A DNA stretch of 63,527 bases from Lactovum miscens (GTDB lineage Bacteria > Bacillota > Bacilli > Lactobacillales > Streptococcaceae): contig NZ_JACHHV010000008.1 of the NCBI RefSeq assembly GCF_014202895.1, positions 1 through 63,527 on the forward strand. Direction: 5' to 3'. Below the pieces are notes generated by a model. It worked only from the letters and a program-made list of their open reading frames with translations. It was not told the DNA's origin and made no database searches. The stretch's first letter is position 1; the number at the start of each line of letters is the position of its first letter. The translations under genes and the position numbers were made by a program. Shown here piece after piece: positions 1 through 63,527 of the stretch.

Positions 1-999
1 GGTTTGGTTTCTCCCCTCACGATCAGTCACCAACAGCTCCAACAATTGGCGAAGCAAATAGGGCAAGAGATTGACCGCAATCAAAGCAATGCCTTAGCGA
101 ATGCGCCAACCTCAGGCACACGAAAAGTCAAGATTTTGTATCTGGAAGGGGATGCATTCTCTGTGGGAAAACAAGGCGGAGGGAACTTTTATCTTCACCG
201 GCTTCAAGTCTGTGAAGGACGTCAAAAAGTGGGAAAACAGCGTACGAAGCTTCTCCACTACCAAGAATTCATTGATTTGGACCGAGAGAAAGCTTTTGAA
301 GCGCTCGAAAATTATTTGGGTCAGACCTATGACTTACGTGAGACCGTAATTGTGAGCAACTCAGACGAAGGTTCAGGCTATCAGAAGAGCGACTTTGACA
401 GCTTGTGTGGCGAAGCGTTCTGCCACGAGCACTTTGTGGATCGTTATCACGTGAACAAGAAGATCAAGGAACGCCTGAAGTTCGTGCCGGAATTGGTGAA
501 GGACTTTCAAAAGGCGCTGTACGCTTACGCTTCTGAAAGCTTGGTTCCGCTTTATGAGACGATTGAGAGCTTGTGTGAAACACCAGAAGAACTTGAGAAC
601 CTGCACTTACTTCAAGCTTACATTAATCGCAATTGGCGCTCACTCAAGCCTTTCAAGCAACGTTCCCTTCTCAAAGATTTTGAGGCAGTCATTGGCACTT
701 GTGAGAGTCACCATCGTCTCTATACTTATCGGATGAAGAAACAAGGCCGACGTTGGAGTGAAGCGGGGGCTCAGGCGATGGTTAAATTGCTCAGCGCACG
801 CCGGAATCAAAACTTTAATGCCTACACAGATTATGACTTCCTTCCTGAAGTTGAGGTGCCTGTTTACGACTGGCACCACCTTTTTAGGACTTATCAGAAG
901 CCAACTTCAGAGTTCAAGAAGGTGATGAAATGGGATTACCACTCACTTTACCAAGCACATCTTGGGCCTCAGGAGCTCAGGAGGAGCTTTAAAATATAA
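1..999 (+). mobile_element. ISLre2-family transposase (UPF0236), 5'-truncated by the window edge
   Basis: The reading frame is open from base 1 and stops at 997-999, so the gene enters from outside the window and at least 332 C-terminal residues are present. The protein resembles ISLre2/UPF0236 transposases: an acidic EGDAF block near residue 48, a SNSDEGSGY block, the basic WRSLKP stretch and a C-terminal aromatic-rich region. Its codon use is somewhat richer in GC than the neighbouring genes, as is common for transferred IS genes. The TTG at base 4 is internal and not a real start. I could not identify the right-hand inverted repeat with confidence; the element should end between 1000 and about 1060. 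Confidence 0.85.
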
Positions 1000-1082
1000 A
1001 CAAAAATTCAGTTTTGAAGATTTACAGCCAATTATTTGACACTTACATAAGATTCTAAGATGATTCATTCATTCGGATAAAT

Positions 1083-1097
1083 TGTTATAATCAAGTA
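1083..1097 (+). promoter_or_regulatory. extended -10 promoter abutting ATG (predicted leaderless)
   Basis: TGTTATAAT (1083-1091) is followed by 6 nt and then ATG at 1097. Normal -10 to +1 spacing puts the transcript start on the ATG. No Shine-Dalgarno sequence is present. Confidence 0.6.
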
Positions 1098-1909
1098 TGG
1101 ATAAATACAAAAGAATTTTTGCGACTGATATGGATGGCACTTTTCTTCGTGATGATCGGACTTATGATTTGGAACGGTTAGAAAAGTTACTTGATAAGTT
1201 TGAAGAGAATCAGGCCTTGTTTGTCAGTTCTTCAGGGAGACAACTCTTGGCCCTCCACCAGGTCTTTTCACCAGTCAAAGATCGCATTGCTTACGTAGCT
1301 GAAAATGGTGGAGTGGTGGCAATTGGAGATGAGATAATTCATGCGGTTCGATTTGAAAAGGCTGAGATGGAGGAGTTGATGCGCCAACTACAAATTATGC
1401 CGTATAGTCCCATGGAATCATTTATAATTTCAGGTCTAAAAGGATCTTATGTTCCAATGACGGTTAACGAAAAATATTTTGAAGCTATTGGACTTTACTA
1501 TCCAAATTGTCAAAAGGTTGACTCAATGAGTAAGCTAAATGATATTATGCTCAAGATATCAACACGTTTTCCAGAAGAACATCTTGAAGAAAGCATAATC
1601 TGGCTGAATGATAAGCTTCCTTTTGCACGGGCGACCTCATCAGGTTTTAACTCAATTGACATTATTCCAGCAGGAATTAGTAAAGCAACAGGTCTTGAAG
1701 TACTAGCGAATCACTTTGACTTAACTCTAGAAGACGCCACTGTTTTTGGTGACCAGATGAATGATTTTGAAATGCTTAGCCATGCTGGTACAGGAGTTGC
1801 TGTTGGCAATGCGACGGATAGGATAAGAGAAATAGCGGATTATGTTATCGGAACAAACGATGAGTCGGCAGTTCTAGCTGAGATGGAAAAACTTATTGAG
1901 AGCGCATAA
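1097..1909 (+). CDS. Cof-type HAD-IIB phosphatase
   Basis: This is a 270-residue cytoplasmic haloacid dehalogenase-type hydrolase. Motif I is D-M-D-G-T at residues 11-15, where D11 would be the nucleophile. Motif IV is G-D-Q-M-N-D near residue 219, for Mg2+ binding. The large cap between them is typical of the IIB (Cof) subclass. These enzymes dephosphorylate small phosphorylated metabolites such as sugar phosphates or pyridoxal phosphate; the substrate cannot be told from sequence. The gene stands alone, with a predicted leaderless promoter upstream and a strong hairpin terminator directly after the stop. A second paralogue lies at 4490. Confidence 0.85.
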   Translation: MDKYKRIFATDMDGTFLRDDRTYDLERLEKLLDKFEENQALFVSSSGRQLLALHQVFSPVKDRIAYVAENGGVVAIGDEIIHAVRFEKAEMEELMRQLQIMPYSPMESFIISGLKGSYVPMTVNEKYFEAIGLYYPNCQKVDSMSKLNDIMLKISTRFPEEHLEESIIWLNDKLPFARATSSGFNSIDIIPAGISKATGLEVLANHFDLTLEDATVFGDQMNDFEMLSHAGTGVAVGNATDRIREIADYVIGTNDESAVLAEMEKLIESA

Positions 1910-1935
1910 ACTTCCAAAAATGGAAGTTTTTATTT
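1909..1935 (+). terminator. Rho-independent terminator after HAD gene
   Basis: AACTTCCA (1909-1916) and TGGAAGTT (1921-1928) form a perfect 8-bp stem with an AAAA loop, followed by a T-rich tail. Confidence 0.85.
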
Positions 1936-1947
1936 ATTTCAGAAAAA

Positions 1948-1986
1948 TGAAAGCGCTTGAAATAATATCTGTTTTTTTGGTAAAAT
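1948..1986 (+). promoter_or_regulatory. cre site overlapping the GH1 promoter
   Basis: TGAAAGCGCTTGAA (1948-1961) is close to the CcpA cre consensus. It overlaps the -35 TTGAAA (1957-1962), which is 18 bp from -10 TAAAAT (1981-1986, preceded by TGG). A CcpA dimer here would block RNA polymerase, so glucose repression of the beta-glucosidase is expected. Confidence 0.7.
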
Positions 1987-2026
1987 TAAGTATCCTTTAG
2001 CTAACTAAAAGATAACTAAAAATTAA

Positions 2027-3469
<1,443 letters not shown>

Positions 3470-3486
3470 ACTTGAAAAGGAAGTTT

Positions 3487-3518
3487 AGGAAGGTATTCGG
3501 AAAAGTACTTTCCTTTTT
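3487..3518 (+). terminator. terminator after the GH1 gene
   Basis: GGAAGGTA (3488-3495) pairs with TACTTTCC (3506-3513) with one G-U pair, followed by TTTTT. Confidence 0.75.
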
Positions 3519-3732
3519 GATTGGTAATTTTTTCAATATAAAATATTAAATTTTTAGGTTAGGGTTACCAGAGCAAGTTTTTTTATGTGCTATTGAGAAC
3601 TTATCTTACCTTGATGAGCAATTATCTCGCGATAGTTCAATGTGAAAGAATATCTTTAAAGGATTCGCGAGAATAAATCTAAAGAATTCAATTTTCTAAA
3701 ACGAGTTAATTGAAATTATTGCAAATAGATTC

Positions 3733-3748
3733 TGCTATAATAAAATTA
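3733..3748 (+). promoter_or_regulatory. extended -10 promoter abutting ATG (predicted leaderless)
   Basis: TGCTATAAT (3733-3741), then 6 nt, then ATG at 3748. There is no Shine-Dalgarno sequence. Confidence 0.65.
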
Positions 3749-4257
3749 TGACGAAATCGACCTATATTGTTATGGATTTTGAAACTACAGGTTTTTCACC
3801 AAGTAACAATGAAATTATCCAGCTTGGAGCTGTTAAATTTGACGGAAAAAATGAAATTGCCCGTTTTAATCAATTAATAAAACCACAACGTTCGAGTTTA
3901 AGCCCTCAAATTACTAGATTAACGGGAATTGATGCAGGACATTTGGAAAGTCAACCCCTTCTTGATGAGGTGTTCGATGATTTTTTGAATTTTATTTCTG
4001 GTGAATTGATTGTTGGCCATAATATTGGTTTTGACATGAGTTTTCTTGACTACGAACTGGATCAACATCGTCGCCGCGAATTTTTTGAAACTTATGATAC
4101 TGTAACAGGCGCAAAAAAAAAGATGCCTTTTTTGCAGAATTATAAGCTTTCAACTATCAAGTATTTCTTTGATATGAGGTTAAAATCACATGATGCATTA
4201 AATGACTGCTTGATTACAGCTAGACTCTATCAGTGGCTTGAATTGGAAGGTAATTAA
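3748..4257 (+). CDS. DnaQ-like 3'-5' exonuclease
   Basis: The 169-residue protein is one DEDDh exonuclease domain. Exo I is MDFETTGF (D10 and E12), Exo II is GHNIGFDMSF around residue 91, and Exo III is HDALNDC near residue 150, giving the H and final D. It is related to the epsilon/PolC exonuclease domain but has no polymerase part. It probably trims DNA or RNA 3' ends or proofreads in trans; the substrate is not known. It is flanked by two roughly 230-bp non-coding stretches and looks monocistronic. Confidence 0.85.
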   Translation: MTKSTYIVMDFETTGFSPSNNEIIQLGAVKFDGKNEIARFNQLIKPQRSSLSPQITRLTGIDAGHLESQPLLDEVFDDFLNFISGELIVGHNIGFDMSFLDYELDQHRRREFFETYDTVTGAKKKMPFLQNYKLSTIKYFFDMRLKSHDALNDCLITARLYQWLELEGN

Positions 4258-4275
4258 TGAAAATTAAAATTTGAG

Positions 4276-4410
4276 CTAAGTTTGTTCTTTAAGTATGCTT
4301 GTATCCGAGTGCTGTTTGAATTTAGTTAATCCTTCTCCAAAATCATTGGCCTTCCTTGCACAACATGCTTCGTAAAGCCAAAAATTGATTTGTTTTGAAA
4401 GCTCAGACAT
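4276..4410 (-). CDS. possible small ORF, 44 aa, unknown
   Basis: An ATG ORF on the minus strand (start 4410, stop 4276-4278) encodes MSELSKQINFWLYEACC at its N-terminus and a mixed-composition tail. The composition is more protein-like than random AT-rich intergenic DNA. No clear Shine-Dalgarno sequence is visible. It could be a real small gene, a decayed fragment or chance. It fills most of the 232-bp gap between the exonuclease and the second HAD gene. Confidence 0.25.
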   Translation of the reverse strand: MSELSKQINFWLYEACCARKANDFGEGLTKFKQHSDTSILKEQT

Positions 4411-4489
4411 AAATTTAAAGTTCTTCTACCCAAGCTTAGTGATTGGACATTTGAATAAGTATTAATTAGTTAAAAATAGAGGAAGAGTA

Positions 4490-5341
4490 ATGATTAATTT
4501 GATAGTCACAGATGTAGATGGAACACTAGCTTCTCATGAAGGTATTCCAGAGAGAAACCTAGAGGCAATTCGTTATGCACGTGCTAAAGGTGTTATGTTT
4601 GGGATTGCCACTGGGCGTGATTATGGTACATTATTAGAACGAACTGAACCTGCAAATTTAACAATGGACTGTGCAATTTTAGGGAATGGGGCACAATTTG
4701 TGAATGCCCGGGGTGAAGTCTTGAGTAGTGCTTATTTGGATAAAGAGTCTTTTATTCCGGTCACAGACATTCTTGAAAGTTTTGATCTTCCATATATGGT
4801 TTTTACAACAGACGGTTTTTACTCGGTTGACCCAGATGAAACCAAAAATCAGTTTGTGACACGTTCTGTACTTAAATTTGGGGCTAAACCAGAAGATTTT
4901 GAACAAGGTGGTAGCCTTTCGAAAATGGCCTGTGCAAACCTTAAGCCACTGGGCGATAAGCTAGAATTCTTAAAAAGAGATTTAGAAATCCTAAAAGTAG
5001 AATCATTTTCTAGGGAATTAGGACCAATTGAGCTAGGCAAAGAAAAATTGGCGAATTTAGAAGGGATTAGCTATCTTTCATCTTTTATGGATAATATTGA
5101 AATCACAGATCTTCATGCCCAGAAAGGCTTTATTCTTGAAGAGGCCATTGAAAGATTTGGTTTCAAAAAGGAAGAGGTCATGGTTCTGGGAGATGGCCTC
5201 AATGATAGTAGCCTATTTGATCTCTTTGAATATTCATTTGCACCAGCTAATGCCGAAGAAGAGATAAAAGCTAAAGCCTATAAAGTTGTTTCATCATGTG
5301 AAGAGGGAGCTGTGGCAGATGCAATCTATGAAATGATTTAA
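4490..5341 (+). CDS. Cof-type HAD-IIB phosphatase (second copy)
   Basis: This is a 283-residue HAD hydrolase. Motif I is D-V-D-G-T at residues 8-12, motif II is the A-T-G-R segment near residue 41, and motif IV is L-G-D-G-L-N-D-S. It is a distant paralogue of the gene at 1097. It has an ordinary leader with a GAGGAAGAG Shine-Dalgarno before ATG 4490, unlike its leaderless paralogue. The substrate is unknown. A terminator separates it from plsX. Confidence 0.85.
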   Translation: MINLIVTDVDGTLASHEGIPERNLEAIRYARAKGVMFGIATGRDYGTLLERTEPANLTMDCAILGNGAQFVNARGEVLSSAYLDKESFIPVTDILESFDLPYMVFTTDGFYSVDPDETKNQFVTRSVLKFGAKPEDFEQGGSLSKMACANLKPLGDKLEFLKRDLEILKVESFSRELGPIELGKEKLANLEGISYLSSFMDNIEITDLHAQKGFILEEAIERFGFKKEEVMVLGDGLNDSSLFDLFEYSFAPANAEEEIKAKAYKVVSSCEEGAVADAIYEMI

Positions 5342-5358
5342 TAAATAAAATGGCTAAC

Positions 5359-5381
5359 AAATGTCTTTGAGACATTTTTTT
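5359..5381 (+). terminator. terminator between HAD and plsX
   Basis: AAATGTCT (5359-5366) and AGACATTT (5370-5377) form a perfect 8-bp stem with a TTG loop and a T-tail. A TATAAT at 5384-5389 directly after it may be the -10 box for plsX. Confidence 0.8.
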
Positions 5382-5426
5382 AATATAATAGAAGTACTTA
5401 ATAAGTGTAGAAATAGGGATATAACA

Positions 5427-6432
5427 ATGAAAATAGCAATTGATGCCATGGGTGGCGATTTCGCGCCTGAGTCAGTGATTAAAGGTCTTAATCAAGCAAA
5501 AAAAGAACTTCAAGATACAGAATTTCTTATATTTGGTGATGAGACAAAGATTCGTGAACTTCTTGAAGATGAAAAAAACGTGACAATACTGCCAACAACC
5601 GAAATTGTTGATTTTCATGATGATCCTTTGCGCGTTGTAAAGACGAAAAAAGACTCCTCAATGGTTCGTGCCATTCATGCTGTTAATTCTGGGGAAGCAG
5701 ATGCGATTGTGTCAGCAGGTTCAACAGGTGCTCTGCTCACAGCTGGTCTACTTCAAATTGGTCGTATTAAGAAAGTAGAACGTCCAGGTCTCTTGACAAC
5801 TTTGCCGAGTACAGATGGAACAGGTTTTGATATGCTAGATTTAGGTGCAAACGCTGATAACAAGGCAGAGCATTTACGTGACTATGCTATCTTGGGAAGT
5901 TACTATGCGCAGCATGTTCGTGGCATCAAAAATCCCCGGGTGGCTCTCTTATCAAATGGTTCTGAAGAATCAAAAGGTTCTCAGATGATTAAAGAAGCAC
6001 ATGGAATGCTTAAAGAATTGGATCGACAGGGTCTAATAAATTTTGTCGGAAATACTGAGGCTCGTGACATTCTTGATGGAGTAGCAGATGTGATTGTTGC
6101 TGATGGCTTTACAGGTAATGCTGTTCTTAAAGCAATTGAAGGAACTCTATCAACTGTTTTCAAACTTCTAAAATCAACTATAAAAAATGGAAATTTAAAA
6201 ACTAAAATTGGTGGTATTTTAATTAAAAATGATCTTTCATCGCTTAAGTCAATGGGCTCAAGTGCGGGGGGGGGCGGTTCTCTTTGGTCTTAAGGCTCCT
6301 TTGGTTAAGGCGCATGGTAACTCTACGCCTGAAGCGATATCAAGCGCAATTGTTCAAGCTCATAAAATGGTAGAGAGTGAAGTAGTGGGTAAACTTATAG
6401 CTTATTATGAGAACAACGGAGCAGACTTGTAA
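5427..6432 (+). pseudogene. plsX: phosphate acyltransferase PlsX, frameshifted
   Basis: PlsX converts acyl-ACP to acyl-phosphate, the first step of phosphatidic acid synthesis in Gram-positives. The start is [14 protein letters not shown], the family hallmark, at 5427. The frame holds up to a run of nine G (6266-6274), then gives GGGGSLWS-stop at 6293. The correct continuation ([18 protein letters not shown], ending at 6432) is in another frame and is restored if the run has eight G. The rejoined protein would be about 334 residues, normal for PlsX. Because PlsX is usually needed for growth, a homopolymer sequencing error or slipped-strand variation is likelier than true loss. No acpP follows. 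Confidence 0.9.
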
Positions 6433-6453
6433 TAAAAACGGAACCAAAAATAA

Positions 6454-6478
6454 ACGAGTTGTTAAGACCCGTTTTTCT
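6454..6478 (+). terminator. probable terminator after plsX
   Basis: AAACGAGT and ACCCGTTT form an 8-bp stem with one mismatch and a 7-nt loop, followed by a T-rich stretch. Confidence 0.55.
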
Positions 6479-6501
6479 TTATCTATAATGAAATTGACAT
6501 T

Positions 6502-6515
6502 TGAAAGCGCTCGCG
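6502..6515 (+). promoter_or_regulatory. cre-like site upstream of the aldehyde dehydrogenase
   Basis: TGAAAGCGCTCGCG matches the cre core (GAAAGCG) and deviates in the last half-site. It lies about 70 bp before a TAAAAT -10 (6571-6576). Confidence 0.4.
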
Positions 6516-6598
6516 TTAGAATTGTTGAACAGGCTCACATGTGTTTTTTCTTGTCTGCTTGCGTAAATGGTAAAATTTTAATTTTTAAGGAGAAGAAA

Positions 6599-7987
6599 AT
6601 GACCTACGCAACTACAAACCCCTATACAGGTGAATTGGTAAAATCTTTCCCGGATGCAACAGATGCCGAGGTAAGTGTTATTTTAGATAAAGCTCAAGCT
6701 GCTTTTGAAGTTTGGAGTAAAACTGCAGTTTCAGAGCGGGTGAAAGTACTTCAGAAAGCTGCAGATTTGCTAAGAGCTCGTCATACAGAATTTGCAAAGC
6801 TCTTGACATTAGAGATGGGCAAATTGATTGGAGAGGCTGAAGGAGAAGTTGAATTGTCTGCGCAAATTCTGGAGTACTATGTAGAGAATGCGCAAGAGCT
6901 ATTGAAACCACAAAAGCTGGTCAGTAAACATCCGTCATATATTGATAACTGGGTAGAATCTGTCCCTCTCGGTATTATTCTGACAATTGAACCATGGAAT
7001 TTCCCATACTATCAAATCGTTCGGGTAGGAGCACCACAATTGGCGGCAGGAAATGTTATCTTATTAAAACATGCATCAAATGTGCCACAATGTGCGGCTG
7101 CTTTTGAAGAATTGTTCAGAGAAGCTGGCTTAGTTGAGGGTGGTTTTACAAACCTCTATGCAACACGTGATCAGTTGGATCAGATTATTAAAGATGTTCG
7201 TGTTCAAGGAATAGCCTTGACTGGTTCTGAGGGAGCAGGTGCAATTGTTGCCGCCCAAGCCGCTCGGGCCCTGAAAAAATCAACTATGGAGCTTGGAGGC
7301 GCGGACGCTTTTATTGTCCTCTCAGATGCAGATATTGATAAGACGGTTAATTGGGCAGTAACTGGACGTCATTGGAATGGTGGTCAGGTGTGCTGCTCAT
7401 CGAAAAGAATCATCGTACTAGAAGATGTCTATGATGAATTTTTAAAGAAGTATAAGCAAGGTGTTGCCCAATTAAAAGCAGGTGATCCTTTAGATCCAAC
7501 AACGACACTAGCACCGTTATCATCAACTGCCGCACGTGAAGAGCTTCAGCAACATTTGGATTTGGCCATTCAAAATGGAGCACAAGTTGAGATTATTGGT
7601 GCTGAAGTGCCGAGCCAAGGTTCTTTCTTCCAACCAATTCTTTTGAACATGACAGAGGACAATCCGGCCTATAGCTTAGAATTCTTTGGGCCAGTTTCAC
7701 AAGTGATCCGAGTTAAGGATGAGGAAGAGGCCATACGCGTTGCTAATAACTCACCTTTTGGACTTGGTGGTTCAGTCTTCACTCAAGATATACAGCATGG
7801 TGTTGAAGTCGGACAAAAAATCTCGACAGGTATGGTTTATATAAATCATCCAACAGGAGTTGCAGCTGATTTACCTTTTGGAGGCATTCGTCGATCTGGT
7901 TATGGACGTGAACTGGTTGATTTGGGTATCAAAGAGTTTGTTAACCACAAACTGATTGCAGTAACAGATATTGATGGCGTGTTTTAA
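6599..7987 (+). CDS. gabD: NAD(P)+-dependent succinate-semialdehyde-type dehydrogenase
   Basis: The 462-residue protein belongs to the aldehyde dehydrogenase superfamily, Sad/GabD-like branch. It has the cofactor-site TIEPWNFPYYQ, the glycine motif LTGSEGAG, the general-base MELGGADAF, and the nucleophilic cysteine C265 in GGQVCCSSKR. It should oxidise succinate semialdehyde or a related short aldehyde in the cytosol. The frame is open further upstream, but the start at 6599 is chosen because AAGGAGAAG precedes it and the homology begins there. A cre-like site upstream suggests carbon control. The physiological aldehyde is inferred only from family resemblance. Confidence 0.8.
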   Translation: MTYATTNPYTGELVKSFPDATDAEVSVILDKAQAAFEVWSKTAVSERVKVLQKAADLLRARHTEFAKLLTLEMGKLIGEAEGEVELSAQILEYYVENAQELLKPQKLVSKHPSYIDNWVESVPLGIILTIEPWNFPYYQIVRVGAPQLAAGNVILLKHASNVPQCAAAFEELFREAGLVEGGFTNLYATRDQLDQIIKDVRVQGIALTGSEGAGAIVAAQAARALKKSTMELGGADAFIVLSDADIDKTVNWAVTGRHWNGGQVCCSSKRIIVLEDVYDEFLKKYKQGVAQLKAGDPLDPTTTLAPLSSTAAREELQQHLDLAIQNGAQVEIIGAEVPSQGSFFQPILLNMTEDNPAYSLEFFGPVSQVIRVKDEEEAIRVANNSPFGLGGSVFTQDIQHGVEVGQKISTGMVYINHPTGVAADLPFGGIRRSGYGRELVDLGIKEFVNHKLIAVTDIDGVF

Positions 7988-8010
7988 AATTAATGAATTT
8001 TTAAAAATGA

Positions 8011-8039
8011 AAAAAACTTCCAAGCCTGGAAGTTTTTTT
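8011..8039. terminator. bidirectional terminator
   Basis: A-run plus CTTCCA (to 8022), AGCC loop, TGGAAG plus T-run (8027-8039). It serves the convergent dehydrogenase (+) and the zwf operon (-). Confidence 0.9.
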
Positions 8040-8055
8040 CATTATCTTTTCATTT

Positions 8056-8247
8056 TTATTCGTTTTCTGATGGATTGACATAGGACTCAGCATACGTTTC
8101 AATATCGGCCATAAGCTGACTTTTCATTTTCTGAAATTCAGTCTCGGTAAATTGAGATTTGTTTGCTTTTAAATTCCAAAAAGGAATCGCCAATTCTTGA
8201 CGCATGCGCATCTCAAAATCTTTGTGGTCAATCATATTTTCGATCAT
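8056..8247 (-). CDS. small conserved-looking protein downstream of zwf, unknown function
   Basis: This is a 63-residue, charged, soluble protein rich in Met, Glu and Lys, probably alpha-helical, with no signal peptide or membrane segment. Its ATG overlaps the zwf stop in a TAATG arrangement. The AAGAGGTAAG of the zwf 3' end can serve as its Shine-Dalgarno, so translation is probably coupled to zwf. It is the last gene before the shared terminator. I do not recognise the family. The tight coupling suggests a role linked to glucose-6-phosphate dehydrogenase, but that is inference. Confidence 0.7.
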   Translation of the reverse strand: MIENMIDHKDFEMRMRQELAIPFWNLKANKSQFTETEFQKMKSQLMADIETYAESYVNPSENE

Positions 8248-9731
8248 TATAACTTACCTCTTTTACGATACCATTCATCTGGTTTCCAGTTCCAACTGCG
8301 TCCATCTTTTTCTAGTAACTTGAAAGAGGCTATTGGTCCCATAGACCCAGCAGGGTATTCTGGTAGTTCAGAGCTATCACTGTCCCAAGCCTCACGAACA
8401 ACATCAATCAGTTCCCAAGCTCGTTTAGCTTCTTCCCAATGTGAAAAGTTCATACTATTACCATTCAGGGCATCAAGGAACAGAGTTTCATAGGCTTCTG
8501 GAGAATTTCCAAAGTACTCAGCGTCATGTCGGAAAGCAAGTCGTAGAGGATCAATTTCAAAGCCTGATCCAGCCTGTTTTCCATTGACGGTCAGACTAAA
8601 ACCTTCTGTTGGTTGAATATAAATAGTCAATACATTTTGTTGAACATTTTCAAAAAGTGGGTTACTTTCATTTTTAAAGACCACATTTATACGCGTTCCT
8701 TTTTCTGTCAAACGCTTACCTGAACGAACATAGAATGGCACACCAGCCCAACGTTCGTTGTCAATCAAAAATTTGCCAGCTACAAAGGTTTCAGTACGAG
8801 AGTCTTCTGCAACCTTTGGCTCAGAGCGATAGCCTATGAAGTCTTGACCGTCAAATTTAGCAGATACATACTGGCCTCGAATGAAGCTCTCCTTAGCTTC
8901 TTCATGACTGTATTTACGAATTGCTTGGAGAGCTTTAACCTTCTCTGCTAAAATAGAGTCTCCATCAAATTTGACTGGTTTTTCCATTGCAAGAAGGGAT
9001 AAAACCTGCAAGACATGATTTTGAATCATATCTTTCAGGGCGCCAGAACCATCATAGTATCCACCGCGGTCTTCAACACCAATAGCCTCGGCAAAAGTGA
9101 TTTGGATGTTATCAATATATTGATTGCTCCAGAGAGCTTCAAAAATTGGATTTGCGAAGCGTACAGCTGAAACAGATTGAATCATTTCCTTACCCAAGTA
9201 ATGATCAATACGAAAAATTTGTGATTCATCAAAGACTTGACGTAGTGAATCATTAAGCTCTGTAGCAGTACTTAAGCTTTCGCCAAAAGGTTTCTCAATG
9301 ACGATACGCTCAAATCCTTTTCCAGTCAAAACTTTCTCAGACTTTAAGTGTTGAGCAATGTTGCCAAAGAATCGAGGCGCCATGGCTAAGAAAAAAATTT
9401 GATTTCCTCTTGTTTGATATTGACTAGCTAATTTTTCACCGAGCACTTTTAAAGTGGCATAATGTCCACTATCAGATACATCATGACTTTGATAATAGAA
9501 ATGATTAGTAAAGAGCTCAGCTTGACGTTTATCATTTGATAAACTTGAAATTGATGCGAGCACGATTTCGCGGTAGTAATCATCTGTCCAAGGGCGGCGG
9601 GCTGTTCCAATCACTGCAAAATTCTCAGCTAATTCACCGCGTTTAAACAAGCGGAAGAGTGAAGGGTACAATTTGCGGCTGGCTAAATCACCAGTGGCTC
9701 CAAAAATCGTAAATAAGACTTGTTTTTCCAT
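8247..9731 (-). CDS. zwf: glucose-6-phosphate 1-dehydrogenase
   Basis: The 494-residue protein oxidises glucose 6-phosphate to 6-phosphogluconolactone with NADP+, opening the oxidative pentose phosphate pathway. The Rossmann fingerprint is FGATGDLASRKLYPSL near the N-terminus and the active-site segment is RIDHYLGKE. The frame is open upstream to 9761, but the start is placed at 9731 (MEKQVLFTIFGATG). A TGTTATAAT box ends 6 nt before that ATG, so any upstream start would lie outside the transcript. The length fits the family. It is coupled to the small gene downstream. Confidence 0.92.
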   Translation of the reverse strand: MEKQVLFTIFGATGDLASRKLYPSLFRLFKRGELAENFAVIGTARRPWTDDYYREIVLASISSLSNDKRQAELFTNHFYYQSHDVSDSGHYATLKVLGEKLASQYQTRGNQIFFLAMAPRFFGNIAQHLKSEKVLTGKGFERIVIEKPFGESLSTATELNDSLRQVFDESQIFRIDHYLGKEMIQSVSAVRFANPIFEALWSNQYIDNIQITFAEAIGVEDRGGYYDGSGALKDMIQNHVLQVLSLLAMEKPVKFDGDSILAEKVKALQAIRKYSHEEAKESFIRGQYVSAKFDGQDFIGYRSEPKVAEDSRTETFVAGKFLIDNERWAGVPFYVRSGKRLTEKGTRINVVFKNESNPLFENVQQNVLTIYIQPTEGFSLTVNGKQAGSGFEIDPLRLAFRHDAEYFGNSPEAYETLFLDALNGNSMNFSHWEEAKRAWELIDVVREAWDSDSSELPEYPAGSMGPIASFKLLEKDGRSWNWKPDEWYRKRGKL

Positions 9732-9746
9732 AGCTAAATTATAACA
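9731..9746 (-). promoter_or_regulatory. extended -10 promoter abutting the zwf ATG (predicted leaderless)
   Basis: Read on the minus strand: TGTTATAAT (9746-9738), 6 nt, ATG at 9731. There is no Shine-Dalgarno sequence. Confidence 0.65.
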
Positions 9747-9859
9747 GAATTTATTATGCACATAACAAATTTTTCTTGATATTTTTGTACTATTGTTACA
9801 TAGAAGTCGATTTATCTGTTATTCGTTTGTTTGTCTTAAACACAAAAATTCTGAGTGCT

Positions 9860-10489
9860 CTAATAATTTCGCTTGGACAAATAAGAATTTTGTCCCTTCA
9901 AAATTTTGACAACTTCTTGGCTCAAAATTTTTCTTTGAATCGGAAGGTAGTCTTTAACAAGAATTTTGATTAATGGCCAATGATTGGCAAAAAGAATAAG
10001 CTGTGCGGTTGTCCAATTTCTTTGCTTTGGTTGATCATAGACAATCGTTGGATAGATTGCTTGTCCTCTATCTGCCAAAAAATCTATGATCTCCGTTTCA
10101 ACTCTCAATTTTGCCTTAAAATAAGGAGAAATGAAGAATGGGATTTTCTTAGCAGAAACAAATATAAATTTCGGCTTTTGACATTTTGCAATAAAGTGAA
10201 TCAGTTTGAGAGCAGGATTAATTGAGGCGCTTTGGTAGTTTTGTTTCTTGAAGGGGTTGGGTAAAAGAATACCAATACAATCAATGACCCAGTCAGCTTC
10301 CTTAACAGTAGTTTGCCAGCTTGTATCTTCAGTCACTGAAGATACAAGCCATTTGACATTTGGTAAAGTCTGGTATTTGTATTGCGGACGGCGAGAAATT
10401 ACAACTATCTCAGCATTAGCTTCTTGAGATAAAGTTTTGACCAGGCTTTCGCCTATAAATCCGGAACCACCAAAAATTACGATTTTCAT
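9860..10489 (-). CDS. NAD(P)-binding Rossmann-fold protein (atypical SDR/NmrA-like)
   Basis: The 209-residue protein begins with the nucleotide-binding fingerprint G-G-S-G-F-I-G (residues 7-13). It continues with an ISRRP segment after beta-2 (arginines suggest NADP) and an FVSAKK segment in place of the usual Ser-Tyr-Lys region. It resembles NAD-dependent epimerase/dehydratase-like proteins of about 210 residues. The classical YxxxK catalytic motif is not obvious, so it may be a sensor or an atypical oxidoreductase. GAAAGG lies before the start. It lies upstream of zwf on the same strand, but zwf has its own promoter. Confidence 0.7.
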   Translation of the reverse strand: MKIVIFGGSGFIGESLVKTLSQEANAEIVVISRRPQYKYQTLPNVKWLVSSVTEDTSWQTTVKEADWVIDCIGILLPNPFKKQNYQSASINPALKLIHFIAKCQKPKFIFVSAKKIPFFISPYFKAKLRVETEIIDFLADRGQAIYPTIVYDQPKQRNWTTAQLILFANHWPLIKILVKDYLPIQRKILSQEVVKILKGQNSYLSKRNY

Positions 10490-10717
10490 ACTTGAAACCT
10501 TTCTTTAAAATTTGAAATATTAACAAGATATAACTATTTTTCTAATTTTTGAGTAAAATGGTAATAGATATAACAGCGTGAGTTACAGTTGATGTCCAAT
10601 TATAGCATGCTAGTTAGCTCAAAAATCTTAGATTTTGCGAGAAGAGAATGAAATGTGTTATAAGTATGGTTACTAAATTAAGCTTAGAAATTGTTCAAGA
10701 GCTTATTGGAGGGAAAG

Positions 10718-13351
10718 ATGCATCAAGGAAAATTAAGGATTTACTTTGGTTATGCCGCGGGTGTTGGAAAAACTTATGCTATGTTGCAAGGAGCCCAAGA
10801 AGCCAAGGCAAATGGAATTGAAGTTGTTCTAGGTTATATTGAGCCTCATGCCAGGCCAGAAACAAGCCAGTTGGCTTTAGGATTTGAGTCAATTTCGGCT
10901 AAAGAAATGACCTACAGAGGTTTAAGATTTTCTGAGTTTGATCTGGATGCCACTTTAAGGCGTAAACCTCAGTTGGTCTTAGTTGATGAATTGGCGCATA
11001 ATAACGTAACTGGCTCACGTAATAAGAAACGTTTCCAAGACATCGAAGAGTTATTACGTGCTGGGATTGATGTTTATACGACTTTGAATGTTCAACATAT
11101 TGAGAGCCTCATGGATCAAGTTCAACAAATTACGGATATTCAGGTCAATGAGAGAATTCCAGACTACGTTTTTAATGAGGCAGATCAAATCAAGCTGGTT
11201 GATATTGAGCCAGCCGATCTTTTGGAAAGGCTACACAAGGGAAAAATATATAACAAAGTCCAAGCTGAACGGGCTTTAAATAACTTCTTTACACTTGAAA
11301 AACTTTTTGCTCTCCGTGAAATTGCTTTGCTTAAAACGGCTGATCAGGTCAATAATTTGGCTAATAAGCAACAAGTTGATGCTAAAGTAGGCTTTGCCAA
11401 AGAACAGATTCTAGTTTGTGTCTCCTCCTCACCTTCTTCGCCAATTGTCATTCGAGCAGCAGTAAGATTAGCAGCCGCTTTTAAGGCTGAATTGACAGCC
11501 CTTTATGTGAGTGAAGAGGGCGATGAAAGTTTAAGCCATGAAGAGAGAAAAAGTTTACGACAGAACTTGAGACTGGCTGAGCAACTTGGAGCTAAAGTTT
11601 CAGTTGTCTATGGGACAGGGTTGGCTGAGCAAATTTCAGAATACGCAAAAACGAGTCATATTACGAAACTAGTCATTGGGAAAACACCTGAGAAACGTAA
11701 TTTTGGCGGGGTAAGCTTTATTGATAAGTTGGGACAATTGGCGCCAGAGCTGGATATTTATATTATTCCATATACTAAAGCTGGATACCAGAATTTTTCT
11801 AGAATAAGAAAGTTTCCCACAATTCACTTTACCTTTAGCGACCTTTTTAAGACGATTATGGTCTTATTTGCCTGTACTCTGGTTGGCCTGATTTTCGATT
11901 ATTGGAAGTTTAATGTTTCAAATATTATTACAATCTATATTTTGGGTGTACAGATCAACGCGGTAATCACTCGTGGGCGAATTTTCAGTGTAATTTCCTC
12001 AGTGTTATCTGTTCTTTGTTTTAACTATTTCTTTACTGTCCCTTATTTTTCATTCGAAGTCTTTAATAATAGCTATCCGGTGACCTTTGCCATCATGTTG
12101 ACAGCCGGGTTGATCACCTCGACCCTGATTAAGCGAATTCAAAATCAGGTAAAGATGAACGCAGAAAAATCTTACCGAACTGAACTCCTACTTCAAGCCA
12201 ATAAAGATTTACAAATTCCAGAGAGTGTTCCTGAAATTTTGAGTGCAACAGCTAGATCCCTTACTCATTTACTTGAGAAAGACGTGGTGGTTTATCCTGT
12301 TGAAAATGAAGTCTTGCAAAATGCGGTCTTTTTTCCAGCAACTCAGTCGAATCAAACTTTGGAAACTTATCAGCGTTTGAAGGAAAATGGTGTTGCCGAC
12401 TGGGTACTTCACAACAACAAAAGGGCTGGGGCAACAACCAATACTTTGTCTGCCTCAAAATATCTCTATCTCTCAGTTCGCCTCAAAAACAGAATTTTCG
12501 CCATTATTGGTGTTTCCATGCTAGATGGAAAAGAGATTGAACCCTTTGAAAAAAGTGTGTTTTTGTCTATTTTAGGTGAAGCAGGTCTAGCTCTTGAGAA
12601 AGAAGTTCTCCGCTCTGAGCAGCAACAAACAGTTATCGAAATGAAGCAAGAACAGCTGCGCGCCAATCTCTTGCGGGCTATTTCTCATGACTTACGAAGT
12701 CCTCTGACCAGTATCTCTGGAAATGCTAAACTATTGATGGAGAATCGCAATTCTTTCAATGAGCCAAGAAAGTTAGAGCTTTATTCTTATATTTATGACG
12801 ATTCCATGTGGCTGATTAGCTTAATTGAAAACCTTCTCGCTGTCACGAAATTAGAAAGTAATGTGGCTTTAAACCTTCAGGTTAATAGCATAGAAGAAGC
12901 TATTACTGAAGCCTTGAAACATGTGGACCGTCATATTAATGAACATCAGTTAAAAACAATTCTGTCGGATGAGGTACTTTTTGCTAAAATGGATAGTGCC
13001 TTGATTGTACAGGTGATTATTAATATCGTAAATAATGCAATTAAATATACGCCAAAAGGTTCAACAATTACATTGATGGCTGAAAGACTGAAAAACAGTA
13101 TTCAAGTAGAAATCGCTGATGATGGAGAGGGAATTTCAGATGTGGCTAAGACAAAGATTTTTGATCTCTTCTATACTGCTGATAAGAATCCAGACTCAAA
13201 ACGCGGACTTGGAATTGGTTTATCACTTTGTAAAACTATTATAAATTCACATAGTGGAGAGATTTATGTGAAGGATAATAAACCAAAAGGAACAATTATT
13301 GGTTTCAACTTGCCGCTAGTGGAGGTGGATATAAATGGCTGGAAAAGCTAA
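10718..13351 (+). CDS. kdpD: K+-sensing histidine kinase KdpD
   Basis: The 877-residue protein has the full KdpD plan. The N-terminal KdpD domain carries Walker A G-V-G-K-T near residue 17 and the LVDELAH segment. A universal-stress-protein domain follows (about residues 225-350), then four closely spaced membrane helices (about 370-490), a GAF-like region, a HisKA domain with phospho-acceptor H657 (AISHDLRSPL) and a HATPase_c domain. It senses K+ limitation and phosphorylates KdpE. ATG 10718 is preceded by GGAGGG. The last bases overlap kdpE, so the two are co-translated. Confidence 0.95.
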   Translation: MHQGKLRIYFGYAAGVGKTYAMLQGAQEAKANGIEVVLGYIEPHARPETSQLALGFESISAKEMTYRGLRFSEFDLDATLRRKPQLVLVDELAHNNVTGSRNKKRFQDIEELLRAGIDVYTTLNVQHIESLMDQVQQITDIQVNERIPDYVFNEADQIKLVDIEPADLLERLHKGKIYNKVQAERALNNFFTLEKLFALREIALLKTADQVNNLANKQQVDAKVGFAKEQILVCVSSSPSSPIVIRAAVRLAAAFKAELTALYVSEEGDESLSHEERKSLRQNLRLAEQLGAKVSVVYGTGLAEQISEYAKTSHITKLVIGKTPEKRNFGGVSFIDKLGQLAPELDIYIIPYTKAGYQNFSRIRKFPTIHFTFSDLFKTIMVLFACTLVGLIFDYWKFNVSNIITIYILGVQINAVITRGRIFSVISSVLSVLCFNYFFTVPYFSFEVFNNSYPVTFAIMLTAGLITSTLIKRIQNQVKMNAEKSYRTELLLQANKDLQIPESVPEILSATARSLTHLLEKDVVVYPVENEVLQNAVFFPATQSNQTLETYQRLKENGVADWVLHNNKRAGATTNTLSASKYLYLSVRLKNRIFAIIGVSMLDGKEIEPFEKSVFLSILGEAGLALEKEVLRSEQQQTVIEMKQEQLRANLLRAISHDLRSPLTSISGNAKLLMENRNSFNEPRKLELYSYIYDDSMWLISLIENLLAVTKLESNVALNLQVNSIEEAITEALKHVDRHINEHQLKTILSDEVLFAKMDSALIVQVIINIVNNAIKYTPKGSTITLMAERLKNSIQVEIADDGEGISDVAKTKIFDLFYTADKNPDSKRGLGIGLSLCKTIINSHSGEIYVKDNKPKGTIIGFNLPLVEVDINGWKS

Positions 13352-14042
13352 TATCATAATATGTGAAGATGATCCTTCAATCAATAAATTATTGAGTGTG
13401 ACAATGGAAGTCGAAGGCTACGATTATCGATCAACTAAAACCGGGAAACAATGTCTTCATGAAATTGTTTCTAAGTTACCAGACATTTTACTTCTAGACA
13501 TGGGGCTACCAGATATGGATGGAGTGGAAATTATTGAAAAGGTTCGTGGTTTTTCTAACCTCCCAATTATTGTGATTAGTGCACGTGGTGAAGATTCAGA
13601 CAAGATTCAGGCTCTTGATGCGGGAGCAGATGATTATTTGACCAAACCTTTCTCTACAGATGAACTATTGGCTCGCTTACGGGTCAATCAAAGAAGGCAA
13701 GAGAGATTTGGACAGATGTCACAGGTTGAAGAAGAGAGTCAAATCTTCGAAAATGGCTGGCTAAGGATTGATTTTGATGGTGGTTCCGTCTTCGTGCAAG
13801 ATAAAGAAATTCATCTGACACCGATTGAATATAAACTGCTTTGTCTTCTTGCTAACAATTTAAATCGAGTTTTGACTTATCACTTTATTACCAAGGAGAT
13901 TTGGGGCTACAACGATTATGATTTTGCAGCTCTGCGTGTTTTTGCGACAACTCTCCGCAAGAAAATTGAGATTGACCCCTCAAATCCACAATTGATTCAA
14001 ACTCATATCGGAGTTGGCTATCGTATGAACAGAATTGATTAA
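13335..14042 (+). CDS. kdpE: response regulator KdpE
   Basis: This is a 235-residue OmpR/PhoB-type regulator. The receiver domain has the acidic pair E-D-D near residue 12, phospho-acceptor D55 (LLLDMGLPD) and the conserved Lys of T-K-P-F. The C-terminal winged helix covers about residues 135-230. It starts inside the end of kdpD (17-bp overlap). Its likely target is the set of direct repeats before the kdpFABC genes at 14166-14215. The terminator after it separates the regulators from the structural genes. Confidence 0.95.
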   Translation: MAGKANIIICEDDPSINKLLSVTMEVEGYDYRSTKTGKQCLHEIVSKLPDILLLDMGLPDMDGVEIIEKVRGFSNLPIIVISARGEDSDKIQALDAGADDYLTKPFSTDELLARLRVNQRRQERFGQMSQVEEESQIFENGWLRIDFDGGSVFVQDKEIHLTPIEYKLLCLLANNLNRVLTYHFITKEIWGYNDYDFAALRVFATTLRKKIEIDPSNPQLIQTHIGVGYRMNRID

Positions 14043-14062
14043 ACAAAAAATTTAAATTTTGA

Positions 14063-14089
14063 GTACCATTTTTAAATGGTGCTTTTTTA
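14063..14089 (+). terminator. terminator after kdpE
   Basis: AGTACCATTT and AAATGGTGCT form a 10-bp stem with one G-U pair and a two-base apex, followed by TTTTT. Confidence 0.8.
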
Positions 14090-14165
14090 TTTCAGTTTGT
14101 GAAAATAAACTTCCTTCAAGGAGGCTGTAGACCATATAAAAAAGGTGAGAACGCCATGATCTGGA

Positions 14166-14231
14166 CTTTAATGGAATCTTAATATCCAACCCAAAATCTT
14201 AATACTTTCTTAATATTTTTTCTGTTAAAAT
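14166..14231 (+). promoter_or_regulatory. kdpFABC promoter with phased CTTAATA direct repeats
   Basis: CTTAATA occurs at 14178, 14198 and 14209, with a related CTTTAATG at 14166. The spacings of about 12, 20 and 11 bp keep them on one face of the helix. They end just upstream of an extended -10, TGTTAAAAT (14223-14231), which lacks a good -35. This is the layout expected for an OmpR-family activator, so it is the likely KdpE binding region. Confidence 0.6.
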
Positions 14232-14254
14232 GATTTTCCAATGGAGGAAGAAAA

Positions 14255-14353
14255 ATGATGGATTTCATAATGTTAATAAGTTTAATTGTCTGCGCTACCT
14301 TGTTGTTACTTTTGATTAATTGGTGTGATATGCAGATTAAAGAAGAAGGTTAG
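14255..14353 (+). CDS. small membrane protein preceding kdpF
   Basis: The 32-residue ORF starts at 14255 after GGAGGA and runs MMDFIMLISLIVC..., with one hydrophobic helix (about residues 4-22) ending in N-W-C-D and a charged tail. It is the first gene after the kdp promoter, 8 bp before kdpF. A short protein with a hydrophobic helix followed by a Cys-Asp/Glu pair occurs just before kdpF in other bacteria, to my recollection, but I know of no assigned function. It may be a second small Kdp accessory subunit. It could also be a leader peptide. Confidence 0.65.
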   Translation: MMDFIMLISLIVCATLLLLLINWCDMQIKEEG

Positions 14354-14361
14354 GTTTAAAA

Positions 14362-14445
14362 ATGATGTATGCAATTTTGGGAATTATTATTGTTTTGCTC
14401 GCAGCGTATTTAGTCTATGCACTGATTCATCCAGATAAATTTTAG
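14362..14445 (+). CDS. kdpF: KdpF, small stabilising subunit of the Kdp ATPase
   Basis: The 27-residue protein is a single membrane helix (MYAILGIIIVLLAAYLVYAL) followed by I-H-P-D-K-F. The YxxxALIxPxxF ending is the KdpF signature. It stabilises the KdpABC complex in the membrane. The stop overlaps the Shine-Dalgarno of kdpA (TAGGAGGAA), 8 bp before the kdpA ATG. A GTTTAAAA region lies before its own start, so its translation may depend on read-through from the small ORF upstream. Confidence 0.85.
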   Translation: MMYAILGIIIVLLAAYLVYALIHPDKF

Positions 14446-14453
14446 GAGGAAAT

Positions 14454-16178
14454 ATGTTACAAATTGTTCTGGTTATTGTCATTGGCGTCCTCTTCATGAT
14501 ACCAACAGGTAAATACCTTTATCATATCGCTACTGAACAACATACTTTTGCCGATCCTGTCTTTGATAAAATTGATGGATTTATTTATAAACTGATTAGC
14601 TTGAAAAAAATTAAAATGTCTTGGAAAAAATATGCTGTTGCTTTGGTTTTGACCAATTTTGCGATGGTTTTTATTGGCTACCTCATCTTGCGTATTCAAG
14701 CCCTTCCAATTTTTAATCCTAATCATATTGCTGGCATGGAGCCTTCACTTGGCTTTAACACTGTGATTTCATTTATTACGAACACTGACTTACAAGATTA
14801 CGCGGGTGAAACTGGGTTGTCTTATTTGAGCCAAATGGTTGTGATTACCTTTATGATGTTCACTTCAGCAGCATCTGGTTTTGCAGCGGCAATGGCCTTC
14901 ATCCGTGCCCTGTCTGGAAAGTTCTCAGATATGGGAAACTTCTACGTTGACTTTGTTAGAATTATCACCCGAGTTCTTTTACCTTTTTCAATTATCGGTG
15001 CTTTAATTCTTATCTCACAAGGTGTGCCCCAAACCCTGATGCATAACTTGACGGTTACAACGATTGAAGGAAAATTTCAAGATATCCCCATGGGACCTGT
15101 GGCCACACTTGAAATCATCAAACATTTAGGTACTAATGGCGGTGGTTTCTTTGGGGCCAACTCAGCCATGCCTTTTGAAAATCCAAGTGTCTTTACTAAC
15201 ATTATAGAAATGCTTTCAATGATGCTCTTACCTGGTTCAGTCCTCTTCGCCTTCGGTCACATGATGGTTGAAAATAAATTTGTAAAAAATCAAGGACTCA
15301 AGAATAAAAAAGAGAAGAAAATCTGGCTCGGACGCCAGGCGCGTCCTATTTTCATCGTGATGGCGATTCTATTTGTGCTTGGCTTGGCTGTGATTCTTTG
15401 GTCAGAATCGAAAGGAAATCCAATTTTGGCCCACCTTGGATTGAACCAATCAATGGGTAGCATGGAAGGCAAAGAAAGTCGCTTTGGTGTGAATATGTCT
15501 GGTTTGTTTACTGAAATCACTACCGCCTTTACGACAGGTTCTGTAAATAATATGCATGATACGCTGACACCATTGTCTGGTGGTATTGCTATGATCAACA
15601 TGATGTTAAATGTGGTCTTTGGTGGCAAGGGAGTGGGTCTCATGAACATGATCCTTTATGTTATCCTGAGCGTCTTCATCTGTGGACTCATGATTGGACG
15701 GACACCAGTTTATCTTGGCAAGAAGATTGAAGGCAAAGAAATGAAGTTGACCGCACTAGGAATCATCGTTCATCCCTTGATTATCTTAGCTTTCTCGGCT
15801 CTGGCTATTTCAGTCTCAGCTGGGCTTGCAGGGATCACAAACCCGGGCTTCCACGGTCTATCACAAGTAGTCTATCAATATGCCTCCTCTTCCGCCAATA
15901 ACGGTTCTGGGTTTGAAGGCATGAAAGATAATACAATCTTTTGGAATGTGACAACTGGCCTAGCAATGTTCTTTGGCCGTTATGTCACAATGATCATCCA
16001 ACTTGCGATTGCAGCTTCATTAATGGCAAAGCCAAAAGTAAATGAATCTTTAGGTACTCTGAAGACGGATACAGCTACATTTACTATTGTTCTCTTCGTC
16101 GTTGTTCTCGTGATTTCGGCTTTGACTTTCTTACCAGTGCTTGTCCTTGGCCCTATTTCTGAATTTTTAACTATGTGA
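14454..16178 (+). CDS. kdpA: K+-transporting ATPase subunit A
   Basis: The 574-residue polytopic membrane protein is the K+-selective channel-like subunit. It contains the selectivity-filter-type segments NTDLQDYAGE, GTNGGGFFGANSAMPFENP, and TTGSVNNMHDT, placed in four pore loops among about ten helices, as in other KdpA proteins of 550-580 residues. GGAGGAA lies before ATG 14454. It acts with KdpB, C and F for high-affinity K+ uptake. Confidence 0.97.
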   Translation: MLQIVLVIVIGVLFMIPTGKYLYHIATEQHTFADPVFDKIDGFIYKLISLKKIKMSWKKYAVALVLTNFAMVFIGYLILRIQALPIFNPNHIAGMEPSLGFNTVISFITNTDLQDYAGETGLSYLSQMVVITFMMFTSAASGFAAAMAFIRALSGKFSDMGNFYVDFVRIITRVLLPFSIIGALILISQGVPQTLMHNLTVTTIEGKFQDIPMGPVATLEIIKHLGTNGGGFFGANSAMPFENPSVFTNIIEMLSMMLLPGSVLFAFGHMMVENKFVKNQGLKNKKEKKIWLGRQARPIFIVMAILFVLGLAVILWSESKGNPILAHLGLNQSMGSMEGKESRFGVNMSGLFTEITTAFTTGSVNNMHDTLTPLSGGIAMINMMLNVVFGGKGVGLMNMILYVILSVFICGLMIGRTPVYLGKKIEGKEMKLTALGIIVHPLIILAFSALAISVSAGLAGITNPGFHGLSQVVYQYASSSANNGSGFEGMKDNTIFWNVTTGLAMFFGRYVTMIIQLAIAASLMAKPKVNESLGTLKTDTATFTIVLFVVVLVISALTFLPVLVLGPISEFLTM

Positions 16179-16189
16179 GGGTGTGAGTT

Positions 16190-18319
16190 ATGCGTACAAA
16201 TAATAAAAAAATGTTGAATCAGAAGATTCTTCAAAGCTCTTTAAAAGGGGCGATTTTAAAACTAAATCCAGCTTACATGATTAAAAATCCAGTTATGTTC
16301 GTCGTGGAAGTCGGTTTTCTGATTACCTTAGTCTTATCTATTTTCCCAGCTCTCTTTGGTCCAGTAGCCACTTCAATCCGAATTTACAATATTATTGTAA
16401 CTATGATTTTGCTCTTGACCATTCTCTTTGCTAACTTTGCCGAGTCGATCGCGGAAGGTCGTGGGAAAGCTCAAGCCGAAAGCTTGAAAAAAACTCAAAA
16501 GAGTATGACAGCACGCTTGGTCGAATCAGCCAACGTTAAACCATCTGATATCAAAGTGCTTATGTCAGTTCAAGATTTTGCGAATGATTTAGAACTGAAA
16601 CATCAGAATGAGGAGGGCCGCATCATTGATGCTTCCGACTTGAAAAAAGGTGACGTTGTTCTTGTAAAAGCTGGTGAATTGATTCCAAATGATGGTGAGG
16701 TTGTCGAAGGTATTGCCTCAGTTGATGAGTCAGCCATTACTGGTGAATCTGCTCCTGTCATCAAAGAATCAGGAGGTGACTTTGCCTCAGTGACTGGTGG
16801 TACAACGGTTTCCAGTGACTGGTTGAAAATTAAAATCACTTCAAATGCTGGTGAATCCTTCTTGGATAAAATGATTTCACTGGTTGAAGGTGCTTCTCGT
16901 AAAAAAACTCCGAACGAAATTGCCTTGAATACTTTGTTGGTAAGCTTAACCATTATTTTCTTGATTGTTATCGTGACCCTTTATCCAATTGCGGCTTATG
17001 TGCATGTACAATTAGCCGTTCCAACTTTAATTGCTCTGACCGTCTGTTTGATTCCAACTACGATTGGTGGACTCTTGTCCGCTATTGGCATTGCCGGTAT
17101 GGATCGTGTCACTCGCTTTAATGTGATTGCTATGTCAGGTAAAGCGGTGGAAGCTTCTGGTGACGTTGATACCATGATTCTTGATAAAACAGGTACGATT
17201 ACTTATGGTAACCGCATGGCGGCTAAGTTTCAGTCTGTTTCAGGTGTGGATATTTCAGAATTGATTGATAATGCAGTTTTAACTTCATTACAAGATGAAA
17301 CGCCTGAAGGTAAATCAATTGTCAAACTCGCCAATGAAGAACGGGGAGAGGGAGGCGAGATTCCAGAAGCCATGAACTTTGTTGAGTTTACTGCTCAAAC
17401 TCGTATGAGTGGTGTTGATTTAAATAATGGCACAGTTATCCGTAAGGGAGCCACTGATGCAATCATCGCCCATATCGAAAAGCTTGGCGGACATATTCCA
17501 ACAGATCTCAAGGCAATTACTGACGAGATTTCATCTGTTGGCGGTACGCCATTGACAGTGACACGTAATGAAAAAATTCTTGGGGTTATTTATCTAAAAG
17601 ATACAATTAAACCTGGTCTGGTTATTCGATTCGCTCGTCTCCGTGAGATGGGGATTAAAACCATTATGTGCACGGGTGATAATCCTTTGACAGCTGCAAC
17701 GATCGCTCAAGAAGCTGGAGTGGATAGCTTTATCGCAGAATGCAAACCAGAAGATAAGATTATTGCGATTAAAAAAGAACAAGCCCAAGGTAAAGTTGTG
17801 GCTATGACAGGTGATGGCACCAATGATGCCCCTGCTCTTGCTCAAGCCGATGTCGGTATCGCTATGAACTCCGGTACTAGCGCAGCTAAGGAGGCTGCCA
17901 ATATGGTCGATCTTGACTCTGATCCAACTAAGATTCTTGATATTGTTGAGATTGGTAAACAACTCTTGATTACACGTGGTGCTTTAACCACTTTCTCAAT
18001 TGCCAATGATATTGCAAAATATTTTGCAATTATTCCAGCCATGTTTATGTTGGCCATTCCTCAGATAAAGATTTTGAATGTTATGGGTTTAGCAACTCCT
18101 TCAAGTGCAATTTTGTCAGCTCTGATCTTTAACGCCATCATCATTCCAATCTTAATTCCACTTGCTATGAAAGGTGTGAAGTACAAACCTCAACGTTCAG
18201 AAAAAATGTTGGCGCATAATATGTTGGTTTACGGATTGGGTGGTGTGATTGCCCCGTTTATAGGTATCAAGTTTATTGACCTTGTGATTGCGCCATTATT
18301 GCATGTGATTGGCTTGTAA
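16190..18319 (+). CDS. kdpB: K+-transporting P-type ATPase subunit B
   Basis: This is the 709-residue catalytic subunit. The phosphorylated aspartate is D332 in LDKTGTIT, the actuator motif is TGES (in AITGESAP), the hinge motif is GDGTND, and the membrane residues expected for KdpB are present (LIPTTIGGL). GAGGG at the end of kdpA lies 7 nt before ATG 16190. The first about 25 residues are basic and slightly longer than in many homologues. It hydrolyses ATP to drive K+ through KdpA. Confidence 0.97.
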
Positions 18320-18327
18320 AAGGAGAA

Positions 18328-18954
18328 ATGATGAAAAAGTTACTATTTGAATTAAAAACCCCATTTTTGATTACTATCGTCTTTATCGTAATCTGTGGTC
18401 TCTTTTACCCTTTACTTATGACGGGTTTAGGACAAGCAATTTTTCCGTCACAATCAAATGGTAGTTTGATTAAGGTTGATGGTAAAGTAGTGGGTTCAAG
18501 CTTGATTGGTCAGAAATTTACTGATGTGCGCTTTATGAAGGCACGTCCTTCAGCGGTTAACTACAATACTTACACAATAGCTGATAAGGCCAATGGAATT
18601 TATACAAGTGTGGCTACAGGCTCTGCCAATTTATCACCAAGTAACCCTACACTTAAGGTACGTGTAGAGTCAGACTTGAAGACCTTCTTAAAAGCCAATC
18701 CAACAGTCTCGCCTAAAGCCATTCCGGATGATCTTTTGACGGCTTCTGGATCGGGACTTGATCCTCAAATCAGCCCTACCAGCGCCGAGATTCAAGTTCC
18801 AGCATTATCTGAAGCAACAGGGTTGAGTAAAGCTGATTTGAATAAGATGATTCAAAAGAATACGCAACAAAAGTTATTTGGCTTCATTGGAGAAAATACC
18901 GTCAATGTACTTGGAGTCAATATTGACATTGCCAAAGCACTTGGCCTAAATTAA
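18328..18954 (+). CDS. kdpC: K+-transporting ATPase subunit C
   Basis: The 208-residue protein has one N-terminal membrane helix (about residues 11-33) and an extracytoplasmic domain. Typical KdpC segments are present: RFMKARPSAVNYN, a serine/proline-rich loop, and the SGSGLDPQISP motif. It is thought to stabilise or assist ligand binding of the complex. GGAGAA precedes two tandem ATGs; 18328 is used, and 18331 is equally possible. It is the last gene of the operon, with a terminator-like hairpin after it. Confidence 0.95.
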   Translation: MMKKLLFELKTPFLITIVFIVICGLFYPLLMTGLGQAIFPSQSNGSLIKVDGKVVGSSLIGQKFTDVRFMKARPSAVNYNTYTIADKANGIYTSVATGSANLSPSNPTLKVRVESDLKTFLKANPTVSPKAIPDDLLTASGSGLDPQISPTSAEIQVPALSEATGLSKADLNKMIQKNTQQKLFGFIGENTVNVLGVNIDIAKALGLN

Positions 18955-18958
18955 AAAT

Positions 18959-18999
18959 AAAAATAACTGAAGTAATATGATTTTGCTTGAGTTATTTTC
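18959..18999 (+). terminator. probable terminator of the kdp operon
   Basis: AATAACT-g-AAG and CTT-g-AGTTATT form an interrupted 10-bp stem around a 13-nt loop, followed by TTTTC. Confidence 0.6.
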
Positions 19000-19648
19000 A
19001 ATTAAGCAAAAATTCTAAAAAAAAGTCCTATCAAGAAGAGGTCGATGATTTCATTTACCAAGTATATTCCGCTAAGTCTTTTCATTGACTGTTATATCTA
19101 GAATGCAAGGTTGATTGTCGTCCAACAGAATAAAAGGCAAGTTCCTTAAGAAAGCCAATTGTATAGTAATAATAAGAGTGTTGGCGCCAAAAGTTTTCAT
19201 AATTACCGTATGAAAACTGATTACGTTCTGCAGGAGCTCAATTGACATTAAGACATTGGCAAAGGTGATTCCATCAAAAGTGAAGAAAATTTCAGAGATT
19301 GTTATTTTCTTTTTTTTTCATACTATCAGACTCAGAAGTCCAAAATCTTCCCCCAATCGTTCATTGAATAGTATTATAAAGTAAGCTTGCTTCAATGATG
19401 GCCAAAGGTATCAAAAATATTTGCTGCCTAATTAAACATATTTTCTCCTTATAAAATTTGTGTGGATAACAGGCAGTACTGGTGCTAAATACCACTATAG
19501 TAGTACAAAAAGATTTGTAAAATAGAGGTCTTAATAACCTGAATGATAGTTCTTTTTGTAAAAGGCCAGTTGGTCTCAAGCCTAGGAAATTAATGTCAAA
19601 AATGATATACTGCAAGGGATACGAACGGCATAGAAGGAGTGCTTAAAA
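19000..19648. other. long non-coding gap with a decayed gene
   Basis: No intact gene is visible between kdpC and the aminotransferase. The minus-strand stretch at 19082-19299 retains protein-like frames (separate entry). A possible 84-codon minus ORF at 19361-19615 has no ribosome site and atypical composition, and I do not accept it. TGATATACT at about 19600 may be the -10 box for the aminotransferase. Confidence 0.5.
19082..19299 (-). pseudogene. degraded gene fragment, unknown family
   Basis: Read on the minus strand, one frame gives ISEIFFTFDGITFANVL and continues, after a shift near 19205, as SYGNYENFWRQHSYYYY then GFLKELAFYSVGRQ, before a stop at about 19082. Aromatic-rich, non-random composition over two adjoining frames suggests a frameshifted remnant. 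I do not recognise the parent family, and no start codon or ribosome site can be assigned. Confidence 0.3.
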
Positions 19649-20836
19649 TTGATTTCATTTTCAAAAAGAACGAACTATCTCTCGGATTCTCCAACTTTAC
19701 AGCTGAATGACCGAATTGCCTCACTGAAGGATCAAGGGCGAGATATTATTAACCTCACAGTAGGGGAACCCAATTTTTATGAACCTGAACAAGCAAGTGA
19801 AGCGGCTATTGAAGCAATAAACACCCACTTTACTCATTACACGAATTCTTCAGGAATTTTACCCTTACGTCAAAATATTTGTGAAAAGCTCCTTATCGAG
19901 AATGGCTTGGAATATGCACCGGGACAAATAACAGTGTCTACTGGTGGAAAACAAGCTTTATACAATACCCTAGCTGTTTTAGTCAACGAAGGGGATGAAA
20001 TCATTTTGCCAACACCGGCTTGGCCAAGTTATGAGGCACAGATTAGATTAGTCGGTGGGGTGCCTCATTTTATTCAATTGGATGAAACAACTAAGTTTAA
20101 ACTGACTCCTAAATTGTTGGAAGCGGCAATTTCCAAAAAAAGTAAGATCTTAATGCTAAATAGTCCGTCAAATCCAACAGGTGCAACCTATTCCAAAGGA
20201 GAGTTGGAAGAACTAGCACCTATTATTGAGAAACATGAATTAATTGTCATTAGCGATGAAATTTATGAACGTCTTGTTTATGAAATGGAATTTGTTTCAA
20301 TTGCCACTCTTTCAGAATACTTAAAAGAAAATACCATAGTGATTAATGGCTTTTCAAAGGCTTTTGGTATGACTGGCTGGCGTGTTGGCTATTCGGCTGC
20401 GCCAAAGGTTATCGCAAAGCAAATTGCCGCATTTCAGAGTCAAATTACAGCGAGCGTTTCCTCTGTTTCTCAGAAAGCTGCAGAGCAAGCCATTCTGAAT
20501 TTTGATAGTTCTCATGTTGATAGACTTAAATTCTGTCAAGACAGTCTAATTACTGATATAAGACAGACTGAGCTAGATTTAAGAATTATTCCAGATGGAA
20601 GTTTTTACCTTTTTCCAAATATCAAACCTGTATTGTCAAAGACCTATTTTGGTAAAATTATAAATAGTGACCTTGATTTTTGTAGCCTTTTACTTGATAA
20701 AGTGGGACTAGCTATTACACCAGGGTCCTTCTTCAATGCACCTAACAATGTGCGAATTTCTTATGCTAAGTCGCTTGAAGAAATTCAAGAAGCGGGGAAA
20801 AGACTTCGCTCCTTCTTTTCGGGAGCAGAAGCTTAA
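19649..20836 (+). CDS. class I aminotransferase (aspartate/aromatic type)
   Basis: This is a 395-residue PLP-dependent enzyme of fold type I. It contains the substrate/PLP segments INLTVGEPNF, the NSPSNPTGATYS motif, the aspartate of ISDEIYERL, the Schiff-base lysine in NGFSKAFGMTGWR, and the C-terminal arginine in NNVRISYAKS. The start is TTG 19649, supported by GAAGGAGTG 8 nt upstream. It transfers amino groups between an amino acid and 2-oxoglutarate or oxaloacetate. The pairing with pyruvate carboxylase 26 bp downstream suggests aspartate formation from oxaloacetate, but the amino acid specificity cannot be read off. Confidence 0.85.
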   Translation: MISFSKRTNYLSDSPTLQLNDRIASLKDQGRDIINLTVGEPNFYEPEQASEAAIEAINTHFTHYTNSSGILPLRQNICEKLLIENGLEYAPGQITVSTGGKQALYNTLAVLVNEGDEIILPTPAWPSYEAQIRLVGGVPHFIQLDETTKFKLTPKLLEAAISKKSKILMLNSPSNPTGATYSKGELEELAPIIEKHELIVISDEIYERLVYEMEFVSIATLSEYLKENTIVINGFSKAFGMTGWRVGYSAAPKVIAKQIAAFQSQITASVSSVSQKAAEQAILNFDSSHVDRLKFCQDSLITDIRQTELDLRIIPDGSFYLFPNIKPVLSKTYFGKIINSDLDFCSLLLDKVGLAITPGSFFNAPNNVRISYAKSLEEIQEAGKRLRSFFSGAEA

Positions 20837-20862
20837 CTGAAGGTAATTTATGAGGAGAATTT

Positions 20863-23800
20863 ATGAAAAAGTTACTTGTAGCCAATCGTGGTGAGATTGC
20901 AATCCGAGTTTTTCGTGCAGCCAATGAACTAGGATTAAAGACAGTTGCCATCTATGCAGCTGAAGATGAATACTCCATTCATAGGTTTAAAGCTGATGAA
21001 GCTTATTTAGTAGGTAAAGGCAGGAAGCCTATTGATGCTTATCTTGATATCAATGACATTATTCGTATTGCACATGAGTGTGGCGCAGATGCGATCCATC
21101 CAGGTTATGGTTTACTTTCAGAAAATCTAGACTTTGCAACTAAGGTGCGAGAGGCGGGATTGATCTTTATTGGACCAGAAAATAAACATTTGGATGTTTT
21201 CGGAGATAAAATCAAGGCCAAAGCTGCAGCAAAGGCAGCAAATATTCCAGGTATACCAGGAACTGAAGGAAGCGTTGATATTGATGGGGCTTTTAGTTTT
21301 GTAGAAAAATATAATTATCCTGTAATGATTAAGGCAGCACTCGGTGGCGGCGGCCGAGGGATGCGTGTGGCTCGCAATGACCAAGAGCTTCGTGAAGGCT
21401 ATGAGCGCGCAAAATCGGAAGCATTGACTTCATTTGGGTCAGCAGATATTTACGTTGAAAAATACATTGAAAACCCGAAGCATATCGAAGTCCAAATTTT
21501 GGGAGATCAACATGGCAACATTATTCATCTTTATGAACGTGATTGTTCTGTGCAACGCCGAAATCAAAAAGTTATCGAAATTGCACCAGCGATTGGTTTA
21601 TCTCTAAATTTACGACAACAAATTTGCGAAGCAGCTGTAAAACTCTGTCGAAGTGTCAAATATGTTAATGCTGGAACAGTTGAATTTTTGGTCAAAGATG
21701 ATCAATTTTACTTTATTGAAGTCAATCCCAGAGTACAAGTTGAACATACTATAACGGAACTAATTACAGGGATTGACATTGTTACAAGCCAAATATTGAT
21801 TTCTCAGGGAAAAAATTTACACAGTGAAATTGGAATACCAGAACAAGCTGAGATTTCCCTAATGGGATCAGCGATTCAATGCCGTATTACGACAGAAGAT
21901 CCAGAAAATAACTTCTTGCCAGACACAGGAAAAATTAACACTTATCGTTCACCAGGTGGCTTTGGGGTCCGACTTGATGTTGGGAATGCTTACTCAGGTT
22001 ATGAAGTGACACCGTACTTTGATAGCTTACTGGTTAAGGTTTGCACTTTTGCACATGCTTTTGAAGATGCCGCAAATAAAATGCATCGTGTTCTACGTGA
22101 GTTCCGTATTCGTGGTGTTAAAACCAACATTCCGTTTCTTATTAATGTTATTGATGATGAACATTTCACGAGTGGCCAAGCAAGTACAACCTTTATTGAT
22201 AATACACCAAGCCTTTTCAATTTTCCTCGTCTAAGAGATCGAGGAAACAAAACTTTAAATTATATTGCTAATATCACTGTAAATGGATTTCCGGGAGTTG
22301 AGAAAGAAGGAAAAAAACATTTTGATGCTCCGCGTTTGCCGGAATATGATATTCAGAACATTCAAACTGCAAAAAATATTTTGGATGCGCAAGGTCCAGC
22401 TGCTGTTGTAAATTTTGTTAAAAAGACTCAGAATGTTTTATTGACAGACACGACATTCCGGGATGCCCATCAGTCACTAATTGCAACTCGTTTACGCACT
22501 CAAGATATGAAAAATATAGCCGAGACTATTGATCAGGGACTCCCTGAACTTTTCTCCGCTGAAATGTGGGGAGGCGCAACCTTTGATGTAGCATATCGCT
22601 TCTTGTCAGAATCACCTTGGTATCGCTTGCGCGAGCTACGTAAACGAATGCCAAATACACTTTTCCAAATGCTTTTTCGTGGTTCAAATGCCGTGGGTTA
22701 TCAAAACTACCCTGATAATGTGATTGAAGAGTTTATCAAAATTGCGGCACGTGAAGGAATTGACGTTTTTCGGATTTTTGATAGCTTAAACTGGCTTCCA
22801 CAGATGGAGAAGTCAATTCAAGCCGTTAGAGATGCGGGAAAAATTGCAGAAGCGACTATCTGTTATACAGGTGATATTTTAGATTCAAGTCGAACTAAAT
22901 ATAATTTAGAATACTATAAGAATTTAGCCAAGGAACTTGAAGCAACGGGTGCAAACATTTTGGCAATTAAAGACATGGCGGGATTACTCAAGCCACCAGC
23001 TGCCTATCGTTTGATATCCGAACTTAAAGACACGATTGATTTGCCAATTCATTTGCATACTCATGATACTAGTGGTAACGGAGTATATACCTATGGCGCC
23101 GCTGTAAGAGCAGGCGTGGACATTATTGATGTTGCAACAGCCTCTTTTGCTGGGGGAACTTCTCAACCTTCTATGCAATCAGTTTATTATGCTTTAGAAG
23201 GTAGTAATCGGCAAGCCGCTTTAAACATTCAGCATGCTGAACAAATTGACCACTACTGGGAAGATGTTCGTAAATATTATGCTCCATTTGAAGCAGGAAT
23301 TGTGAGTCCTTCCACTGAGGTTTATCAACATGAAATGCCTGGAGGTCAGTATACCAATCTAAAGTCTCAAGCTGCAGCTGTTGGGCTTGATCATGAGTTT
23401 GATGAGATTAAGAGAATGTATGCCATAGTTAATAAGATGTTTGGTGACATTATCAAAGTTACACCAAGCTCAAAAGTTGTGGGCGACATGGCACTCTTCA
23501 TGGTTAAGAATGAGCTGACAGAAGAAGATGTCTATGAAAAAGGCGAAGGCTTGAATTTTCCTGAGTCAGTTGTATCATTTTTTGCAGGTGATCTAGGTCA
23601 GCCAGTAGGTGGTTTTCCTGAAAAATTGCAATCTCTTATTTTAAAAGGTAAAGCTAAGATTACAGATCGTCCAGGAATGCATACTGAGGCAGTTAATCTT
23701 GAATCTGTTCAAGAGATGTTGACGAAAAAAATGGGCTATCAAGCAAAAGATTACCATGTTGTTTCCTACCTCATGTACCCACAAGTCTTCTTAGATTACC

Positions 23801-24276
23801 AGAAACATCTTGAGGAATTTGGAAGAGTTACACTTCTAGATACGACTACTTTCTTCTATGGTATGCGTGCCGGAGATAAGGTTGAAGTTCAAATTGAAAA
23901 GGGAAAAACGCTTATTATTCGTCTTGATGAAATTGGAAAACCAGATGTATTTGGGAATCGCGTACTCTTCTTTAACATGAATGGTCAGCGTCGGGAAATT
24001 GTTGTGAATGAGCTCTCCTTTGAGTCACATGTGGCAGTAAATCAGAAAGCGGAGCCACATAATAAACATCAAATTGGTGCAACTATGCCAGGTTCAGTTG
24101 GACCAATCTTTGTAAAGGTTGGCGATAAGGTCAAACGTGGTCAGGCGCTAATGGTAACGGAAGCAATGAAAATGGAAACAACCATTACCGCAGCTTTTGA
24201 TGCTGAAATTTCAGCTATTCATGCAGTGACAGGAAAGAGTATTCAAGCTCAGGACTTATTGATTGAATTAAAATAA
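20863..24276 (+). CDS. pycA: pyruvate carboxylase
   Basis: This is a 1137-residue full-length single-chain enzyme. It has a biotin carboxylase domain (ATP-grasp, GGGGRGMR, residues about 1-450), a carboxyltransferase TIM barrel (LLTDTTFRDAHQSLIATR, about 525-815), a tetramerisation linker, and a C-terminal biotinyl domain with K1103 in EAMKMET. It carboxylates pyruvate to oxaloacetate, feeding aspartate synthesis. GAGGAG lies before ATG 20863. It is cotranscribed with the aminotransferase in front of it. Confidence 0.97.
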   Translation: MKKLLVANRGEIAIRVFRAANELGLKTVAIYAAEDEYSIHRFKADEAYLVGKGRKPIDAYLDINDIIRIAHECGADAIHPGYGLLSENLDFATKVREAGLIFIGPENKHLDVFGDKIKAKAAAKAANIPGIPGTEGSVDIDGAFSFVEKYNYPVMIKAALGGGGRGMRVARNDQELREGYERAKSEALTSFGSADIYVEKYIENPKHIEVQILGDQHGNIIHLYERDCSVQRRNQKVIEIAPAIGLSLNLRQQICEAAVKLCRSVKYVNAGTVEFLVKDDQFYFIEVNPRVQVEHTITELITGIDIVTSQILISQGKNLHSEIGIPEQAEISLMGSAIQCRITTEDPENNFLPDTGKINTYRSPGGFGVRLDVGNAYSGYEVTPYFDSLLVKVCTFAHAFEDAANKMHRVLREFRIRGVKTNIPFLINVIDDEHFTSGQASTTFIDNTPSLFNFPRLRDRGNKTLNYIANITVNGFPGVEKEGKKHFDAPRLPEYDIQNIQTAKNILDAQGPAAVVNFVKKTQNVLLTDTTFRDAHQSLIATRLRTQDMKNIAETIDQGLPELFSAEMWGGATFDVAYRFLSESPWYRLRELRKRMPNTLFQMLFRGSNAVGYQNYPDNVIEEFIKIAAREGIDVFRIFDSLNWLPQMEKSIQAVRDAGKIAEATICYTGDILDSSRTKYNLEYYKNLAKELEATGANILAIKDMAGLLKPPAAYRLISELKDTIDLPIHLHTHDTSGNGVYTYGAAVRAGVDIIDVATASFAGGTSQPSMQSVYYALEGSNRQAALNIQHAEQIDHYWEDVRKYYAPFEAGIVSPSTEVYQHEMPGGQYTNLKSQAAAVGLDHEFDEIKRMYAIVNKMFGDIIKVTPSSKVVGDMALFMVKNELTEEDVYEKGEGLNFPESVVSFFAGDLGQPVGGFPEKLQSLILKGKAKITDRPGMHTEAVNLESVQEMLTKKMGYQAKDYHVVSYLMYPQVFLDYQKHLEEFGRVTLLDTTTFFYGMRAGDKVEVQIEKGKTLIIRLDEIGKPDVFGNRVLFFNMNGQRREIVVNELSFESHVAVNQKAEPHNKHQIGATMPGSVGPIFVKVGDKVKRGQALMVTEAMKMETTITAAFDAEISAIHAVTGKSIQAQDLLIELK

Positions 24277-24300
24277 AGGCCAGTTTAATCGAAAGTTAAA

Positions 24301-24333
24301 AGGCCCTTCGAAATTGATTCAGGGCTTTTTTTC
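24301..24333 (+). terminator. terminator after pycA
   Basis: AAAGGCCCT and AGGGCTTT pair with one bulged G around a 13-nt loop, followed by a T-run. Confidence 0.8.
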
Positions 24334-24506
24334 TTTTAGACAATTATTATTTTAGCTATTAAAAAATAATAATCAATTAAGCATTTCAGGAAGAAGCTGT
24401 TTATAGAAGTGATTGTGAAGAGTACATGTTCAGAGTTATTTCATCAAATTATCAGGGAGATTTCGAAAAAAATTTGAGAAACTATTTTGAGCTTTGAGAG
24501 AGGAAA

Positions 24507-24629
24507 ATGAGAATTATAATCATATATACGACATCTCTTGCTCAAAGAAACCCAAATGACAACAGCTTAAGTGATGTGACCTCTAAAAATCGACATATGG
24601 ATGAATTATTATCAAAGAAAATATTCTAA
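24507..24629 (+). CDS. possible 40-aa small ORF, unknown
   Basis: An ATG ORF preceded by GAGAGGAAA encodes MRIIIIYTTSLAQRNPNDNS and a charged tail ending KKIF. The hydrophobic first strand resembles the start of a flavodoxin-like or NAD(P)H reductase protein, so it may be a truncated remnant. It lies in an otherwise empty 400-bp stretch between pycA and the rpmG region. Confidence 0.3.
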   Translation: MRIIIIYTTSLAQRNPNDNSLSDVTSKNRHMDELLSKKIF

Positions 24630-24730
24630 TATCAGATACTTTTTAAAGTTTTATGAGTGGATAAATTAAATTTATAAAAAATTTATCTGGAAAAACAAAA
24701 TGAATTTTTAAGGTAATAATATAACGCCTA

Positions 24731-24764
24731 AAAAACTAGCACTCATTTTAATGCTAGTTTTCTT
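24731..24764. terminator. hairpin with T-runs on both strands
   Basis: AAAACTAGCA and TGCTAGTTTT are inverted around a 10-nt loop. It probably terminates the minus-strand rpmF-rpmG transcript. Confidence 0.7.
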
Positions 24765-24807
24765 ATTACCTTTAATGCAATACAACGAAATTCATAATTT
24801 CAGAAGT

Positions 24808-24850
24808 TTCATTAGGTCAGGATTTGCAAGGCCCTATGAGGCCTAATGAA
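24808..24850 (-). other. inverted repeat in the rpmG 3' region
   Basis: TTCATTAGG (24808-24816) and CCTAATGAA (24842-24850) are perfect inverted repeats. Inside lies a smaller hairpin, AGGCC-N6-GGCCT. It starts 10 bp after the rpmG stop and lacks a T-tail, so it is not a standard terminator. It may protect the mRNA 3' end. Confidence 0.45.
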
Positions 24851-24859
24851 CCCATGCTT

Positions 24860-25009
24860 TTATTTTACTTCTTTGAAAATTACGTGCTTCTTAAGTTTTG
24901 GAGAGTATTTTTTCAACTCGAGTTTGTCAGGTGTGTTACGTTTGTTCTTTTGAGTAAGATAAAGACGTTCGCCAGATTCTTTGTGCTCAAGTGTAATATT
25001 AACGCGCAT
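24860..25009 (-). CDS. rpmG: 50S ribosomal protein L33
   Basis: The 49-residue protein [17 protein letters not shown]... matches L33 in length and sequence. It has no cysteines, so it is the zinc-independent (C-minus) form. It lies 15 bp downstream of rpmF on the same strand, with GGAGGCTTAAGA before the start. It is part of the large ribosomal subunit. Confidence 0.95.
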
Positions 25010-25024
25010 TCTTAAGCCTCCCTA

Positions 25025-25198
25025 TTATGCTTCTTTAGTGACCTTACGTCCTTTGTAATAACCCTTCAAAGAAACGCGGTGTGAATGATGATAGTCGCCT
25101 GTAGTTTCATCGAATGAAACAGATGGCGCAGTCAATTTATAGTGTGTACGACGAAGATTTTTCTTAGACTTCGAAGTGTGACGTGCTGGTACAGCCAT
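25025..25198 (-). CDS. rpmF: 50S ribosomal protein L32
   Basis: The 57-residue protein begins [17 protein letters not shown], the L32 signature. It lacks the CxxC zinc-binding cysteines usual in the C-plus form. AAGGAG lies before the start. It is the first gene of the rpmF-rpmG unit. Confidence 0.95.
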
Positions 25199-25268
25199 TT
25201 TTTGGACTCCTTATTTTTAGTTCAGATATTTTTCAGATTTAGACTCTAGTCAAAATATATGCTTAGCT

Positions 25269-25297
25269 ATTTTAGCAAAATGTACTAAGAAATGCAA
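25269..25297 (-). promoter_or_regulatory. rpmF promoter
   Basis: On the minus strand: TTGCAT (25297-25292), 17 bp, TAAAAT (25274-25269), with a TG one base before the -10. A leader of about 65 nt follows. Confidence 0.7.
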
Positions 25298-25439
25298 GGG
25301 GGAGACTTCCCTTTCTTCAAAAGAGACGTAGGATGTTAAATATTGATGCTTTATCAAGATTTTTCCTAGATACAGCGTTTCACAATAAGGACAAAGTTCT
25401 TTGACAATCATTTTCTAACTTTATATCTAGCTTTTCTTT

Positions 25440-25452
25440 TATAATAGAGATA
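25440..25452 (+). promoter_or_regulatory. -10 box abutting ATG (predicted leaderless)
   Basis: TATAAT (25440-25445), 6 nt, ATG at 25452. There is no TG extension here and no Shine-Dalgarno. TTGACA at 25411 is 23 bp away, too far for a normal -35. Confidence 0.5.
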
Positions 25453-27239
25453 TGAAAAACTGGAAAAAATTAGTATTGGCATTCACTGTGGCAATTGTAG
25501 CTCTTTTCGCTCAATTTGTTTTTGGTGATCCTTTTCTTGCGCGAATTATCGTAACTCTTGCAGGTTCTGTTTTAGCAATTACGATGTTTATTAGCATGGT
25601 TCAAACCTTACGTAAAGGGAGTTACGGAGTTGACTTACTTGCGATTACAGCAATTGCGGCAACTTTGATTGTTGGAGAGTATTGGGCTGCCCTCATCATT
25701 ATAATCATGTTGGTTGGTGGTGAGTCATTAGAGGATTATGCTGCAGGTGTCGCAAGGAGAGAATTGACAGCTTTATTGGATAAATCTCCAGACAAAGCTC
25801 ATATTAACCAGGAGGGGAAAGTTGTTGATGTGGCTCTAGACGATGTCAAGATTGGCTCACGTCTTTTAATCAAGCCGATGGAAGTTATCCCTATTGATGG
25901 TATCTTAGTCTCAAAACATGCAACTCTGGATGAAGCCTCGGTGACAGGTGAAACAAAACCTTATGAGCTCAATAAGGGGGATGATGTTTTATCTGGCTCA
26001 ATTAATTCAAATATGGCAATTGAGATCGAAACGAAAGTGGAAGCAGCAGACTCACAGCTTCAAAAAATTGTAAGTCTCGTTCGAGAAGCAGAGTCTCAGC
26101 CAGCCAACTTTGTGCGTTTGGCTGATCGCTATGCTATTCCGTTTACGATAGCTGCGTATCTGATTGCGGGTGTGGCTTTTGCCATTACAAGGGATCCTAT
26201 TCGTATTGCACAGGTCTTGGTTGTTGCGAGCCCTTGCCCCTTGATTTTGGCGGCACCGATAGCCTTTGTATCAGGGATGTCACGTTCGTCTAAGAATGGA
26301 GTTTTGATCAAAAACGGTATGATTATAGAAAAACTGGCTACAGCAAAATCAATTTTCTTTGATAAGACTGGAACCATCACGACGGGTAAATTAGCCGTTG
26401 ATCAAGTGCTCCCTGAGGAAGGAGTTACGGCACTTGAACTCGAAGCCATAGTCTATGCGGTAGAAAAGTCTTCAAGCCATATTTTGGCTCGATCGTTTGC
26501 TGCCTACATTGTTGATAAGGAAATTCCTAATTTAGTCGTGACTGAAATTAAAGAAGTCCCAGGACTTGGAGTGACCGGGAATATTGGCGGTTCAATCATA
26601 AAGATTGGCCGTGCGAGCTATACCAATGCGCCAGAGAATCTGGAAGGAACTTCTTTTTATGTAGCAAGAGATGATCACTATATTGGTCGAGTGGTCTTCT
26701 CTGATCAATTGCGGGACGATGCCAAGCAAGTTATGGCTGAGCTTCATCGACTTAAAGTCAAAAATATCACGATGATAACTGGTGATAATCAGATGACAGC
26801 TAACAAAATTGCTTCCGAAGTTGGAATTGACCAAGTTCATGCACAATTATTACCTGAACAAAAACTTGAAATAGTTCGTATGGTCACTGAGAAACCAACG
26901 ATTATGGTTGGAGATGGGGTAAATGATGCTCCAGCTCTTGCTCTGTCTGATGTGGGTATTGCAATGGGGATTGGTGAAAACACAGTAGCTAGCGAGACCG
27001 CTGACATAATTCTTTTAAAAAATGATTTGGCAGCTGTACCTAACGCGATAAAAATTAGCCGAGATACAATGACGATTGCAAAACAGGCGGTTTTAATTGG
27101 TATCTTTATCTGTGTCATCTTGATGCTGATTGCCGCAACTGGCATAATTCCTGCAACGATTGGTGCCCTCCTCCAAGAAGTAGTTGATACAGTCTCAATC
27201 TTCTATGCGTTGAGAGCCTTGGGTGGCCTTAAAAAGTAA
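25452..27239 (+). CDS. P1B-type (heavy-metal) ATPase, metal unknown
   Basis: The 595-residue pump has membrane helices at the N-terminus, the actuator TGET, the transmembrane S-P-C-P-L motif (C262), the phosphorylated D304 in FDKTGTIT, and GDGVNDAPAL. There is no N-terminal metal-binding domain. The ATP-binding histidine motif is S-H-I rather than the usual S-H-P. The last helix ends QEVVDTVSIFYALRAL. S-P-C in place of C-P-C suggests the P1B-4-like group (Co/Fe-type exporters), but the C-terminal H-E-G-x-T signature of that group is absent. The metal cannot be assigned. Confidence 0.8.
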   Translation: MKNWKKLVLAFTVAIVALFAQFVFGDPFLARIIVTLAGSVLAITMFISMVQTLRKGSYGVDLLAITAIAATLIVGEYWAALIIIIMLVGGESLEDYAAGVARRELTALLDKSPDKAHINQEGKVVDVALDDVKIGSRLLIKPMEVIPIDGILVSKHATLDEASVTGETKPYELNKGDDVLSGSINSNMAIEIETKVEAADSQLQKIVSLVREAESQPANFVRLADRYAIPFTIAAYLIAGVAFAITRDPIRIAQVLVVASPCPLILAAPIAFVSGMSRSSKNGVLIKNGMIIEKLATAKSIFFDKTGTITTGKLAVDQVLPEEGVTALELEAIVYAVEKSSSHILARSFAAYIVDKEIPNLVVTEIKEVPGLGVTGNIGGSIIKIGRASYTNAPENLEGTSFYVARDDHYIGRVVFSDQLRDDAKQVMAELHRLKVKNITMITGDNQMTANKIASEVGIDQVHAQLLPEQKLEIVRMVTEKPTIMVGDGVNDAPALALSDVGIAMGIGENTVASETADIILLKNDLAAVPNAIKISRDTMTIAKQAVLIGIFICVILMLIAATGIIPATIGALLQEVVDTVSIFYALRALGGLKK

Positions 27240-27623
27240 GCACCAATATAAGAAATAGTATTTTCTTCGGCAAAAGGTTGATGGTGTAGTACTTTTTAAA
27301 AATCCGATAAGGATGTTTTTATTGCTACCTAGAAGAATGTCAAGCTAAGTAGAAAAATATTAACACCTTACGTACACATATGAATAATTTAGGGGCAATA
27401 TTTCTCGCAATGATTATTATGGAAAGCGTCTTTTCCAAAGTTGCTTAAAAATTAATTGGAAAAATTGAAAATTTAAATATTTTTATCTTTCAGATTCATG
27501 CTTTTAAGGCTTAAATTTGTCTATGTTAACAAGTGAAAAAGATATTCTTGTTGATTTTGGGGTAGTATGTGCTATATAATTAATTCCGTAATTTTAGGAA
27601 AAAATATAGCTAATTTGGGGAAA
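27240..27623. other. intergenic stretch, no gene recognised
   Basis: AT-rich sequence between the P-type ATPase and the acetyltransferase. It contains only a 22-codon ORF starting at about 27380 (MNNLGAIFLAMII...), without a ribosome site. No clear terminator was seen. Confidence 0.5.
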
Positions 27624-28150
27624 ATGGTAGGAACAAAAAGACTAATTACAAAAAGACTTTTATTAAGAAGATTGACTGAAAAAGATGGTGAGGAATTCTT
27701 TACAAATTGGGCTAGTGATACTGAAGTTACGAAATTTTTAAGTTGGAAGCCACACACTAGCATTGATGAAACAAAATACAGTTTAAATAAAAGAAAGGCT
27801 CTGTATAGCTTGCCCACTTATTACGATTGGGGAATTGTTACAAATGATGACCATATTCTCATAGGAACGATAACTGGTGTAAATGTTGTCCAAATTGAAA
27901 AAAGAGTAGAGATTGGGTATGTGATTGGAAAAAGGTGGTGGGGGAATGGCCATATGGCTGAAGCACTATCAAAAGTTATTTTCTATTTATATAACCTCGA
28001 AGGATATGAAAGAATTTTTGCCAAACATGATATTTTAAATATACAGTCGGAAAGAGTAATGGAGAAATGCGGAATGAAGAAAGAGTATTTGAAGAAATAG
28101 ATATGAATGGAGAAGTACACATAAAATGCTTACATCGCTATATTGGATAA
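27624..28150 (+). pseudogene. GNAT (RimJ/RimL-type) acetyltransferase with C-terminal frameshift
   Basis: The start at 27624 (MVGTKRLITKRLLLRRL) follows GGGGAAA. The protein has the GNAT elements: N-terminal RLLLRRL, the acetyl-CoA segment IGYVIGKRWWGNGHMAEAL, and ERVMEKCGMKK. The frame then stops at 28100 after EYLKK. The natural ending, GVFEEIDMNGEVHIKCLHRY, continues in the next frame to a stop at 28150, so one base is missing near 28085-28090. The repaired product would be 175 residues, normal for the family. It may act on an amino acid, peptide or antibiotic. The short form lacks the last strand and may be inactive. Confidence 0.7.
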
Positions 28151-28490
28151 TTCGGCTCATATAATTAAGACTAAGGAAAAGAGATAAACTTCTTACATAC
28201 GCCGAAGTATGAAAAAATTAGTAGAAAAAATATTTCTGACAATTAATTTTATATTTCTCTCTGAAACCTAATTTCTTTTTTTCTACGAAAATTTTGAAAT
28301 AAACCAATACCAAGGTAGGTATTGGTTTATTTCAATGATTGAGCAATATTAAAAAATAGCGTTTCACGATGTATGATCGCGGTTTTTGTACTGCAAAATT
28401 AATATACCAAAAGTGGAAGCAGCTCATCAACTGAGGTTTTCTATATTATATTATTATACAATACAAGTATATAATTCCTGCTCAAGTAAT
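28151..28490. other. intergenic stretch between acetyltransferase and tRNA-Leu
   Basis: No gene is recognisable. It holds the long hairpin at 28296-28333 (separate entry) and AT-rich sequence. Confidence 0.5.
28296..28333. repeat. perfect 16-bp hairpin
   Basis: GAAATAAACCAATACC (28296-28311) and GGTATTGGTTTATTTC (28318-28333) form a perfect stem with a 6-nt loop. The T-rich part is inside the stem and no T-run follows. It may be a terminator for the acetyltransferase or a decayed repeat end. Confidence 0.6.
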
Positions 28491-28494
28491 AAAA

Positions 28495-28523
28495 AGAAAC
28501 CTCGTTTCATAAACGAGGTTTCT
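28495..28523 (-). terminator. terminator of tRNA-Leu
   Basis: AGAAACCTCGTTT and AAACGAGGTTTCT form a 13-bp perfect stem around CAT, with TTTTTATT after it on the minus strand. Confidence 0.85.
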
Positions 28524-28536
28524 CAATGATCTGTCA

Positions 28537-28622
28537 TGCGGAATGCGAGACTTGAACTCGCACCAGGAAAACTCCCGACAGGATCCTTAATCCTGCGCGT
28601 CTGCCAATTCCGCCAATTCCGC
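28537..28622 (-). tRNA. tRNA-Leu (anticodon AAG)
   Basis: The 86-nt gene has acceptor GCGGAAT paired with ATTCCGC, discriminator A, a D-arm containing GCGGAATTGGCAGACGC, and anticodon stem CAGGA/TCCTG with loop TTAAGGA (AAG at 28586-28588). A long variable arm and T-arm GCGAG/CTCGC follow. The repeated GCGGAATTG at the 5' end is the normal acceptor plus D-arm of leucine tRNAs. CCA is not encoded. Confidence 0.93.
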
Positions 28623-28712
28623 TAACTAGTACTCGAACATCTTATCAATTTATAAAAGCATTGTCAAGAGAAAAACTTCATAAAACCAATTTATTTAAAA
28701 GATGATTCGTGA

Positions 28713-28742
28713 TTGACCAATGCCTTAATGAAGTGATATAAT
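28713..28742 (+). promoter_or_regulatory. tRNA-Ser promoter
   Basis: TTGACC (28713-28718), 18 bp, TATAAT (28737-28742) with TG at the extended position. Confidence 0.75.
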
Positions 28743-28758
28743 CTGAAATAGAGTTTTT

Positions 28759-28848
28759 GGAGCCATGGCACAATCCGGTACTGCAACGGACTCGAAATCC
28801 GTCGAACCTGTTTACGCAGGTGTACGAGTTCAAATCTCGTTGGCTCCT
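28759..28848 (+). tRNA. tRNA-Ser (anticodon CGA)
   Basis: About 90 nt. Acceptor GGAGCCA pairs with TGGCTCC, and anticodon stem ACGGA/TCCGT has loop CTCGAAA (CGA at 28793-28795). It has a long class II variable arm and T-arm ACGAG/CTCGT. CCA is not encoded. Confidence 0.93.
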
Positions 28849-28859
28849 AATAATATTGA

Positions 28860-28892
28860 AGGCACATCACATCCGATGTGGCTTTTTTATTA
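28860..28892 (+). terminator. terminator after tRNA-Ser
   Basis: CACATC and GATGTG form a stem around ACATCC, followed by GGC and a T-run. Confidence 0.75.
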
Positions 28893-29007
28893 AAGCAAAA
28901 GTCATCTTTAAGCATGGTAAGAGAAACGGGACACTTTGCTAAAGTTAATGCACTTTTCGTAGAAATATGATACAATATTCCAGTATAACGCTTACGAGGG
29001 AGCCTTT

Positions 29008-29370
29008 TTGGGAATTAAAAAATCATTTCGAGTCAAAAAATCTAATGATTTTGAGGCCATTTTTAAAGCTAAGAATAGTTTCGCAAATAGAGCATTTATT
29101 GTCTATATGGTGGAGAACGATAGGAAGCATTTTCGGGTTGGTTTATCTGTTAGCAAGAAATTGGGTCATGCGGTAACTAGAAATCGGATCAAACGTCTCA
29201 TCCGAGCTGTTTTGAAAGATCTTAGACCAGAACTGGTTGAAAAAGACTTTGTTATTATTGCGCGTAAGGGGGTAGAAAATTTTACCTTTGCTCAAGTTCA
29301 AAAAAATCTCATACATGTGTTAACAAAATCAAAAATTATAAGAAGTACAGATGAAAAAAAAGAAAATTAA
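29008..29370 (+). CDS. rnpA: ribonuclease P protein component
   Basis: The 120-residue basic protein carries the RNase P signature [12 protein letters not shown] (near residue 60) and the [15 protein letters not shown]-terminus. It binds the RNase P RNA and helps mature tRNA 5' ends. The start is TTG 29008, following GAGGGAG. An extended -10, TGATACAAT (28968-28976), lies upstream. Its last bases overlap yidC, as in many Firmicutes. Confidence 0.95.
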
Positions 29371-30187
29371 ACGAATTAGCCTTGCTGGCGCAGCTGCGCT
29401 CGGCTTGCTTATACTCTCAGCCTGTTCAAAACCAGGTGTGACCAGTTCTTCAAATGGTCTTTGGAATCAGATTGTCTTCTGGTTTGCACAAATTATTCAT
29501 TGGCTCAGTTTTGGCGGATCAATTGGTCTAGGTATTATTCTTATTACAATTATAATTCGTGCCGCTTTAATGCCACTAATGAGCTTGCAAATTAAGTCGT
29601 CTCAAAAGACACAAGAATTACAACCCCAGATTAAAGCACTTCAAGCGAAATTCCCTGGGAAGGATATGGAGTCACGTCGTCTACTGCAAGATGCCACTCA
29701 AAAACTTTATGCAGAAAATAAAGTTAATCCATATGCGGGCTGTTTACCTGTCCTTGTACAATTACCATTTTTGTGGGCGTTATATCAAGCCTTAATCAAT
29801 GTTGACTTTGTTAGAATTTGGAATGTTCCAACGAATTTCTTCTGGCTGGATTTGACAGTTAAAGATCCAACCTATGTCTTACCTATTTTGGCAGCCTTGT
29901 TTACCTTTCTCAGTTCGTACTTAATGATGAAGTCTGCACCAGAACGGAATTCAATGACGCTATCAATGACGATCATTATGCCTATTTTCATCCTAATTAT
30001 GGCGTTGAATTTCTCAGCTGGTGTGGCACTGTACTGGGTGGTATCAAATGCGTTCCAAGTATTCCAAACAATGTTGATTGCAAACCCTTGGAAAATTATT
30101 GCTGCACGTGATGCCAAGACACAAGCCGTTCTTGATAAGGAAAAGTCACGTGAGCGGGCTTTCCGAAAAGCCACTAAAAAGAAGTAA
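29351..30187 (+). CDS. yidC: membrane protein insertase YidC (lipoprotein-type)
   Basis: The 278-residue protein has a lipoprotein signal with lipobox L-S-A-C (lipidated C25) and about five membrane segments. It carries the YidC/OxaA core, including [17 protein letters not shown] with the conserved membrane arginine and the [14 protein letters not shown] segment, and a basic C-terminal tail. It inserts membrane proteins with or without SecYEG. It starts inside rnpA (20-bp overlap), so it is translationally coupled. Confidence 0.95.
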
Positions 30188-30299
30188 GAAGTATCCTCTG
30201 TATCCGTCCTTATTTCATGTATAAATGAAATGTGTCATTGAAAATTGAAGCCTACTCCTGGCGCTCAATCTATGAATAAAATAACCGGAGGTTAATAAA

Positions 30300-31223
30300 A
30301 TGGCAACCTATACTGGAAACACAGTAGAAGAAGCAATTGAACGCGGTCTGAAACGTGAGGGAATTCCCCGCGAAAGTGCTCATATTGAAATAGAACAACG
30401 TGAATCAAACGGGATTATGGGATTTGGACGCAAACGTGCACGTGTTAGCATTGAACCTATTCGTGCAGATACAATTCGTCGTGCTAATCGTATGGCGACT
30501 CGTAATGTAGATCAATCAGACCTCGAAGTTGAACATGCAGAATCCGCAATGGAAGCAACTTTACGATTAAATAAAGTGATTAAGGCTGTGCGTGAGGCTG
30601 GTATTCAAGATGATGAAAATTTATCAGAAGAAGAGCGCAAAGAAAAAATTGAAGAAATTACAGCAGCTTCAAAATTTATTCCAGTTGAAGATATCTCAGC
30701 AGAAACAGTTGTAAATGTGGCAGAAAAGAAAAAAGGACCACAAATTTCACATGATGAACTTGCAAGTAAAATTGTTGAATATCTCAATGTTATCGTTGAT
30801 GGGATGGATATTCAAGCTGAAATTTCATATGAAGAAACTCAAGAAGGTTTGAGTTTCAATATGAATTCAAATCATGATGCGCTTTTAATTGGAAAACACG
30901 GCAAGATCCTTGAAAGCCTTGAGGTATTAGCAAAAGCACTAGCTTCTGTATTAACTTCAGAGCGTGTGAATGTTAGTGTGAATGTAGGTGAATATCATGA
31001 GAAACGTGAACGTTATCTAATTAGTCTGGCAAAGCGTGCAGCAGATCGCGTTATCTCAACGGGTGAAGCTGTCTATATTTCTGATCTTCCAGCGCACGAG
31101 CGTAAAATCATTCACAACACATTGTCAGATTATCCAGAGATTGATAGTCACTCAGAAGGTCAAGGAACAAAGCGTTTTATCGTTGTTCAATTAGAAGATA
31201 ACGAGACAAGTGAAGAGCACTAA
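30300..31223 (+). CDS. jag: RNA-binding protein Jag/KhpB
   Basis: The 307-residue protein has an N-terminal Jag domain (ATYTGNTVEEAIERGL), an acidic linker (residues about 95-145), a KH-like domain with G-K-H-G-K-I near residue 198, and a C-terminal R3H domain (ALASVL... ERKIIH). KhpB acts with KhpA on RNAs involved in cell elongation and division. It follows yidC, as in other Firmicutes, after a 112-bp gap, with CCGGAGG before ATG 30300. Confidence 0.93.
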   Translation: MATYTGNTVEEAIERGLKREGIPRESAHIEIEQRESNGIMGFGRKRARVSIEPIRADTIRRANRMATRNVDQSDLEVEHAESAMEATLRLNKVIKAVREAGIQDDENLSEEERKEKIEEITAASKFIPVEDISAETVVNVAEKKKGPQISHDELASKIVEYLNVIVDGMDIQAEISYEETQEGLSFNMNSNHDALLIGKHGKILESLEVLAKALASVLTSERVNVSVNVGEYHEKRERYLISLAKRAADRVISTGEAVYISDLPAHERKIIHNTLSDYPEIDSHSEGQGTKRFIVVQLEDNETSEEH

Positions 31224-31234
31224 AGAAAAAATTC

Positions 31235-31263
31235 TTGACAAAGTTCATTACGTGTACTATAAT
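31235..31263 (+). promoter_or_regulatory. rpmH consensus promoter
   Basis: TTGACA (31235-31240), 17 bp, TATAAT (31258-31263): a perfect vegetative promoter. The -35 begins 12 bp after the jag stop. Confidence 0.9.
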
Positions 31264-31325
31264 TTAACAGCATGCTTTAGGCAAGACCTAACAAGTATGA
31301 AGTATAGAGAAAGGATTTCCCAAAA

Positions 31326-31460
31326 ATGAAACGTACTTATCAACCACATAAAAAGCCACGTAAGACTACACATGGTTTCCGCGCTCGTATGGCTACTAAA
31401 AATGGCCGTCGCGTCCTTGCAGCACGTCGTGCTAAAGGCCGTAAGAGCTTAACAGTCTGA
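31326..31460 (+). CDS. rpmH: 50S ribosomal protein L34
   Basis: The 44-residue, very basic protein [22 protein letters not shown]... is L34. It lies after jag rather than in front of rnpA as in many other Firmicutes. AAAGGA lies before the start. It is driven by a consensus promoter and followed by a terminator. Confidence 0.97.
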
Positions 31461-31465
31461 TAAAA

Positions 31466-31495
31466 ATTTGCTCCTTTAGGGGCTTTTTTTATTTT
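31466..31495 (+). terminator. terminator after rpmH
   Basis: GCTCC and GGGGC (one G-U pair) with a TTTA loop and a T-run. Confidence 0.85.
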
Positions 31496-31663
31496 TCTAA
31501 CTTTACTCTCTATCTTATTATCCAAATAATTTCTTGAAAAAGATGAGAATGTCACAAAATTGTTAAGAAATGTGAACGCTTAAATGTTATAATTTTAAAA
31601 CAGGGTCAAATATAAGATAATTTGTATTTGGGTTAAATTATAAAATGGAGGTTTTTTTCAAGG

Positions 31664-32578
31664 ATGAAAAGAATTCAAATTGGCGAAATGTCAGCTTCTC
31701 AAGTGGTACTTGGTATTATGAACTTTACGGAGCCAGATAAAGATACAGTTAGAGCACTTGAAGTCGCTGCGGAAGGTGGGATTAACTTCTTTGATAATGC
31801 AGATATCTATGGTGGTGGTGAGTGTGAAAAAATTTTTGCAGATTCATTTGGAAAATCAACTTTAAAACGTGAAAATGTCTATATTCAGTCTAAGGTGGGT
31901 ATCGTGCCGGGAAAAGAATTTAACTTCACGAAAGAACACATTATTGAGGCTACAGAAGGCTCTATGAAGCGTTTAAAAGTTGACTATCTTGATAGCTTGC
32001 TTTTGCACCGACCAGATACTTTAATGGAACCTGAAGAGGTTAATTATGCTTTTGAGGAGTTAAAAAAAGCTGGGAAAGTGCGTTATTTTGGTGTATCAAA
32101 CCAAAATTCAGGTCAAATTGAACTTCTGAAAACTGCAGTAAAGGTTCCACTTTTGATGAATCAACTCCAGTTTTCTTTGACAAATACTGGAATGATCGAC
32201 TCCGGTTTCCATGTGAATATGGCTGATGCCCGTAGTATTGATCATGATGGTGGAATTCTTGAGTATAGTCGTGCCCATAAGATGACAATTCAAGCTTGGT
32301 CACCTTTCCGATATGGTTTATTTGAAGGCTTTTTTGTTGGCAACCGTGAAAAATTTCCTGATTTGAATGACAAGTTAGAAGAGCTGGCAGAAAAATATGG
32401 GGTGACACCAGATGGTATTGCAATCGCTTGGATTAATCGCCATCCAGCAAATATGCAAACAATTATAGGCACAGTTAATCCGACTCGTATTAAGTCAGTG
32501 ACAGATGCAAGTGATGTAATTTTGACTCACCAAGAATGGTATGATCTTTACCTATCAGCAGGAAACGATTTGCCTTAA
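31664..32578 (+). CDS. aldo/keto reductase (YdhF-like)
   Basis: The 304-residue TIM-barrel oxidoreductase is NADPH dependent. The catalytic tetrad is visible: D and Y of FFDNADIYGGG, K of QSKVG, and H of LLLHRPD. IIGTVNPTRI near the C-terminus binds the cofactor phosphate. It reduces unknown aldehydes or ketones. GGAGG lies upstream of ATG 31664. It is monocistronic. Confidence 0.9.
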   Translation: MKRIQIGEMSASQVVLGIMNFTEPDKDTVRALEVAAEGGINFFDNADIYGGGECEKIFADSFGKSTLKRENVYIQSKVGIVPGKEFNFTKEHIIEATEGSMKRLKVDYLDSLLLHRPDTLMEPEEVNYAFEELKKAGKVRYFGVSNQNSGQIELLKTAVKVPLLMNQLQFSLTNTGMIDSGFHVNMADARSIDHDGGILEYSRAHKMTIQAWSPFRYGLFEGFFVGNREKFPDLNDKLEELAEKYGVTPDGIAIAWINRHPANMQTIIGTVNPTRIKSVTDASDVILTHQEWYDLYLSAGNDLP

Positions 32579-32688
32579 GGGTTTTGTCCATTTTTTGGAT
32601 GGTGAACTGGAAAATTATCATAAAGTAAGTTATAATTAGTTCAAATAGGTGTGAGTTTATCGGCTTGCATGAATATTTGGAGGTAAAT

Positions 32689-32955
32689 ATGAGCTTTAAT
32701 GATGAAACAATGCGTTTTGATTTACGTGATTTTTCACAAAATGAAATTCAAGCGACATTGACAAGCGTTTACTCAACCCTAAGTGAAAAAGGTTATGAAC
32801 CGATCAATCAAATCGTAGGCTATCTTCTTTCTGGTGATCCGGCTTATATTCCTCGCCATAATGAAGCAAGGGCTAAAATGAGCCGTTTAAATCGTGATGA
32901 CATTGTTGAGGAGTTGGTTAAATCCTATCTTAGAACAACGGGGACTATACATTGA
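32689..32955 (+). CDS. ireB: IreB family regulatory phosphoprotein (UPF0297/DUF965)
   Basis: The 88-residue protein, [19 protein letters not shown]..., is full length for the family. In Enterococcus, IreB is phosphorylated by the PASTA kinase IreK and negatively regulates cephalosporin resistance; YrzL is the Bacillus homologue. ATG 32689 is chosen over an upstream in-frame ATG because TTGGAGG precedes it. The stop overlaps the ruvX start (TTGA). It forms the conserved ireB-ruvX-yrzB cluster. Confidence 0.93.
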
Positions 32956-33380
32956 TCGGTCGTTTAATGGGACTTGATGTTGGCTCAAAAACAGTTGGTG
33001 TTGCTATTTCAGACCCTTTGGGTATAACAGCCCAGCCAGTCGAGACTATTAAAATTGATGAAGCAACTGGCGAACTAGGTTTTGATCGATTGTCCGAACT
33101 AATTCAGGCACATAGACCAGTTAAATTAGTACTGGGTCTACCAAAGCACATGAATAATGATGAAGGTTTGCGTGCTGAAGCAAGTAGGTTTTATGGTGCA
33201 AAGATTGTTGAAAAATTTGGCATTACAGTTGACTTTCAAGATGAACGTCTAACGACTGTTCAGGCCGAAAAGGTCTTGATTGCAGGTGGAACACGCCGAG
33301 AGAATCGAAAAAAGTATATTGACAAATTGGCGGCAGTCTTAATATTACAAAATTATCTAGATGCCCACTCTGCCTTTTAG
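32952..33380 (+). CDS. ruvX: Holliday junction resolvase-like / pre-16S rRNA nuclease YqgF
   Basis: The 142-residue RNase H-fold protein has catalytic acidic residues in [14 protein letters not shown] (D9), [10 protein letters not shown] and FQDERLTT. E. coli YqgF processes the 16S rRNA 5' end. It begins with TTG 32952, overlapping the ireB stop; ATG 32967 is an alternative. Confidence 0.93.
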
Positions 33381-33411
33381 TTGAAGAGTGTTCTTACAAA
33401 GGAGAATCGAA

Positions 33412-33738
33412 ATGACAGAACATACACATGACCATGATCAGGAATTGGAAGACGAAGAACGTTTGATTACCCTCATTGATGATGAAGGGAATGAAGTCCT
33501 TTTTGAGGTTGTTTTGACGATTGATGGGAAAGAAGAATTTGGTAAGAGCTATGTTCTTCTTTTGCCGGCTGGACTAGAAGATGATGAAGATGCCGAAATA
33601 TCAGTTTACAGCTTCACTCAAAATGAGGATGGCACTGAAGGAAACTTGACACCAATTCCAGAAGATGCAGAAGACGAATGGGCAATGATCGAAGATGTCT
33701 TTAACCAATTTCAAGAAGAAGTGGAAGAGGAAGATTGA
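33412..33738 (+). CDS. DUF1292 family protein YrzB
   Basis: The 108-residue, strongly acidic protein begins [19 protein letters not shown], a His/Asp/Glu-rich start that could bind metal. The DUF1292 core ([16 protein letters not shown]) follows. Function unknown. ATG 33412 is supported by AAAGGAGAA. It is the third gene of the ireB-ruvX-yrzB cluster. Confidence 0.9.
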
Positions 33739-33894
33739 TTCTATTTTAAAGGAAAAGAAATCTTTTCCTTTTTTTGTATATAAATTTAACGATTAATATA
33801 ATCGGTGGGTCTAAGAGGTCTACTTTACGTAAACGAATTGTAAAAAGTTCGTCTTTTTGATAAAATGACTTGGTATACCAATAAAGGAGCTCAT

Positions 33895-35892
33895 TTGAAA
33901 GAGGAAGAAAAGAAAGGCCCGACCTATAGTCGGACAACTCGCCGACTCAATCAGGTGTTCGAGTCAAGACTAAAGAGAACCAATAAGACATCGAATCAAG
34001 ATAGAAATGAAGAAGAGGTTGAGGCATCTGAATTTAGTCAACCTAATTTGAAAAGAAATATAGCAATCAGTCACAGAACGGTACCGGGATTTTTCAAGTC
34101 TCATCAGAATCATTTGAGTGAGAACCACCTGGATCCAATACAAACAGATTCAGAAGATAATGAACAGGAACTAAAGGTAAGTGAAGGACCTCACCCGCTT
34201 GATCAATATATCGCAAGCTCAGGTGAATTTTCGAACTCTTTTGAGACCTATTTATCTTCACTGAAGAGTGATGGTGATGAAAGTGATACCCAAGCCTTAA
34301 AAGCCTTAAAAATTTCTGATTTAGAAGATGATATGGTTTCCCTGACAAATTCTGATTTTCTTGGGTTGAGTAGTGTCAGTAGTAATCAAGAAGATATTGA
34401 AGGTAATTACAACGAAGTTGATGCTAGCGAAAGTGTGTCTCGTTCGGTTTTTTTGATTCCAAACAGCGTTTATTATATACAACTTCTGGTTGTTGCTTTT
34501 TTGGGAAGCCTCACTTTCTATAGCTTTCCTTTGATTCATCGAGTGGCAACTGGAGCGGCAGTTAACAATCTTTATGCTGCTTTTGCAATGAATCATAGTA
34601 TATCACCTTATATTCAGCTATTTGGCTCTGCGGGCCCGCTTTATTATCTTCTGAATCAAGTTGGAAACATTAATGGAAGTACTTGGATACTTTGGTTGAT
34701 TGAAGTTTTGATGGTTTGGTTATCAGCTGTATCACTTTTTAAGATTTTTGATAATCTGCTTGATAGCAAGAGGCTAAGTTCAGTGATTTCTGCTTCTGTG
34801 ACCTTTATGTTGGCTGGTTTGTCACTGGGGGGGGCGCAGCCTATTCTCTTCGCAATGCCTTTTGCCTTATACGGTTTCAGAGTTCTCAACCGTTACTTTA
34901 TGGATGATGAAGCTGCAAAAGATGAGGTAATATTGCTTTATGGTGCAGCTGGTGCGATTGCGAGTTTGTTTTTCCCAATCTTCCTTCTTCTTTTTGTACT
35001 TGGCGTCCTTGGCCTTATTGGCAGTAACATCTCGCGTGGAAATTGGGGAAGAGGCTTTTATCAACTTTTATGTGGCTTAATGGGGGCTGTACTTGTCTAT
35101 GCAGTTGTGGGTTACTATACACTTACGAGCCAAATTTTCTTTCCAGTTATAGAACAAGCAGTGACTCTTCCATTTACTCATTTAAACTTATCCTTAAATG
35201 GATTGATGAACCTTGGCATTTCATTAGTCATTGTTTTACTGTCTGGACTTCTATCAAGTTGGCTGCTAGGTTTCTATTATGTGAGCAATGGGCACCATCG
35301 AATTTGGTCAGTATTCCTTTTGATTGCTGGATTCTTAAGTTTGGTTTTAATTTCATTTCAAAAAGAGTACAGCCCTGCAAATGCATTTGTAATTCTTCCT
35401 TTTGTTGTGATGTTTATTGGGTTGACTATTGATCGAAAGGCTTATCAAGAGAAAATTGAAGAATTTAGTTTGGTTGGCTCTTTAAGCCAATATTTAAAGG
35501 CAACTAGTTTCTTTCCGATTGTTGCTTTGCTACTAATTGTTGCTTTCCCTTTTGTAAATAATACAATTAATGCAGATAAAATAAATTCTGAAAAGGTGAT
35601 TTCTTCATATATTGATCGAAACACCTCAATTAAAGACCAAGTCATTCTAGTTGCTGACAATAATAGTATTGACTATTTAGCTCAACGCGTTTCAACTGTG
35701 ACAATGCCACCAAGTTATTATCCTGTATCCTATTCACAGACTTATGATATTAACTTAGCGTCCTCTAAAGCTAAGTATGTCGTTGTACAGAATAGCAAGA
35801 AGTTGTCTGATTCTGTCAAATCTACTTTGAAGACAAGTTATACAGAAGTAAATCTTAAAGATACAAACTTTACTGTGTATAAGCTGAAATAA
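33895..35892 (+). CDS. large polytopic membrane protein, GT-C glycosyltransferase-like
   Basis: The 665-residue protein starts at TTG 33895 (AAAGGAGC 5 nt upstream; the upstream in-frame ATG has no ribosome site). Residues 1 to about 190 are hydrophilic, basic then acidic, and probably cytoplasmic. Then come about 11-12 membrane helices (about 195-560) and a soluble C-terminal domain (about 565-665). A G-P-L-Y-Y-L-L segment after the first helix pair resembles GT-C (PMT/ArnT-like) transferases that use lipid-linked sugars. No catalytic residue can be confirmed, so the assignment is tentative. Confidence 0.6.
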   Translation: MKEEEKKGPTYSRTTRRLNQVFESRLKRTNKTSNQDRNEEEVEASEFSQPNLKRNIAISHRTVPGFFKSHQNHLSENHLDPIQTDSEDNEQELKVSEGPHPLDQYIASSGEFSNSFETYLSSLKSDGDESDTQALKALKISDLEDDMVSLTNSDFLGLSSVSSNQEDIEGNYNEVDASESVSRSVFLIPNSVYYIQLLVVAFLGSLTFYSFPLIHRVATGAAVNNLYAAFAMNHSISPYIQLFGSAGPLYYLLNQVGNINGSTWILWLIEVLMVWLSAVSLFKIFDNLLDSKRLSSVISASVTFMLAGLSLGGAQPILFAMPFALYGFRVLNRYFMDDEAAKDEVILLYGAAGAIASLFFPIFLLLFVLGVLGLIGSNISRGNWGRGFYQLLCGLMGAVLVYAVVGYYTLTSQIFFPVIEQAVTLPFTHLNLSLNGLMNLGISLVIVLLSGLLSSWLLGFYYVSNGHHRIWSVFLLIAGFLSLVLISFQKEYSPANAFVILPFVVMFIGLTIDRKAYQEKIEEFSLVGSLSQYLKATSFFPIVALLLIVAFPFVNNTINADKINSEKVISSYIDRNTSIKDQVILVADNNSIDYLAQRVSTVTMPPSYYPVSYSQTYDINLASSKAKYVVVQNSKKLSDSVKSTLKTSYTEVNLKDTNFTVYKLK

Positions 35893-35983
35893 TTTGTTTT
35901 ATTTTACTAAAAAGGTTCTCTTGTGGAATCTTTTTTGTTTTCAACATAGAAGACAAACTTTGATAAAAAAATCACAAAAATTC

Positions 35984-36012
35984 TTGACAAACTAAAAAAG
36001 AACATGTAAAAT
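35984..36012 (+). promoter_or_regulatory. adhE promoter
   Basis: TTGACA (35984-35989), 17 bp, TAAAAT (36007-36012) with a TG just before it. The leader is about 110 nt and contains the small hairpin AGCAC-N6-GTGCT (36073-36088). Confidence 0.8.
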
Positions 36013-36019
36013 ACAAGTA

Positions 36020-36035
36020 TGTGAAACACATCACT
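36020..36035 (+). promoter_or_regulatory. Rex-like operator at the adhE start site
   Basis: TGTGA-N6-TCACT (36020-36035) matches the Rex consensus TTGTGA-N6-TCACAA with small deviations and lies on the predicted +1. A TCACAA half-site is also present upstream at 35972-35977. Rex represses fermentation genes when NADH/NAD+ is low. Confidence 0.6.
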
Positions 36036-36128
36036 AACATAAAAGTTGTTTTTACTGATACATGAGTTATGAAGCACATTAAAGTGCTGAAAAAATTGAC
36101 TTAGACATTCCTTAAGGAGGAGAAGAAC

Positions 36129-38825
36129 ATGGCAACGAAAGCGCCAAAAAAAGAACTCACTGCAGATGAAAAGACTGCAAATTTTAAACAAGCCCAAGAT
36201 ATTACTGCGGAACTTGTAGAGAAAGCCAATAAGGCTGTTATTGAATTTTTGAATTTCAGCCAGGAGAAGGTTGACCGAATCGTGGCAGAGATGGCACTTG
36301 CCGCTAGTGAACACTCATTAGAATTGGCTCATGAGGCTGTTATTGAAACAGGCCGAGGTGTGGTTGAAGATAAGGACACAAAGAATAGATTTGCCTCTGA
36401 ATCAGTTTATCATGCAATCCAACATGACAAAACAGTGGGCGTTATTTCAGAAAATAAAGTTGCTGGATCAGTCGAAATTGCGAGCCCTCTGGGTGTCCTA
36501 GCTGGAATTGTTCCAACTACTAATCCAACCTCAACTACAATTTTCAAATCCCTTTTGACCGCAAAAACTCGCAATGCAATTGTGTTTGCATTTCATCCTC
36601 AGGCGCAAAAATGTTCAAGCCATGCAGCTCAAGTTGTTTATGAAGCGGCCCTTGCAGCGGGTGCGCCAAAAAACTTCATTCAATGGATAGAAGCTCCAAG
36701 TCTGGATATGACAACAGCGTTAATTCAAAACACAGGAATTGCGACAATTCTTGCAACAGGCGGACCTGGAATGGTCAATGCAGCCCTTAAGTCTGGTAAT
36801 CCATCACTCGGGGTTGGCGCTGGTAATGGTGCAATATATGTTGATGCAACAGCCAATATTGATCGCGCGGTAGAAGATTTACTTTTGTCAAAACGCTTTG
36901 ATAATGGCATGATTTGTGCTACCGAAAACTCTGCCGTCGTTGATGCCAAGGTTTATGATGAATTTATGACTAAAGCTCAACTTCAAGGAGCATACATCGT
37001 CCCAAAGAAGGATTATGCTGCCATTGAAAAATTTGTCTTTGTAGAACGACCAGATGGCTATGGTGTGACTGGCCCTGTTGCAGGTCGCTCTGGACAATGG
37101 ATTGCAGAGCAGGCAGGGGTTGAAATTCCAGCTGACAAAGATGTTTTGTTCTTCGAGCTTGAAAAAGAAAACATTGGCGAAGCCCTTTCTTCAGAAAAGC
37201 TTTCTCCGTTGCTCTCAGTTTATAAATCAAATAGTCGTGAAGAAGGCATTGAAATTGTTCGTAGCCTGTTGGCTTACCAAGGGGCGGGACATAACGCAGC
37301 TATCCAAATTGGAAGTATGGATGATCCATTCATTAAAGAGTTTGGAATCTTAGTAGAGGCCTCCCGTATATTGGTCAATCAACCTGATTCAATTGGTGGT
37401 GTGGGAGATATCTATACAGATGCAATGCGTCCTTCATTGACGCTCGGAACAGGAAGTTGGGGAAAAAATTCGCTCTCACATAATTTGAGCACTTACGATC
37501 TTTTGAATATTAAAACAGTGGCTAAGCGTCGTAATCGCCCCCAATGGGTTCGCTTACCTAAAGAAATCTACTACGAAAAAAATTCTATTAGTTACTTGCA
37601 AGAGTTGCCACACATTCATCGTGCTTTTATCGTTGCGGATCCTGGTATGGTGAAATTCGGATTTGTTGAGAAGGTTTTAGAACAATTAGCTGTTCGTCCA
37701 ACATCAGTTGAGACCAGTATTTATGGTTCTGTAAAACCAGACCCTACTTTGAGTCAAGCAATCGAAATTGCTCGTCAAATGCATGATTTCAATCCAGATA
37801 CAGTTATCTGTTTAGGTGGTGGTTCTGCTCTTGATGCGGGTAAGATTGGACGTTTGATTCACGAATATGCCTCACGTGGTGAGGTTGACCTTAATGATAA
37901 TGTTGCGCTGAAACATCTGTTTGAAGAGTTTGCTCAAAAGTTTGTAGATATCCGTAAACGTATCATTAAGTTTTATCATCCACATCAAACTCAGATGGTG
38001 GCTATTCCGACAACTTCAGGTACGGGATCAGAAGTAACACCATTTGCAGTTATTACTGATGATGAGACTCATGTTAAGTATCCACTGGCCGATTATCAAT
38101 TGACACCTCAAGTAGCAATTGTTGACCCAGAATTTGTCATGACAGTTCCAAAACGCACTGTCTCTTGGTCTGGTATTGATGCGTTATCACATGCTATTGA
38201 ATCATATGTCTCTGTTATGTCTTCAGATTATACAAAGCCTATCTCATTACAAGCAATCAAACTCATCTTTGAAAATCTGGCTAACTCTTATAACTATGAT
38301 CCAAGCCACCCGACCAAGGAAGGCCAAATGGCACGTGAGCGTATGCATAATGCGGCAACCATGGCAGGTATGGCGTTTGCTAACGCCTTTCTAGGAATTA
38401 ACCACTCTTTGGCACATAAGACAGGTGGCGAATTTGGCCTTCCTCACGGCCTTGCAATTGCAATCGCTATGCCACATGTCATTCGGTATAATGCGGTAAC
38501 TGGTAATGTAAAACGTACCCCTTATCCTCGCTATGAGGTTTATCGTGCTCAAGCTGACTATGCGGATATTTCACGCTTTATGGGATTTGCAACAAAAGTA
38601 GATTCAGATGAAAAAGCCGTTGAAATTTTGTTAGCTGAAATTAAGAAGTTGACAGATGCAATCGAGATTGATATTACCCTAACTGGTAATGGTTGCTCTG
38701 AGAAACAGCTCCGTGATAATCTTGATCGTTTAGCCGATTTAGTTTATAACGATCAATGTACACCGGCTAATCCACGCCAACCCAAAATTGATGAGCTGAA
38801 GCAACTCTTGATTGACATGCTTTAA
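36129..38825 (+). CDS. adhE: bifunctional acetaldehyde-CoA / alcohol dehydrogenase
   Basis: This is an 898-residue fusion. The N-terminal CoA-acylating aldehyde dehydrogenase (about 1-450) has the catalytic cysteine C263 in NGMICATENS. The C-terminal iron-dependent alcohol dehydrogenase (about 470-890) has metal ligands in SWSGIDALSHAIES and NHSLAHKTGG. It reduces acetyl-CoA to ethanol with two NADH. The first residues are Lys/Ala-rich, a slight N-terminal extension. AAGGAGG precedes ATG 36129. Confidence 0.97.
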   Translation: MATKAPKKELTADEKTANFKQAQDITAELVEKANKAVIEFLNFSQEKVDRIVAEMALAASEHSLELAHEAVIETGRGVVEDKDTKNRFASESVYHAIQHDKTVGVISENKVAGSVEIASPLGVLAGIVPTTNPTSTTIFKSLLTAKTRNAIVFAFHPQAQKCSSHAAQVVYEAALAAGAPKNFIQWIEAPSLDMTTALIQNTGIATILATGGPGMVNAALKSGNPSLGVGAGNGAIYVDATANIDRAVEDLLLSKRFDNGMICATENSAVVDAKVYDEFMTKAQLQGAYIVPKKDYAAIEKFVFVERPDGYGVTGPVAGRSGQWIAEQAGVEIPADKDVLFFELEKENIGEALSSEKLSPLLSVYKSNSREEGIEIVRSLLAYQGAGHNAAIQIGSMDDPFIKEFGILVEASRILVNQPDSIGGVGDIYTDAMRPSLTLGTGSWGKNSLSHNLSTYDLLNIKTVAKRRNRPQWVRLPKEIYYEKNSISYLQELPHIHRAFIVADPGMVKFGFVEKVLEQLAVRPTSVETSIYGSVKPDPTLSQAIEIARQMHDFNPDTVICLGGGSALDAGKIGRLIHEYASRGEVDLNDNVALKHLFEEFAQKFVDIRKRIIKFYHPHQTQMVAIPTTSGTGSEVTPFAVITDDETHVKYPLADYQLTPQVAIVDPEFVMTVPKRTVSWSGIDALSHAIESYVSVMSSDYTKPISLQAIKLIFENLANSYNYDPSHPTKEGQMARERMHNAATMAGMAFANAFLGINHSLAHKTGGEFGLPHGLAIAIAMPHVIRYNAVTGNVKRTPYPRYEVYRAQADYADISRFMGFATKVDSDEKAVEILLAEIKKLTDAIEIDITLTGNGCSEKQLRDNLDRLADLVYNDQCTPANPRQPKIDELKQLLIDML

Positions 38826-38840
38826 GTTTAAACCATTAGT

Positions 38841-38874
38841 AAAAATCCCACATTCTAGAATGTGGGATTTTTGT
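38841..38874. terminator. terminator after adhE, fully palindromic
   Basis: AAAAATCCCACATTCT followed directly by its reverse complement (38857-38872), a perfect 32-bp palindrome with a T-run on either strand. Confidence 0.9.
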
Positions 38875-38899
38875 ATATTCCTAAAGACTGATAATAATT

Positions 38900-39307
38900 T
38901 TAATTTTTCTGATTGCTACTGATCTTATCAATTTTTTTATGGAGATTTTCCAATGATTCATGAACTTTATCATGTTTGTCTTGTAATTCATTAATAGAAT
39001 CGTTTAGCCGGTCATTTTTTTTGTGTAAATTCCGCATAGATTCTTGGAGCTCATCATTCTTTATATGGAGTCGCTTGACGGAAGTGTGTGCAGCTGTTGC
39101 TGCTCCTGCTGAAATAGCCGCACCAAGTGCACTTGTTACATTGGTGTAATTACCAAGTACAAGTTGCATATTACTCGAAGGTGCAAGTGCAGGAACAAAA
39201 AGGCCAATCACGCCAATTAAAAAAAGATAAACAAAAAGGAAAAGAAAAATGAAAATTGAGATATCGGAACTAAGTACAACTGGAATTTTATCAAGAAACT
39301 TTTTCAT
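38900..39307 (-). CDS. two-helix membrane protein with four 14-residue coiled-coil repeats
   Basis: The 135-residue protein has one strong membrane helix (about residues 15-41), a weaker Ala/Gly-rich helix (about 58-74), and then residues 80-135 made of exactly four 14-residue units: LHIKNDELQESMRN, LHKKNDRLNDSINE, LQDKHDKVHESLEN and a diverged last unit. Each is two heptads, so a coiled coil projecting from the membrane is predicted. The start at 39307 is set by a -10 box 6 nt upstream. No family was recognised. It is divergent from trmN6. Confidence 0.75.
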   Translation of the reverse strand: MKKFLDKIPVVLSSDISIFIFLFLFVYLFLIGVIGLFVPALAPSSNMQLVLGNYTNVTSALGAAISAGAATAAHTSVKRLHIKNDELQESMRNLHKKNDRLNDSINELQDKHDKVHESLENLHKKIDKISSNQKN

Positions 39308-39322
39308 ACTAAAATTATAGCA
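39305..39322 (-). promoter_or_regulatory. extended -10 promoter abutting ATG (predicted leaderless)
   Basis: On the minus strand: TGCTATAAT (39322-39314), 6 nt, ATG at 39307. Confidence 0.65.
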
Positions 39323-39333
39323 CACAACTGTCA

Positions 39334-39349
39334 TGATATAATGTGAAGA
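39334..39349 (+). promoter_or_regulatory. extended -10 promoter abutting the trmN6 ATG (predicted leaderless)
   Basis: TGATATAAT (39334-39342), 6 nt, ATG at 39349. The divergent -10 box (39314-39319) sits in the -35 zone of this promoter. Confidence 0.65.
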
Positions 39350-40104
39350 TGACAAAAATAGTTTTAAAAGCTGGCGAACGAGTGGATACAGTTGTTGAAA
39401 ACGGGGTCGAAATAATTCAAAGCCCAGAGGTCTTTTCTTTCGGGATGGATGCCGTCCTTCTTTCACACTTTCCTAGGCTTCCCAAGCGAGCAGATAGGCT
39501 CATTCTGGATCTCTGTGCTGGAAATGGAGCAGTTGGATTGCTGGCTAGTTCAAATACTAAGGCGCAGATAATTGAGGTAGAGCTTCAAGAACGTTTAGCT
39601 GATATGGCAGATCGATCAGTTAAGTTGAACAATCTGGAGGATCAAGTACGAGTGGTCTGTGACGATTTAAAAAATACTCTAAAACACATTGTTCCCTCAT
39701 CAGTTGATTTAATATTTTGTAATCCACCCTACTTTAAAGTAACAGATCAGAAGATTCTAAATGATAAGGATGCCCTGACTATCGCGAGGCACGAGGTCAT
39801 GACCAACTTTGAAAGTATCTGTTCAATTGTACAGAAAACTTTGAAACCATCGGGTCACTTTGCCTTGGTTCATAGACCAGAACGCTTTATGGAAGTTATA
39901 GATACTTTACGTGCATATAAACTACAGCCAAAAGCGATTCAGTTTGTTTACCCTAAAGCTGGGGCCGAGGCGAATTTGTTATTAATTGATGCCATAAAAG
40001 ATGGTAAATCGGGAGGCGAGAAATTCTTATCTCCCTTAATTGTTTATGATTCAGAGGGAAATTACACAAAAGAAGTTAACAAAATTTATTTTGGGGGTAA
40101 ATAA
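39349..40104 (+). CDS. tRNA1(Val) (adenine37-N6)-methyltransferase TrmN6-like
   Basis: This is a 251-residue class I SAM-dependent methyltransferase. It has the VFSFGMDAVLLSHF start, SAM-binding DLCAGNGAVGL, and catalytic N-P-P-Y (CNPPYFK), typical of adenine-N6 methylation (YfiC/YabB family). It probably modifies a tRNA. ATG 39349 is preferred over GTG 39343 because of the promoter position. It ends at a terminator shared with the convergent gene. Confidence 0.85.
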   Translation: MTKIVLKAGERVDTVVENGVEIIQSPEVFSFGMDAVLLSHFPRLPKRADRLILDLCAGNGAVGLLASSNTKAQIIEVELQERLADMADRSVKLNNLEDQVRVVCDDLKNTLKHIVPSSVDLIFCNPPYFKVTDQKILNDKDALTIARHEVMTNFESICSIVQKTLKPSGHFALVHRPERFMEVIDTLRAYKLQPKAIQFVYPKAGAEANLLLIDAIKDGKSGGEKFLSPLIVYDSEGNYTKEVNKIYFGGK

Positions 40105-40124
40105 AAAAAGCCGTTTGGCTTTTT
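40103..40124. terminator. bidirectional terminator
   Basis: AAAAAGCC, GTTT loop, GGCTTTTT. Confidence 0.9.
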
Positions 40125-40126
40125 CA

Positions 40127-40360
40127 TTATTCTTCATCGAAAACTAATTCGTATGCTTCAATCGCAACAAGATCAATGCTATCAAACTCGACAGGTTGTT
40201 TTTGCTTAGGATATTTTACACTGAAAGCTTGTGCTTCTGGATCGAAACTAACAGTGAGTTGAACTTCGCCTTCACGTTCGAAGTTATAAGTTGCTTTTGC
40301 GTTATTTTCTTCAACCAACTTGAGTAGACGGTCAAGAATTGTAGCCAAATGTGATTTCAT
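40127..40360 (-). CDS. DUF1797 (YkuJ-like) protein
   Basis: The 77-residue soluble protein has the family layout: an N-terminal helix (HLATILDRLLKLVEE), beta strands with a F-E-R-E-G-E segment, and the ending IDLVAIEAYELVFDE. Function unknown; the Bacillus YkuJ structure is a small alpha/beta fold. AAAAGGAT lies before the start. It follows lafA on the same strand after 63 bp. Confidence 0.8.
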   Translation of the reverse strand: MKSHLATILDRLLKLVEENNAKATYNFEREGEVQLTVSFDPEAQAFSVKYPKQKQPVEFDSIDLVAIEAYELVFDEE

Positions 40361-40423
40361 GATTATAATCCTTTTCTTTTATTTAGAATCTTTGAAATAT
40401 CGAGTATAATTTTCAAATTCTAG

Positions 40424-41836
40424 TTAATCCTCCTTATTTAAATCAGTCTCCTCATCATTTAATGAATGAGACTGATTTAGGGAATCTGAACTTTTATTCG
40501 CTTTAATTTTAACATATTTCGAGGCTTTTGAGACTTTTGAAATCAAGGAATGACCTGTTTCATAGATTTTTTTGGTCTGGTCGCTAATAACATCAGTGAC
40601 TTGGTTTCTAACAATCTTCATGTTTCCTACGGTACCTATTCCGAACAGCAACATACTGTTTGTCATATGTTCCATTGGAGGAATGTAATTAGTAATCATC
40701 CAGTCATAGAAGTCAGCTACCTTACGTCCAAAGTTTTCAGAAGAAATTTCGTAAAGCTTTCTATCAAAGGTTGCAGAATCAAATGGAACATTTTGTTTAA
40801 TTGCTTTCAATGTGATTGAAGCAATCTCGTGTTCATTCTCGAACAAGTAACCAAACATATCATTATTGACAATTCGTTTTAAATAAGGATTCTCCCAAGC
40901 AATCACGGGCGTTCCTGAAGCAATAGACTCTGTAAAGGTAAGACCTTGAGTTTCAGAAGTAGAAGCAGAGATGAAAAAGTCAGCGGCCTTGTAATAAAAA
41001 ACAACTTCCTCATTTGGAATGGGACCAACAAACTTTACAATATTTTCTAGCTGTTTTTCATTGACAATGGCTTCTAGATCATGACGATAGGGGCCATCAC
41101 CAACAATAATAAGTTTGACTTTAGTATTTTGTTGGATTTCAGGCAGAGCCCTTAGAACCGCTTGAATATTCTTTTCTTGTGAAAGACGACAGAGGCTCAG
41201 AAGCATGGTCTCACCTGTTTGAATTCCCAACTCCTCACGAAGCTTTTCTGAATCAACTTTGCTGATATCAGGACGTGTAAATTTCTTTAACTCTATACCA
41301 GTTGCAATAACACGCAAGGGAATCTTTACACCATAATCTATAATGGCTTGTTCGGTCATTTCTGAAGGACATATAATTCCTTCTGTTCCTAGGAGAAAGG
41401 TACGAATGACATATTTAACAGCACTCGGATGAATCAATTTACCATTAGCAATGTAATGAAGATAGTCCTCATACTTGGTATGGAGTGTATGAATTACTGG
41501 AATTTTTAAGCGATTAGCTACAACTTTTCCGAGAATTCCTACTCCAAACTCTGTCTGGGTGTGAACGATATCAAGCTTGTATTTACTTGCGATTGATAAA
41601 GCAGTTGGTAAGCCAACCATCACGATGCGACGTTCTTCCATGGATACAAATGGAACTGAACGAAGCCGGATAATGTTTTCAGCTTGATCCTGAATTTCAT
41701 CTGAATTTGGATCTGTGGTCGTAAAAATATAAACTGTATTACCAAGACGAATCAATTCATCTCGCAATGTTTTTATTGAGGTTGAAACACCAGAAATTTG
41801 AGGGAAATAGGTGTCTGAAAAAATACCAATTTTCAT
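40424..41836 (-). CDS. lafA: 1,2-diacylglycerol 3-glucosyltransferase (glycolipid synthase, GT4)
   Basis: The 470-residue GT-B enzyme is very similar to the pneumococcal/Listeria monoglucosyl-diacylglycerol synthase. It has MKIGIFSDTYFPQISGVSTS, HTQTEFGVGILGK, HTLHTKYEDYLHYI, and the E-x7-E motif in STSETQGLTFTESIASG. It makes the glycolipid anchor of lipoteichoic acid at the inner face of the membrane. GGAGG is 12 nt from the start. About 75-90 C-terminal residues, basic and Ser-rich, extend beyond shorter homologues. It lies 42 bp after lafB. Confidence 0.88.
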   Translation of the reverse strand: MKIGIFSDTYFPQISGVSTSIKTLRDELIRLGNTVYIFTTTDPNSDEIQDQAENIIRLRSVPFVSMEERRIVMVGLPTALSIASKYKLDIVHTQTEFGVGILGKVVANRLKIPVIHTLHTKYEDYLHYIANGKLIHPSAVKYVIRTFLLGTEGIICPSEMTEQAIIDYGVKIPLRVIATGIELKKFTRPDISKVDSEKLREELGIQTGETMLLSLCRLSQEKNIQAVLRALPEIQQNTKVKLIIVGDGPYRHDLEAIVNEKQLENIVKFVGPIPNEEVVFYYKAADFFISASTSETQGLTFTESIASGTPVIAWENPYLKRIVNNDMFGYLFENEHEIASITLKAIKQNVPFDSATFDRKLYEISSENFGRKVADFYDWMITNYIPPMEHMTNSMLLFGIGTVGNMKIVRNQVTDVISDQTKKIYETGHSLISKVSKASKYVKIKANKSSDSLNQSHSLNDEETDLNKED

Positions 41837-41878
41837 AAAGAGTTGAATCCTCCAGATTATTCTAACTAGGGTTCGGAC

Positions 41879-42937
41879 CTAATACTTGACTAACTCTGCT
41901 TGTTCTTTGTAAAAGTCTTCCCAAATCTTTGTTAAACTTTCTTCCGAATAAGTAGCGGCCACATCTTTTGACATTTCTTTGAAGTGTTTTAGAAGTGAGC
42001 GATCTTTTGACACCTTTTTTAGCTGGGCGTCCATCTCTTCAATATCTTGACAGGGAATATATTTTTCAGATAAGATGTTGTGATATAGATCTAGGTCACG
42101 TAGCATTATTGGTGCTCCACAACTAGCAGCCTCTAAGATTGACATAGGAAAAAGTTCGTCATAACTTGGAAGTAAGAAGAGATCAGCAATGTTACAAAGG
42201 CTACGAATTTCGTCACGGCTGACAATACCTGTAAAAATACAATTTTGAGGATGATTATTAACAAGTTCCTTGTAGTGTTTATAATTTCCTGTGATACGGC
42301 CAAAGGAGAAACCTCCTGCCCAGAGAAAAGTTATATCTGGATTACGCTTAGCAAGAGCAACAAAATCATCAATACCTTTGCGATATTGAATTTGACCAGT
42401 ACCAACAACTAAGAAGCGATTGTCTGGAATATTGTATTTCTTACGAATCACTGGCTTCTCGTCGATAGGAATTTCGTAAAATTGCTCTTTAGCAACAAAG
42501 TTTGGGATATAGCTCACACGTTCAGGTTCCATCCCAATATCGATCAGTTTTTGTTTGAAATCTGGGTTCACAACAACAAGTTGATCCATTCGACGGTAGA
42601 AGGATTTAACATAGGCCTTAAAAATCCAGAAGAGCGGGAGTGGCAACATAATGGACCCATCTAAAGTCTCTGGTAAAAAGTGAACATAACCTATTCGGCG
42701 TCCAATATGTTTTTTACTCAAAAAGCTCTGCAAGTAGAAGAGAAAATCTACAGTATGATAGTGGGTAATATCCGCTTTAGCAAAAATCTTGTTAATAGTT
42801 AAATCAAGAGTCTCACTATTATAGGTTCTTAAGAGACGAATAAGCTCACGGTAAGCGGAACCAACACCTTGCCCAGCGATTTTGTCAGCAGAGGACATCA
42901 TATTAATGGTGATTTTTGATTTCTTATTTGAAGTCAT
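41879..42937 (-). CDS. lafB: glycolipid glycosyltransferase, CpoA/LafB-like (GT4)
   Basis: The 352-residue GT-B protein has the hallmarks of the CpoA group: NMMSSADKIAGQGVGSAY, YVHFLPETLDGS, and E-x7-E in YDELFPMSILEAAS. The homologue adds a second sugar (galactose in pneumococcus) to glucosyl-diacylglycerol. The start ATG 42937 is chosen over an upstream TTG because a -10 box ends 7 nt before it. It forms an operon with lafA. Confidence 0.85.
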   Translation of the reverse strand: MTSNKKSKITINMMSSADKIAGQGVGSAYRELIRLLRTYNSETLDLTINKIFAKADITHYHTVDFLFYLQSFLSKKHIGRRIGYVHFLPETLDGSIMLPLPLFWIFKAYVKSFYRRMDQLVVVNPDFKQKLIDIGMEPERVSYIPNFVAKEQFYEIPIDEKPVIRKKYNIPDNRFLVVGTGQIQYRKGIDDFVALAKRNPDITFLWAGGFSFGRITGNYKHYKELVNNHPQNCIFTGIVSRDEIRSLCNIADLFLLPSYDELFPMSILEAASCGAPIMLRDLDLYHNILSEKYIPCQDIEEMDAQLKKVSKDRSLLKHFKEMSKDVAATYSEESLTKIWEDFYKEQAELVKY

Positions 42938-42953
42938 ACCCTTTATTTTACCA
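42937..42953 (-). promoter_or_regulatory. extended -10 promoter abutting the lafB ATG (predicted leaderless)
   Basis: On the minus strand: TGGTAAAAT (42953-42945), 7 nt, ATG at 42937. AAAGGG lies only 1 nt from the ATG, too close for a ribosome site. Confidence 0.5.
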
Positions 42954-43018
42954 TATAAAAGTGGCTTACGTTTGTCAAATTTCAATCAGGAATATTTGGA
43001 AAGAAGTACCAAACAGAA

Positions 43019-43041
43019 TAAAAAAGGCACTTGGCCTTTTC
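43019..43041 (-). terminator. terminator after htrA
   Basis: On the minus strand: AAAAGGC, CAAGT loop, GCCTTTTTT. Confidence 0.8.
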
Positions 43042-43057
43042 CCTGTTCAATCGAATT

Positions 43058-44293
43058 TTAATTTGTTGCTTTCAATTGGCTTGAATCCTTAGTAAAATGA
43101 ACACTCACAGTCTGAGCTTTACCATCACGATAGAGGGTAATTTTTGCTGTGTCACCGACATTGTAGTTGAGCAATTGCGAAGATAGGGCCGCACCAGTTG
43201 AAATTGATGTGTTGTCAATTTGAGTAATTACATCACCAGCTTTTATGCCCGCTAAGGTAGCAGGAAAGCCATCAGTGACTTGAGCCACATAGACACCATT
43301 CACAACCGTTGAAGGGAGATTAAGTTTACCAAGCGTTGTTGTGTCTAAATCAGTAAGGTCTTGCATAGAGATTCCAAGTGCAACAGTTTTTTTATTATTT
43401 TCAATCTTATTTAGTACATTAACAACATCGTTTGAAGGAATAGAAAATCCCATTCCTTCAAGTGCTGTAGTTCCATCGCTAGTGGTTGCCAATTTGCTTG
43501 AATTAATACCAATGATCTGTCCTTTTATATTAACTAAAGGACCACCTGAGTTACCAGGGTTAATGGCAGCATCAGTTTGTATTGCATTAATGTTTGAAGT
43601 GACATTGCTAGTGTTGTCTTCACTTGGGTTGTAAACAACAGAACGGTTTACGGCCGAGACAATACCTTCAGTGGCAGAATTAGCAAATTGGACACCATTT
43701 GGTGAACCAATGGCAATTGCTGGTTCACCAACTGTTAATTTTGAGGAATCAGCAAATGAAGCCACAGTTGTTACATCAGCTGAAGAAATTTTTATGACAG
43801 CCAAATCTTTGGTAGGATCAGTTCCGACCAAAGTAGCTGCAACTGTAATTCCATTTGAAAGCTGCACTTTAAGCTGGTTAGAACCACTGACAACGTGGTA
43901 ATTTGTCACAAGATAAGCGTCATTTCCATCTTTTTTGTAAATTACACCAGAGCCTTCACTTGTTAGTTGAGGGGTTGTCGTATCTGAATTACTATTACTA
44001 TTATTATTAGTATTGCTACTACCAAAAAACTGATCATAAATGCTATTTGAATTAGAGCTTGTACTTGGTGTTTGGTAATTCAAAACAGAAACAACGGCGT
44101 TTTGAATTTTTGCAATCGCTGTTGTTGAATCGGTTGTTACCTGAGTTGCAGTTGTTATTACCTTTGAAGTTCCAGTTGATGAGTTATTTATCAAGCCACC
44201 TTGGATTTGCTGATAGGCAACACCTCCAGAAAGGGCAATTACACCACCAGCAACACTGGATAAAAAATATTTGACCCATGAACTTTTTGCCAT
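43058..44293 (-). CDS. htrA: surface serine protease HtrA/DegP
   Basis: The 411-residue protein has an N-terminal membrane anchor (about residues 9-30), a Ser/Asn-rich linker, a trypsin-like domain with the triad H133 (TNYHVV), D163 (TKDLAVI) and S249 (NPGNSGGP), and one PDZ domain (about 310-400). It degrades misfolded exported proteins on the outer face of the membrane. GGAGAG is present before ATG 44293. A CiaR-type direct repeat lies upstream. Confidence 0.96.
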   Translation of the reverse strand: MAKSSWVKYFLSSVAGGVIALSGGVAYQQIQGGLINNSSTGTSKVITTATQVTTDSTTAIAKIQNAVVSVLNYQTPSTSSNSNSIYDQFFGSSNTNNNSNSNSDTTTPQLTSEGSGVIYKKDGNDAYLVTNYHVVSGSNQLKVQLSNGITVAATLVGTDPTKDLAVIKISSADVTTVASFADSSKLTVGEPAIAIGSPNGVQFANSATEGIVSAVNRSVVYNPSEDNTSNVTSNINAIQTDAAINPGNSGGPLVNIKGQIIGINSSKLATTSDGTTALEGMGFSIPSNDVVNVLNKIENNKKTVALGISMQDLTDLDTTTLGKLNLPSTVVNGVYVAQVTDGFPATLAGIKAGDVITQIDNTSISTGAALSSQLLNYNVGDTAKITLYRDGKAQTVSVHFTKDSSQLKATN

Positions 44294-44342
44294 AGTCTCT
44301 CCATTTCATTTTTTTAATATAAGCATATTTTAAGAATAGCAA

Positions 44343-44359
44343 CTTAATAATAGCTTAAA
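44343..44359 (-). promoter_or_regulatory. CiaR-type direct repeat upstream of htrA
   Basis: On the minus strand: TTTAAG-CTATT-ATTAAG (44359-44343), one mismatch from the streptococcal CiaR box TTTAAG-N5-TTTAAG. A TAAAAT -10 follows about 10 bp later, so the site overlaps the -35 zone. Confidence 0.55.
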
Positions 44360-44380
44360 GGCTCTAGCAGTGCAAGCTTC

Positions 44381-44412
44381 TAGTTTTCCACTTTTTTCTG
44401 TGGAAAAGTAGA
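44381..44412. repeat. imperfect 12-bp palindrome with DnaA-box-like arms
   Basis: CTAGTTTTCCAC and GTGGAAAAGTAG pair with one mismatch around TTTTTTCT. The right arm contains TGTGGAAAA, one base from a DnaA box. Confidence 0.5.
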
Positions 44413-44543
44413 AGAAAATTGTGGAAAGTATATTTGTATTTCACAGATATGTGTATAATTTTGTAAAAATGTGGAGGAATCAAGCTTTCACAAAACTTTC
44501 ATATGATTTTCATTTTTTCAGTGGATAAAATAAAAAGAGGTTA

Positions 44544-44559
44544 TGATAGAATGATTTCA
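44544..44559 (+). promoter_or_regulatory. extended -10 promoter abutting the rlmH ATG (predicted leaderless)
   Basis: TGATAGAAT (44544-44552), 6 nt, ATG at 44559. Confidence 0.55.
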
Positions 44560-45038
44560 TGAAATGCAAAATAATTGCGCTCGGAAAGTTAAAGGAAGCC
44601 TATCTCCGAGCAGGAATAGAAGAATATAAAAAACGTATGCAAGCCTTTGGTGGACTTGAAATTATTGAATTGATAGATGAGAGAATTCCGGAAAACCCTT
44701 CGGATAAAGAAATTTTGGCCATAAAAAATCGTGAAGGTAAAAAAGTCTTATCCATAATCAAAAATGATGAAAAAGTGATTGCCTTGACTTTAGATGGAAT
44801 GCCTCTCACAAGTGAGAGCTTATTGGAGAAGATGAACGAATGGGTTACCTATGGTGCATCTAACATCACTTTTCTGATAGGGGGATCGTTAGGATTGTCC
44901 GATGAAGTTCAGAATCGAGCAGATTTAAAATTAAATTTTGGCAGAATGACACTTCCTCATCAACTGATGCGACTTGTTTTGGCAGAACAAATATATAGGG
45001 TAAATATGATTAATCGAGGGAGTACTTATCATAAGTAA
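44559..45038 (+). CDS. rlmH: 23S rRNA (pseudouridine1915-N3)-methyltransferase
   Basis: The 159-residue SPOUT methyltransferase has MKCKIIALGKLKE at the start, the knot segment FLIGGSLGLSDEV and the C-terminal HQLMRLVLAEQIYRVN-type signature. The length is normal. It methylates pseudouridine 1915 in helix 69 of 23S rRNA on assembled ribosomes. htrA is divergent, as in streptococci, but no parB/dnaA is seen here. Confidence 0.95.
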   Translation: MKCKIIALGKLKEAYLRAGIEEYKKRMQAFGGLEIIELIDERIPENPSDKEILAIKNREGKKVLSIIKNDEKVIALTLDGMPLTSESLLEKMNEWVTYGASNITFLIGGSLGLSDEVQNRADLKLNFGRMTLPHQLMRLVLAEQIYRVNMINRGSTYHK

Positions 45039-45110
45039 AATTAAGCCAAGAGTTCAAGTGGCTAGAAGTCTTTGTTAGCTTGTTCATAATTCATTAATCA
45101 TGTAATTTTC

Positions 45111-45127
45111 TGATATAATATTGAAAA
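45111..45127 (+). promoter_or_regulatory. extended -10 promoter abutting the yqeG ATG (predicted leaderless)
   Basis: TGATATAAT (45111-45119), 7 nt, ATG at 45127. Confidence 0.6.
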
Positions 45128-45660
45128 TGGAAATCGAAAATTATATCCCAGATTTTTATCTTGAAGCTATCTATCAGCTTGATACGAAGACACTTGAGAA
45201 ACTGGGAATTACTTTAGTATTAGCAGATCTTGACAATACTTTGACGGCCTGGAATAATCCTGATGGAACGGTTGAGATGAGGACTTGGCTTGAAGAAATG
45301 AAAAGAGATGGCATTGAAGTGTGTGTCGTTTCAAATAATCATCAAAAACGCGTTGCACGTGCTGTTGCACCTTTTAATATCGACTTTGTTTATGACTCAA
45401 TGAAGCCCTTTGCAAAAGGAATAAAAGAAGCTATGAGGCGCTTTAATGGTACAACTGACAATACTATTTTAGTTGGAGATCAACGAATGACAGATATCCG
45501 TGCGGCTCATCGTGCTGGTATTCGTAGTGTCCTTGTGAAACCTTTGATAGAGTCAGATCATTGGCAGACGCAGTTCAATCGTTGGCGAGAGCGCCGCAGA
45601 ACAAAGAGAATCGAAGCAAAATATGGGGAAACGCTATATAAGACCAAGATTAATAATTAA
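45127..45660 (+). CDS. yqeG: YqeG family HAD IIIA-type phosphatase
   Basis: The 177-residue protein has HAD motif I D-L-D-N-T (LADLDNTLTAW), motif II VVSNNHQKR, and the VGDQRMTDIRAAHRAG motif. It is conserved with yqeH in Firmicutes. Its substrate is unknown; a role near ribosome assembly or membrane phosphate metabolism has been guessed from its neighbourhood. ATG 45127 is preferred over TTG 45121 from the promoter spacing. Confidence 0.9.
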   Translation: MEIENYIPDFYLEAIYQLDTKTLEKLGITLVLADLDNTLTAWNNPDGTVEMRTWLEEMKRDGIEVCVVSNNHQKRVARAVAPFNIDFVYDSMKPFAKGIKEAMRRFNGTTDNTILVGDQRMTDIRAAHRAGIRSVLVKPLIESDHWQTQFNRWRERRRTKRIEAKYGETLYKTKINN

Positions 45661-45768
45661 GACTCCGTCAGTATTTTTGGAGTTCTTAATTTTTCTAGGT
45701 CTAAAAAGTGTGAAAACTTAAGTAGTCTGAAAATTTCAACAATAATCTTGCAATGTTGAAAATGTCTA

Positions 45769-45784
45769 TGATATAATAGAAGCA
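45769..45784 (+). promoter_or_regulatory. extended -10 promoter abutting the yqeH ATG (predicted leaderless)
   Basis: TTGCAA (45748-45753), 18 bp, TGATATAAT (45769-45777), 6 nt, ATG at 45784. Confidence 0.65.
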
Positions 45785-46881
45785 TGGAAAATCATGAAGA
45801 ACTACGGTGTATCGGCTGCGGTACAATTATACAAACAAAAAATCCCGAGGCGTTGGGTTATCTCCCACAGGCAGCATTGGATAAGAAGTCTGAAAATGAA
45901 GCTGTTTATTGCCAACGCTGTTTCCGCTTGCGTAATTATAATGAAATTGCACCTGCCAGCTTGACTGATGAAGATTTCCAAAAGATGATTGTGGAAATTG
46001 GTAAGAAGAATGCGCTGATTATCAATGTTGTGGATATTTTTGACCTAAATGGCTCAATGATTCCAAACCTGACACAATATATTGGGAAAAATGATGTGAT
46101 TCTCGTTGCAAATAAGCTCGATGTCTTACCTCGTTCGCTCAATCCCAATAAATTGACCAAATGGGTGGAAACGCAAGTGCGATCAATGGGACTGAAAACG
46201 AAGGCCGTTTTGGTAATGTCCGCTCGTCATGAATATGATGTTTATGAGCTTCTTGAGCTTGTAGCAACACACAAGAAAAATCGAGATGTTTATATTGTCG
46301 GTGTGACAAACGTAGGAAAGTCAACTTTGACAAATGCCATTATTAAATATGAAACTGGGATCAGCGATTTGGTTACAACCAGTCGTTTCCCTGGGACAAC
46401 CCTTGATCAGATTGAAATTCCCTTGAATGATGATTCAATTTTAATTGATACACCAGGAATTATTCATAAAGGTCAGATGGCCCATTATCTGAATACAGAA
46501 GATTTGAAGTTGGTTTCCCCGAAGAAAGAAATTAAACCTAAAACTTGGCAGCTCAATTCGGATCAAACTCTTTTCTTAGGTGGATTGGCTCGATTTGATT
46601 TTGTTTCAGGAGCTAAGCAAGGTTTCACAACTTATTTTGATAATGAGTTAGAAATTCACAGAACGAAGTCTCAAGGAGCAGATGACTTTTATCAAAAACA
46701 TGCGGGTGAATTATTGAAACCAAGCGTGTCAAAAAATCTGGATCGTCATGAGTTTAATGTTAAAGGAAAAACTGATCTTGTTATATCAGGCTTAGGTTGG
46801 ATTAGCGTGTCTGGTAAAGCAACAGTTGCAGTATGGGCACCCGCTGGTGTGGACGTGCTAACAAGAAGTGCTCTGATTTAA
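45784..46881 (+). CDS. yqeH: ribosome biogenesis GTPase YqeH
   Basis: The 365-residue protein has an N-terminal zinc finger (C-I-G-C and C-Q-R-C), then a circularly permuted GTPase: G4 NKLD before G1 GVTNVGKST and G3 DTPG. The C-terminal domain probably binds RNA. It is needed for 30S subunit assembly. The usual downstream genes of this cluster (yhbY, nadD, yqeK) are absent; a terminator and an S66 peptidase follow. Confidence 0.95.
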   Translation: MENHEELRCIGCGTIIQTKNPEALGYLPQAALDKKSENEAVYCQRCFRLRNYNEIAPASLTDEDFQKMIVEIGKKNALIINVVDIFDLNGSMIPNLTQYIGKNDVILVANKLDVLPRSLNPNKLTKWVETQVRSMGLKTKAVLVMSARHEYDVYELLELVATHKKNRDVYIVGVTNVGKSTLTNAIIKYETGISDLVTTSRFPGTTLDQIEIPLNDDSILIDTPGIIHKGQMAHYLNTEDLKLVSPKKEIKPKTWQLNSDQTLFLGGLARFDFVSGAKQGFTTYFDNELEIHRTKSQGADDFYQKHAGELLKPSVSKNLDRHEFNVKGKTDLVISGLGWISVSGKATVAVWAPAGVDVLTRSALI

Positions 46882-46908
46882 CAAAAATTTGATTATAAGT
46901 AAATATAG

Positions 46909-46938
46909 AAAGGCTTGATTAATTCAAGCTTTTTTTCT
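46909..46938 (+). terminator. terminator after yqeH
   Basis: GCTTGA and TCAAGC with a 5-nt loop and a T-run. Confidence 0.8.
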
Positions 46939-46984
46939 CTCCCTTTGTTATAATTTTTGAAAATGGGGGAGGCATAAAAGTAAT

Positions 46985-47956
46985 ATGAAGAAAGTTTATC
47001 CAACAAAGTTACAGCAAGGGGACGAAATTCGTGTGATTTCCCCGAGTTCATCCATCGTACGAGCTGGTGGATTTGAAGAAAATCCCATTGCTAAGGAGAG
47101 GATAGAAGCATTAGGATTTAGAGTTACTTTTGGTGCTCATATATTAGAAGATGATATGCTCAGCTCAGCCAGCATTGCTTCACGAGTCTCTGATTTTCAT
47201 ACTGCGTTTGCAGATAAGAAGGTTAAAGCTATACTAACGACAATTGGAGGATATAACTGTAATGAACTTATTCCGTATATAGATTGGGAGTTAGTTCGGA
47301 AGAACCCTAAAGCCTTTATTGGCTATTCAGATACCACAAGCTTACACAATGCGATTTTTGCAAAAACTGGGCTTGTAACTTACTATGGACCTGCATACTC
47401 ATCGTTTAAAATGGATGAACTTCAAGATTTTCAGACTAGTGAATGGCTGAAATCTTTAACTGAAGAAACTTATGATTTGGAGGCTAATAATCTTTGGACA
47501 AGTGACCCTTGGTATGATTTGACTCAACCACGATACACTATGAAAAATAAATGGAAGGTTTACAGTGAAGGATTTGCAAAAGGAGTCATAACTGGCGGAA
47601 ACTTAGGTACTTACTTTTTACAAGCAGGGACAGAGTTTTTTATTAAGGTGAATAACCCTATTGTTTTTATAGAAAATGCGGAAGAAGATGATATTTTAAA
47701 TTTTGATCGTCAACTTACCCAGGTCTTGCAAATAAATTCAGACTTAAAAGGACTTGTTATAGGCCGTTTTCCAAGTGTAACCAAAATGTCCGAAGATATT
47801 TTATTTTTCATTTTAGAAAAATTCCCTGTATTAAAAAAAATTCCTGTAATCTATGATGTTGACTTTGGACACACTCAACCGATTTTTACTTTCCCTCTGG
47901 GAGGAGAGGTTGAAATTTCAACAACTCCCTTATCTTTAAAAATTCTTAAAGGTTAG
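46985..47956 (+). CDS. S66 family peptidase (LD-carboxypeptidase / MccF-like)
   Basis: The 323-residue protein has the S66 serine in FIGYSDTTSLH, the glutamate in FIENAEEDD and the histidine in FGHTQP. It acts in the cytosol on murein tetrapeptides (LD-carboxypeptidase) or, like MccF, on toxic peptide-nucleotide conjugates. The long segment around residues 150-190 resembles the MccF branch. The start is after GGGGGAGG. It lies before hflX with a 71-bp gap. Confidence 0.85.
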   Translation: MKKVYPTKLQQGDEIRVISPSSSIVRAGGFEENPIAKERIEALGFRVTFGAHILEDDMLSSASIASRVSDFHTAFADKKVKAILTTIGGYNCNELIPYIDWELVRKNPKAFIGYSDTTSLHNAIFAKTGLVTYYGPAYSSFKMDELQDFQTSEWLKSLTEETYDLEANNLWTSDPWYDLTQPRYTMKNKWKVYSEGFAKGVITGGNLGTYFLQAGTEFFIKVNNPIVFIENAEEDDILNFDRQLTQVLQINSDLKGLVIGRFPSVTKMSEDILFFILEKFPVLKKIPVIYDVDFGHTQPIFTFPLGGEVEISTTPLSLKILKG

Positions 47957-48027
47957 GACGGGCAGTGTGTTAAAATAGTGTCAATTAATAAAAAATTTAA
48001 TTATAAATATAGATTTCAGGGAAAAAT

Positions 48028-49272
48028 TTGATAAAAATAGAAAATAAGGCAGAACGAGTTTTACTGGTAGGCCTTGAAACGTATGAAAATGCAGCAAACT
48101 TCGTTTCCACTTTTGAAGAACTTGCATCATTGGCAAAAACTGCAGGAGTAGAAGTGGTTGGGGTTGCTGTCCAAAAACTAGACAAGCCGAACGCCCGAAC
48201 TTATGTTGGGACGGGTAAGCTTGAAGAAATTGCTATGACTGTGGATAGTCGTGAGATTGATACTGTGATTTTCAACAGTCGTTTATCACCAAGGCAAAAT
48301 GTTGCCCTGGAAGATGAATTAGGAGTTAAAGTTATTGATCGAATGCAACTGATTTTGGATATCTTTGCTTTACGAGCCCGTTCTCAGGAAGGTATGTTAC
48401 AAGTTGAACAAGCTCAGTTGAGTTATATGAAACCACGTTTAGCCGGTCGTGGGGTTGCTTTGTCACGTCAAGCTGGGGGAATTGGCTCGAAGGGACCAGG
48501 TGAATCGAGACTTGAGTTAGACCGCAGGCATATTGAAGAACGCATTGAAGACATTGATCGAAAGCTTCAGAAAATTGAGAAGTCAAGGGACTTAGCTCGT
48601 AAAAGAAGGCTTGAGTCAGGTGTTTTCAAAGTTGGTTTGGTTGGCTATACCAATGCTGGAAAATCTTCAATTCTTAATGCCCTTGTTAATGAGAGACAAC
48701 AACAATACGAGAAAAATGAGCTTTTTGCAACACTTGATGCAACAACAAAGTTGATCAAAGTGAAAGATGATTTTTCAGTAGCACTAACGGATACAGTTGG
48801 ATTTATCCAAGATTTACCTACAGAGTTGATCAAGGCCTTTAAGTCAACACTTGAAGAGTCTGCTAACGTGGATTTATTGGTTCATGTCATTGATGCAAGT
48901 AATCCTAATCATGAAGCACATGAGCAGACGGTTCTACATTTATTATCTGAATTAGGGATGGATAAAATTCCTCAGCTCGTTGTTTATAATAAAATGGACC
49001 TTGCGCCAGCTGATTTTGGTTATACGTTGACACCAGCTCTTGAATTATCTATCAAGTCAGAGCAGGGACCAATGGTTTTCCGACAAGCAATTTTACAAGA
49101 ATTAAATAAAATTTTTGTTAGGTTTGAGATAGAACTTCCCTATGATAAGTCTTACTTACTTCCGGAATTGAAGAAAATTTCCCTTTTGGATAATGTAGTT
49201 GAGACTGAGACCAGTTACCAAATAACTGGTAAAATTTCTCCAAAATTGGAGTGGAAATTAGAGAATTTGTGA
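48028..49272 (+). CDS. hflX: ribosome-associated GTPase HflX
   Basis: The 414-residue protein has an N-terminal HflX domain with the glycine-rich GGIGSKGPGE loop (near residue 150), then a GTPase domain with G1 GYTNAGKS, G3 DTVG and G4 NKMD. HflX splits stalled 70S ribosomes and helps recovery from stress. It starts at TTG 48028, with CAGGGA upstream. Its stop overlaps the start of the next gene. Confidence 0.93.
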   Translation: MIKIENKAERVLLVGLETYENAANFVSTFEELASLAKTAGVEVVGVAVQKLDKPNARTYVGTGKLEEIAMTVDSREIDTVIFNSRLSPRQNVALEDELGVKVIDRMQLILDIFALRARSQEGMLQVEQAQLSYMKPRLAGRGVALSRQAGGIGSKGPGESRLELDRRHIEERIEDIDRKLQKIEKSRDLARKRRLESGVFKVGLVGYTNAGKSSILNALVNERQQQYEKNELFATLDATTKLIKVKDDFSVALTDTVGFIQDLPTELIKAFKSTLEESANVDLLVHVIDASNPNHEAHEQTVLHLLSELGMDKIPQLVVYNKMDLAPADFGYTLTPALELSIKSEQGPMVFRQAILQELNKIFVRFEIELPYDKSYLLPELKKISLLDNVVETETSYQITGKISPKLEWKLENL

Positions 49273-49925
49273 CTTTAAAAAATATTTTTTTTGATTTTGA
49301 TGGAACTTTAGGTGATTCCAAGGAACTTGGAAATTTTGCAACACAAGAAGCTTTTGCTCACTTTGATTTGACTGTACCAAGTTTTGAACAGATTGCTTAT
49401 TATATGGGGATCCCAATTGAGCAATCATTCATAGAAATGGCTGATCGTGAACTTTTAGCTGAAGAATTGCAGGCGTTATTAAATGAATTTCGCTGGCTTT
49501 ATAAGGAAAGTGAAAAGAATTATTTAACACTTTTTCCAAATGCTATGGAAATGCTAGAAAGCCTTAAAACAAAGGGTTACAAACTCTTTGTTGTTTCTAG
49601 TAAGCATAGCGAATCATTACTTAGAAATCTAGATACTTTGGGAATTGCTTTATTTTTTGATGATGTAGTTGGATCGGACATGGTGGAAAAATATAAGCCA
49701 AATCCTGAAAGTCTTGATTTACTTATCAAGAAATACGAGCTTGTCAGAGATGAGTCTATTATGATTGGAGATGCAATCTTTGATTCGCAAATGGGAAAGG
49801 CGGCATCTGTAAAAACTTGCTCAGTAACTTGGGGAAGTCACAGTGAGGAAAACCTTCGTGCGGAGAAGTCTGATTTTATAGCTCATGATAATCAAGAATT
49901 ATTAAAAATTATTATTTCAAATTGA
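49269..49925 (+). CDS. HAD hydrolase, phosphoglycolate phosphatase-like
   Basis: The 218-residue protein has motif I D-F-D-G-T-L at residues 8-13, a helical cap, motif II V-V-S-S-K-H, and motif IV G-D-A-I-F-D. The start is taken as GTG 49269, which overlaps the hflX stop (GTGA); an in-frame GTG at 49251 has no ribosome site of its own. Substrate unknown. It is cotranscribed with hflX. Confidence 0.85.
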   Translation: MTLKNIFFDFDGTLGDSKELGNFATQEAFAHFDLTVPSFEQIAYYMGIPIEQSFIEMADRELLAEELQALLNEFRWLYKESEKNYLTLFPNAMEMLESLKTKGYKLFVVSSKHSESLLRNLDTLGIALFFDDVVGSDMVEKYKPNPESLDLLIKKYELVRDESIMIGDAIFDSQMGKAASVKTCSVTWGSHSEENLRAEKSDFIAHDNQELLKIIISN

Positions 49926-49943
49926 TCAAACTTTAATAGAATT

Positions 49944-49981
49944 AACAAAAGGAATCACTCAAAATAGCGATTCCTTTTGTT
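49944..49981. terminator. bidirectional terminator
   Basis: AACAAAAGGAATC and GATTCCTTTTGTT form a perfect 13-bp stem with a 12-nt loop, between convergent genes. Confidence 0.88.
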
Positions 49982-50002
49982 TGTCCTAATTTTACTGAGA
50001 GT

Positions 50003-50629
50003 TTATATTTTTGTAAGTCGATCAATGTTTACCCCAAGAACGGTTAGATGTCCGTTAGATATCAGCTTAATAATCAGGTGAGCATAATCGTCAGAACTCA
50101 TATTTTGGCTATTTTTTGAGATCCACCATTTTAAGGTTCCAACCAGAATAGCGGTAATATAAGAAATCACGAACTCTATCGGGATTACAACCTCCTTTTC
50201 TCTCACTTCAAGTTTCTCAAAGAGTTCGATATAACGCTCAGAGATGATTTCGTAGAAACGACGAGTAAAGGCTTCATCTTGTGATTTATCAATAATAACT
50301 TGAGCGACTTCGGGATTTTCACGAATGAAATCGTAGAAACGAGTCAGAATACCTTCAATCTCGTTGACATAAACATTAGCGCCTTCGACTAGTGTGCCAT
50401 CATCTAGAACTTTTGTAAATTTTTCTAAAAATTCGTCAATTAAGCTGTCATACAATGCTTGTTTATCAGAGTAATGCGCGTAGAAAGTTGCGCGATTAAT
50501 CATAGCATTGTCGGCGATTTCCTGAATAGAAATTTTTTCGAATTTCTTTTTTCGCAAGAGACTGATAAAAGACTGAATAATTATTTTTTTTGTGCGTCTA
50601 ACACGTAAATCAACTGCTTTTTTCTCCAT
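50003..50629 (-). CDS. TetR family regulator
   Basis: The 208-residue protein has an N-terminal TetR helix-turn-helix (about residues 10-56, ISIQEIADNAMINRATFYAHYSDK) and a helical ligand domain. GGGGGGAAA lies before ATG 50629. It is 9 bp behind the VIT gene in the same operon, so it probably controls its own operon through the palindrome at 51349-51385. The inducer is unknown. Confidence 0.9.
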   Translation of the reverse strand: MEKKAVDLRVRRTKKIIIQSFISLLRKKKFEKISIQEIADNAMINRATFYAHYSDKQALYDSLIDEFLEKFTKVLDDGTLVEGANVYVNEIEGILTRFYDFIRENPEVAQVIIDKSQDEAFTRRFYEIISERYIELFEKLEVREKEVVIPIEFVISYITAILVGTLKWWISKNSQNMSSDDYAHLIIKLISNGHLTVLGVNIDRLTKI

Positions 50630-50638
50630 TTTCCCCCC

Positions 50639-51328
50639 TTAATTAACATGCAACAATAATCCGATACCATAGGTGACCCCCATTGTTAAAAAACCAACTA
50701 ATACATTTCTGAGGATAGCAGGCCCTTTTCGAGCAGAACCAAGATATGCAGATATGTATCCTGTTAAAAATAGGGTAATAGTAACCGCAATGATAGTCCC
50801 AATGATACGGTAATTGGCTGGAATAAAAGCCATTGTAATAAAGGGAAGAAGCGAACCAATTGCAAAGGCAATAAAACTTGAAATTGCTGCATGCCAAGGG
50901 TTTGTGTATTCCCCTTCCTCAAGGTTGTATTTAATTTCAATTGTAGTTTTGAGTGGACTTGACTCCATTAACTCATTAGCAATTTCTTCAGCAGTTTCTT
51001 TGATGATACCTTTTTCAAGATAATAGTTTACGACAGCTCTTCTTTCGTTTTCAAAATCATTTTCCAAGGCCTCTTTTTGAGTTTTGATAGCTGCTTTTTC
51101 TGTATCAGCTTGGGTAGAGACAGAAACGTACTCACCTCCGGCCATGGAGAAGGCGCCAGCCAAGATAGCAGCAAGCCCGGCAATTAATATGGCGCTATGG
51201 CTTCCGTGTGCCGCAGCCACACCAATTACAACACCAGCAACAGATACGATACCGTCATTGGCACCCAGTACACCAGCTCGAAGAACATTTAGCTGTTGAC
51301 TGAGGGATAATTTATTTTCTTTTCCCAA
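50639..51328 (-). CDS. VIT family (Ccc1-like) Fe/Mn transporter
   Basis: The 229-residue membrane protein has about five helices. VLGANDGIVSVAGVV and AGAFSMAGGEYVSVS are the VIT hallmarks, and a cytosolic Glu-rich helical segment (about residues 75-130) is the metal-binding domain in plant VIT1. It probably exports Fe2+ or Mn2+ from the cytosol. The start is TTG 51328, with AAGGA upstream. It forms an operon with tetR. Confidence 0.88.
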   Translation of the reverse strand: MGKENKLSLSQQLNVLRAGVLGANDGIVSVAGVVIGVAAAHGSHSAILIAGLAAILAGAFSMAGGEYVSVSTQADTEKAAIKTQKEALENDFENERRAVVNYYLEKGIIKETAEEIANELMESSPLKTTIEIKYNLEEGEYTNPWHAAISSFIAFAIGSLLPFITMAFIPANYRIIGTIIAVTITLFLTGYISAYLGSARKGPAILRNVLVGFLTMGVTYGIGLLLHVN

Positions 51329-51348
51329 AGTAAATCCTTAGTTATTCT

Positions 51349-51395
51349 TTGTAGTTTATACAACAACTATTTAAAAAGTGTTGTAATACATTATA
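51349..51395 (-). promoter_or_regulatory. VIT/tetR promoter with palindromes
   Basis: The minus-strand -10 is TATAAT (51395-51390). Immediately downstream lie TACAACA-N13-TGTTGTA (51359-51385) and an overlapping palindrome TTGTA-N5-TACAA (51349-51363). A copy of the half-site, GTTGTATAA, lies at 51470-51478. This is the best candidate for TetR binding. Confidence 0.55.
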
Positions 51396-51503
51396 AAATA
51401 TGTTCTATTTTATTTCAGCTAAACTGGATGTCAAAGATATTTGCCATAAACAACAGATAGATAAAAAACGTTGTATAACCAATAAAGACGGGCATTTTGA
51501 CAA

Positions 51504-51647
51504 TTGCTTCTTAAAAATTTTAGTGTTAAAATGACATTGTATTAGATAAACAACAGCCTGTTATTGTTACACGGCTTTTAGAAATGAAGAGTTGGTATGG
51601 TTCCTTAACTCGGTGCGACTGGCCCTAAACTTGGAGGTTTAGTATTC
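51504..51647 (+). promoter_or_regulatory. promoter and structured leader of the activase gene
   Basis: TTGCTT (51504-51509), 17 bp, TGT-TAAAAT (-10 at 51527-51532). The leader is about 109 nt and contains AGCC/GGCT (51555-51576), GAGTT/AACTC (51589-51611), and CTAAAC/GTTTAG (51625-51642), whose loop carries the Shine-Dalgarno GGAG. A folded leader that could hide the ribosome site is plausible; no known riboswitch was recognised. Confidence 0.45.
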
Positions 51648-54600
51648 ATGACTACATATAAAGCAGGTATTGATGTGGGATCAACCACGGTCAAGCTTGT
51701 CGTTTTTGACGATAATTACAACCTTATTTTTAGTCGTTATGAACGTCATTTTTCAGATGTTAAGGCGGCTACGATTAAGGTCTTAAAAGAATTAGAAGAA
51801 GAGCAAGGAAAAATTAGTCTTGAGCTTGCGATTACAGGTTCGGGTGGTATGGGGTTGGCTGAAGTCATAGATGTTCCTTTTATTCAGGAGGTTATTGCTT
51901 CTGCAATTACAATTGAAAAGTTTATTCCCCAAACGGATGTTATGATCGAGCTAGGTGGCGAAGATGCAAAAATGACCTTCTTTGATGCAGGTACACAAGA
52001 ACTTCGAATGAACGGAACATGTGCCGGGGGAACGGGTGCATTTATTGACCAAATGGCAGCTCTGCTTAAGGTAGATGCTGGTGGAGTCAATAAACTAGCT
52101 AGGGATTATCATAAGATATATCCTATTGCCTCTCGATGTGGTGTATTCGCCAAAACTGATGTACAGCCTTTATTGAACGAAGGTGTACGACGCGAGGATA
52201 TAGCGGCTTCAATCTTTCAGGCAGTTGTTAATCAAACAATTGCAGGTCTAGCCTCTGGTCGAAAGATTAAAGGCAAGGTGGCATTTTTAGGTGGTCCCCT
52301 TTATTTCATGTCAGAGTTGCGTAAACGCTTCATAGAAACTCTAAATCTTTCTGAGGAAGATGTGATCTTTCCAGAAAACCCACAACTTTTTGTGGCAATG
52401 GGTGCCGCATTAGCAGACGAAACGAGAATCAAAACAGCAGATGAACTGATTCATAGTCTGAAAAAGGACAATTCTGAGAGTTTAATTCCAAAAGATACGA
52501 TGGATTGCCTTTTTGAGTCTGAAGAGGAGCTTCAAACTTTTCGTAATCGCCATGCTCAGGCAAAAGCAAGTTATAAGTCCTTATCAGAGCATCATGGTGC
52601 AGCTTATTTGGGAATCGATGCAGGCTCAACGACAACAAAATTGGTTCTAATTGATGATGATGGAAATATTCTTTATGAATATTATGGTAGCAATAATGGT
52701 GAGCCACTAGAATCGGTTATTACTGTTCTAATTGATATCTATCAAAAATTGCCAACTGATGTTTATATTGCTAAATCAACCGTAACAGGCTATGGTGAAC
52801 ATTTAATTAAGGCAGGACTGAAAGTTGACAATGGGGAAGTAGAAACAATGGCTCACTATAGGGCTGCAGATTATTTTAATCCGGGTGTTGACTTTATTTT
52901 GGATATTGGTGGTCAAGACATGAAAGCTATGCGTGTTCGAGATGGAGCTCTTTCAAGTATTCAGCTTAATGAAGCTTGTAGTTCAGGTTGTGGCTCATTC
53001 ATTGAAACTTTTGCGGAATCTTTAAAGTATGATGTGAAAGATTTTTCCAAAATTGCTCTATTAGCAAAGTATCCTGTCAATCTTGGTTCGCGTTGTACGG
53101 TTTTTATGAACTCAAAAGTAAAACAAGTTCAAAAAGAAGGGGCAACGGTTGGCGATATCTCTGCTGGTTTGTCTTATTCTGTTATAAAAAATGCCCTTTA
53201 TAAAGTTATTAAGGTAAAACGTCCTGAAGAATTAGGAGAAAAAATCGTTGTTCAAGGTGGTACTTTCTACAATGAGGCTGTACTTCGCGCTTTTGAAATA
53301 ATTTCTGGCCGTGAAGTTATTCGACCAAGCATTTCAGGACTGATGGGAGCTTATGGTTGTGCTTTAATCTCAATGAATAATGCAATTGCTAATGAAAAGT
53401 CAAGTATTTTGAAAATGGCTGACTTGCTAAAGTTTGAGACAACCAAGGAGTTTATGGTTTGTGGTTTATGCGAAAACAACTGTAAGATGACACTGACTGT
53501 ATTTCCAGATGGTTCAAAGTTTGTAACAGGTAATCGATGTGAGCGAGGGCAAGAAAAGGCAACCAAAATTAAAATTTCCAAACACAACAAGAAAGTCAAC
53601 TTAGTAGATTATAAGTACAAAAAGCTCTTTCACTATCATTCTTTATCAAAAAAGAAGATGAATCCGGAGCATGGCGAGATTGGGATTCCCCGCGTGTTGA
53701 ATATGTACGAAAACTACCCTCTTTGGCATACCATGTTGTCAGATCTCGGATTTCGCGTTGTGCTTAGTCCACGTTCGGATAAGGATCTTTTTGAAGGAGG
53801 AATTGAGACTATCCCTTCGGATACGGTTTGTTACCCTGCAAAGATAACCCATGGACATATTATGGCACTGATTAAGCAAGAAATCCCAACAATCTTTTAT
53901 CCTTCTGTTCTTTATGAGCAAGAGGAACAGGCAAAGGCTCAAAATCATTATAATTGCCCAATCGTTCAGTCTTATCCAGAGGTCATTCGCAATAACATCG
54001 ATGAAATTCGTGAGGGCAAAGTGAGTTATTTGCATCCTTTTATTAATCTAGCAAATCCGGAAATAGTTGTAAAAAATGTTTATCAATCGTTACTCAGTGC
54101 AGGATTCACAGATATTGCCATAAAAGACGTGCAGAAAGCTGTGATGCATGGTTTTGAAGAAATGGAGGCTTTTAAGCAGGACATACGTGACAAGGCTGAA
54201 GATCTTTTGATGCAAATTAGCCTTAATAATGAAAAAGCAATTGTTTTAGCAGGACGCCCATATCATTTGGACCCAGAAATTAATCATGGTATTGCAGATA
54301 TCATTATGCAAGAAGGTTTCCATGTATTAACAGAAGATTCAATCTCTCAATTGGAAGATGTAAAAGGTTTACGTGTTGTGAATCAATGGGTTTACCATTC
54401 AAGGTTATATGCTGCTGCACAAGTTGTCTGTAAGAATAAAAATCTTGAGCTTGTTCAGCTTAACAGTTTTGGCTGTGGGCTTGATGCTGTAACTACAGAT
54501 CAGGTTGAAGAAATAATGCGCAGCCACAACAAACTTTACACAGTGCTGAAAATTGACGAAGGTTCAAACATGGGAGCCGTTCGTATTCGGCTCAGGTCCC

Positions 54601-55943
54601 TCAAGGCAGCTGTGTCTGAACGAAGAAAGCATGGAATATTAAGCACTTCCGAAAAAAATTTCGAAGAAATTATTGAGGCTAGTCCAACTTTCACGAAGGA
54701 AATGCGAAAAAAGCATACGCTACTCATGCCAATGCTGTCTCCAATTCATCAAGGGAATTTGATAGAGATTGCTTTTCAGCAATCAGGTTACAATGTTGTG
54801 GTACTTCCAGAAACACAAAATTCTGTTAATCGTGGCTTACAATTTGTCAATAATGATTCTTGTTATCCAGCAATTATAACAATTGGTCAACTTCTAGAAG
54901 CTCTTCAATCAGGTGAATATGATGTGAACAATACCTCTGTAATGATGACTCAAACAGGTGGTGGGTGTCGCGCGACAAACTACATTCCTTTACTTCGGAA
55001 AGCCTTGGTTGATGCAGGTTTCCCCCAAGTTCCAGTTATTTCGTTGTCATTAGGAAATAAAGGAACCGAAAAGACAGAAGGATTCAAGTTTACTGCTCCA
55101 ATGTTAACTCGCTTTATGATTGCAATCCTTTATGGGGATCTCTTTGAACGTGTGGTTTATCGAACTAGGCCATATGAGATTGAAAAGGGCTCTGTTAATG
55201 CTTTGCACGAGAAGTGGTTAAAAATCGCTGGCCATAACGTAAAGTCAGCATCATTTTTTGAATTTAACAAAAATATGAAGCAAATTATCAAGGAATTTGA
55301 TGAAATAGCTCTTGATGAGGCTTTAAGGAAACCACGTGTAGGTGTGGTAGGAGAAATTTTGGTTAAATACTCAAAGACTGCCAACAATGATATTGTTGGA
55401 ATCCTAGAGGAGGAAGGAGCAGAGGCTGTAGTCCTTGATTTGATTGGCTTTATGAACTATAGTCTTTATAACCAAATATGGGAAACAGATGAGATTGGCT
55501 TTGCCAAGAAAAATAAGATCATTGCCAAGACCATTCTGGGTATTATCAATATGCTTGAAAAACCAATGGATAAAAAGCTTCGTGCTTCTAAGCACTTTGA
55601 TGGGATTGAGTCAATTTATGAAATTGCCGCGAATACTGAAGATATAATTTCAATCGGTAATCATACAGGTGAAGGCTGGTTCTTGACAGGAGAAATGATT
55701 GAACTATTGCAAAAAGGTGTGATGAATATTGTCTGTCTTCAACCCTTTGGTTGCTTGCCCAATCATATCGTTGGTAAAGGAATGCTTAAGGAATTACGTC
55801 GTCAGTATCCTGGAGCAAATTTGGCACCAATTGATTATGATCCAGGCGTCTCTGCCGTTAACCAACTTAATCGTATTCGTTTGATGTTAGCAACAGCAAA
55901 GAAACGAATTAATTACGGGGAAAAAATGGTACACGTTAAGTAA
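51648..55943 (+). CDS. fused 2-hydroxyacyl-CoA dehydratase activator (BadF/HgdC-type x2) with DUF2229/HgdB-like region
   Basis: The 1431-residue cytosolic protein has two tandem ASKHA ATPase (BadF/BcrA) domains, about 1-265 (GIDVGSTTVKLV) and about 320-590 (GIDAGSTTTKLV). A C-x2-C-x3-C cluster follows near residue 605, then a DUF2229/HgdB-like part to the end with many conserved cysteines (TVCYPAK, NNDSCYPAI, GGGCRATN, FGCGLDA). Each ATPase repeat keeps the pair C125/C164 and C444/C483, both 39 apart, the spacing of the [4Fe-4S]-bridging cysteines in HgdC. It is therefore predicted to be an oxygen-sensitive, ATP-driven electron transfer protein. The substrate is unknown. Confidence 0.8.
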   Translation: MTTYKAGIDVGSTTVKLVVFDDNYNLIFSRYERHFSDVKAATIKVLKELEEEQGKISLELAITGSGGMGLAEVIDVPFIQEVIASAITIEKFIPQTDVMIELGGEDAKMTFFDAGTQELRMNGTCAGGTGAFIDQMAALLKVDAGGVNKLARDYHKIYPIASRCGVFAKTDVQPLLNEGVRREDIAASIFQAVVNQTIAGLASGRKIKGKVAFLGGPLYFMSELRKRFIETLNLSEEDVIFPENPQLFVAMGAALADETRIKTADELIHSLKKDNSESLIPKDTMDCLFESEEELQTFRNRHAQAKASYKSLSEHHGAAYLGIDAGSTTTKLVLIDDDGNILYEYYGSNNGEPLESVITVLIDIYQKLPTDVYIAKSTVTGYGEHLIKAGLKVDNGEVETMAHYRAADYFNPGVDFILDIGGQDMKAMRVRDGALSSIQLNEACSSGCGSFIETFAESLKYDVKDFSKIALLAKYPVNLGSRCTVFMNSKVKQVQKEGATVGDISAGLSYSVIKNALYKVIKVKRPEELGEKIVVQGGTFYNEAVLRAFEIISGREVIRPSISGLMGAYGCALISMNNAIANEKSSILKMADLLKFETTKEFMVCGLCENNCKMTLTVFPDGSKFVTGNRCERGQEKATKIKISKHNKKVNLVDYKYKKLFHYHSLSKKKMNPEHGEIGIPRVLNMYENYPLWHTMLSDLGFRVVLSPRSDKDLFEGGIETIPSDTVCYPAKITHGHIMALIKQEIPTIFYPSVLYEQEEQAKAQNHYNCPIVQSYPEVIRNNIDEIREGKVSYLHPFINLANPEIVVKNVYQSLLSAGFTDIAIKDVQKAVMHGFEEMEAFKQDIRDKAEDLLMQISLNNEKAIVLAGRPYHLDPEINHGIADIIMQEGFHVLTEDSISQLEDVKGLRVVNQWVYHSRLYAAAQVVCKNKNLELVQLNSFGCGLDAVTTDQVEEIMRSHNKLYTVLKIDEGSNMGAVRIRLRSLKAAVSERRKHGILSTSEKNFEEIIEASPTFTKEMRKKHTLLMPMLSPIHQGNLIEIAFQQSGYNVVVLPETQNSVNRGLQFVNNDSCYPAIITIGQLLEALQSGEYDVNNTSVMMTQTGGGCRATNYIPLLRKALVDAGFPQVPVISLSLGNKGTEKTEGFKFTAPMLTRFMIAILYGDLFERVVYRTRPYEIEKGSVNALHEKWLKIAGHNVKSASFFEFNKNMKQIIKEFDEIALDEALRKPRVGVVGEILVKYSKTANNDIVGILEEEGAEAVVLDLIGFMNYSLYNQIWETDEIGFAKKNKIIAKTILGIINMLEKPMDKKLRASKHFDGIESIYEIAANTEDIISIGNHTGEGWFLTGEMIELLQKGVMNIVCLQPFGCLPNHIVGKGMLKELRRQYPGANLAPIDYDPGVSAVNQLNRIRLMLATAKKRINYGEKMVHVK

Positions 55944-56049
55944 ATGAGAGTCTGTATCTATAATTTATACAAGTTTTTATAAAGAGCCACAATTTTTATG
56001 TGTTTACCCTAAAGTTTCACTCTTGATGTTAATGCACCCATAAAACTAG

Positions 56050-56089
56050 AAAACTGCTCAACCAACAATGAGGCTTGAGCAGTTTTGTT
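56050..56089. terminator. terminator after the activase gene
   Basis: AAAACTGCTCAA and TTGAGCAGTTTT form a 12-bp perfect stem with a 13-nt loop. Confidence 0.85.
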
Positions 56090-56291
56090 AGTATACTATT
56101 TTTAACAGCTATTCTTTGCTGAGAAAGCTAATTAAAAAATTTTTTATTCGGTTGGTGTTTTAATAATGAATTCATCATGATAATAATAATGGCAACTTCC
56201 TCGATGACTCATGGATTGAAAGATCATCTGAGGATTATGTTAATCAAAACATCATGCATAGACTTTCCCGTGTTGTGGAAAGTAAATGTTA
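56090..56291. other. gap after the activase terminator
   Basis: No complete gene is visible. One plus-strand frame from about 56180 reads DNNNGNFLDDSWIERSSED and runs on without a start codon into the antisense of the DUF368 gene. It may be a decayed fragment or chance. Confidence 0.3.
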
Positions 56292-57143
56292 TTATTTGTA
56301 TTTTTTTTCGAGTAAGGTCATCCAGAATCCTAAGCCTAGACCGACCACAAAGAAAAATGCTGTTAACATGATAGTGAAAATTTGAACTGCATCATAGGAA
56401 ATTGATTCCGAAGATTTTGTTGGAATTAAGATGAGAAAAGTACTTGATAGGACAAGACCAATGATAAGTTGATAAACTTGTTTATGGTAGTTATTGAGCA
56501 CTGTTTCCATCAATCTTGAAAAAGCTAAAAGGGTAAGAACTAATCCAATAGAAATAGGCAAAAAAACACCAAAAATATCTCGATTCTGAAAACCTTTTAG
56601 CATGGGACTGAAAAGTCCCAGAATTAAAAGTAAATTTGAAGGTGAAAGACCAGGAACGAGTGCCCCAAGAGCAATCAATATTCCCGCAAAGATAAAACCC
56701 CAAAAATTTGCTGGCGCTTTTAAACCCACCGCGGGAAAAAAATAAAGTAAGAAAAGTGAGATAAAGAATGTTGCTATAAGCCACGTGTATTCAGTAGGAC
56801 CTTTTAAACGGGGATTGTTGGAAAACAATTTTCCCTCTTTAAATAAAGCGGGGAGTGAGCCAAAAATTGCACCCGCGAATCCCCAAAGTACGGTTACCTG
56901 AAAGTTTGAAAGTAAGAACTCGAGGGGGGCTGAAAACAAAATAAGTCCTAAGATTCCCCCGAGACCCACAGGCAAGAAAAAGAAAAAATTGATTTTAAAA
57001 TCTTGACCTATATGAGCAAGAAAAGATAACAGCCGTTCATAAATCCCAAGTATAGCAGCTAAAACACCACCAGATACTCCTGGTAAAATAAACCCAAGAG
57101 CGATAATCATTCCTTTTATTAAGCGAAAAATCCAAGATAACAT
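56292..57143 (-). CDS. DUF368 membrane protein (PopT-like undecaprenyl phosphate transporter)
   Basis: The 283-residue polytopic protein has about eight helices. The DUF368 signatures are KGMIIALGFILPGVSGG near the N-terminus and ALGALVPGLSPSNLLLILG in the second half, an inverted-repeat pair. DUF368 proteins have been shown in other bacteria to recycle undecaprenyl phosphate across the membrane for wall synthesis. GGAGG lies before ATG 57143. It is monocistronic and divergent from pgk. Confidence 0.85.
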   Translation of the reverse strand: MLSWIFRLIKGMIIALGFILPGVSGGVLAAILGIYERLLSFLAHIGQDFKINFFFFLPVGLGGILGLILFSAPLEFLLSNFQVTVLWGFAGAIFGSLPALFKEGKLFSNNPRLKGPTEYTWLIATFFISLFLLYFFPAVGLKAPANFWGFIFAGILIALGALVPGLSPSNLLLILGLFSPMLKGFQNRDIFGVFLPISIGLVLTLLAFSRLMETVLNNYHKQVYQLIIGLVLSSTFLILIPTKSSESISYDAVQIFTIMLTAFFFVVGLGLGFWMTLLEKKYK

Positions 57144-57228
57144 ATAGGTTTAACCTCCATTTTGAATATTCTATCACATAAAATTAATGAATCCTTAATG
57201 ATTTGAAAAATGATAAAAGTCTCCTAAC

Positions 57229-57273
57229 GTAAGCATTTTCAAAAAAGTCTTCAAAATTTTTTGTGATATAATT
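57229..57273 (+). promoter_or_regulatory. pgk promoter with cre-like site
   Basis: The extended -10 is TGATATAAT (57265-57273). CGTAAGCATTTTCA (57229-57242) is a cre-like sequence with two mismatches, centred about 44 bp before the predicted start, a position compatible with activation by CcpA. A leader of about 97 nt with two Shine-Dalgarno-like runs follows. Confidence 0.45.
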
Positions 57274-57376
57274 TACTTAACAAAAATAAAACGTTACGAT
57301 TCTCTTTTTATTTTGGACTTATAACCCAAATTTTGAAAGTTGAGGAGGACGATATAAAAAGGAGAAACATCCAATT

Positions 57377-58573
57377 ATGGCAAAACTTACCGTAAAAGAC
57401 GTTGAATTAAAGGGAAAAAAAGTTCTCGTTCGAGTTGATTTCAATGTTCCAATCAAAGACGGCGTTATAACTAATGATAACCGTATCACCGCAGCATTGC
57501 CGACAATAAAATATATCCTCGAACAAGGAGGACGTGCCATTCTTTTCTCTCACCTTGGCCGTGTAAAAGAAGAAGCTGATAAAGTTGGTAAGTCTTTGGC
57601 TCCAGTTGCAGCTACACTAGCTGAAAAGCTTGGACAAGACGTTAAATTTATTCCAGAAACTCGTGGCGCAGCGCTTGAAGCGGCCGTAAATGAACTTAAA
57701 GATGGTGAAATCTTGGTCTTTGAAAACACCCGTTTCGAAGATATTGATGGCAAGAAAGAATCTAAGAACGATCCAGAACTTGGTAAATATTGGGCATCAC
57801 TTGGTGATGGAATATTCGTAAATGATGCTTTTGGAACAGCACACCGTGCTCATGCTTCAAATGTAGGTGTTTCCGCAAATGTTGAATATGCTGTAGCAGG
57901 TTTTCTTCTTGAAAACGAAATTGCTTATATTCAAGAAGCGGTTGAAAGTCCAGAACGACCATTCGTTGCGATTCTTGGTGGTTCAAAAGTGTCAGACAAG
58001 ATTGGTGTTATTGAAAATCTTCTTGCTAAAGCTGATAAAGTTATTATTGGTGGTGGTATGGCCTACACCTTCTTGAAGTCTCAAGGCTTTGAAATTGGAA
58101 CTTCACTCGTTGAAGATGACAAGCTTACACTTGCTAAAGAATTACTTGCTAAAGCTGATGGAAAGCTCATTCTCCCAATTGATCACAAAGTAGCAAATGC
58201 CTTTGCAGGTTACACTGAAGTCATAGAGACAGAGGGGGAAGATATTCCAGAAGGCTTCATGGGACTAGATGTGGGTTCTAAAACAATTGCTGATTACTCA
58301 GTACAACTTAAAAATGCGAAAACAGTCGTTTGGAATGGTCCAGTTGGTGTTTTCGAAAATCCTGACTTCCAAGCTGGTACAATTGGTTTGATGGAAGCAA
58401 TAGTTAAACAACCAGGCGTTAAATCAATTATTGGTGGTGGCGACTCAGCTGCTGCAGCCATCAATCTTGGTTATGCTGAGAAATTCTCATGGATCTCAAC
58501 TGGTGGTGGTGCTTCTATGGAACTTCTTGAAGGTAAAGTACTTCCAGGACTTGCAGCTTTAACCAACAAATAA
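57377..58573 (+). CDS. pgk: phosphoglycerate kinase
   Basis: The 398-residue monomeric enzyme has the PGK signature [13 protein letters not shown], the N-domain HLGR, hinge [10 protein letters not shown], and nucleotide-binding GGGDSAAA and the C-terminal [15 protein letters not shown]. It makes ATP and 3-phosphoglycerate from 1,3-bisphosphoglycerate in glycolysis. AAAGGAG lies before the start. Strong codon bias (few rare codons) fits high expression. Confidence 0.97.
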
Positions 58574-58586
58574 AAAGTTTAAATTT

Positions 58587-58612
58587 CTAAGACGGCTTTG
58601 GCCGTCTTTTTG
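58587..58612 (+). terminator. terminator after pgk
   Basis: AAGACGGC (58589-58596) and GCCGTCTT (58601-58608) with a TTTG loop and T-run. Confidence 0.9.
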
Positions 58613-58729
58613 TTTACACAAAAGATTTTTTGGCAGATTTAAGGTTATTTGATAAAATTTAAGGGAATATTTATCAAATTCGTCATTCTGATTTTTTTGT
58701 AAATTATTTGCGACTTTTAGGTATCTTTT

Positions 58730-58767
58730 TGTTAAAATAAAGTTATTAAAGGTCAATTAAGGTCAAT
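58730..58767 (+). promoter_or_regulatory. upstream ftsH promoter with CtsR-type heptad repeat
   Basis: The extended -10 is TGTTAAAAT (58730-58738), and GGTCAAT-TAA-GGTCAAT (58751-58767) follows at the predicted start site. This matches the CtsR operator GGTCAAA-N3-GGTCAAA with one change per heptad. A second extended -10, TGATATAAT (58847-58855), lies closer to the gene. Confidence 0.6.
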
Positions 58768-58889
58768 TTCAGACTAAAGTCTTAGCGAATATAAGGTGAT
58801 TTCTCATATACTTAAAGGCGATGAAATGGCTTAATCATCAAAATTTTGATATAATTGCTAAATTAGAATAGAAGTAAGAATAGGAAGTT

Positions 58890-60998
58890 ATGCAGAACCC
58901 TAATAAAAAACCAAATAATAATAATGGATTCATCAAGAATGCGTTCTTGTGGATTATTGCCTTTATCGTGATTGTTGTAGGAATTAATATATTTATGGGT
59001 GGTAATAATTCAACCACTAAGACAATTGATTATTCAGCGATCGCAACTAATATAAAAAATGGTGATTTAACTAAGTTAACGTTTCAACCTGTAAATGGAG
59101 TCGTCAAAGTCTCAGGTGAATATAAAAAGGCAAAGACTGATAGCTCAACAACTAGTGCTTTTCCTCTCTTGTCTGGTCAGTCAACAAAAGTCACAGGCTT
59201 CACGAGTTATATCATTCCAACAGACAAGAATATCACTGACTTGCAAAATTTGGCTGACAAGAATGATGTGACTGTGTCCGTTGAACAAACACCAACAGAT
59301 AGTATTTGGGTGACTTTACTTGGTTCATGGCTACCGATTATTGCATTACTTGCTTTCATGTACTTTATGATGTCTGGAGCTCTTGGAGGCCGCGGTGGTG
59401 GTGCCAACAATCCAATGTCATTTGGTAAATCACGTGCGAAACAGCAAGATGGTAAGACTTCAAAAGTTCGCTTTGAGGATGTCGCTGGTGAGGAAGAAGA
59501 AAAGGCAGAACTCGTCGAGGTAGTCGACTTCTTGAAGAATCCTAAGAAGTACCACGATCTTGGAGCGCGTATTCCAGCTGGAGTTCTCCTCGAAGGCCCT
59601 CCGGGTACAGGTAAAACTCTACTTGCCAAGGCAGTTGCGGGTGAAGCAGGCGTACCCTTTTACAGCATTTCTGGCTCTGACTTTGTAGAGATGTTTGTCG
59701 GTGTTGGTGCTTCACGTGTGCGTGATTTATTTGAAAATGCTAAAAAGAATTCTCCAGCCATCCTATTTATTGACGAGATTGATGCTGTTGGTCGCCAACG
59801 TGGGGCTGGCATGGGAGGTGGAAATGATGAACGTGAACAAACTCTGAATCAACTACTTGTTGAGATGGATGGTTTCCAAGATACCGGGGAAAATGTCATA
59901 GTTATTGCAGCCACTAACCGTTCCGACGTACTTGATCCAGCTTTGCTCCGACCAGGTCGTTTCGATCGTAAGGTTTTAGTTGGAGCACCAGATGTTAAGG
60001 GACGTGAAGCTGTACTTCGTGTTCATGCTCGTAATAAGAAATTAGCACCAGACGTTGACTTGAAGATTGTAGCTCAACAAACTCCAGGATATGTTGGTGC
60101 AGATTTGGAAAATGTTCTAAATGAAGCTGCGCTTGTTGCAGCTCGCCAAAATAAAAAGGCTATTGATGCTTCTGATGTAGATGAAGGTATGGACCGTGCC
60201 ATGGCTGGTCCAGCTAAAAAAGACCGTATGCAGTCAATTCGTGAGCGCGAAATTGTGGCTTACCATGAAGCGGGACATGCGATTGTCGGGATTGTACTTG
60301 AAAATGGTTCTACTGTTCGTAAGGTAACTGTTGTTCCTCGTGGACGTATTGGTGGTTACATGCTTGCTCTTCCAGACGAAGAAGTAATGCAACCAACTAA
60401 CTTCCACTTGAAAGACCAACTTGCATCTCTCATGGGTGGACGTCTCGGTGAAGAAATTGTCTTTGGTGTCGCTACGCCAGGCGCTTCAAATGATATTGAA
60501 AAAGCTACACATATTGCACGGGCCATGGTAGCTGAATATGGTATGTCAGAGAAACTCGGTATGGTTTCTTATGAGGGTGACCACCAGGTCTTCATCGGCC
60601 GTGATTATGGTCAAACTAAGAGTTATTCTGAAGCAACTGCTGTCATGATTGATGATGAAGTACGTCGTATTCTTTCAGAAGCATACGACCGTGCGAAAGA
60701 AGCCATTGAATCTCATCGTGAGCAACACAAGAATATTGCTGAAGCTTTGATGAAATATGAAACCTTGAATGCAGAGCAAATTATGTCTCTATTCAAGAAT
60801 GGAAAGATGCCTGAAAAGGAACAAGAAGACACGAAAACTGGTTCAGATATTCTTAATTCAGTTTCTGATTTAAACTCTTCTGAAGTTTCAAAAATTGAAG
60901 CTATAGAGGACTCTGAACTTCCTAAATCATCAGAAGAAAACTCCGGGAGTCAAGATAAATCTGAAAGTAGTCCAAATACTACCTCTGAGTCTTTATAA
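58890..60998 (+). CDS. ftsH: ATP-dependent zinc metalloprotease FtsH
   Basis: The 702-residue membrane protease has two N-terminal helices (about 15-35 and 145-165), an extracytoplasmic domain between them, the AAA+ module with Walker A GPPGTGKT (236-243), Walker B FIDEID, the second region of homology, and the zinc site H-E-A-G-H (459-463). The last about 60 residues are Ser/Glu-rich and disordered. It degrades unassembled membrane proteins and regulators. Shine-Dalgarno AGGAAG. The tilS-hpt genes often found before ftsH are absent; pgk is in their place. Confidence 0.97.
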
Positions 60999-61005
60999 AA
61001 TGATG

Positions 61006-61036
61006 ATTACCACTCCCAATATGGAGTGGTTTTTAA
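61006..61036 (+). terminator. terminator after ftsH
   Basis: ACCACTCC (61009-61016) and GGAGTGGT (61023-61030) with a CAATAT loop and T-tail. Confidence 0.88.
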
Positions 61037-61486
61037 TTTCGTAAAAATAAATTAAAGCTGTGTATTACAGAATTTAAATTTTTAATTTAAAAATTTAGTG
61101 GTCTTTTGTGTTGATAAAAAACTATTTTGTGTTTGAAAAAAGAAATTCCAAATGATATGTATGTATGGCTTAGAAGTAATCAATTTACTGTGTGTAAATA
61201 CTAATGGAAAGTCTGTGCCATTTAAAAGAAAAGTTCAAGGGTATAATAATTAGGTTTCCTTGCCTTTCAGCATTAATGCACAATAATTTCTATAATTTAA
61301 ACTTCAAACTCCCAAAGTAGGGTGATTATATCTGCTAACAGGACTGCTTTTCGTAAAATCTAACTTTAATTAGGAACAATTAGAGCAAAGATTTCTCGTA
61401 AATCTACCAAGAAATTATTGATTTGACTGACAATTAAATTATAAAATAAAAGAGGCACTGTGGTTCAATTCAAAATCTATTAACCA
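61037..61486. other. intergenic stretch without recognised genes
   Basis: About 450 bp of AT-rich sequence between the ftsH terminator and the next hairpin. No ORF with a ribosome site or known motif was found on either strand. Confidence 0.5.
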
Positions 61487-61532
61487 TTCTAATTAAAAAG
61501 ACAAGAACTTAATCTTGTCTTTTTAATTAGAA
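61487..61532. terminator. perfect 19-bp hairpin, probable terminator of the minus-strand gene
   Basis: TTCTAATTAAAAAGACAAG (61487-61505) and its reverse complement (61514-61532) with an 8-nt loop. The T-run is inside the stem on both strands. Confidence 0.7.
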
Positions 61533-61608
61533 AGCATAGCTTTTACTGAGAAACAACATTTTTTGCTGAAAGTATAATTTTTTGGATTAAGCATTAACAG
61601 TAACTCAA

Positions 61609-61842
61609 TCAACGCCAATATTTTTGATTTGACCGACGGCGTCGATCAGAGATAAGCTTGCCAATCCAAATTCCAACAGCAAGAATCAATGCAGGAATCA
61701 AGAATTGAGGACTAAGTAACCAGAAGACAGCACCGATGAACATTCTAAGCAAAAGCAAGCTGAGTAGAATTGGAAGAATAATACGAAATGCGCCACGAAC
61801 AAATATGGCTGCTAAGACAATTAATACAATTAATAAGAACAT
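61609..61842 (-). CDS. small two-helix membrane protein, unknown
   Basis: The 77-residue protein has two hydrophobic segments (about residues 2-38 and 45-64), separated by FRII/LLSPQ turns, and a basic tail DRRRRSNQKYWR that should lie in the cytosol. The shape resembles LiaI/PspG-like envelope stress proteins, but the sequence does not allow a family call. AAAGGAG precedes the ATG. A TGGTAAAAT box lies upstream on the minus strand. It is divergent from the CoA-binding gene. Confidence 0.75.
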   Translation of the reverse strand: MFLLIVLIVLAAIFVRGAFRIILPILLSLLLLRMFIGAVFWLLSPQFLIPALILAVGIWIGKLISDRRRRSNQKYWR

Positions 61843-61946
61843 GATTGATCTCCTTTAATGTTCATTTCTATAATTTTATTTTACCAAGTAAAAGTTTAAC
61901 ATAACTAAGACTATTGACTGATTTGATGCATTTTAAATTCGTTGAG

Positions 61947-61962
61947 TGTTATAATTAAGCTA
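61947..61962 (+). promoter_or_regulatory. extended -10 promoter abutting ATG (predicted leaderless)
   Basis: TGTTATAAT (61947-61955), 6 nt, ATG at 61962. Confidence 0.65.
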
Positions 61963-62414
61963 TGACTAATACAGAATATGAATTTAAAAACTCTGATCAA
62001 GAAATAATTTTTAATTACTTAAAAAAAGCCAAGGTTGTAGCCGTTGTTGGCTTGTCTGATCGAGAAGAAACTTCTTCAAATATGGTAACAAAGGCAATTC
62101 AAAATGCGGGGTATCGAATCATTCCTGTGAATCCAAAATTAGCAGGAGGAGAACTTTTAGGAGAAAAAGTTTATGGTTCAATTCTTGATATTCCGTTCCA
62201 CATTGATATTGTTGATATTTTCCGTCGTTCTGAATTTTTGGCAGACGTGGCACGTGAATTTATTCTTACTGATGCAGATGTTTTTTGGGCGCAACAAGGA
62301 CTTCAATCAGAAGAGGCTGAAAAAATCTTACGGGCAGCTGATCGTAATCAAATCGTAATGAATCGGTGTATAAAGATTGAATATGCTTATTCAGGTTTAG
62401 GAATAAAGCAGTGA
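61962..62414 (+). CDS. CoA-binding protein (YccU-like)
   Basis: This 150-residue CoA_binding-domain Rossmann protein has VVAVVGLSDREETSSN, the IIPVNPKLAGGELLGEKVY segment, DIVDIFRRSEF and VWAQQGL-type FWAQQGL. It binds CoA in crystal structures of homologues. Function is unknown, and a role in protein CoA-modification or metabolism is only inferred. It is monocistronic, with no clear terminator before the IS remnants. Confidence 0.88.
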   Translation: MTNTEYEFKNSDQEIIFNYLKKAKVVAVVGLSDREETSSNMVTKAIQNAGYRIIPVNPKLAGGELLGEKVYGSILDIPFHIDIVDIFRRSEFLADVAREFILTDADVFWAQQGLQSEEAEKILRAADRNQIVMNRCIKIEYAYSGLGIKQ

Positions 62415-62499
62415 AAGGTTTTTGCTTAATTTTTGGAATAAATCCAGACAGTTTTGCAGACAATAGACAGGGTTAGTGTAACTCTTTGGTTTCAGGTTT

Positions 62500-62672
62500 C
62501 AGATGCAACAAGGGGGTCGCTTTTTGCAAAGTAATCTGTAATAGTGTTATCAAATATTGATGATGTGCAGCCTAAAATTAAGACTTGGATGAATCATTAC
62601 GCGAGAAAAATGTTCAATTATCAAACACTATTCCAGATGTTTAATGGTGGCTAAATTAAAATTGCAATTTGC
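62500..62672 (+). mobile_element. 3' remnant of an IS30-type element (copy A)
   Basis: One plus-strand frame, interrupted by stops, ends DVQPKIKTWMNHYARKMF then NYQTLFQMFNGG (stop 62652-62654), like the C-terminus of IS30 transposases. An inverted repeat arm, 62646-62672, follows as the right end. The 5' part of this copy is missing; the sequence between 62415 and 62500 holds nothing else I recognise. Confidence 0.6.
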
Positions 62673-62703
62673 ATAGGCAAATTGTAATATTAAGTTAGCC
62701 ACC
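62646..62703. repeat. abutted IS30-type inverted repeats
   Basis: The left arm 62646-62672 (GGTGGCTAA...AATTTGC) and right arm 62677-62703 (GCAAATTG...GCCACC) are inverted, matching at about 24 of 27 positions, with only ATAG between. This is the right end of copy A joined to the left end of copy B. Confidence 0.7.
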
Positions 62704-63330
62704 TGAAGAAAGAAAAATACACCCGAAACCTTTATACTTGAATTTGGAAAAATAAAGTAGAAAAGAATTCAGATGCAAAATTATTCTAATACAAAAGGCA
62801 AACATTTAACACTGATTGAACGCTGGCACAATAGGAAACCCCGAAGTGGCAACCAGATTGCACGACTTTTATGTAAGGCACCACAAACGATTCATCATGA
62901 ACTCAAGTGGGGACGGGTTCAATTGAAGACCAAGACAAAGTATTCTGCAGAGGTGGCGCAAGCTTCCTATGACACACGTCGGAGGCATTGTGGACGTCCC
63001 TCAAAATTCACAAAGGTTTTGAATGCTCTGATTTCAAAAGTCGTCCGAGAGAAACTATCACTTGAAGTCTTCTCACAAGCTTTCCCATCCTGTCTATTTA
63101 CGAACGCTGTATAACTGGATTGAAGCGGGGTGTCTCGATGTAAAAACTCATGATTTACTCTATCCTCATTACAAAAAGTTGAAGAAACTACGGTCAACTC
63201 AACCTAAGCGGCCTTTTGGTTTGTCTATCAAACAACGTTCTTAGGTGGTCAACCAGCGTGAAGAATTTTGACATTGCGAGATTGATACCGTCCTTCTGAC
63301 GAAAATGAACCCAAATACTTGGTCAAAGAT
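62677..63330 (+). mobile_element. IS30-type element copy B, degenerate transposase
   Basis: The transposase starts at 62773 (MQNYSNTKGKHLTLIERW) with the IS30 helix-turn-helix (GNQIARLLCKAPQTIHHEL). Near 63070 the frame shifts: the continuation SHKLSHPVYLRTLYNWIEAG is in the next frame. Stops follow at 63242-63244 and about 63270, after which NQREEF-stop-HCEIDTVLLT still shows the first catalytic Asp region. The rest, including the other catalytic residues, is missing. Certainly inactive. Confidence 0.8.
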
Positions 63331-63436
63331 AAAAGAGAAAATATCTTTAAATAAAAAACTAGTGAAATAGAAGAGTGGAAATAGCAATTTCCGGACAACG
63401 CTAGTAAAATCAAGATATTTCTATTGATTTATAATG
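63331..63436. other. junction sequence between IS copies B and C
   Basis: AT-rich, no recognised feature; copy B similarity fades out here. Confidence 0.4.
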
Positions 63437-63527
63437 GCAAATTGTAAAATTAGTTTAGCCACCTGAAGCAAGAAAAAAACACCTGAATTTCTTATACTTG
63501 AATTTGAAAGAAGACAAGTAGAAAAGG
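63437..63527 (+). mobile_element. left end of a third IS30-type copy (copy C), cut by the window end
   Basis: 63437-63527 repeats 62677-62767 with scattered differences: GCAAATTGTAA, TTAGCCACCTGAAG, TTATACTTGAATTTG and AGTAGAAAAG are shared. By alignment the window stops about 6 bases before the transposase start codon. This copy may be the intact one. Confidence 0.75.

Follow-up and report, generated by a model that had tools for sequence, protein, structure and literature searches.

The kdp locus of Lactovum miscens

The window, by which we mean the whole stretch of 63,527 nucleotides of Lactovum miscens DNA that was analysed, carries the genes of the Kdp pump together with those of its sensor kinase and response regulator, all on the forward strand.

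10691-13351 (+): kdpD, full-length sensor kinase (KdpD, Usp, DUF4118, HisKA and HATPase domains)
13335-14042 (+): kdpE, response regulator (domain matches)
14061-14084 (+): terminator-like hairpin with T tract, 3′ of kdpE
14166-14215 (+): four CTTTAAT/CTTAATA half-sites, starting at 14166, 14178, 14198 and 14209; probable KdpE sites
14223-14231 (+): extended −10-like element TGTTAAAAT, read by eye from 11 aligned Streptococcaceae upstream regions
14243-14247 (+): Shine-Dalgarno sequence GGAGG of the 32-residue gene, from sequence, with a 7-nt spacer
14255-14353 (+): gene for a KdpZ-like 32-residue protein, probably single-span membrane (open reading frame, conservation, selection, AlphaFold2)
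14362-14445 (+): kdpF, 27 residues (PF09604, 1e-8; TIGR02115, 4e-10)
14454-16178 (+): kdpA (PF03814, 9e-222)
16190-18319 (+): kdpB (E1-E2 ATPase and HAD hydrolase domains)
18328-18954 (+): kdpC (PF02669, 1e-64)

Immediately ahead of kdpF sits an open reading frame with an ATG start and a TAG stop, whose product is MMDFIMLISLIVCATLLLLLINWCDMQIKEEG; in this analysis we name the gene kdpZ and its product KdpZ, or Z. A reading made from the sequence alone had proposed it as the first gene of the kdp operon, with a strong ribosome site and 8 bp from kdpF, and all three points hold: GGAGG lies 7 nt ahead of the ATG, the frame ends at 14353 and kdpF starts at 14362, leaving a gap of 8 nt, and a terminator-like hairpin intervenes between kdpE and the frame. 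Since that hairpin parts the upstream, same-strand kdpDE genes from the frame, it is kdpZ that opens the kdpF-A-B-C unit. The likely ribosome site of kdpF falls within the final codons of kdpZ. Of the five genomes of the genus (G000-G004), only that of the window has kdpA, so the cluster is patchy and was either gained in this lineage or lost from its congeners.

The region just 5′ of the frame is also conserved. When 11 upstream regions from Streptococcaceae are aligned and read by eye, a TG-n-TA-n-AAT element is seen to be kept directly 5′ of the frame, and repeated CTT(T/A)AT half-sites are likewise present in the relatives. Together these form a putative promoter with candidate KdpE sites, and the −10-like element would place a transcription start just ahead of kdpZ. 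A sigma-70 consensus scan reported no promoter on the + strand, this element included, and an Rfam search of the region returned a single chance-level match (E 0.65), far below gathering.

Coding selection on a 32-residue frame

Short frames arise readily by chance, and as a control the 319-base interval from kdpE to kdpF (14043-14361) was dinucleotide-shuffled 2000 times. Some frame of 26-49 residues appears in 70% of these shuffles, an equally hydrophobic one in 0.5%, and a hydrophobic frame preceded by a Shine-Dalgarno match of at least 5 bases in 0/2000. AlphaFold2 models the 32-residue protein as a single helix across residues 2-31, with a mean pLDDT of 93.8. The earlier description of a helix ending in N-W-C-D applies to the hydrophobic part, which does end at N22-W23-C24-D25; the protein itself continues with MQIKEEG, so the motif closes the hydrophobic part of the helix rather than the protein.

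Purifying selection acts on kdpZ in the coding frame only. For the form of the gene found in Bacillota, the coding frame has a pN/pS of 0.196 (23 independent pairs), against 0.895 (22 pairs) and 1.505 (23 pairs) in the other two; for the form found elsewhere, the corresponding values are 0.363 (15 pairs), 1.008 (15 pairs) and 1.625 (14 pairs). In the first alignment, of 87 homologues, all 87 keep D3; M6 is kept in 82, C24 in 79 and Q27 in 77, and position 23 is W in 74 and F in 10. The cysteine is not universal, being present in 79/87 of the Bacillota set and 50/86 of the other. Shine-Dalgarno matches of at least 5 bases precede 135 of 182 called Z starts, as opposed to approximately 2.5% of 1403 internal kdpA ATGs. 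The C-terminal tail is richer in K/R than the N-terminal tail in 176 of the 182 peptides, and the reverse is seen in none; this basic C-terminal tail makes an N-out/C-in topology likely. Because of its conservation and codon-level selection, far beyond chance, the comparison of sequences gives good support to the conclusion that the frame is a genuine, conserved gene under coding selection.

One family, distinct from KdpF

Outside Bacillota the peptide takes a divergent form that begins M-x-D, has one helix and often carries A-C-[DE]-R-[LI]. Profiles of the two forms align end to end (hhalign probability 94.5%, score 34.2), although 22 seeds of the non-Bacillota profile were selected visually, and this could have favoured the likeness. 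Column shuffles of that profile reached 34.2 in 0/200 cases, with a maximum of 16.5, and the reversed profile scored 9.6. The suggestion in the sequence-only reading that a similar small protein precedes kdpF in unrelated bacteria is borne out, with a (W/A)-C-(D/E/Q) ending recurring there.

Existing libraries do not capture this family: Pfam, NCBIfam and the PDB yielded no matching entry. The curated KdpF models (PF09604/TIGR02115) matched neither the 32-residue frame, the other Z peptides scanned nor the 37 members of one Z set (A2), in contrast to the true kdpF of the window next door, which they match at 1e-8 and 4e-10. Comparison of Z with KdpF by hhalign gave 7.8% for the Bacillota form and 9.3% or 5.5% for the other form, and hence no homology. 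Paralogy of Z and KdpF, prompted by their tails (C-E-R-L and P-E-K-F, respectively), is unsupported at profile probabilities of 5-9%. Escherichia coli ybfA, which lies beside kdpF in K-12, was likewise considered and set aside; at 207 nt it exceeds Z in length, and it is encoded on the other strand.

Distribution of kdpZ

Z is more widespread than the sequence-only reading had guessed. Among public kdp loci whose KdpA is 59-78% identical to that of the window, a Z homologue lies 5′ of kdpF in 76 of 80; these are the best 80 of 243 by KdpA likeness to the window and not a random sample, and the four exceptions are L040, L053, L082 and L090. The carriers among these best 80 include lactic acid bacteria, Clostridia, Pectinatus and Erysipelotrichia-type loci, in the last of which the cysteine is often replaced, as well as two Pasteurellaceae (Spirabiliibacterium) and one Mailhella MAG. 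The Pasteurellaceae loci (L067, L072) combine Z with a Bacillota-like KdpA. Closer to home, conservation in near relatives had been proposed as a check, and once run it came out in the gene's favour: across 328 Streptococcaceae genomes, strong profile matches (E≤2.5e-8) fall in exactly the 11 that bear kdpA and in no other, each starting approximately 195-205 bases 5′ of kdpA, with the next-best match at E 0.0037.

Broader sampling gives a more mixed picture. An even draw of 398 Bacillota genomes gave a called Z in 14 of 50 usable kdp loci, a count that leaves out the window itself, five fragmentary KdpA matches and a further five that fell below cut-off. Z was called in 67 of 106 Pseudomonadota loci, from which G731, already present as L067, and five matches that were fragments or secondary (three of them in G819 and one each in G847 and G1002) had been removed, and in 8 of 16 Desulfobacterota loci, less three small fragments and G732, already present as L077. 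The divergent form also occurs at the same place in Deinococcus and Actinomycetota. Named plasmid records carry a called Z in L094-L096, L098 and L150-L155, and not in L097 or L149. Eleven further records, counted separately, comprise six with Z (Phenylobacterium, Streptomyces, Rhodococcus, D. radiodurans, S. meliloti and R. johnstonii, the Streptomyces call being weak at only 10.4 bits) and five in which none was called (Synechocystis, Enterococcus raffinosus, Lactiplantibacillus, Halobacterium and Listeria monocytogenes). Among the kdp loci examined, Z is missing from E. coli K-12, Pseudomonas-type loci and staphylococci.

Overall, 182 of the 272 kdpA loci yielded a called Z, 179 of them with kdpF and 3 without a called kdpF; of those without a called Z, 75 have kdpF only and 15 have neither. 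Copies of the window (L001-L003) and duplicates (L006, L009, L012, L013) are excluded from the 272. Gene order in the 179 loci is Z-F-A in 176 and F-Z-A in 3, and the median gap is 14 nt. The cut-off for a call was 9 bits and the best of 25,628 background segments reached 14.3 bits with one profile and 10.8 with the other, so the counts admit a few weak calls, of which L138, L201, L249 and L252 are examples that need care. The profiles were seeded from loci later counted, making the calls on those loci in-sample; conversely, sub-threshold candidates seen by eye (e.g., L132, L243, L251, L259 and L265) are left uncounted.

Individual loci show further peculiarities. Z is present with kdpF uncalled in L041 and L073, and the stop of Z in L041 lies immediately 5′ of kdpA. 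The 81-residue "hypothetical protein" WP_069456632.1 of S. alkalisoli ends at the stop codon of Z, so that annotation sometimes places the start of Z too far upstream. Two Erysipelotrichia-type loci, L066 (−481 to 0 of kdpA) and L092 (−444 to 0), have a frame of about 135-142 residues between kdpF and kdpA that looks TPR-like by eye, and L093 has the same kdpZ-kdpF spacing. Three Pseudomonadota loci (L179, L183, L203) have a third small hydrophobic frame between kdpF and kdpA, of 29-31 residues, ending near LLPA and located about −124 to −28 of kdpA. In Listeria innocua plasmid pLI100, kdpB and kdpC are separated by the gene of a "hypothetical protein" (L094, 6795-7133), possibly comparable to kdpX of Clostridium acetobutylicum.

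A candidate accessory subunit of the Kdp pump

What might such a peptide do? We think it probable that KdpZ is a genuine single-span membrane peptide that serves the Kdp pump as an accessory subunit, the subunit role being what we infer from its associations. This interpretation is favoured because Z accompanies kdpF and kdpA, depends on its amino acid sequence and occurs with short forms of KdpD. Z presence shows 15 changes on a phylogeny of 206 KdpA proteins built with FastTree, whereas 1000 shuffles of the labels gave a mean of 49.4 changes and a minimum of 41; Z is thus inherited with its pump rather than randomly scattered, although shared ancestry alone could give much of this signal. 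Proline in the KdpF tail, found in 178/185 loci with Z and 21/79 without, was considered as a sign of co-evolution and set aside, as only about 3 of 12 independent pairs are informative (p 0.25) and the association is not significant given ancestry. A core role is disfavoured by E. coli K-12, which is among the 75 of 272 loci with kdpF and no called Z: KdpFABC of E. coli works without Z, which is therefore not a core part of the pump.

Z might instead partner the sensor kinase, as a membrane regulator of KdpD that provides feedback on kdp expression, much as MgrB does for PhoQ. There are precedents for small single-span proteins that act on sensor kinases, and in the window a full-length kdpDE lies directly upstream of Z. 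KdpD is also found in 54 of 55 genomes, all of them picked for Z-bearing kdp loci; at that frequency co-occurrence fails as a discriminator, and only genomes with a short KdpD are informative. In five such genomes (G708, G512, G579, G566 and G632) above-cut-off KdpD occurs only in frames of 368-391 residues, leaving no room for a membrane sensor plus kinase core as judged solely by frame length, yet Z is called at 29, 29, 23, 19 and a weak 12 bits, respectively. A membrane KdpD does not, then, accompany Z everywhere, these genomes agree better with a pump partner than with a sensor partner, and we regard regulation of KdpD as unlikely. Separately, the KdpD match of one Streptococcaceae genome (G027:C1:1718175-1718803) is broken by an in-frame TGA.

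Alternatively, the act of translating Z could be what matters, with a leader peptide or coupling frame controlling translation of kdpF or Rho-dependent termination. Z is the first frame of the unit and its 3′ end overlaps the likely kdpF ribosome site, and two papers take the same spot to be a 5′ UTR, a structured one in Caulobacter (PMC8552747) and one of 120 nt in M. smegmatis (PMC5401905). Amino acid conservation along the helix across phyla, the three F-Z-A loci, in which Z does not come ahead of kdpF, the three loci where Z but no kdpF was called, and the lack of an RNA family of note in Rfam argue against this explanation, which we consider quite unlikely. Equally, Z might steer degradation or quality control of Kdp subunits, or have another membrane role that needs only co-expression with kdp. 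Its size class and operon logic recall those of MgtR-type peptides, and MgtR is reported to promote degradation of MgtC (PMC6813294); near-constant linkage to kdpF and kdpA fits a subunit as well, and a degradation role seems to us improbable. That Z is a chance hydrophobic frame and no gene is hardly conceivable: short frames are common, as the shuffles illustrate, but none of the 2000 combined the hydrophobicity with the ribosome site, and frame-specific purifying selection, along with conservation in 76 of the best 80 of 243 loci, already refutes it.

If KdpZ is an accessory subunit, a plausible sequence of events can be outlined. Transcription from a putative KdpE-responsive promoter just 5′ would lead to kdpZ being translated first, coupled to kdpF, and KdpZ would insert beside KdpF, KdpA and KdpB as a fifth, accessory component. 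There it may stabilise or tune the pump, by analogy with KdpF in E. coli. The near-invariant N-terminal Asp would face outward, and the W-C-x-x-Q or A-C-E-R-L tail would lie at the cytoplasmic face of the membrane.

A broader and more tentative proposal, which we hold at somewhat less than even confidence, is that most Kdp pumps outside E. coli-like lineages are five-part KdpZ-F-A-B-C complexes. The fifth part would have escaped notice because kdpZ-less E. coli is the source of the structures and the biochemistry, and because gene finders skip frames of 26-33 residues. By sequence, none of the solved structures in the PDB contains a relative of Z, and the solved KdpA chains comprise three near-identical sequences, which we take to be those of E. 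coli. Kdp is a standard model for K+ pumping and P-type ATPase coupling whose mechanism derives nearly entirely from E. coli KdpFABC. If a second small subunit were conserved in five phyla, "the complex" would mean something different for many bacteria, and a clear genetic test would be on offer.

Earlier sightings and comparison with known systems

The gene had been thought overlooked, which is right insofar as no Pfam, NCBIfam or PDB family covers it, and needs amending insofar as a kdpZYABCXDE arrangement in C. acetobutylicum, on a single transcript, is cited from 1997 (Treuner-Lange, Kuhn & Duerre, J Bacteriol 179:4501, as cited in PMC5401905). Z was thus first sighted long ago, and none of the libraries searched has a name for the family. 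Neither did the literature searched, which lay mostly outside subscription journals, contain a paper on the family as a whole. The 1997 study reportedly found that orfZ and orfY encode hydrophobic peptides, and a kdpZFABCN arrangement is said to have been described in A. acidocaldarius (Schleussinger, 2006).

Published leaders may also conceal the gene. The respective papers describe an approximately 100-nt 5′ UTR of Caulobacter kdpF, predicted to be highly structured (PMC8552747), and a 5′ UTR of 120 nt for M. smegmatis kdp (PMC5401905). Z occurs at the matching spot in Phenylobacterium, a relative of Caulobacter, and in Rhodococcus, of the same order as M. smegmatis, so both leaders probably contain a predicted kdpZ, judging from these relatives. 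Regions published as kdp 5′ UTRs may therefore be coding, and were the five-part proposal true, these "structured 5′ UTRs" would be kdpZ coding sequence.

Among known systems, CydX, AcrZ, MgrB and MgtR resemble Z as tiny single-helix proteins that reside with, or act on, a larger membrane complex; this is a general analogy, and no sequence relation was found. The working analogy is KdpF, described as a single transmembrane helix that stabilises the complex (PMC8385062). Like Z, it has about 25-30 residues and one helix and is encoded in the same operon (PF09604/TIGR02115); it differs in its non-homologous profile, which makes "like KdpF" an analogy, and in that both are present together in 179 loci. 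Closest in arrangement is C. acetobutylicum kdpZ (orfZ), likened to the frame in the window by gene order alone and with kdpY presumed to be KdpF-like: by the order cited in PMC5401905, there too an extra small frame lies ahead of the gene preceding kdpA, within a transcript made under K+ limitation.
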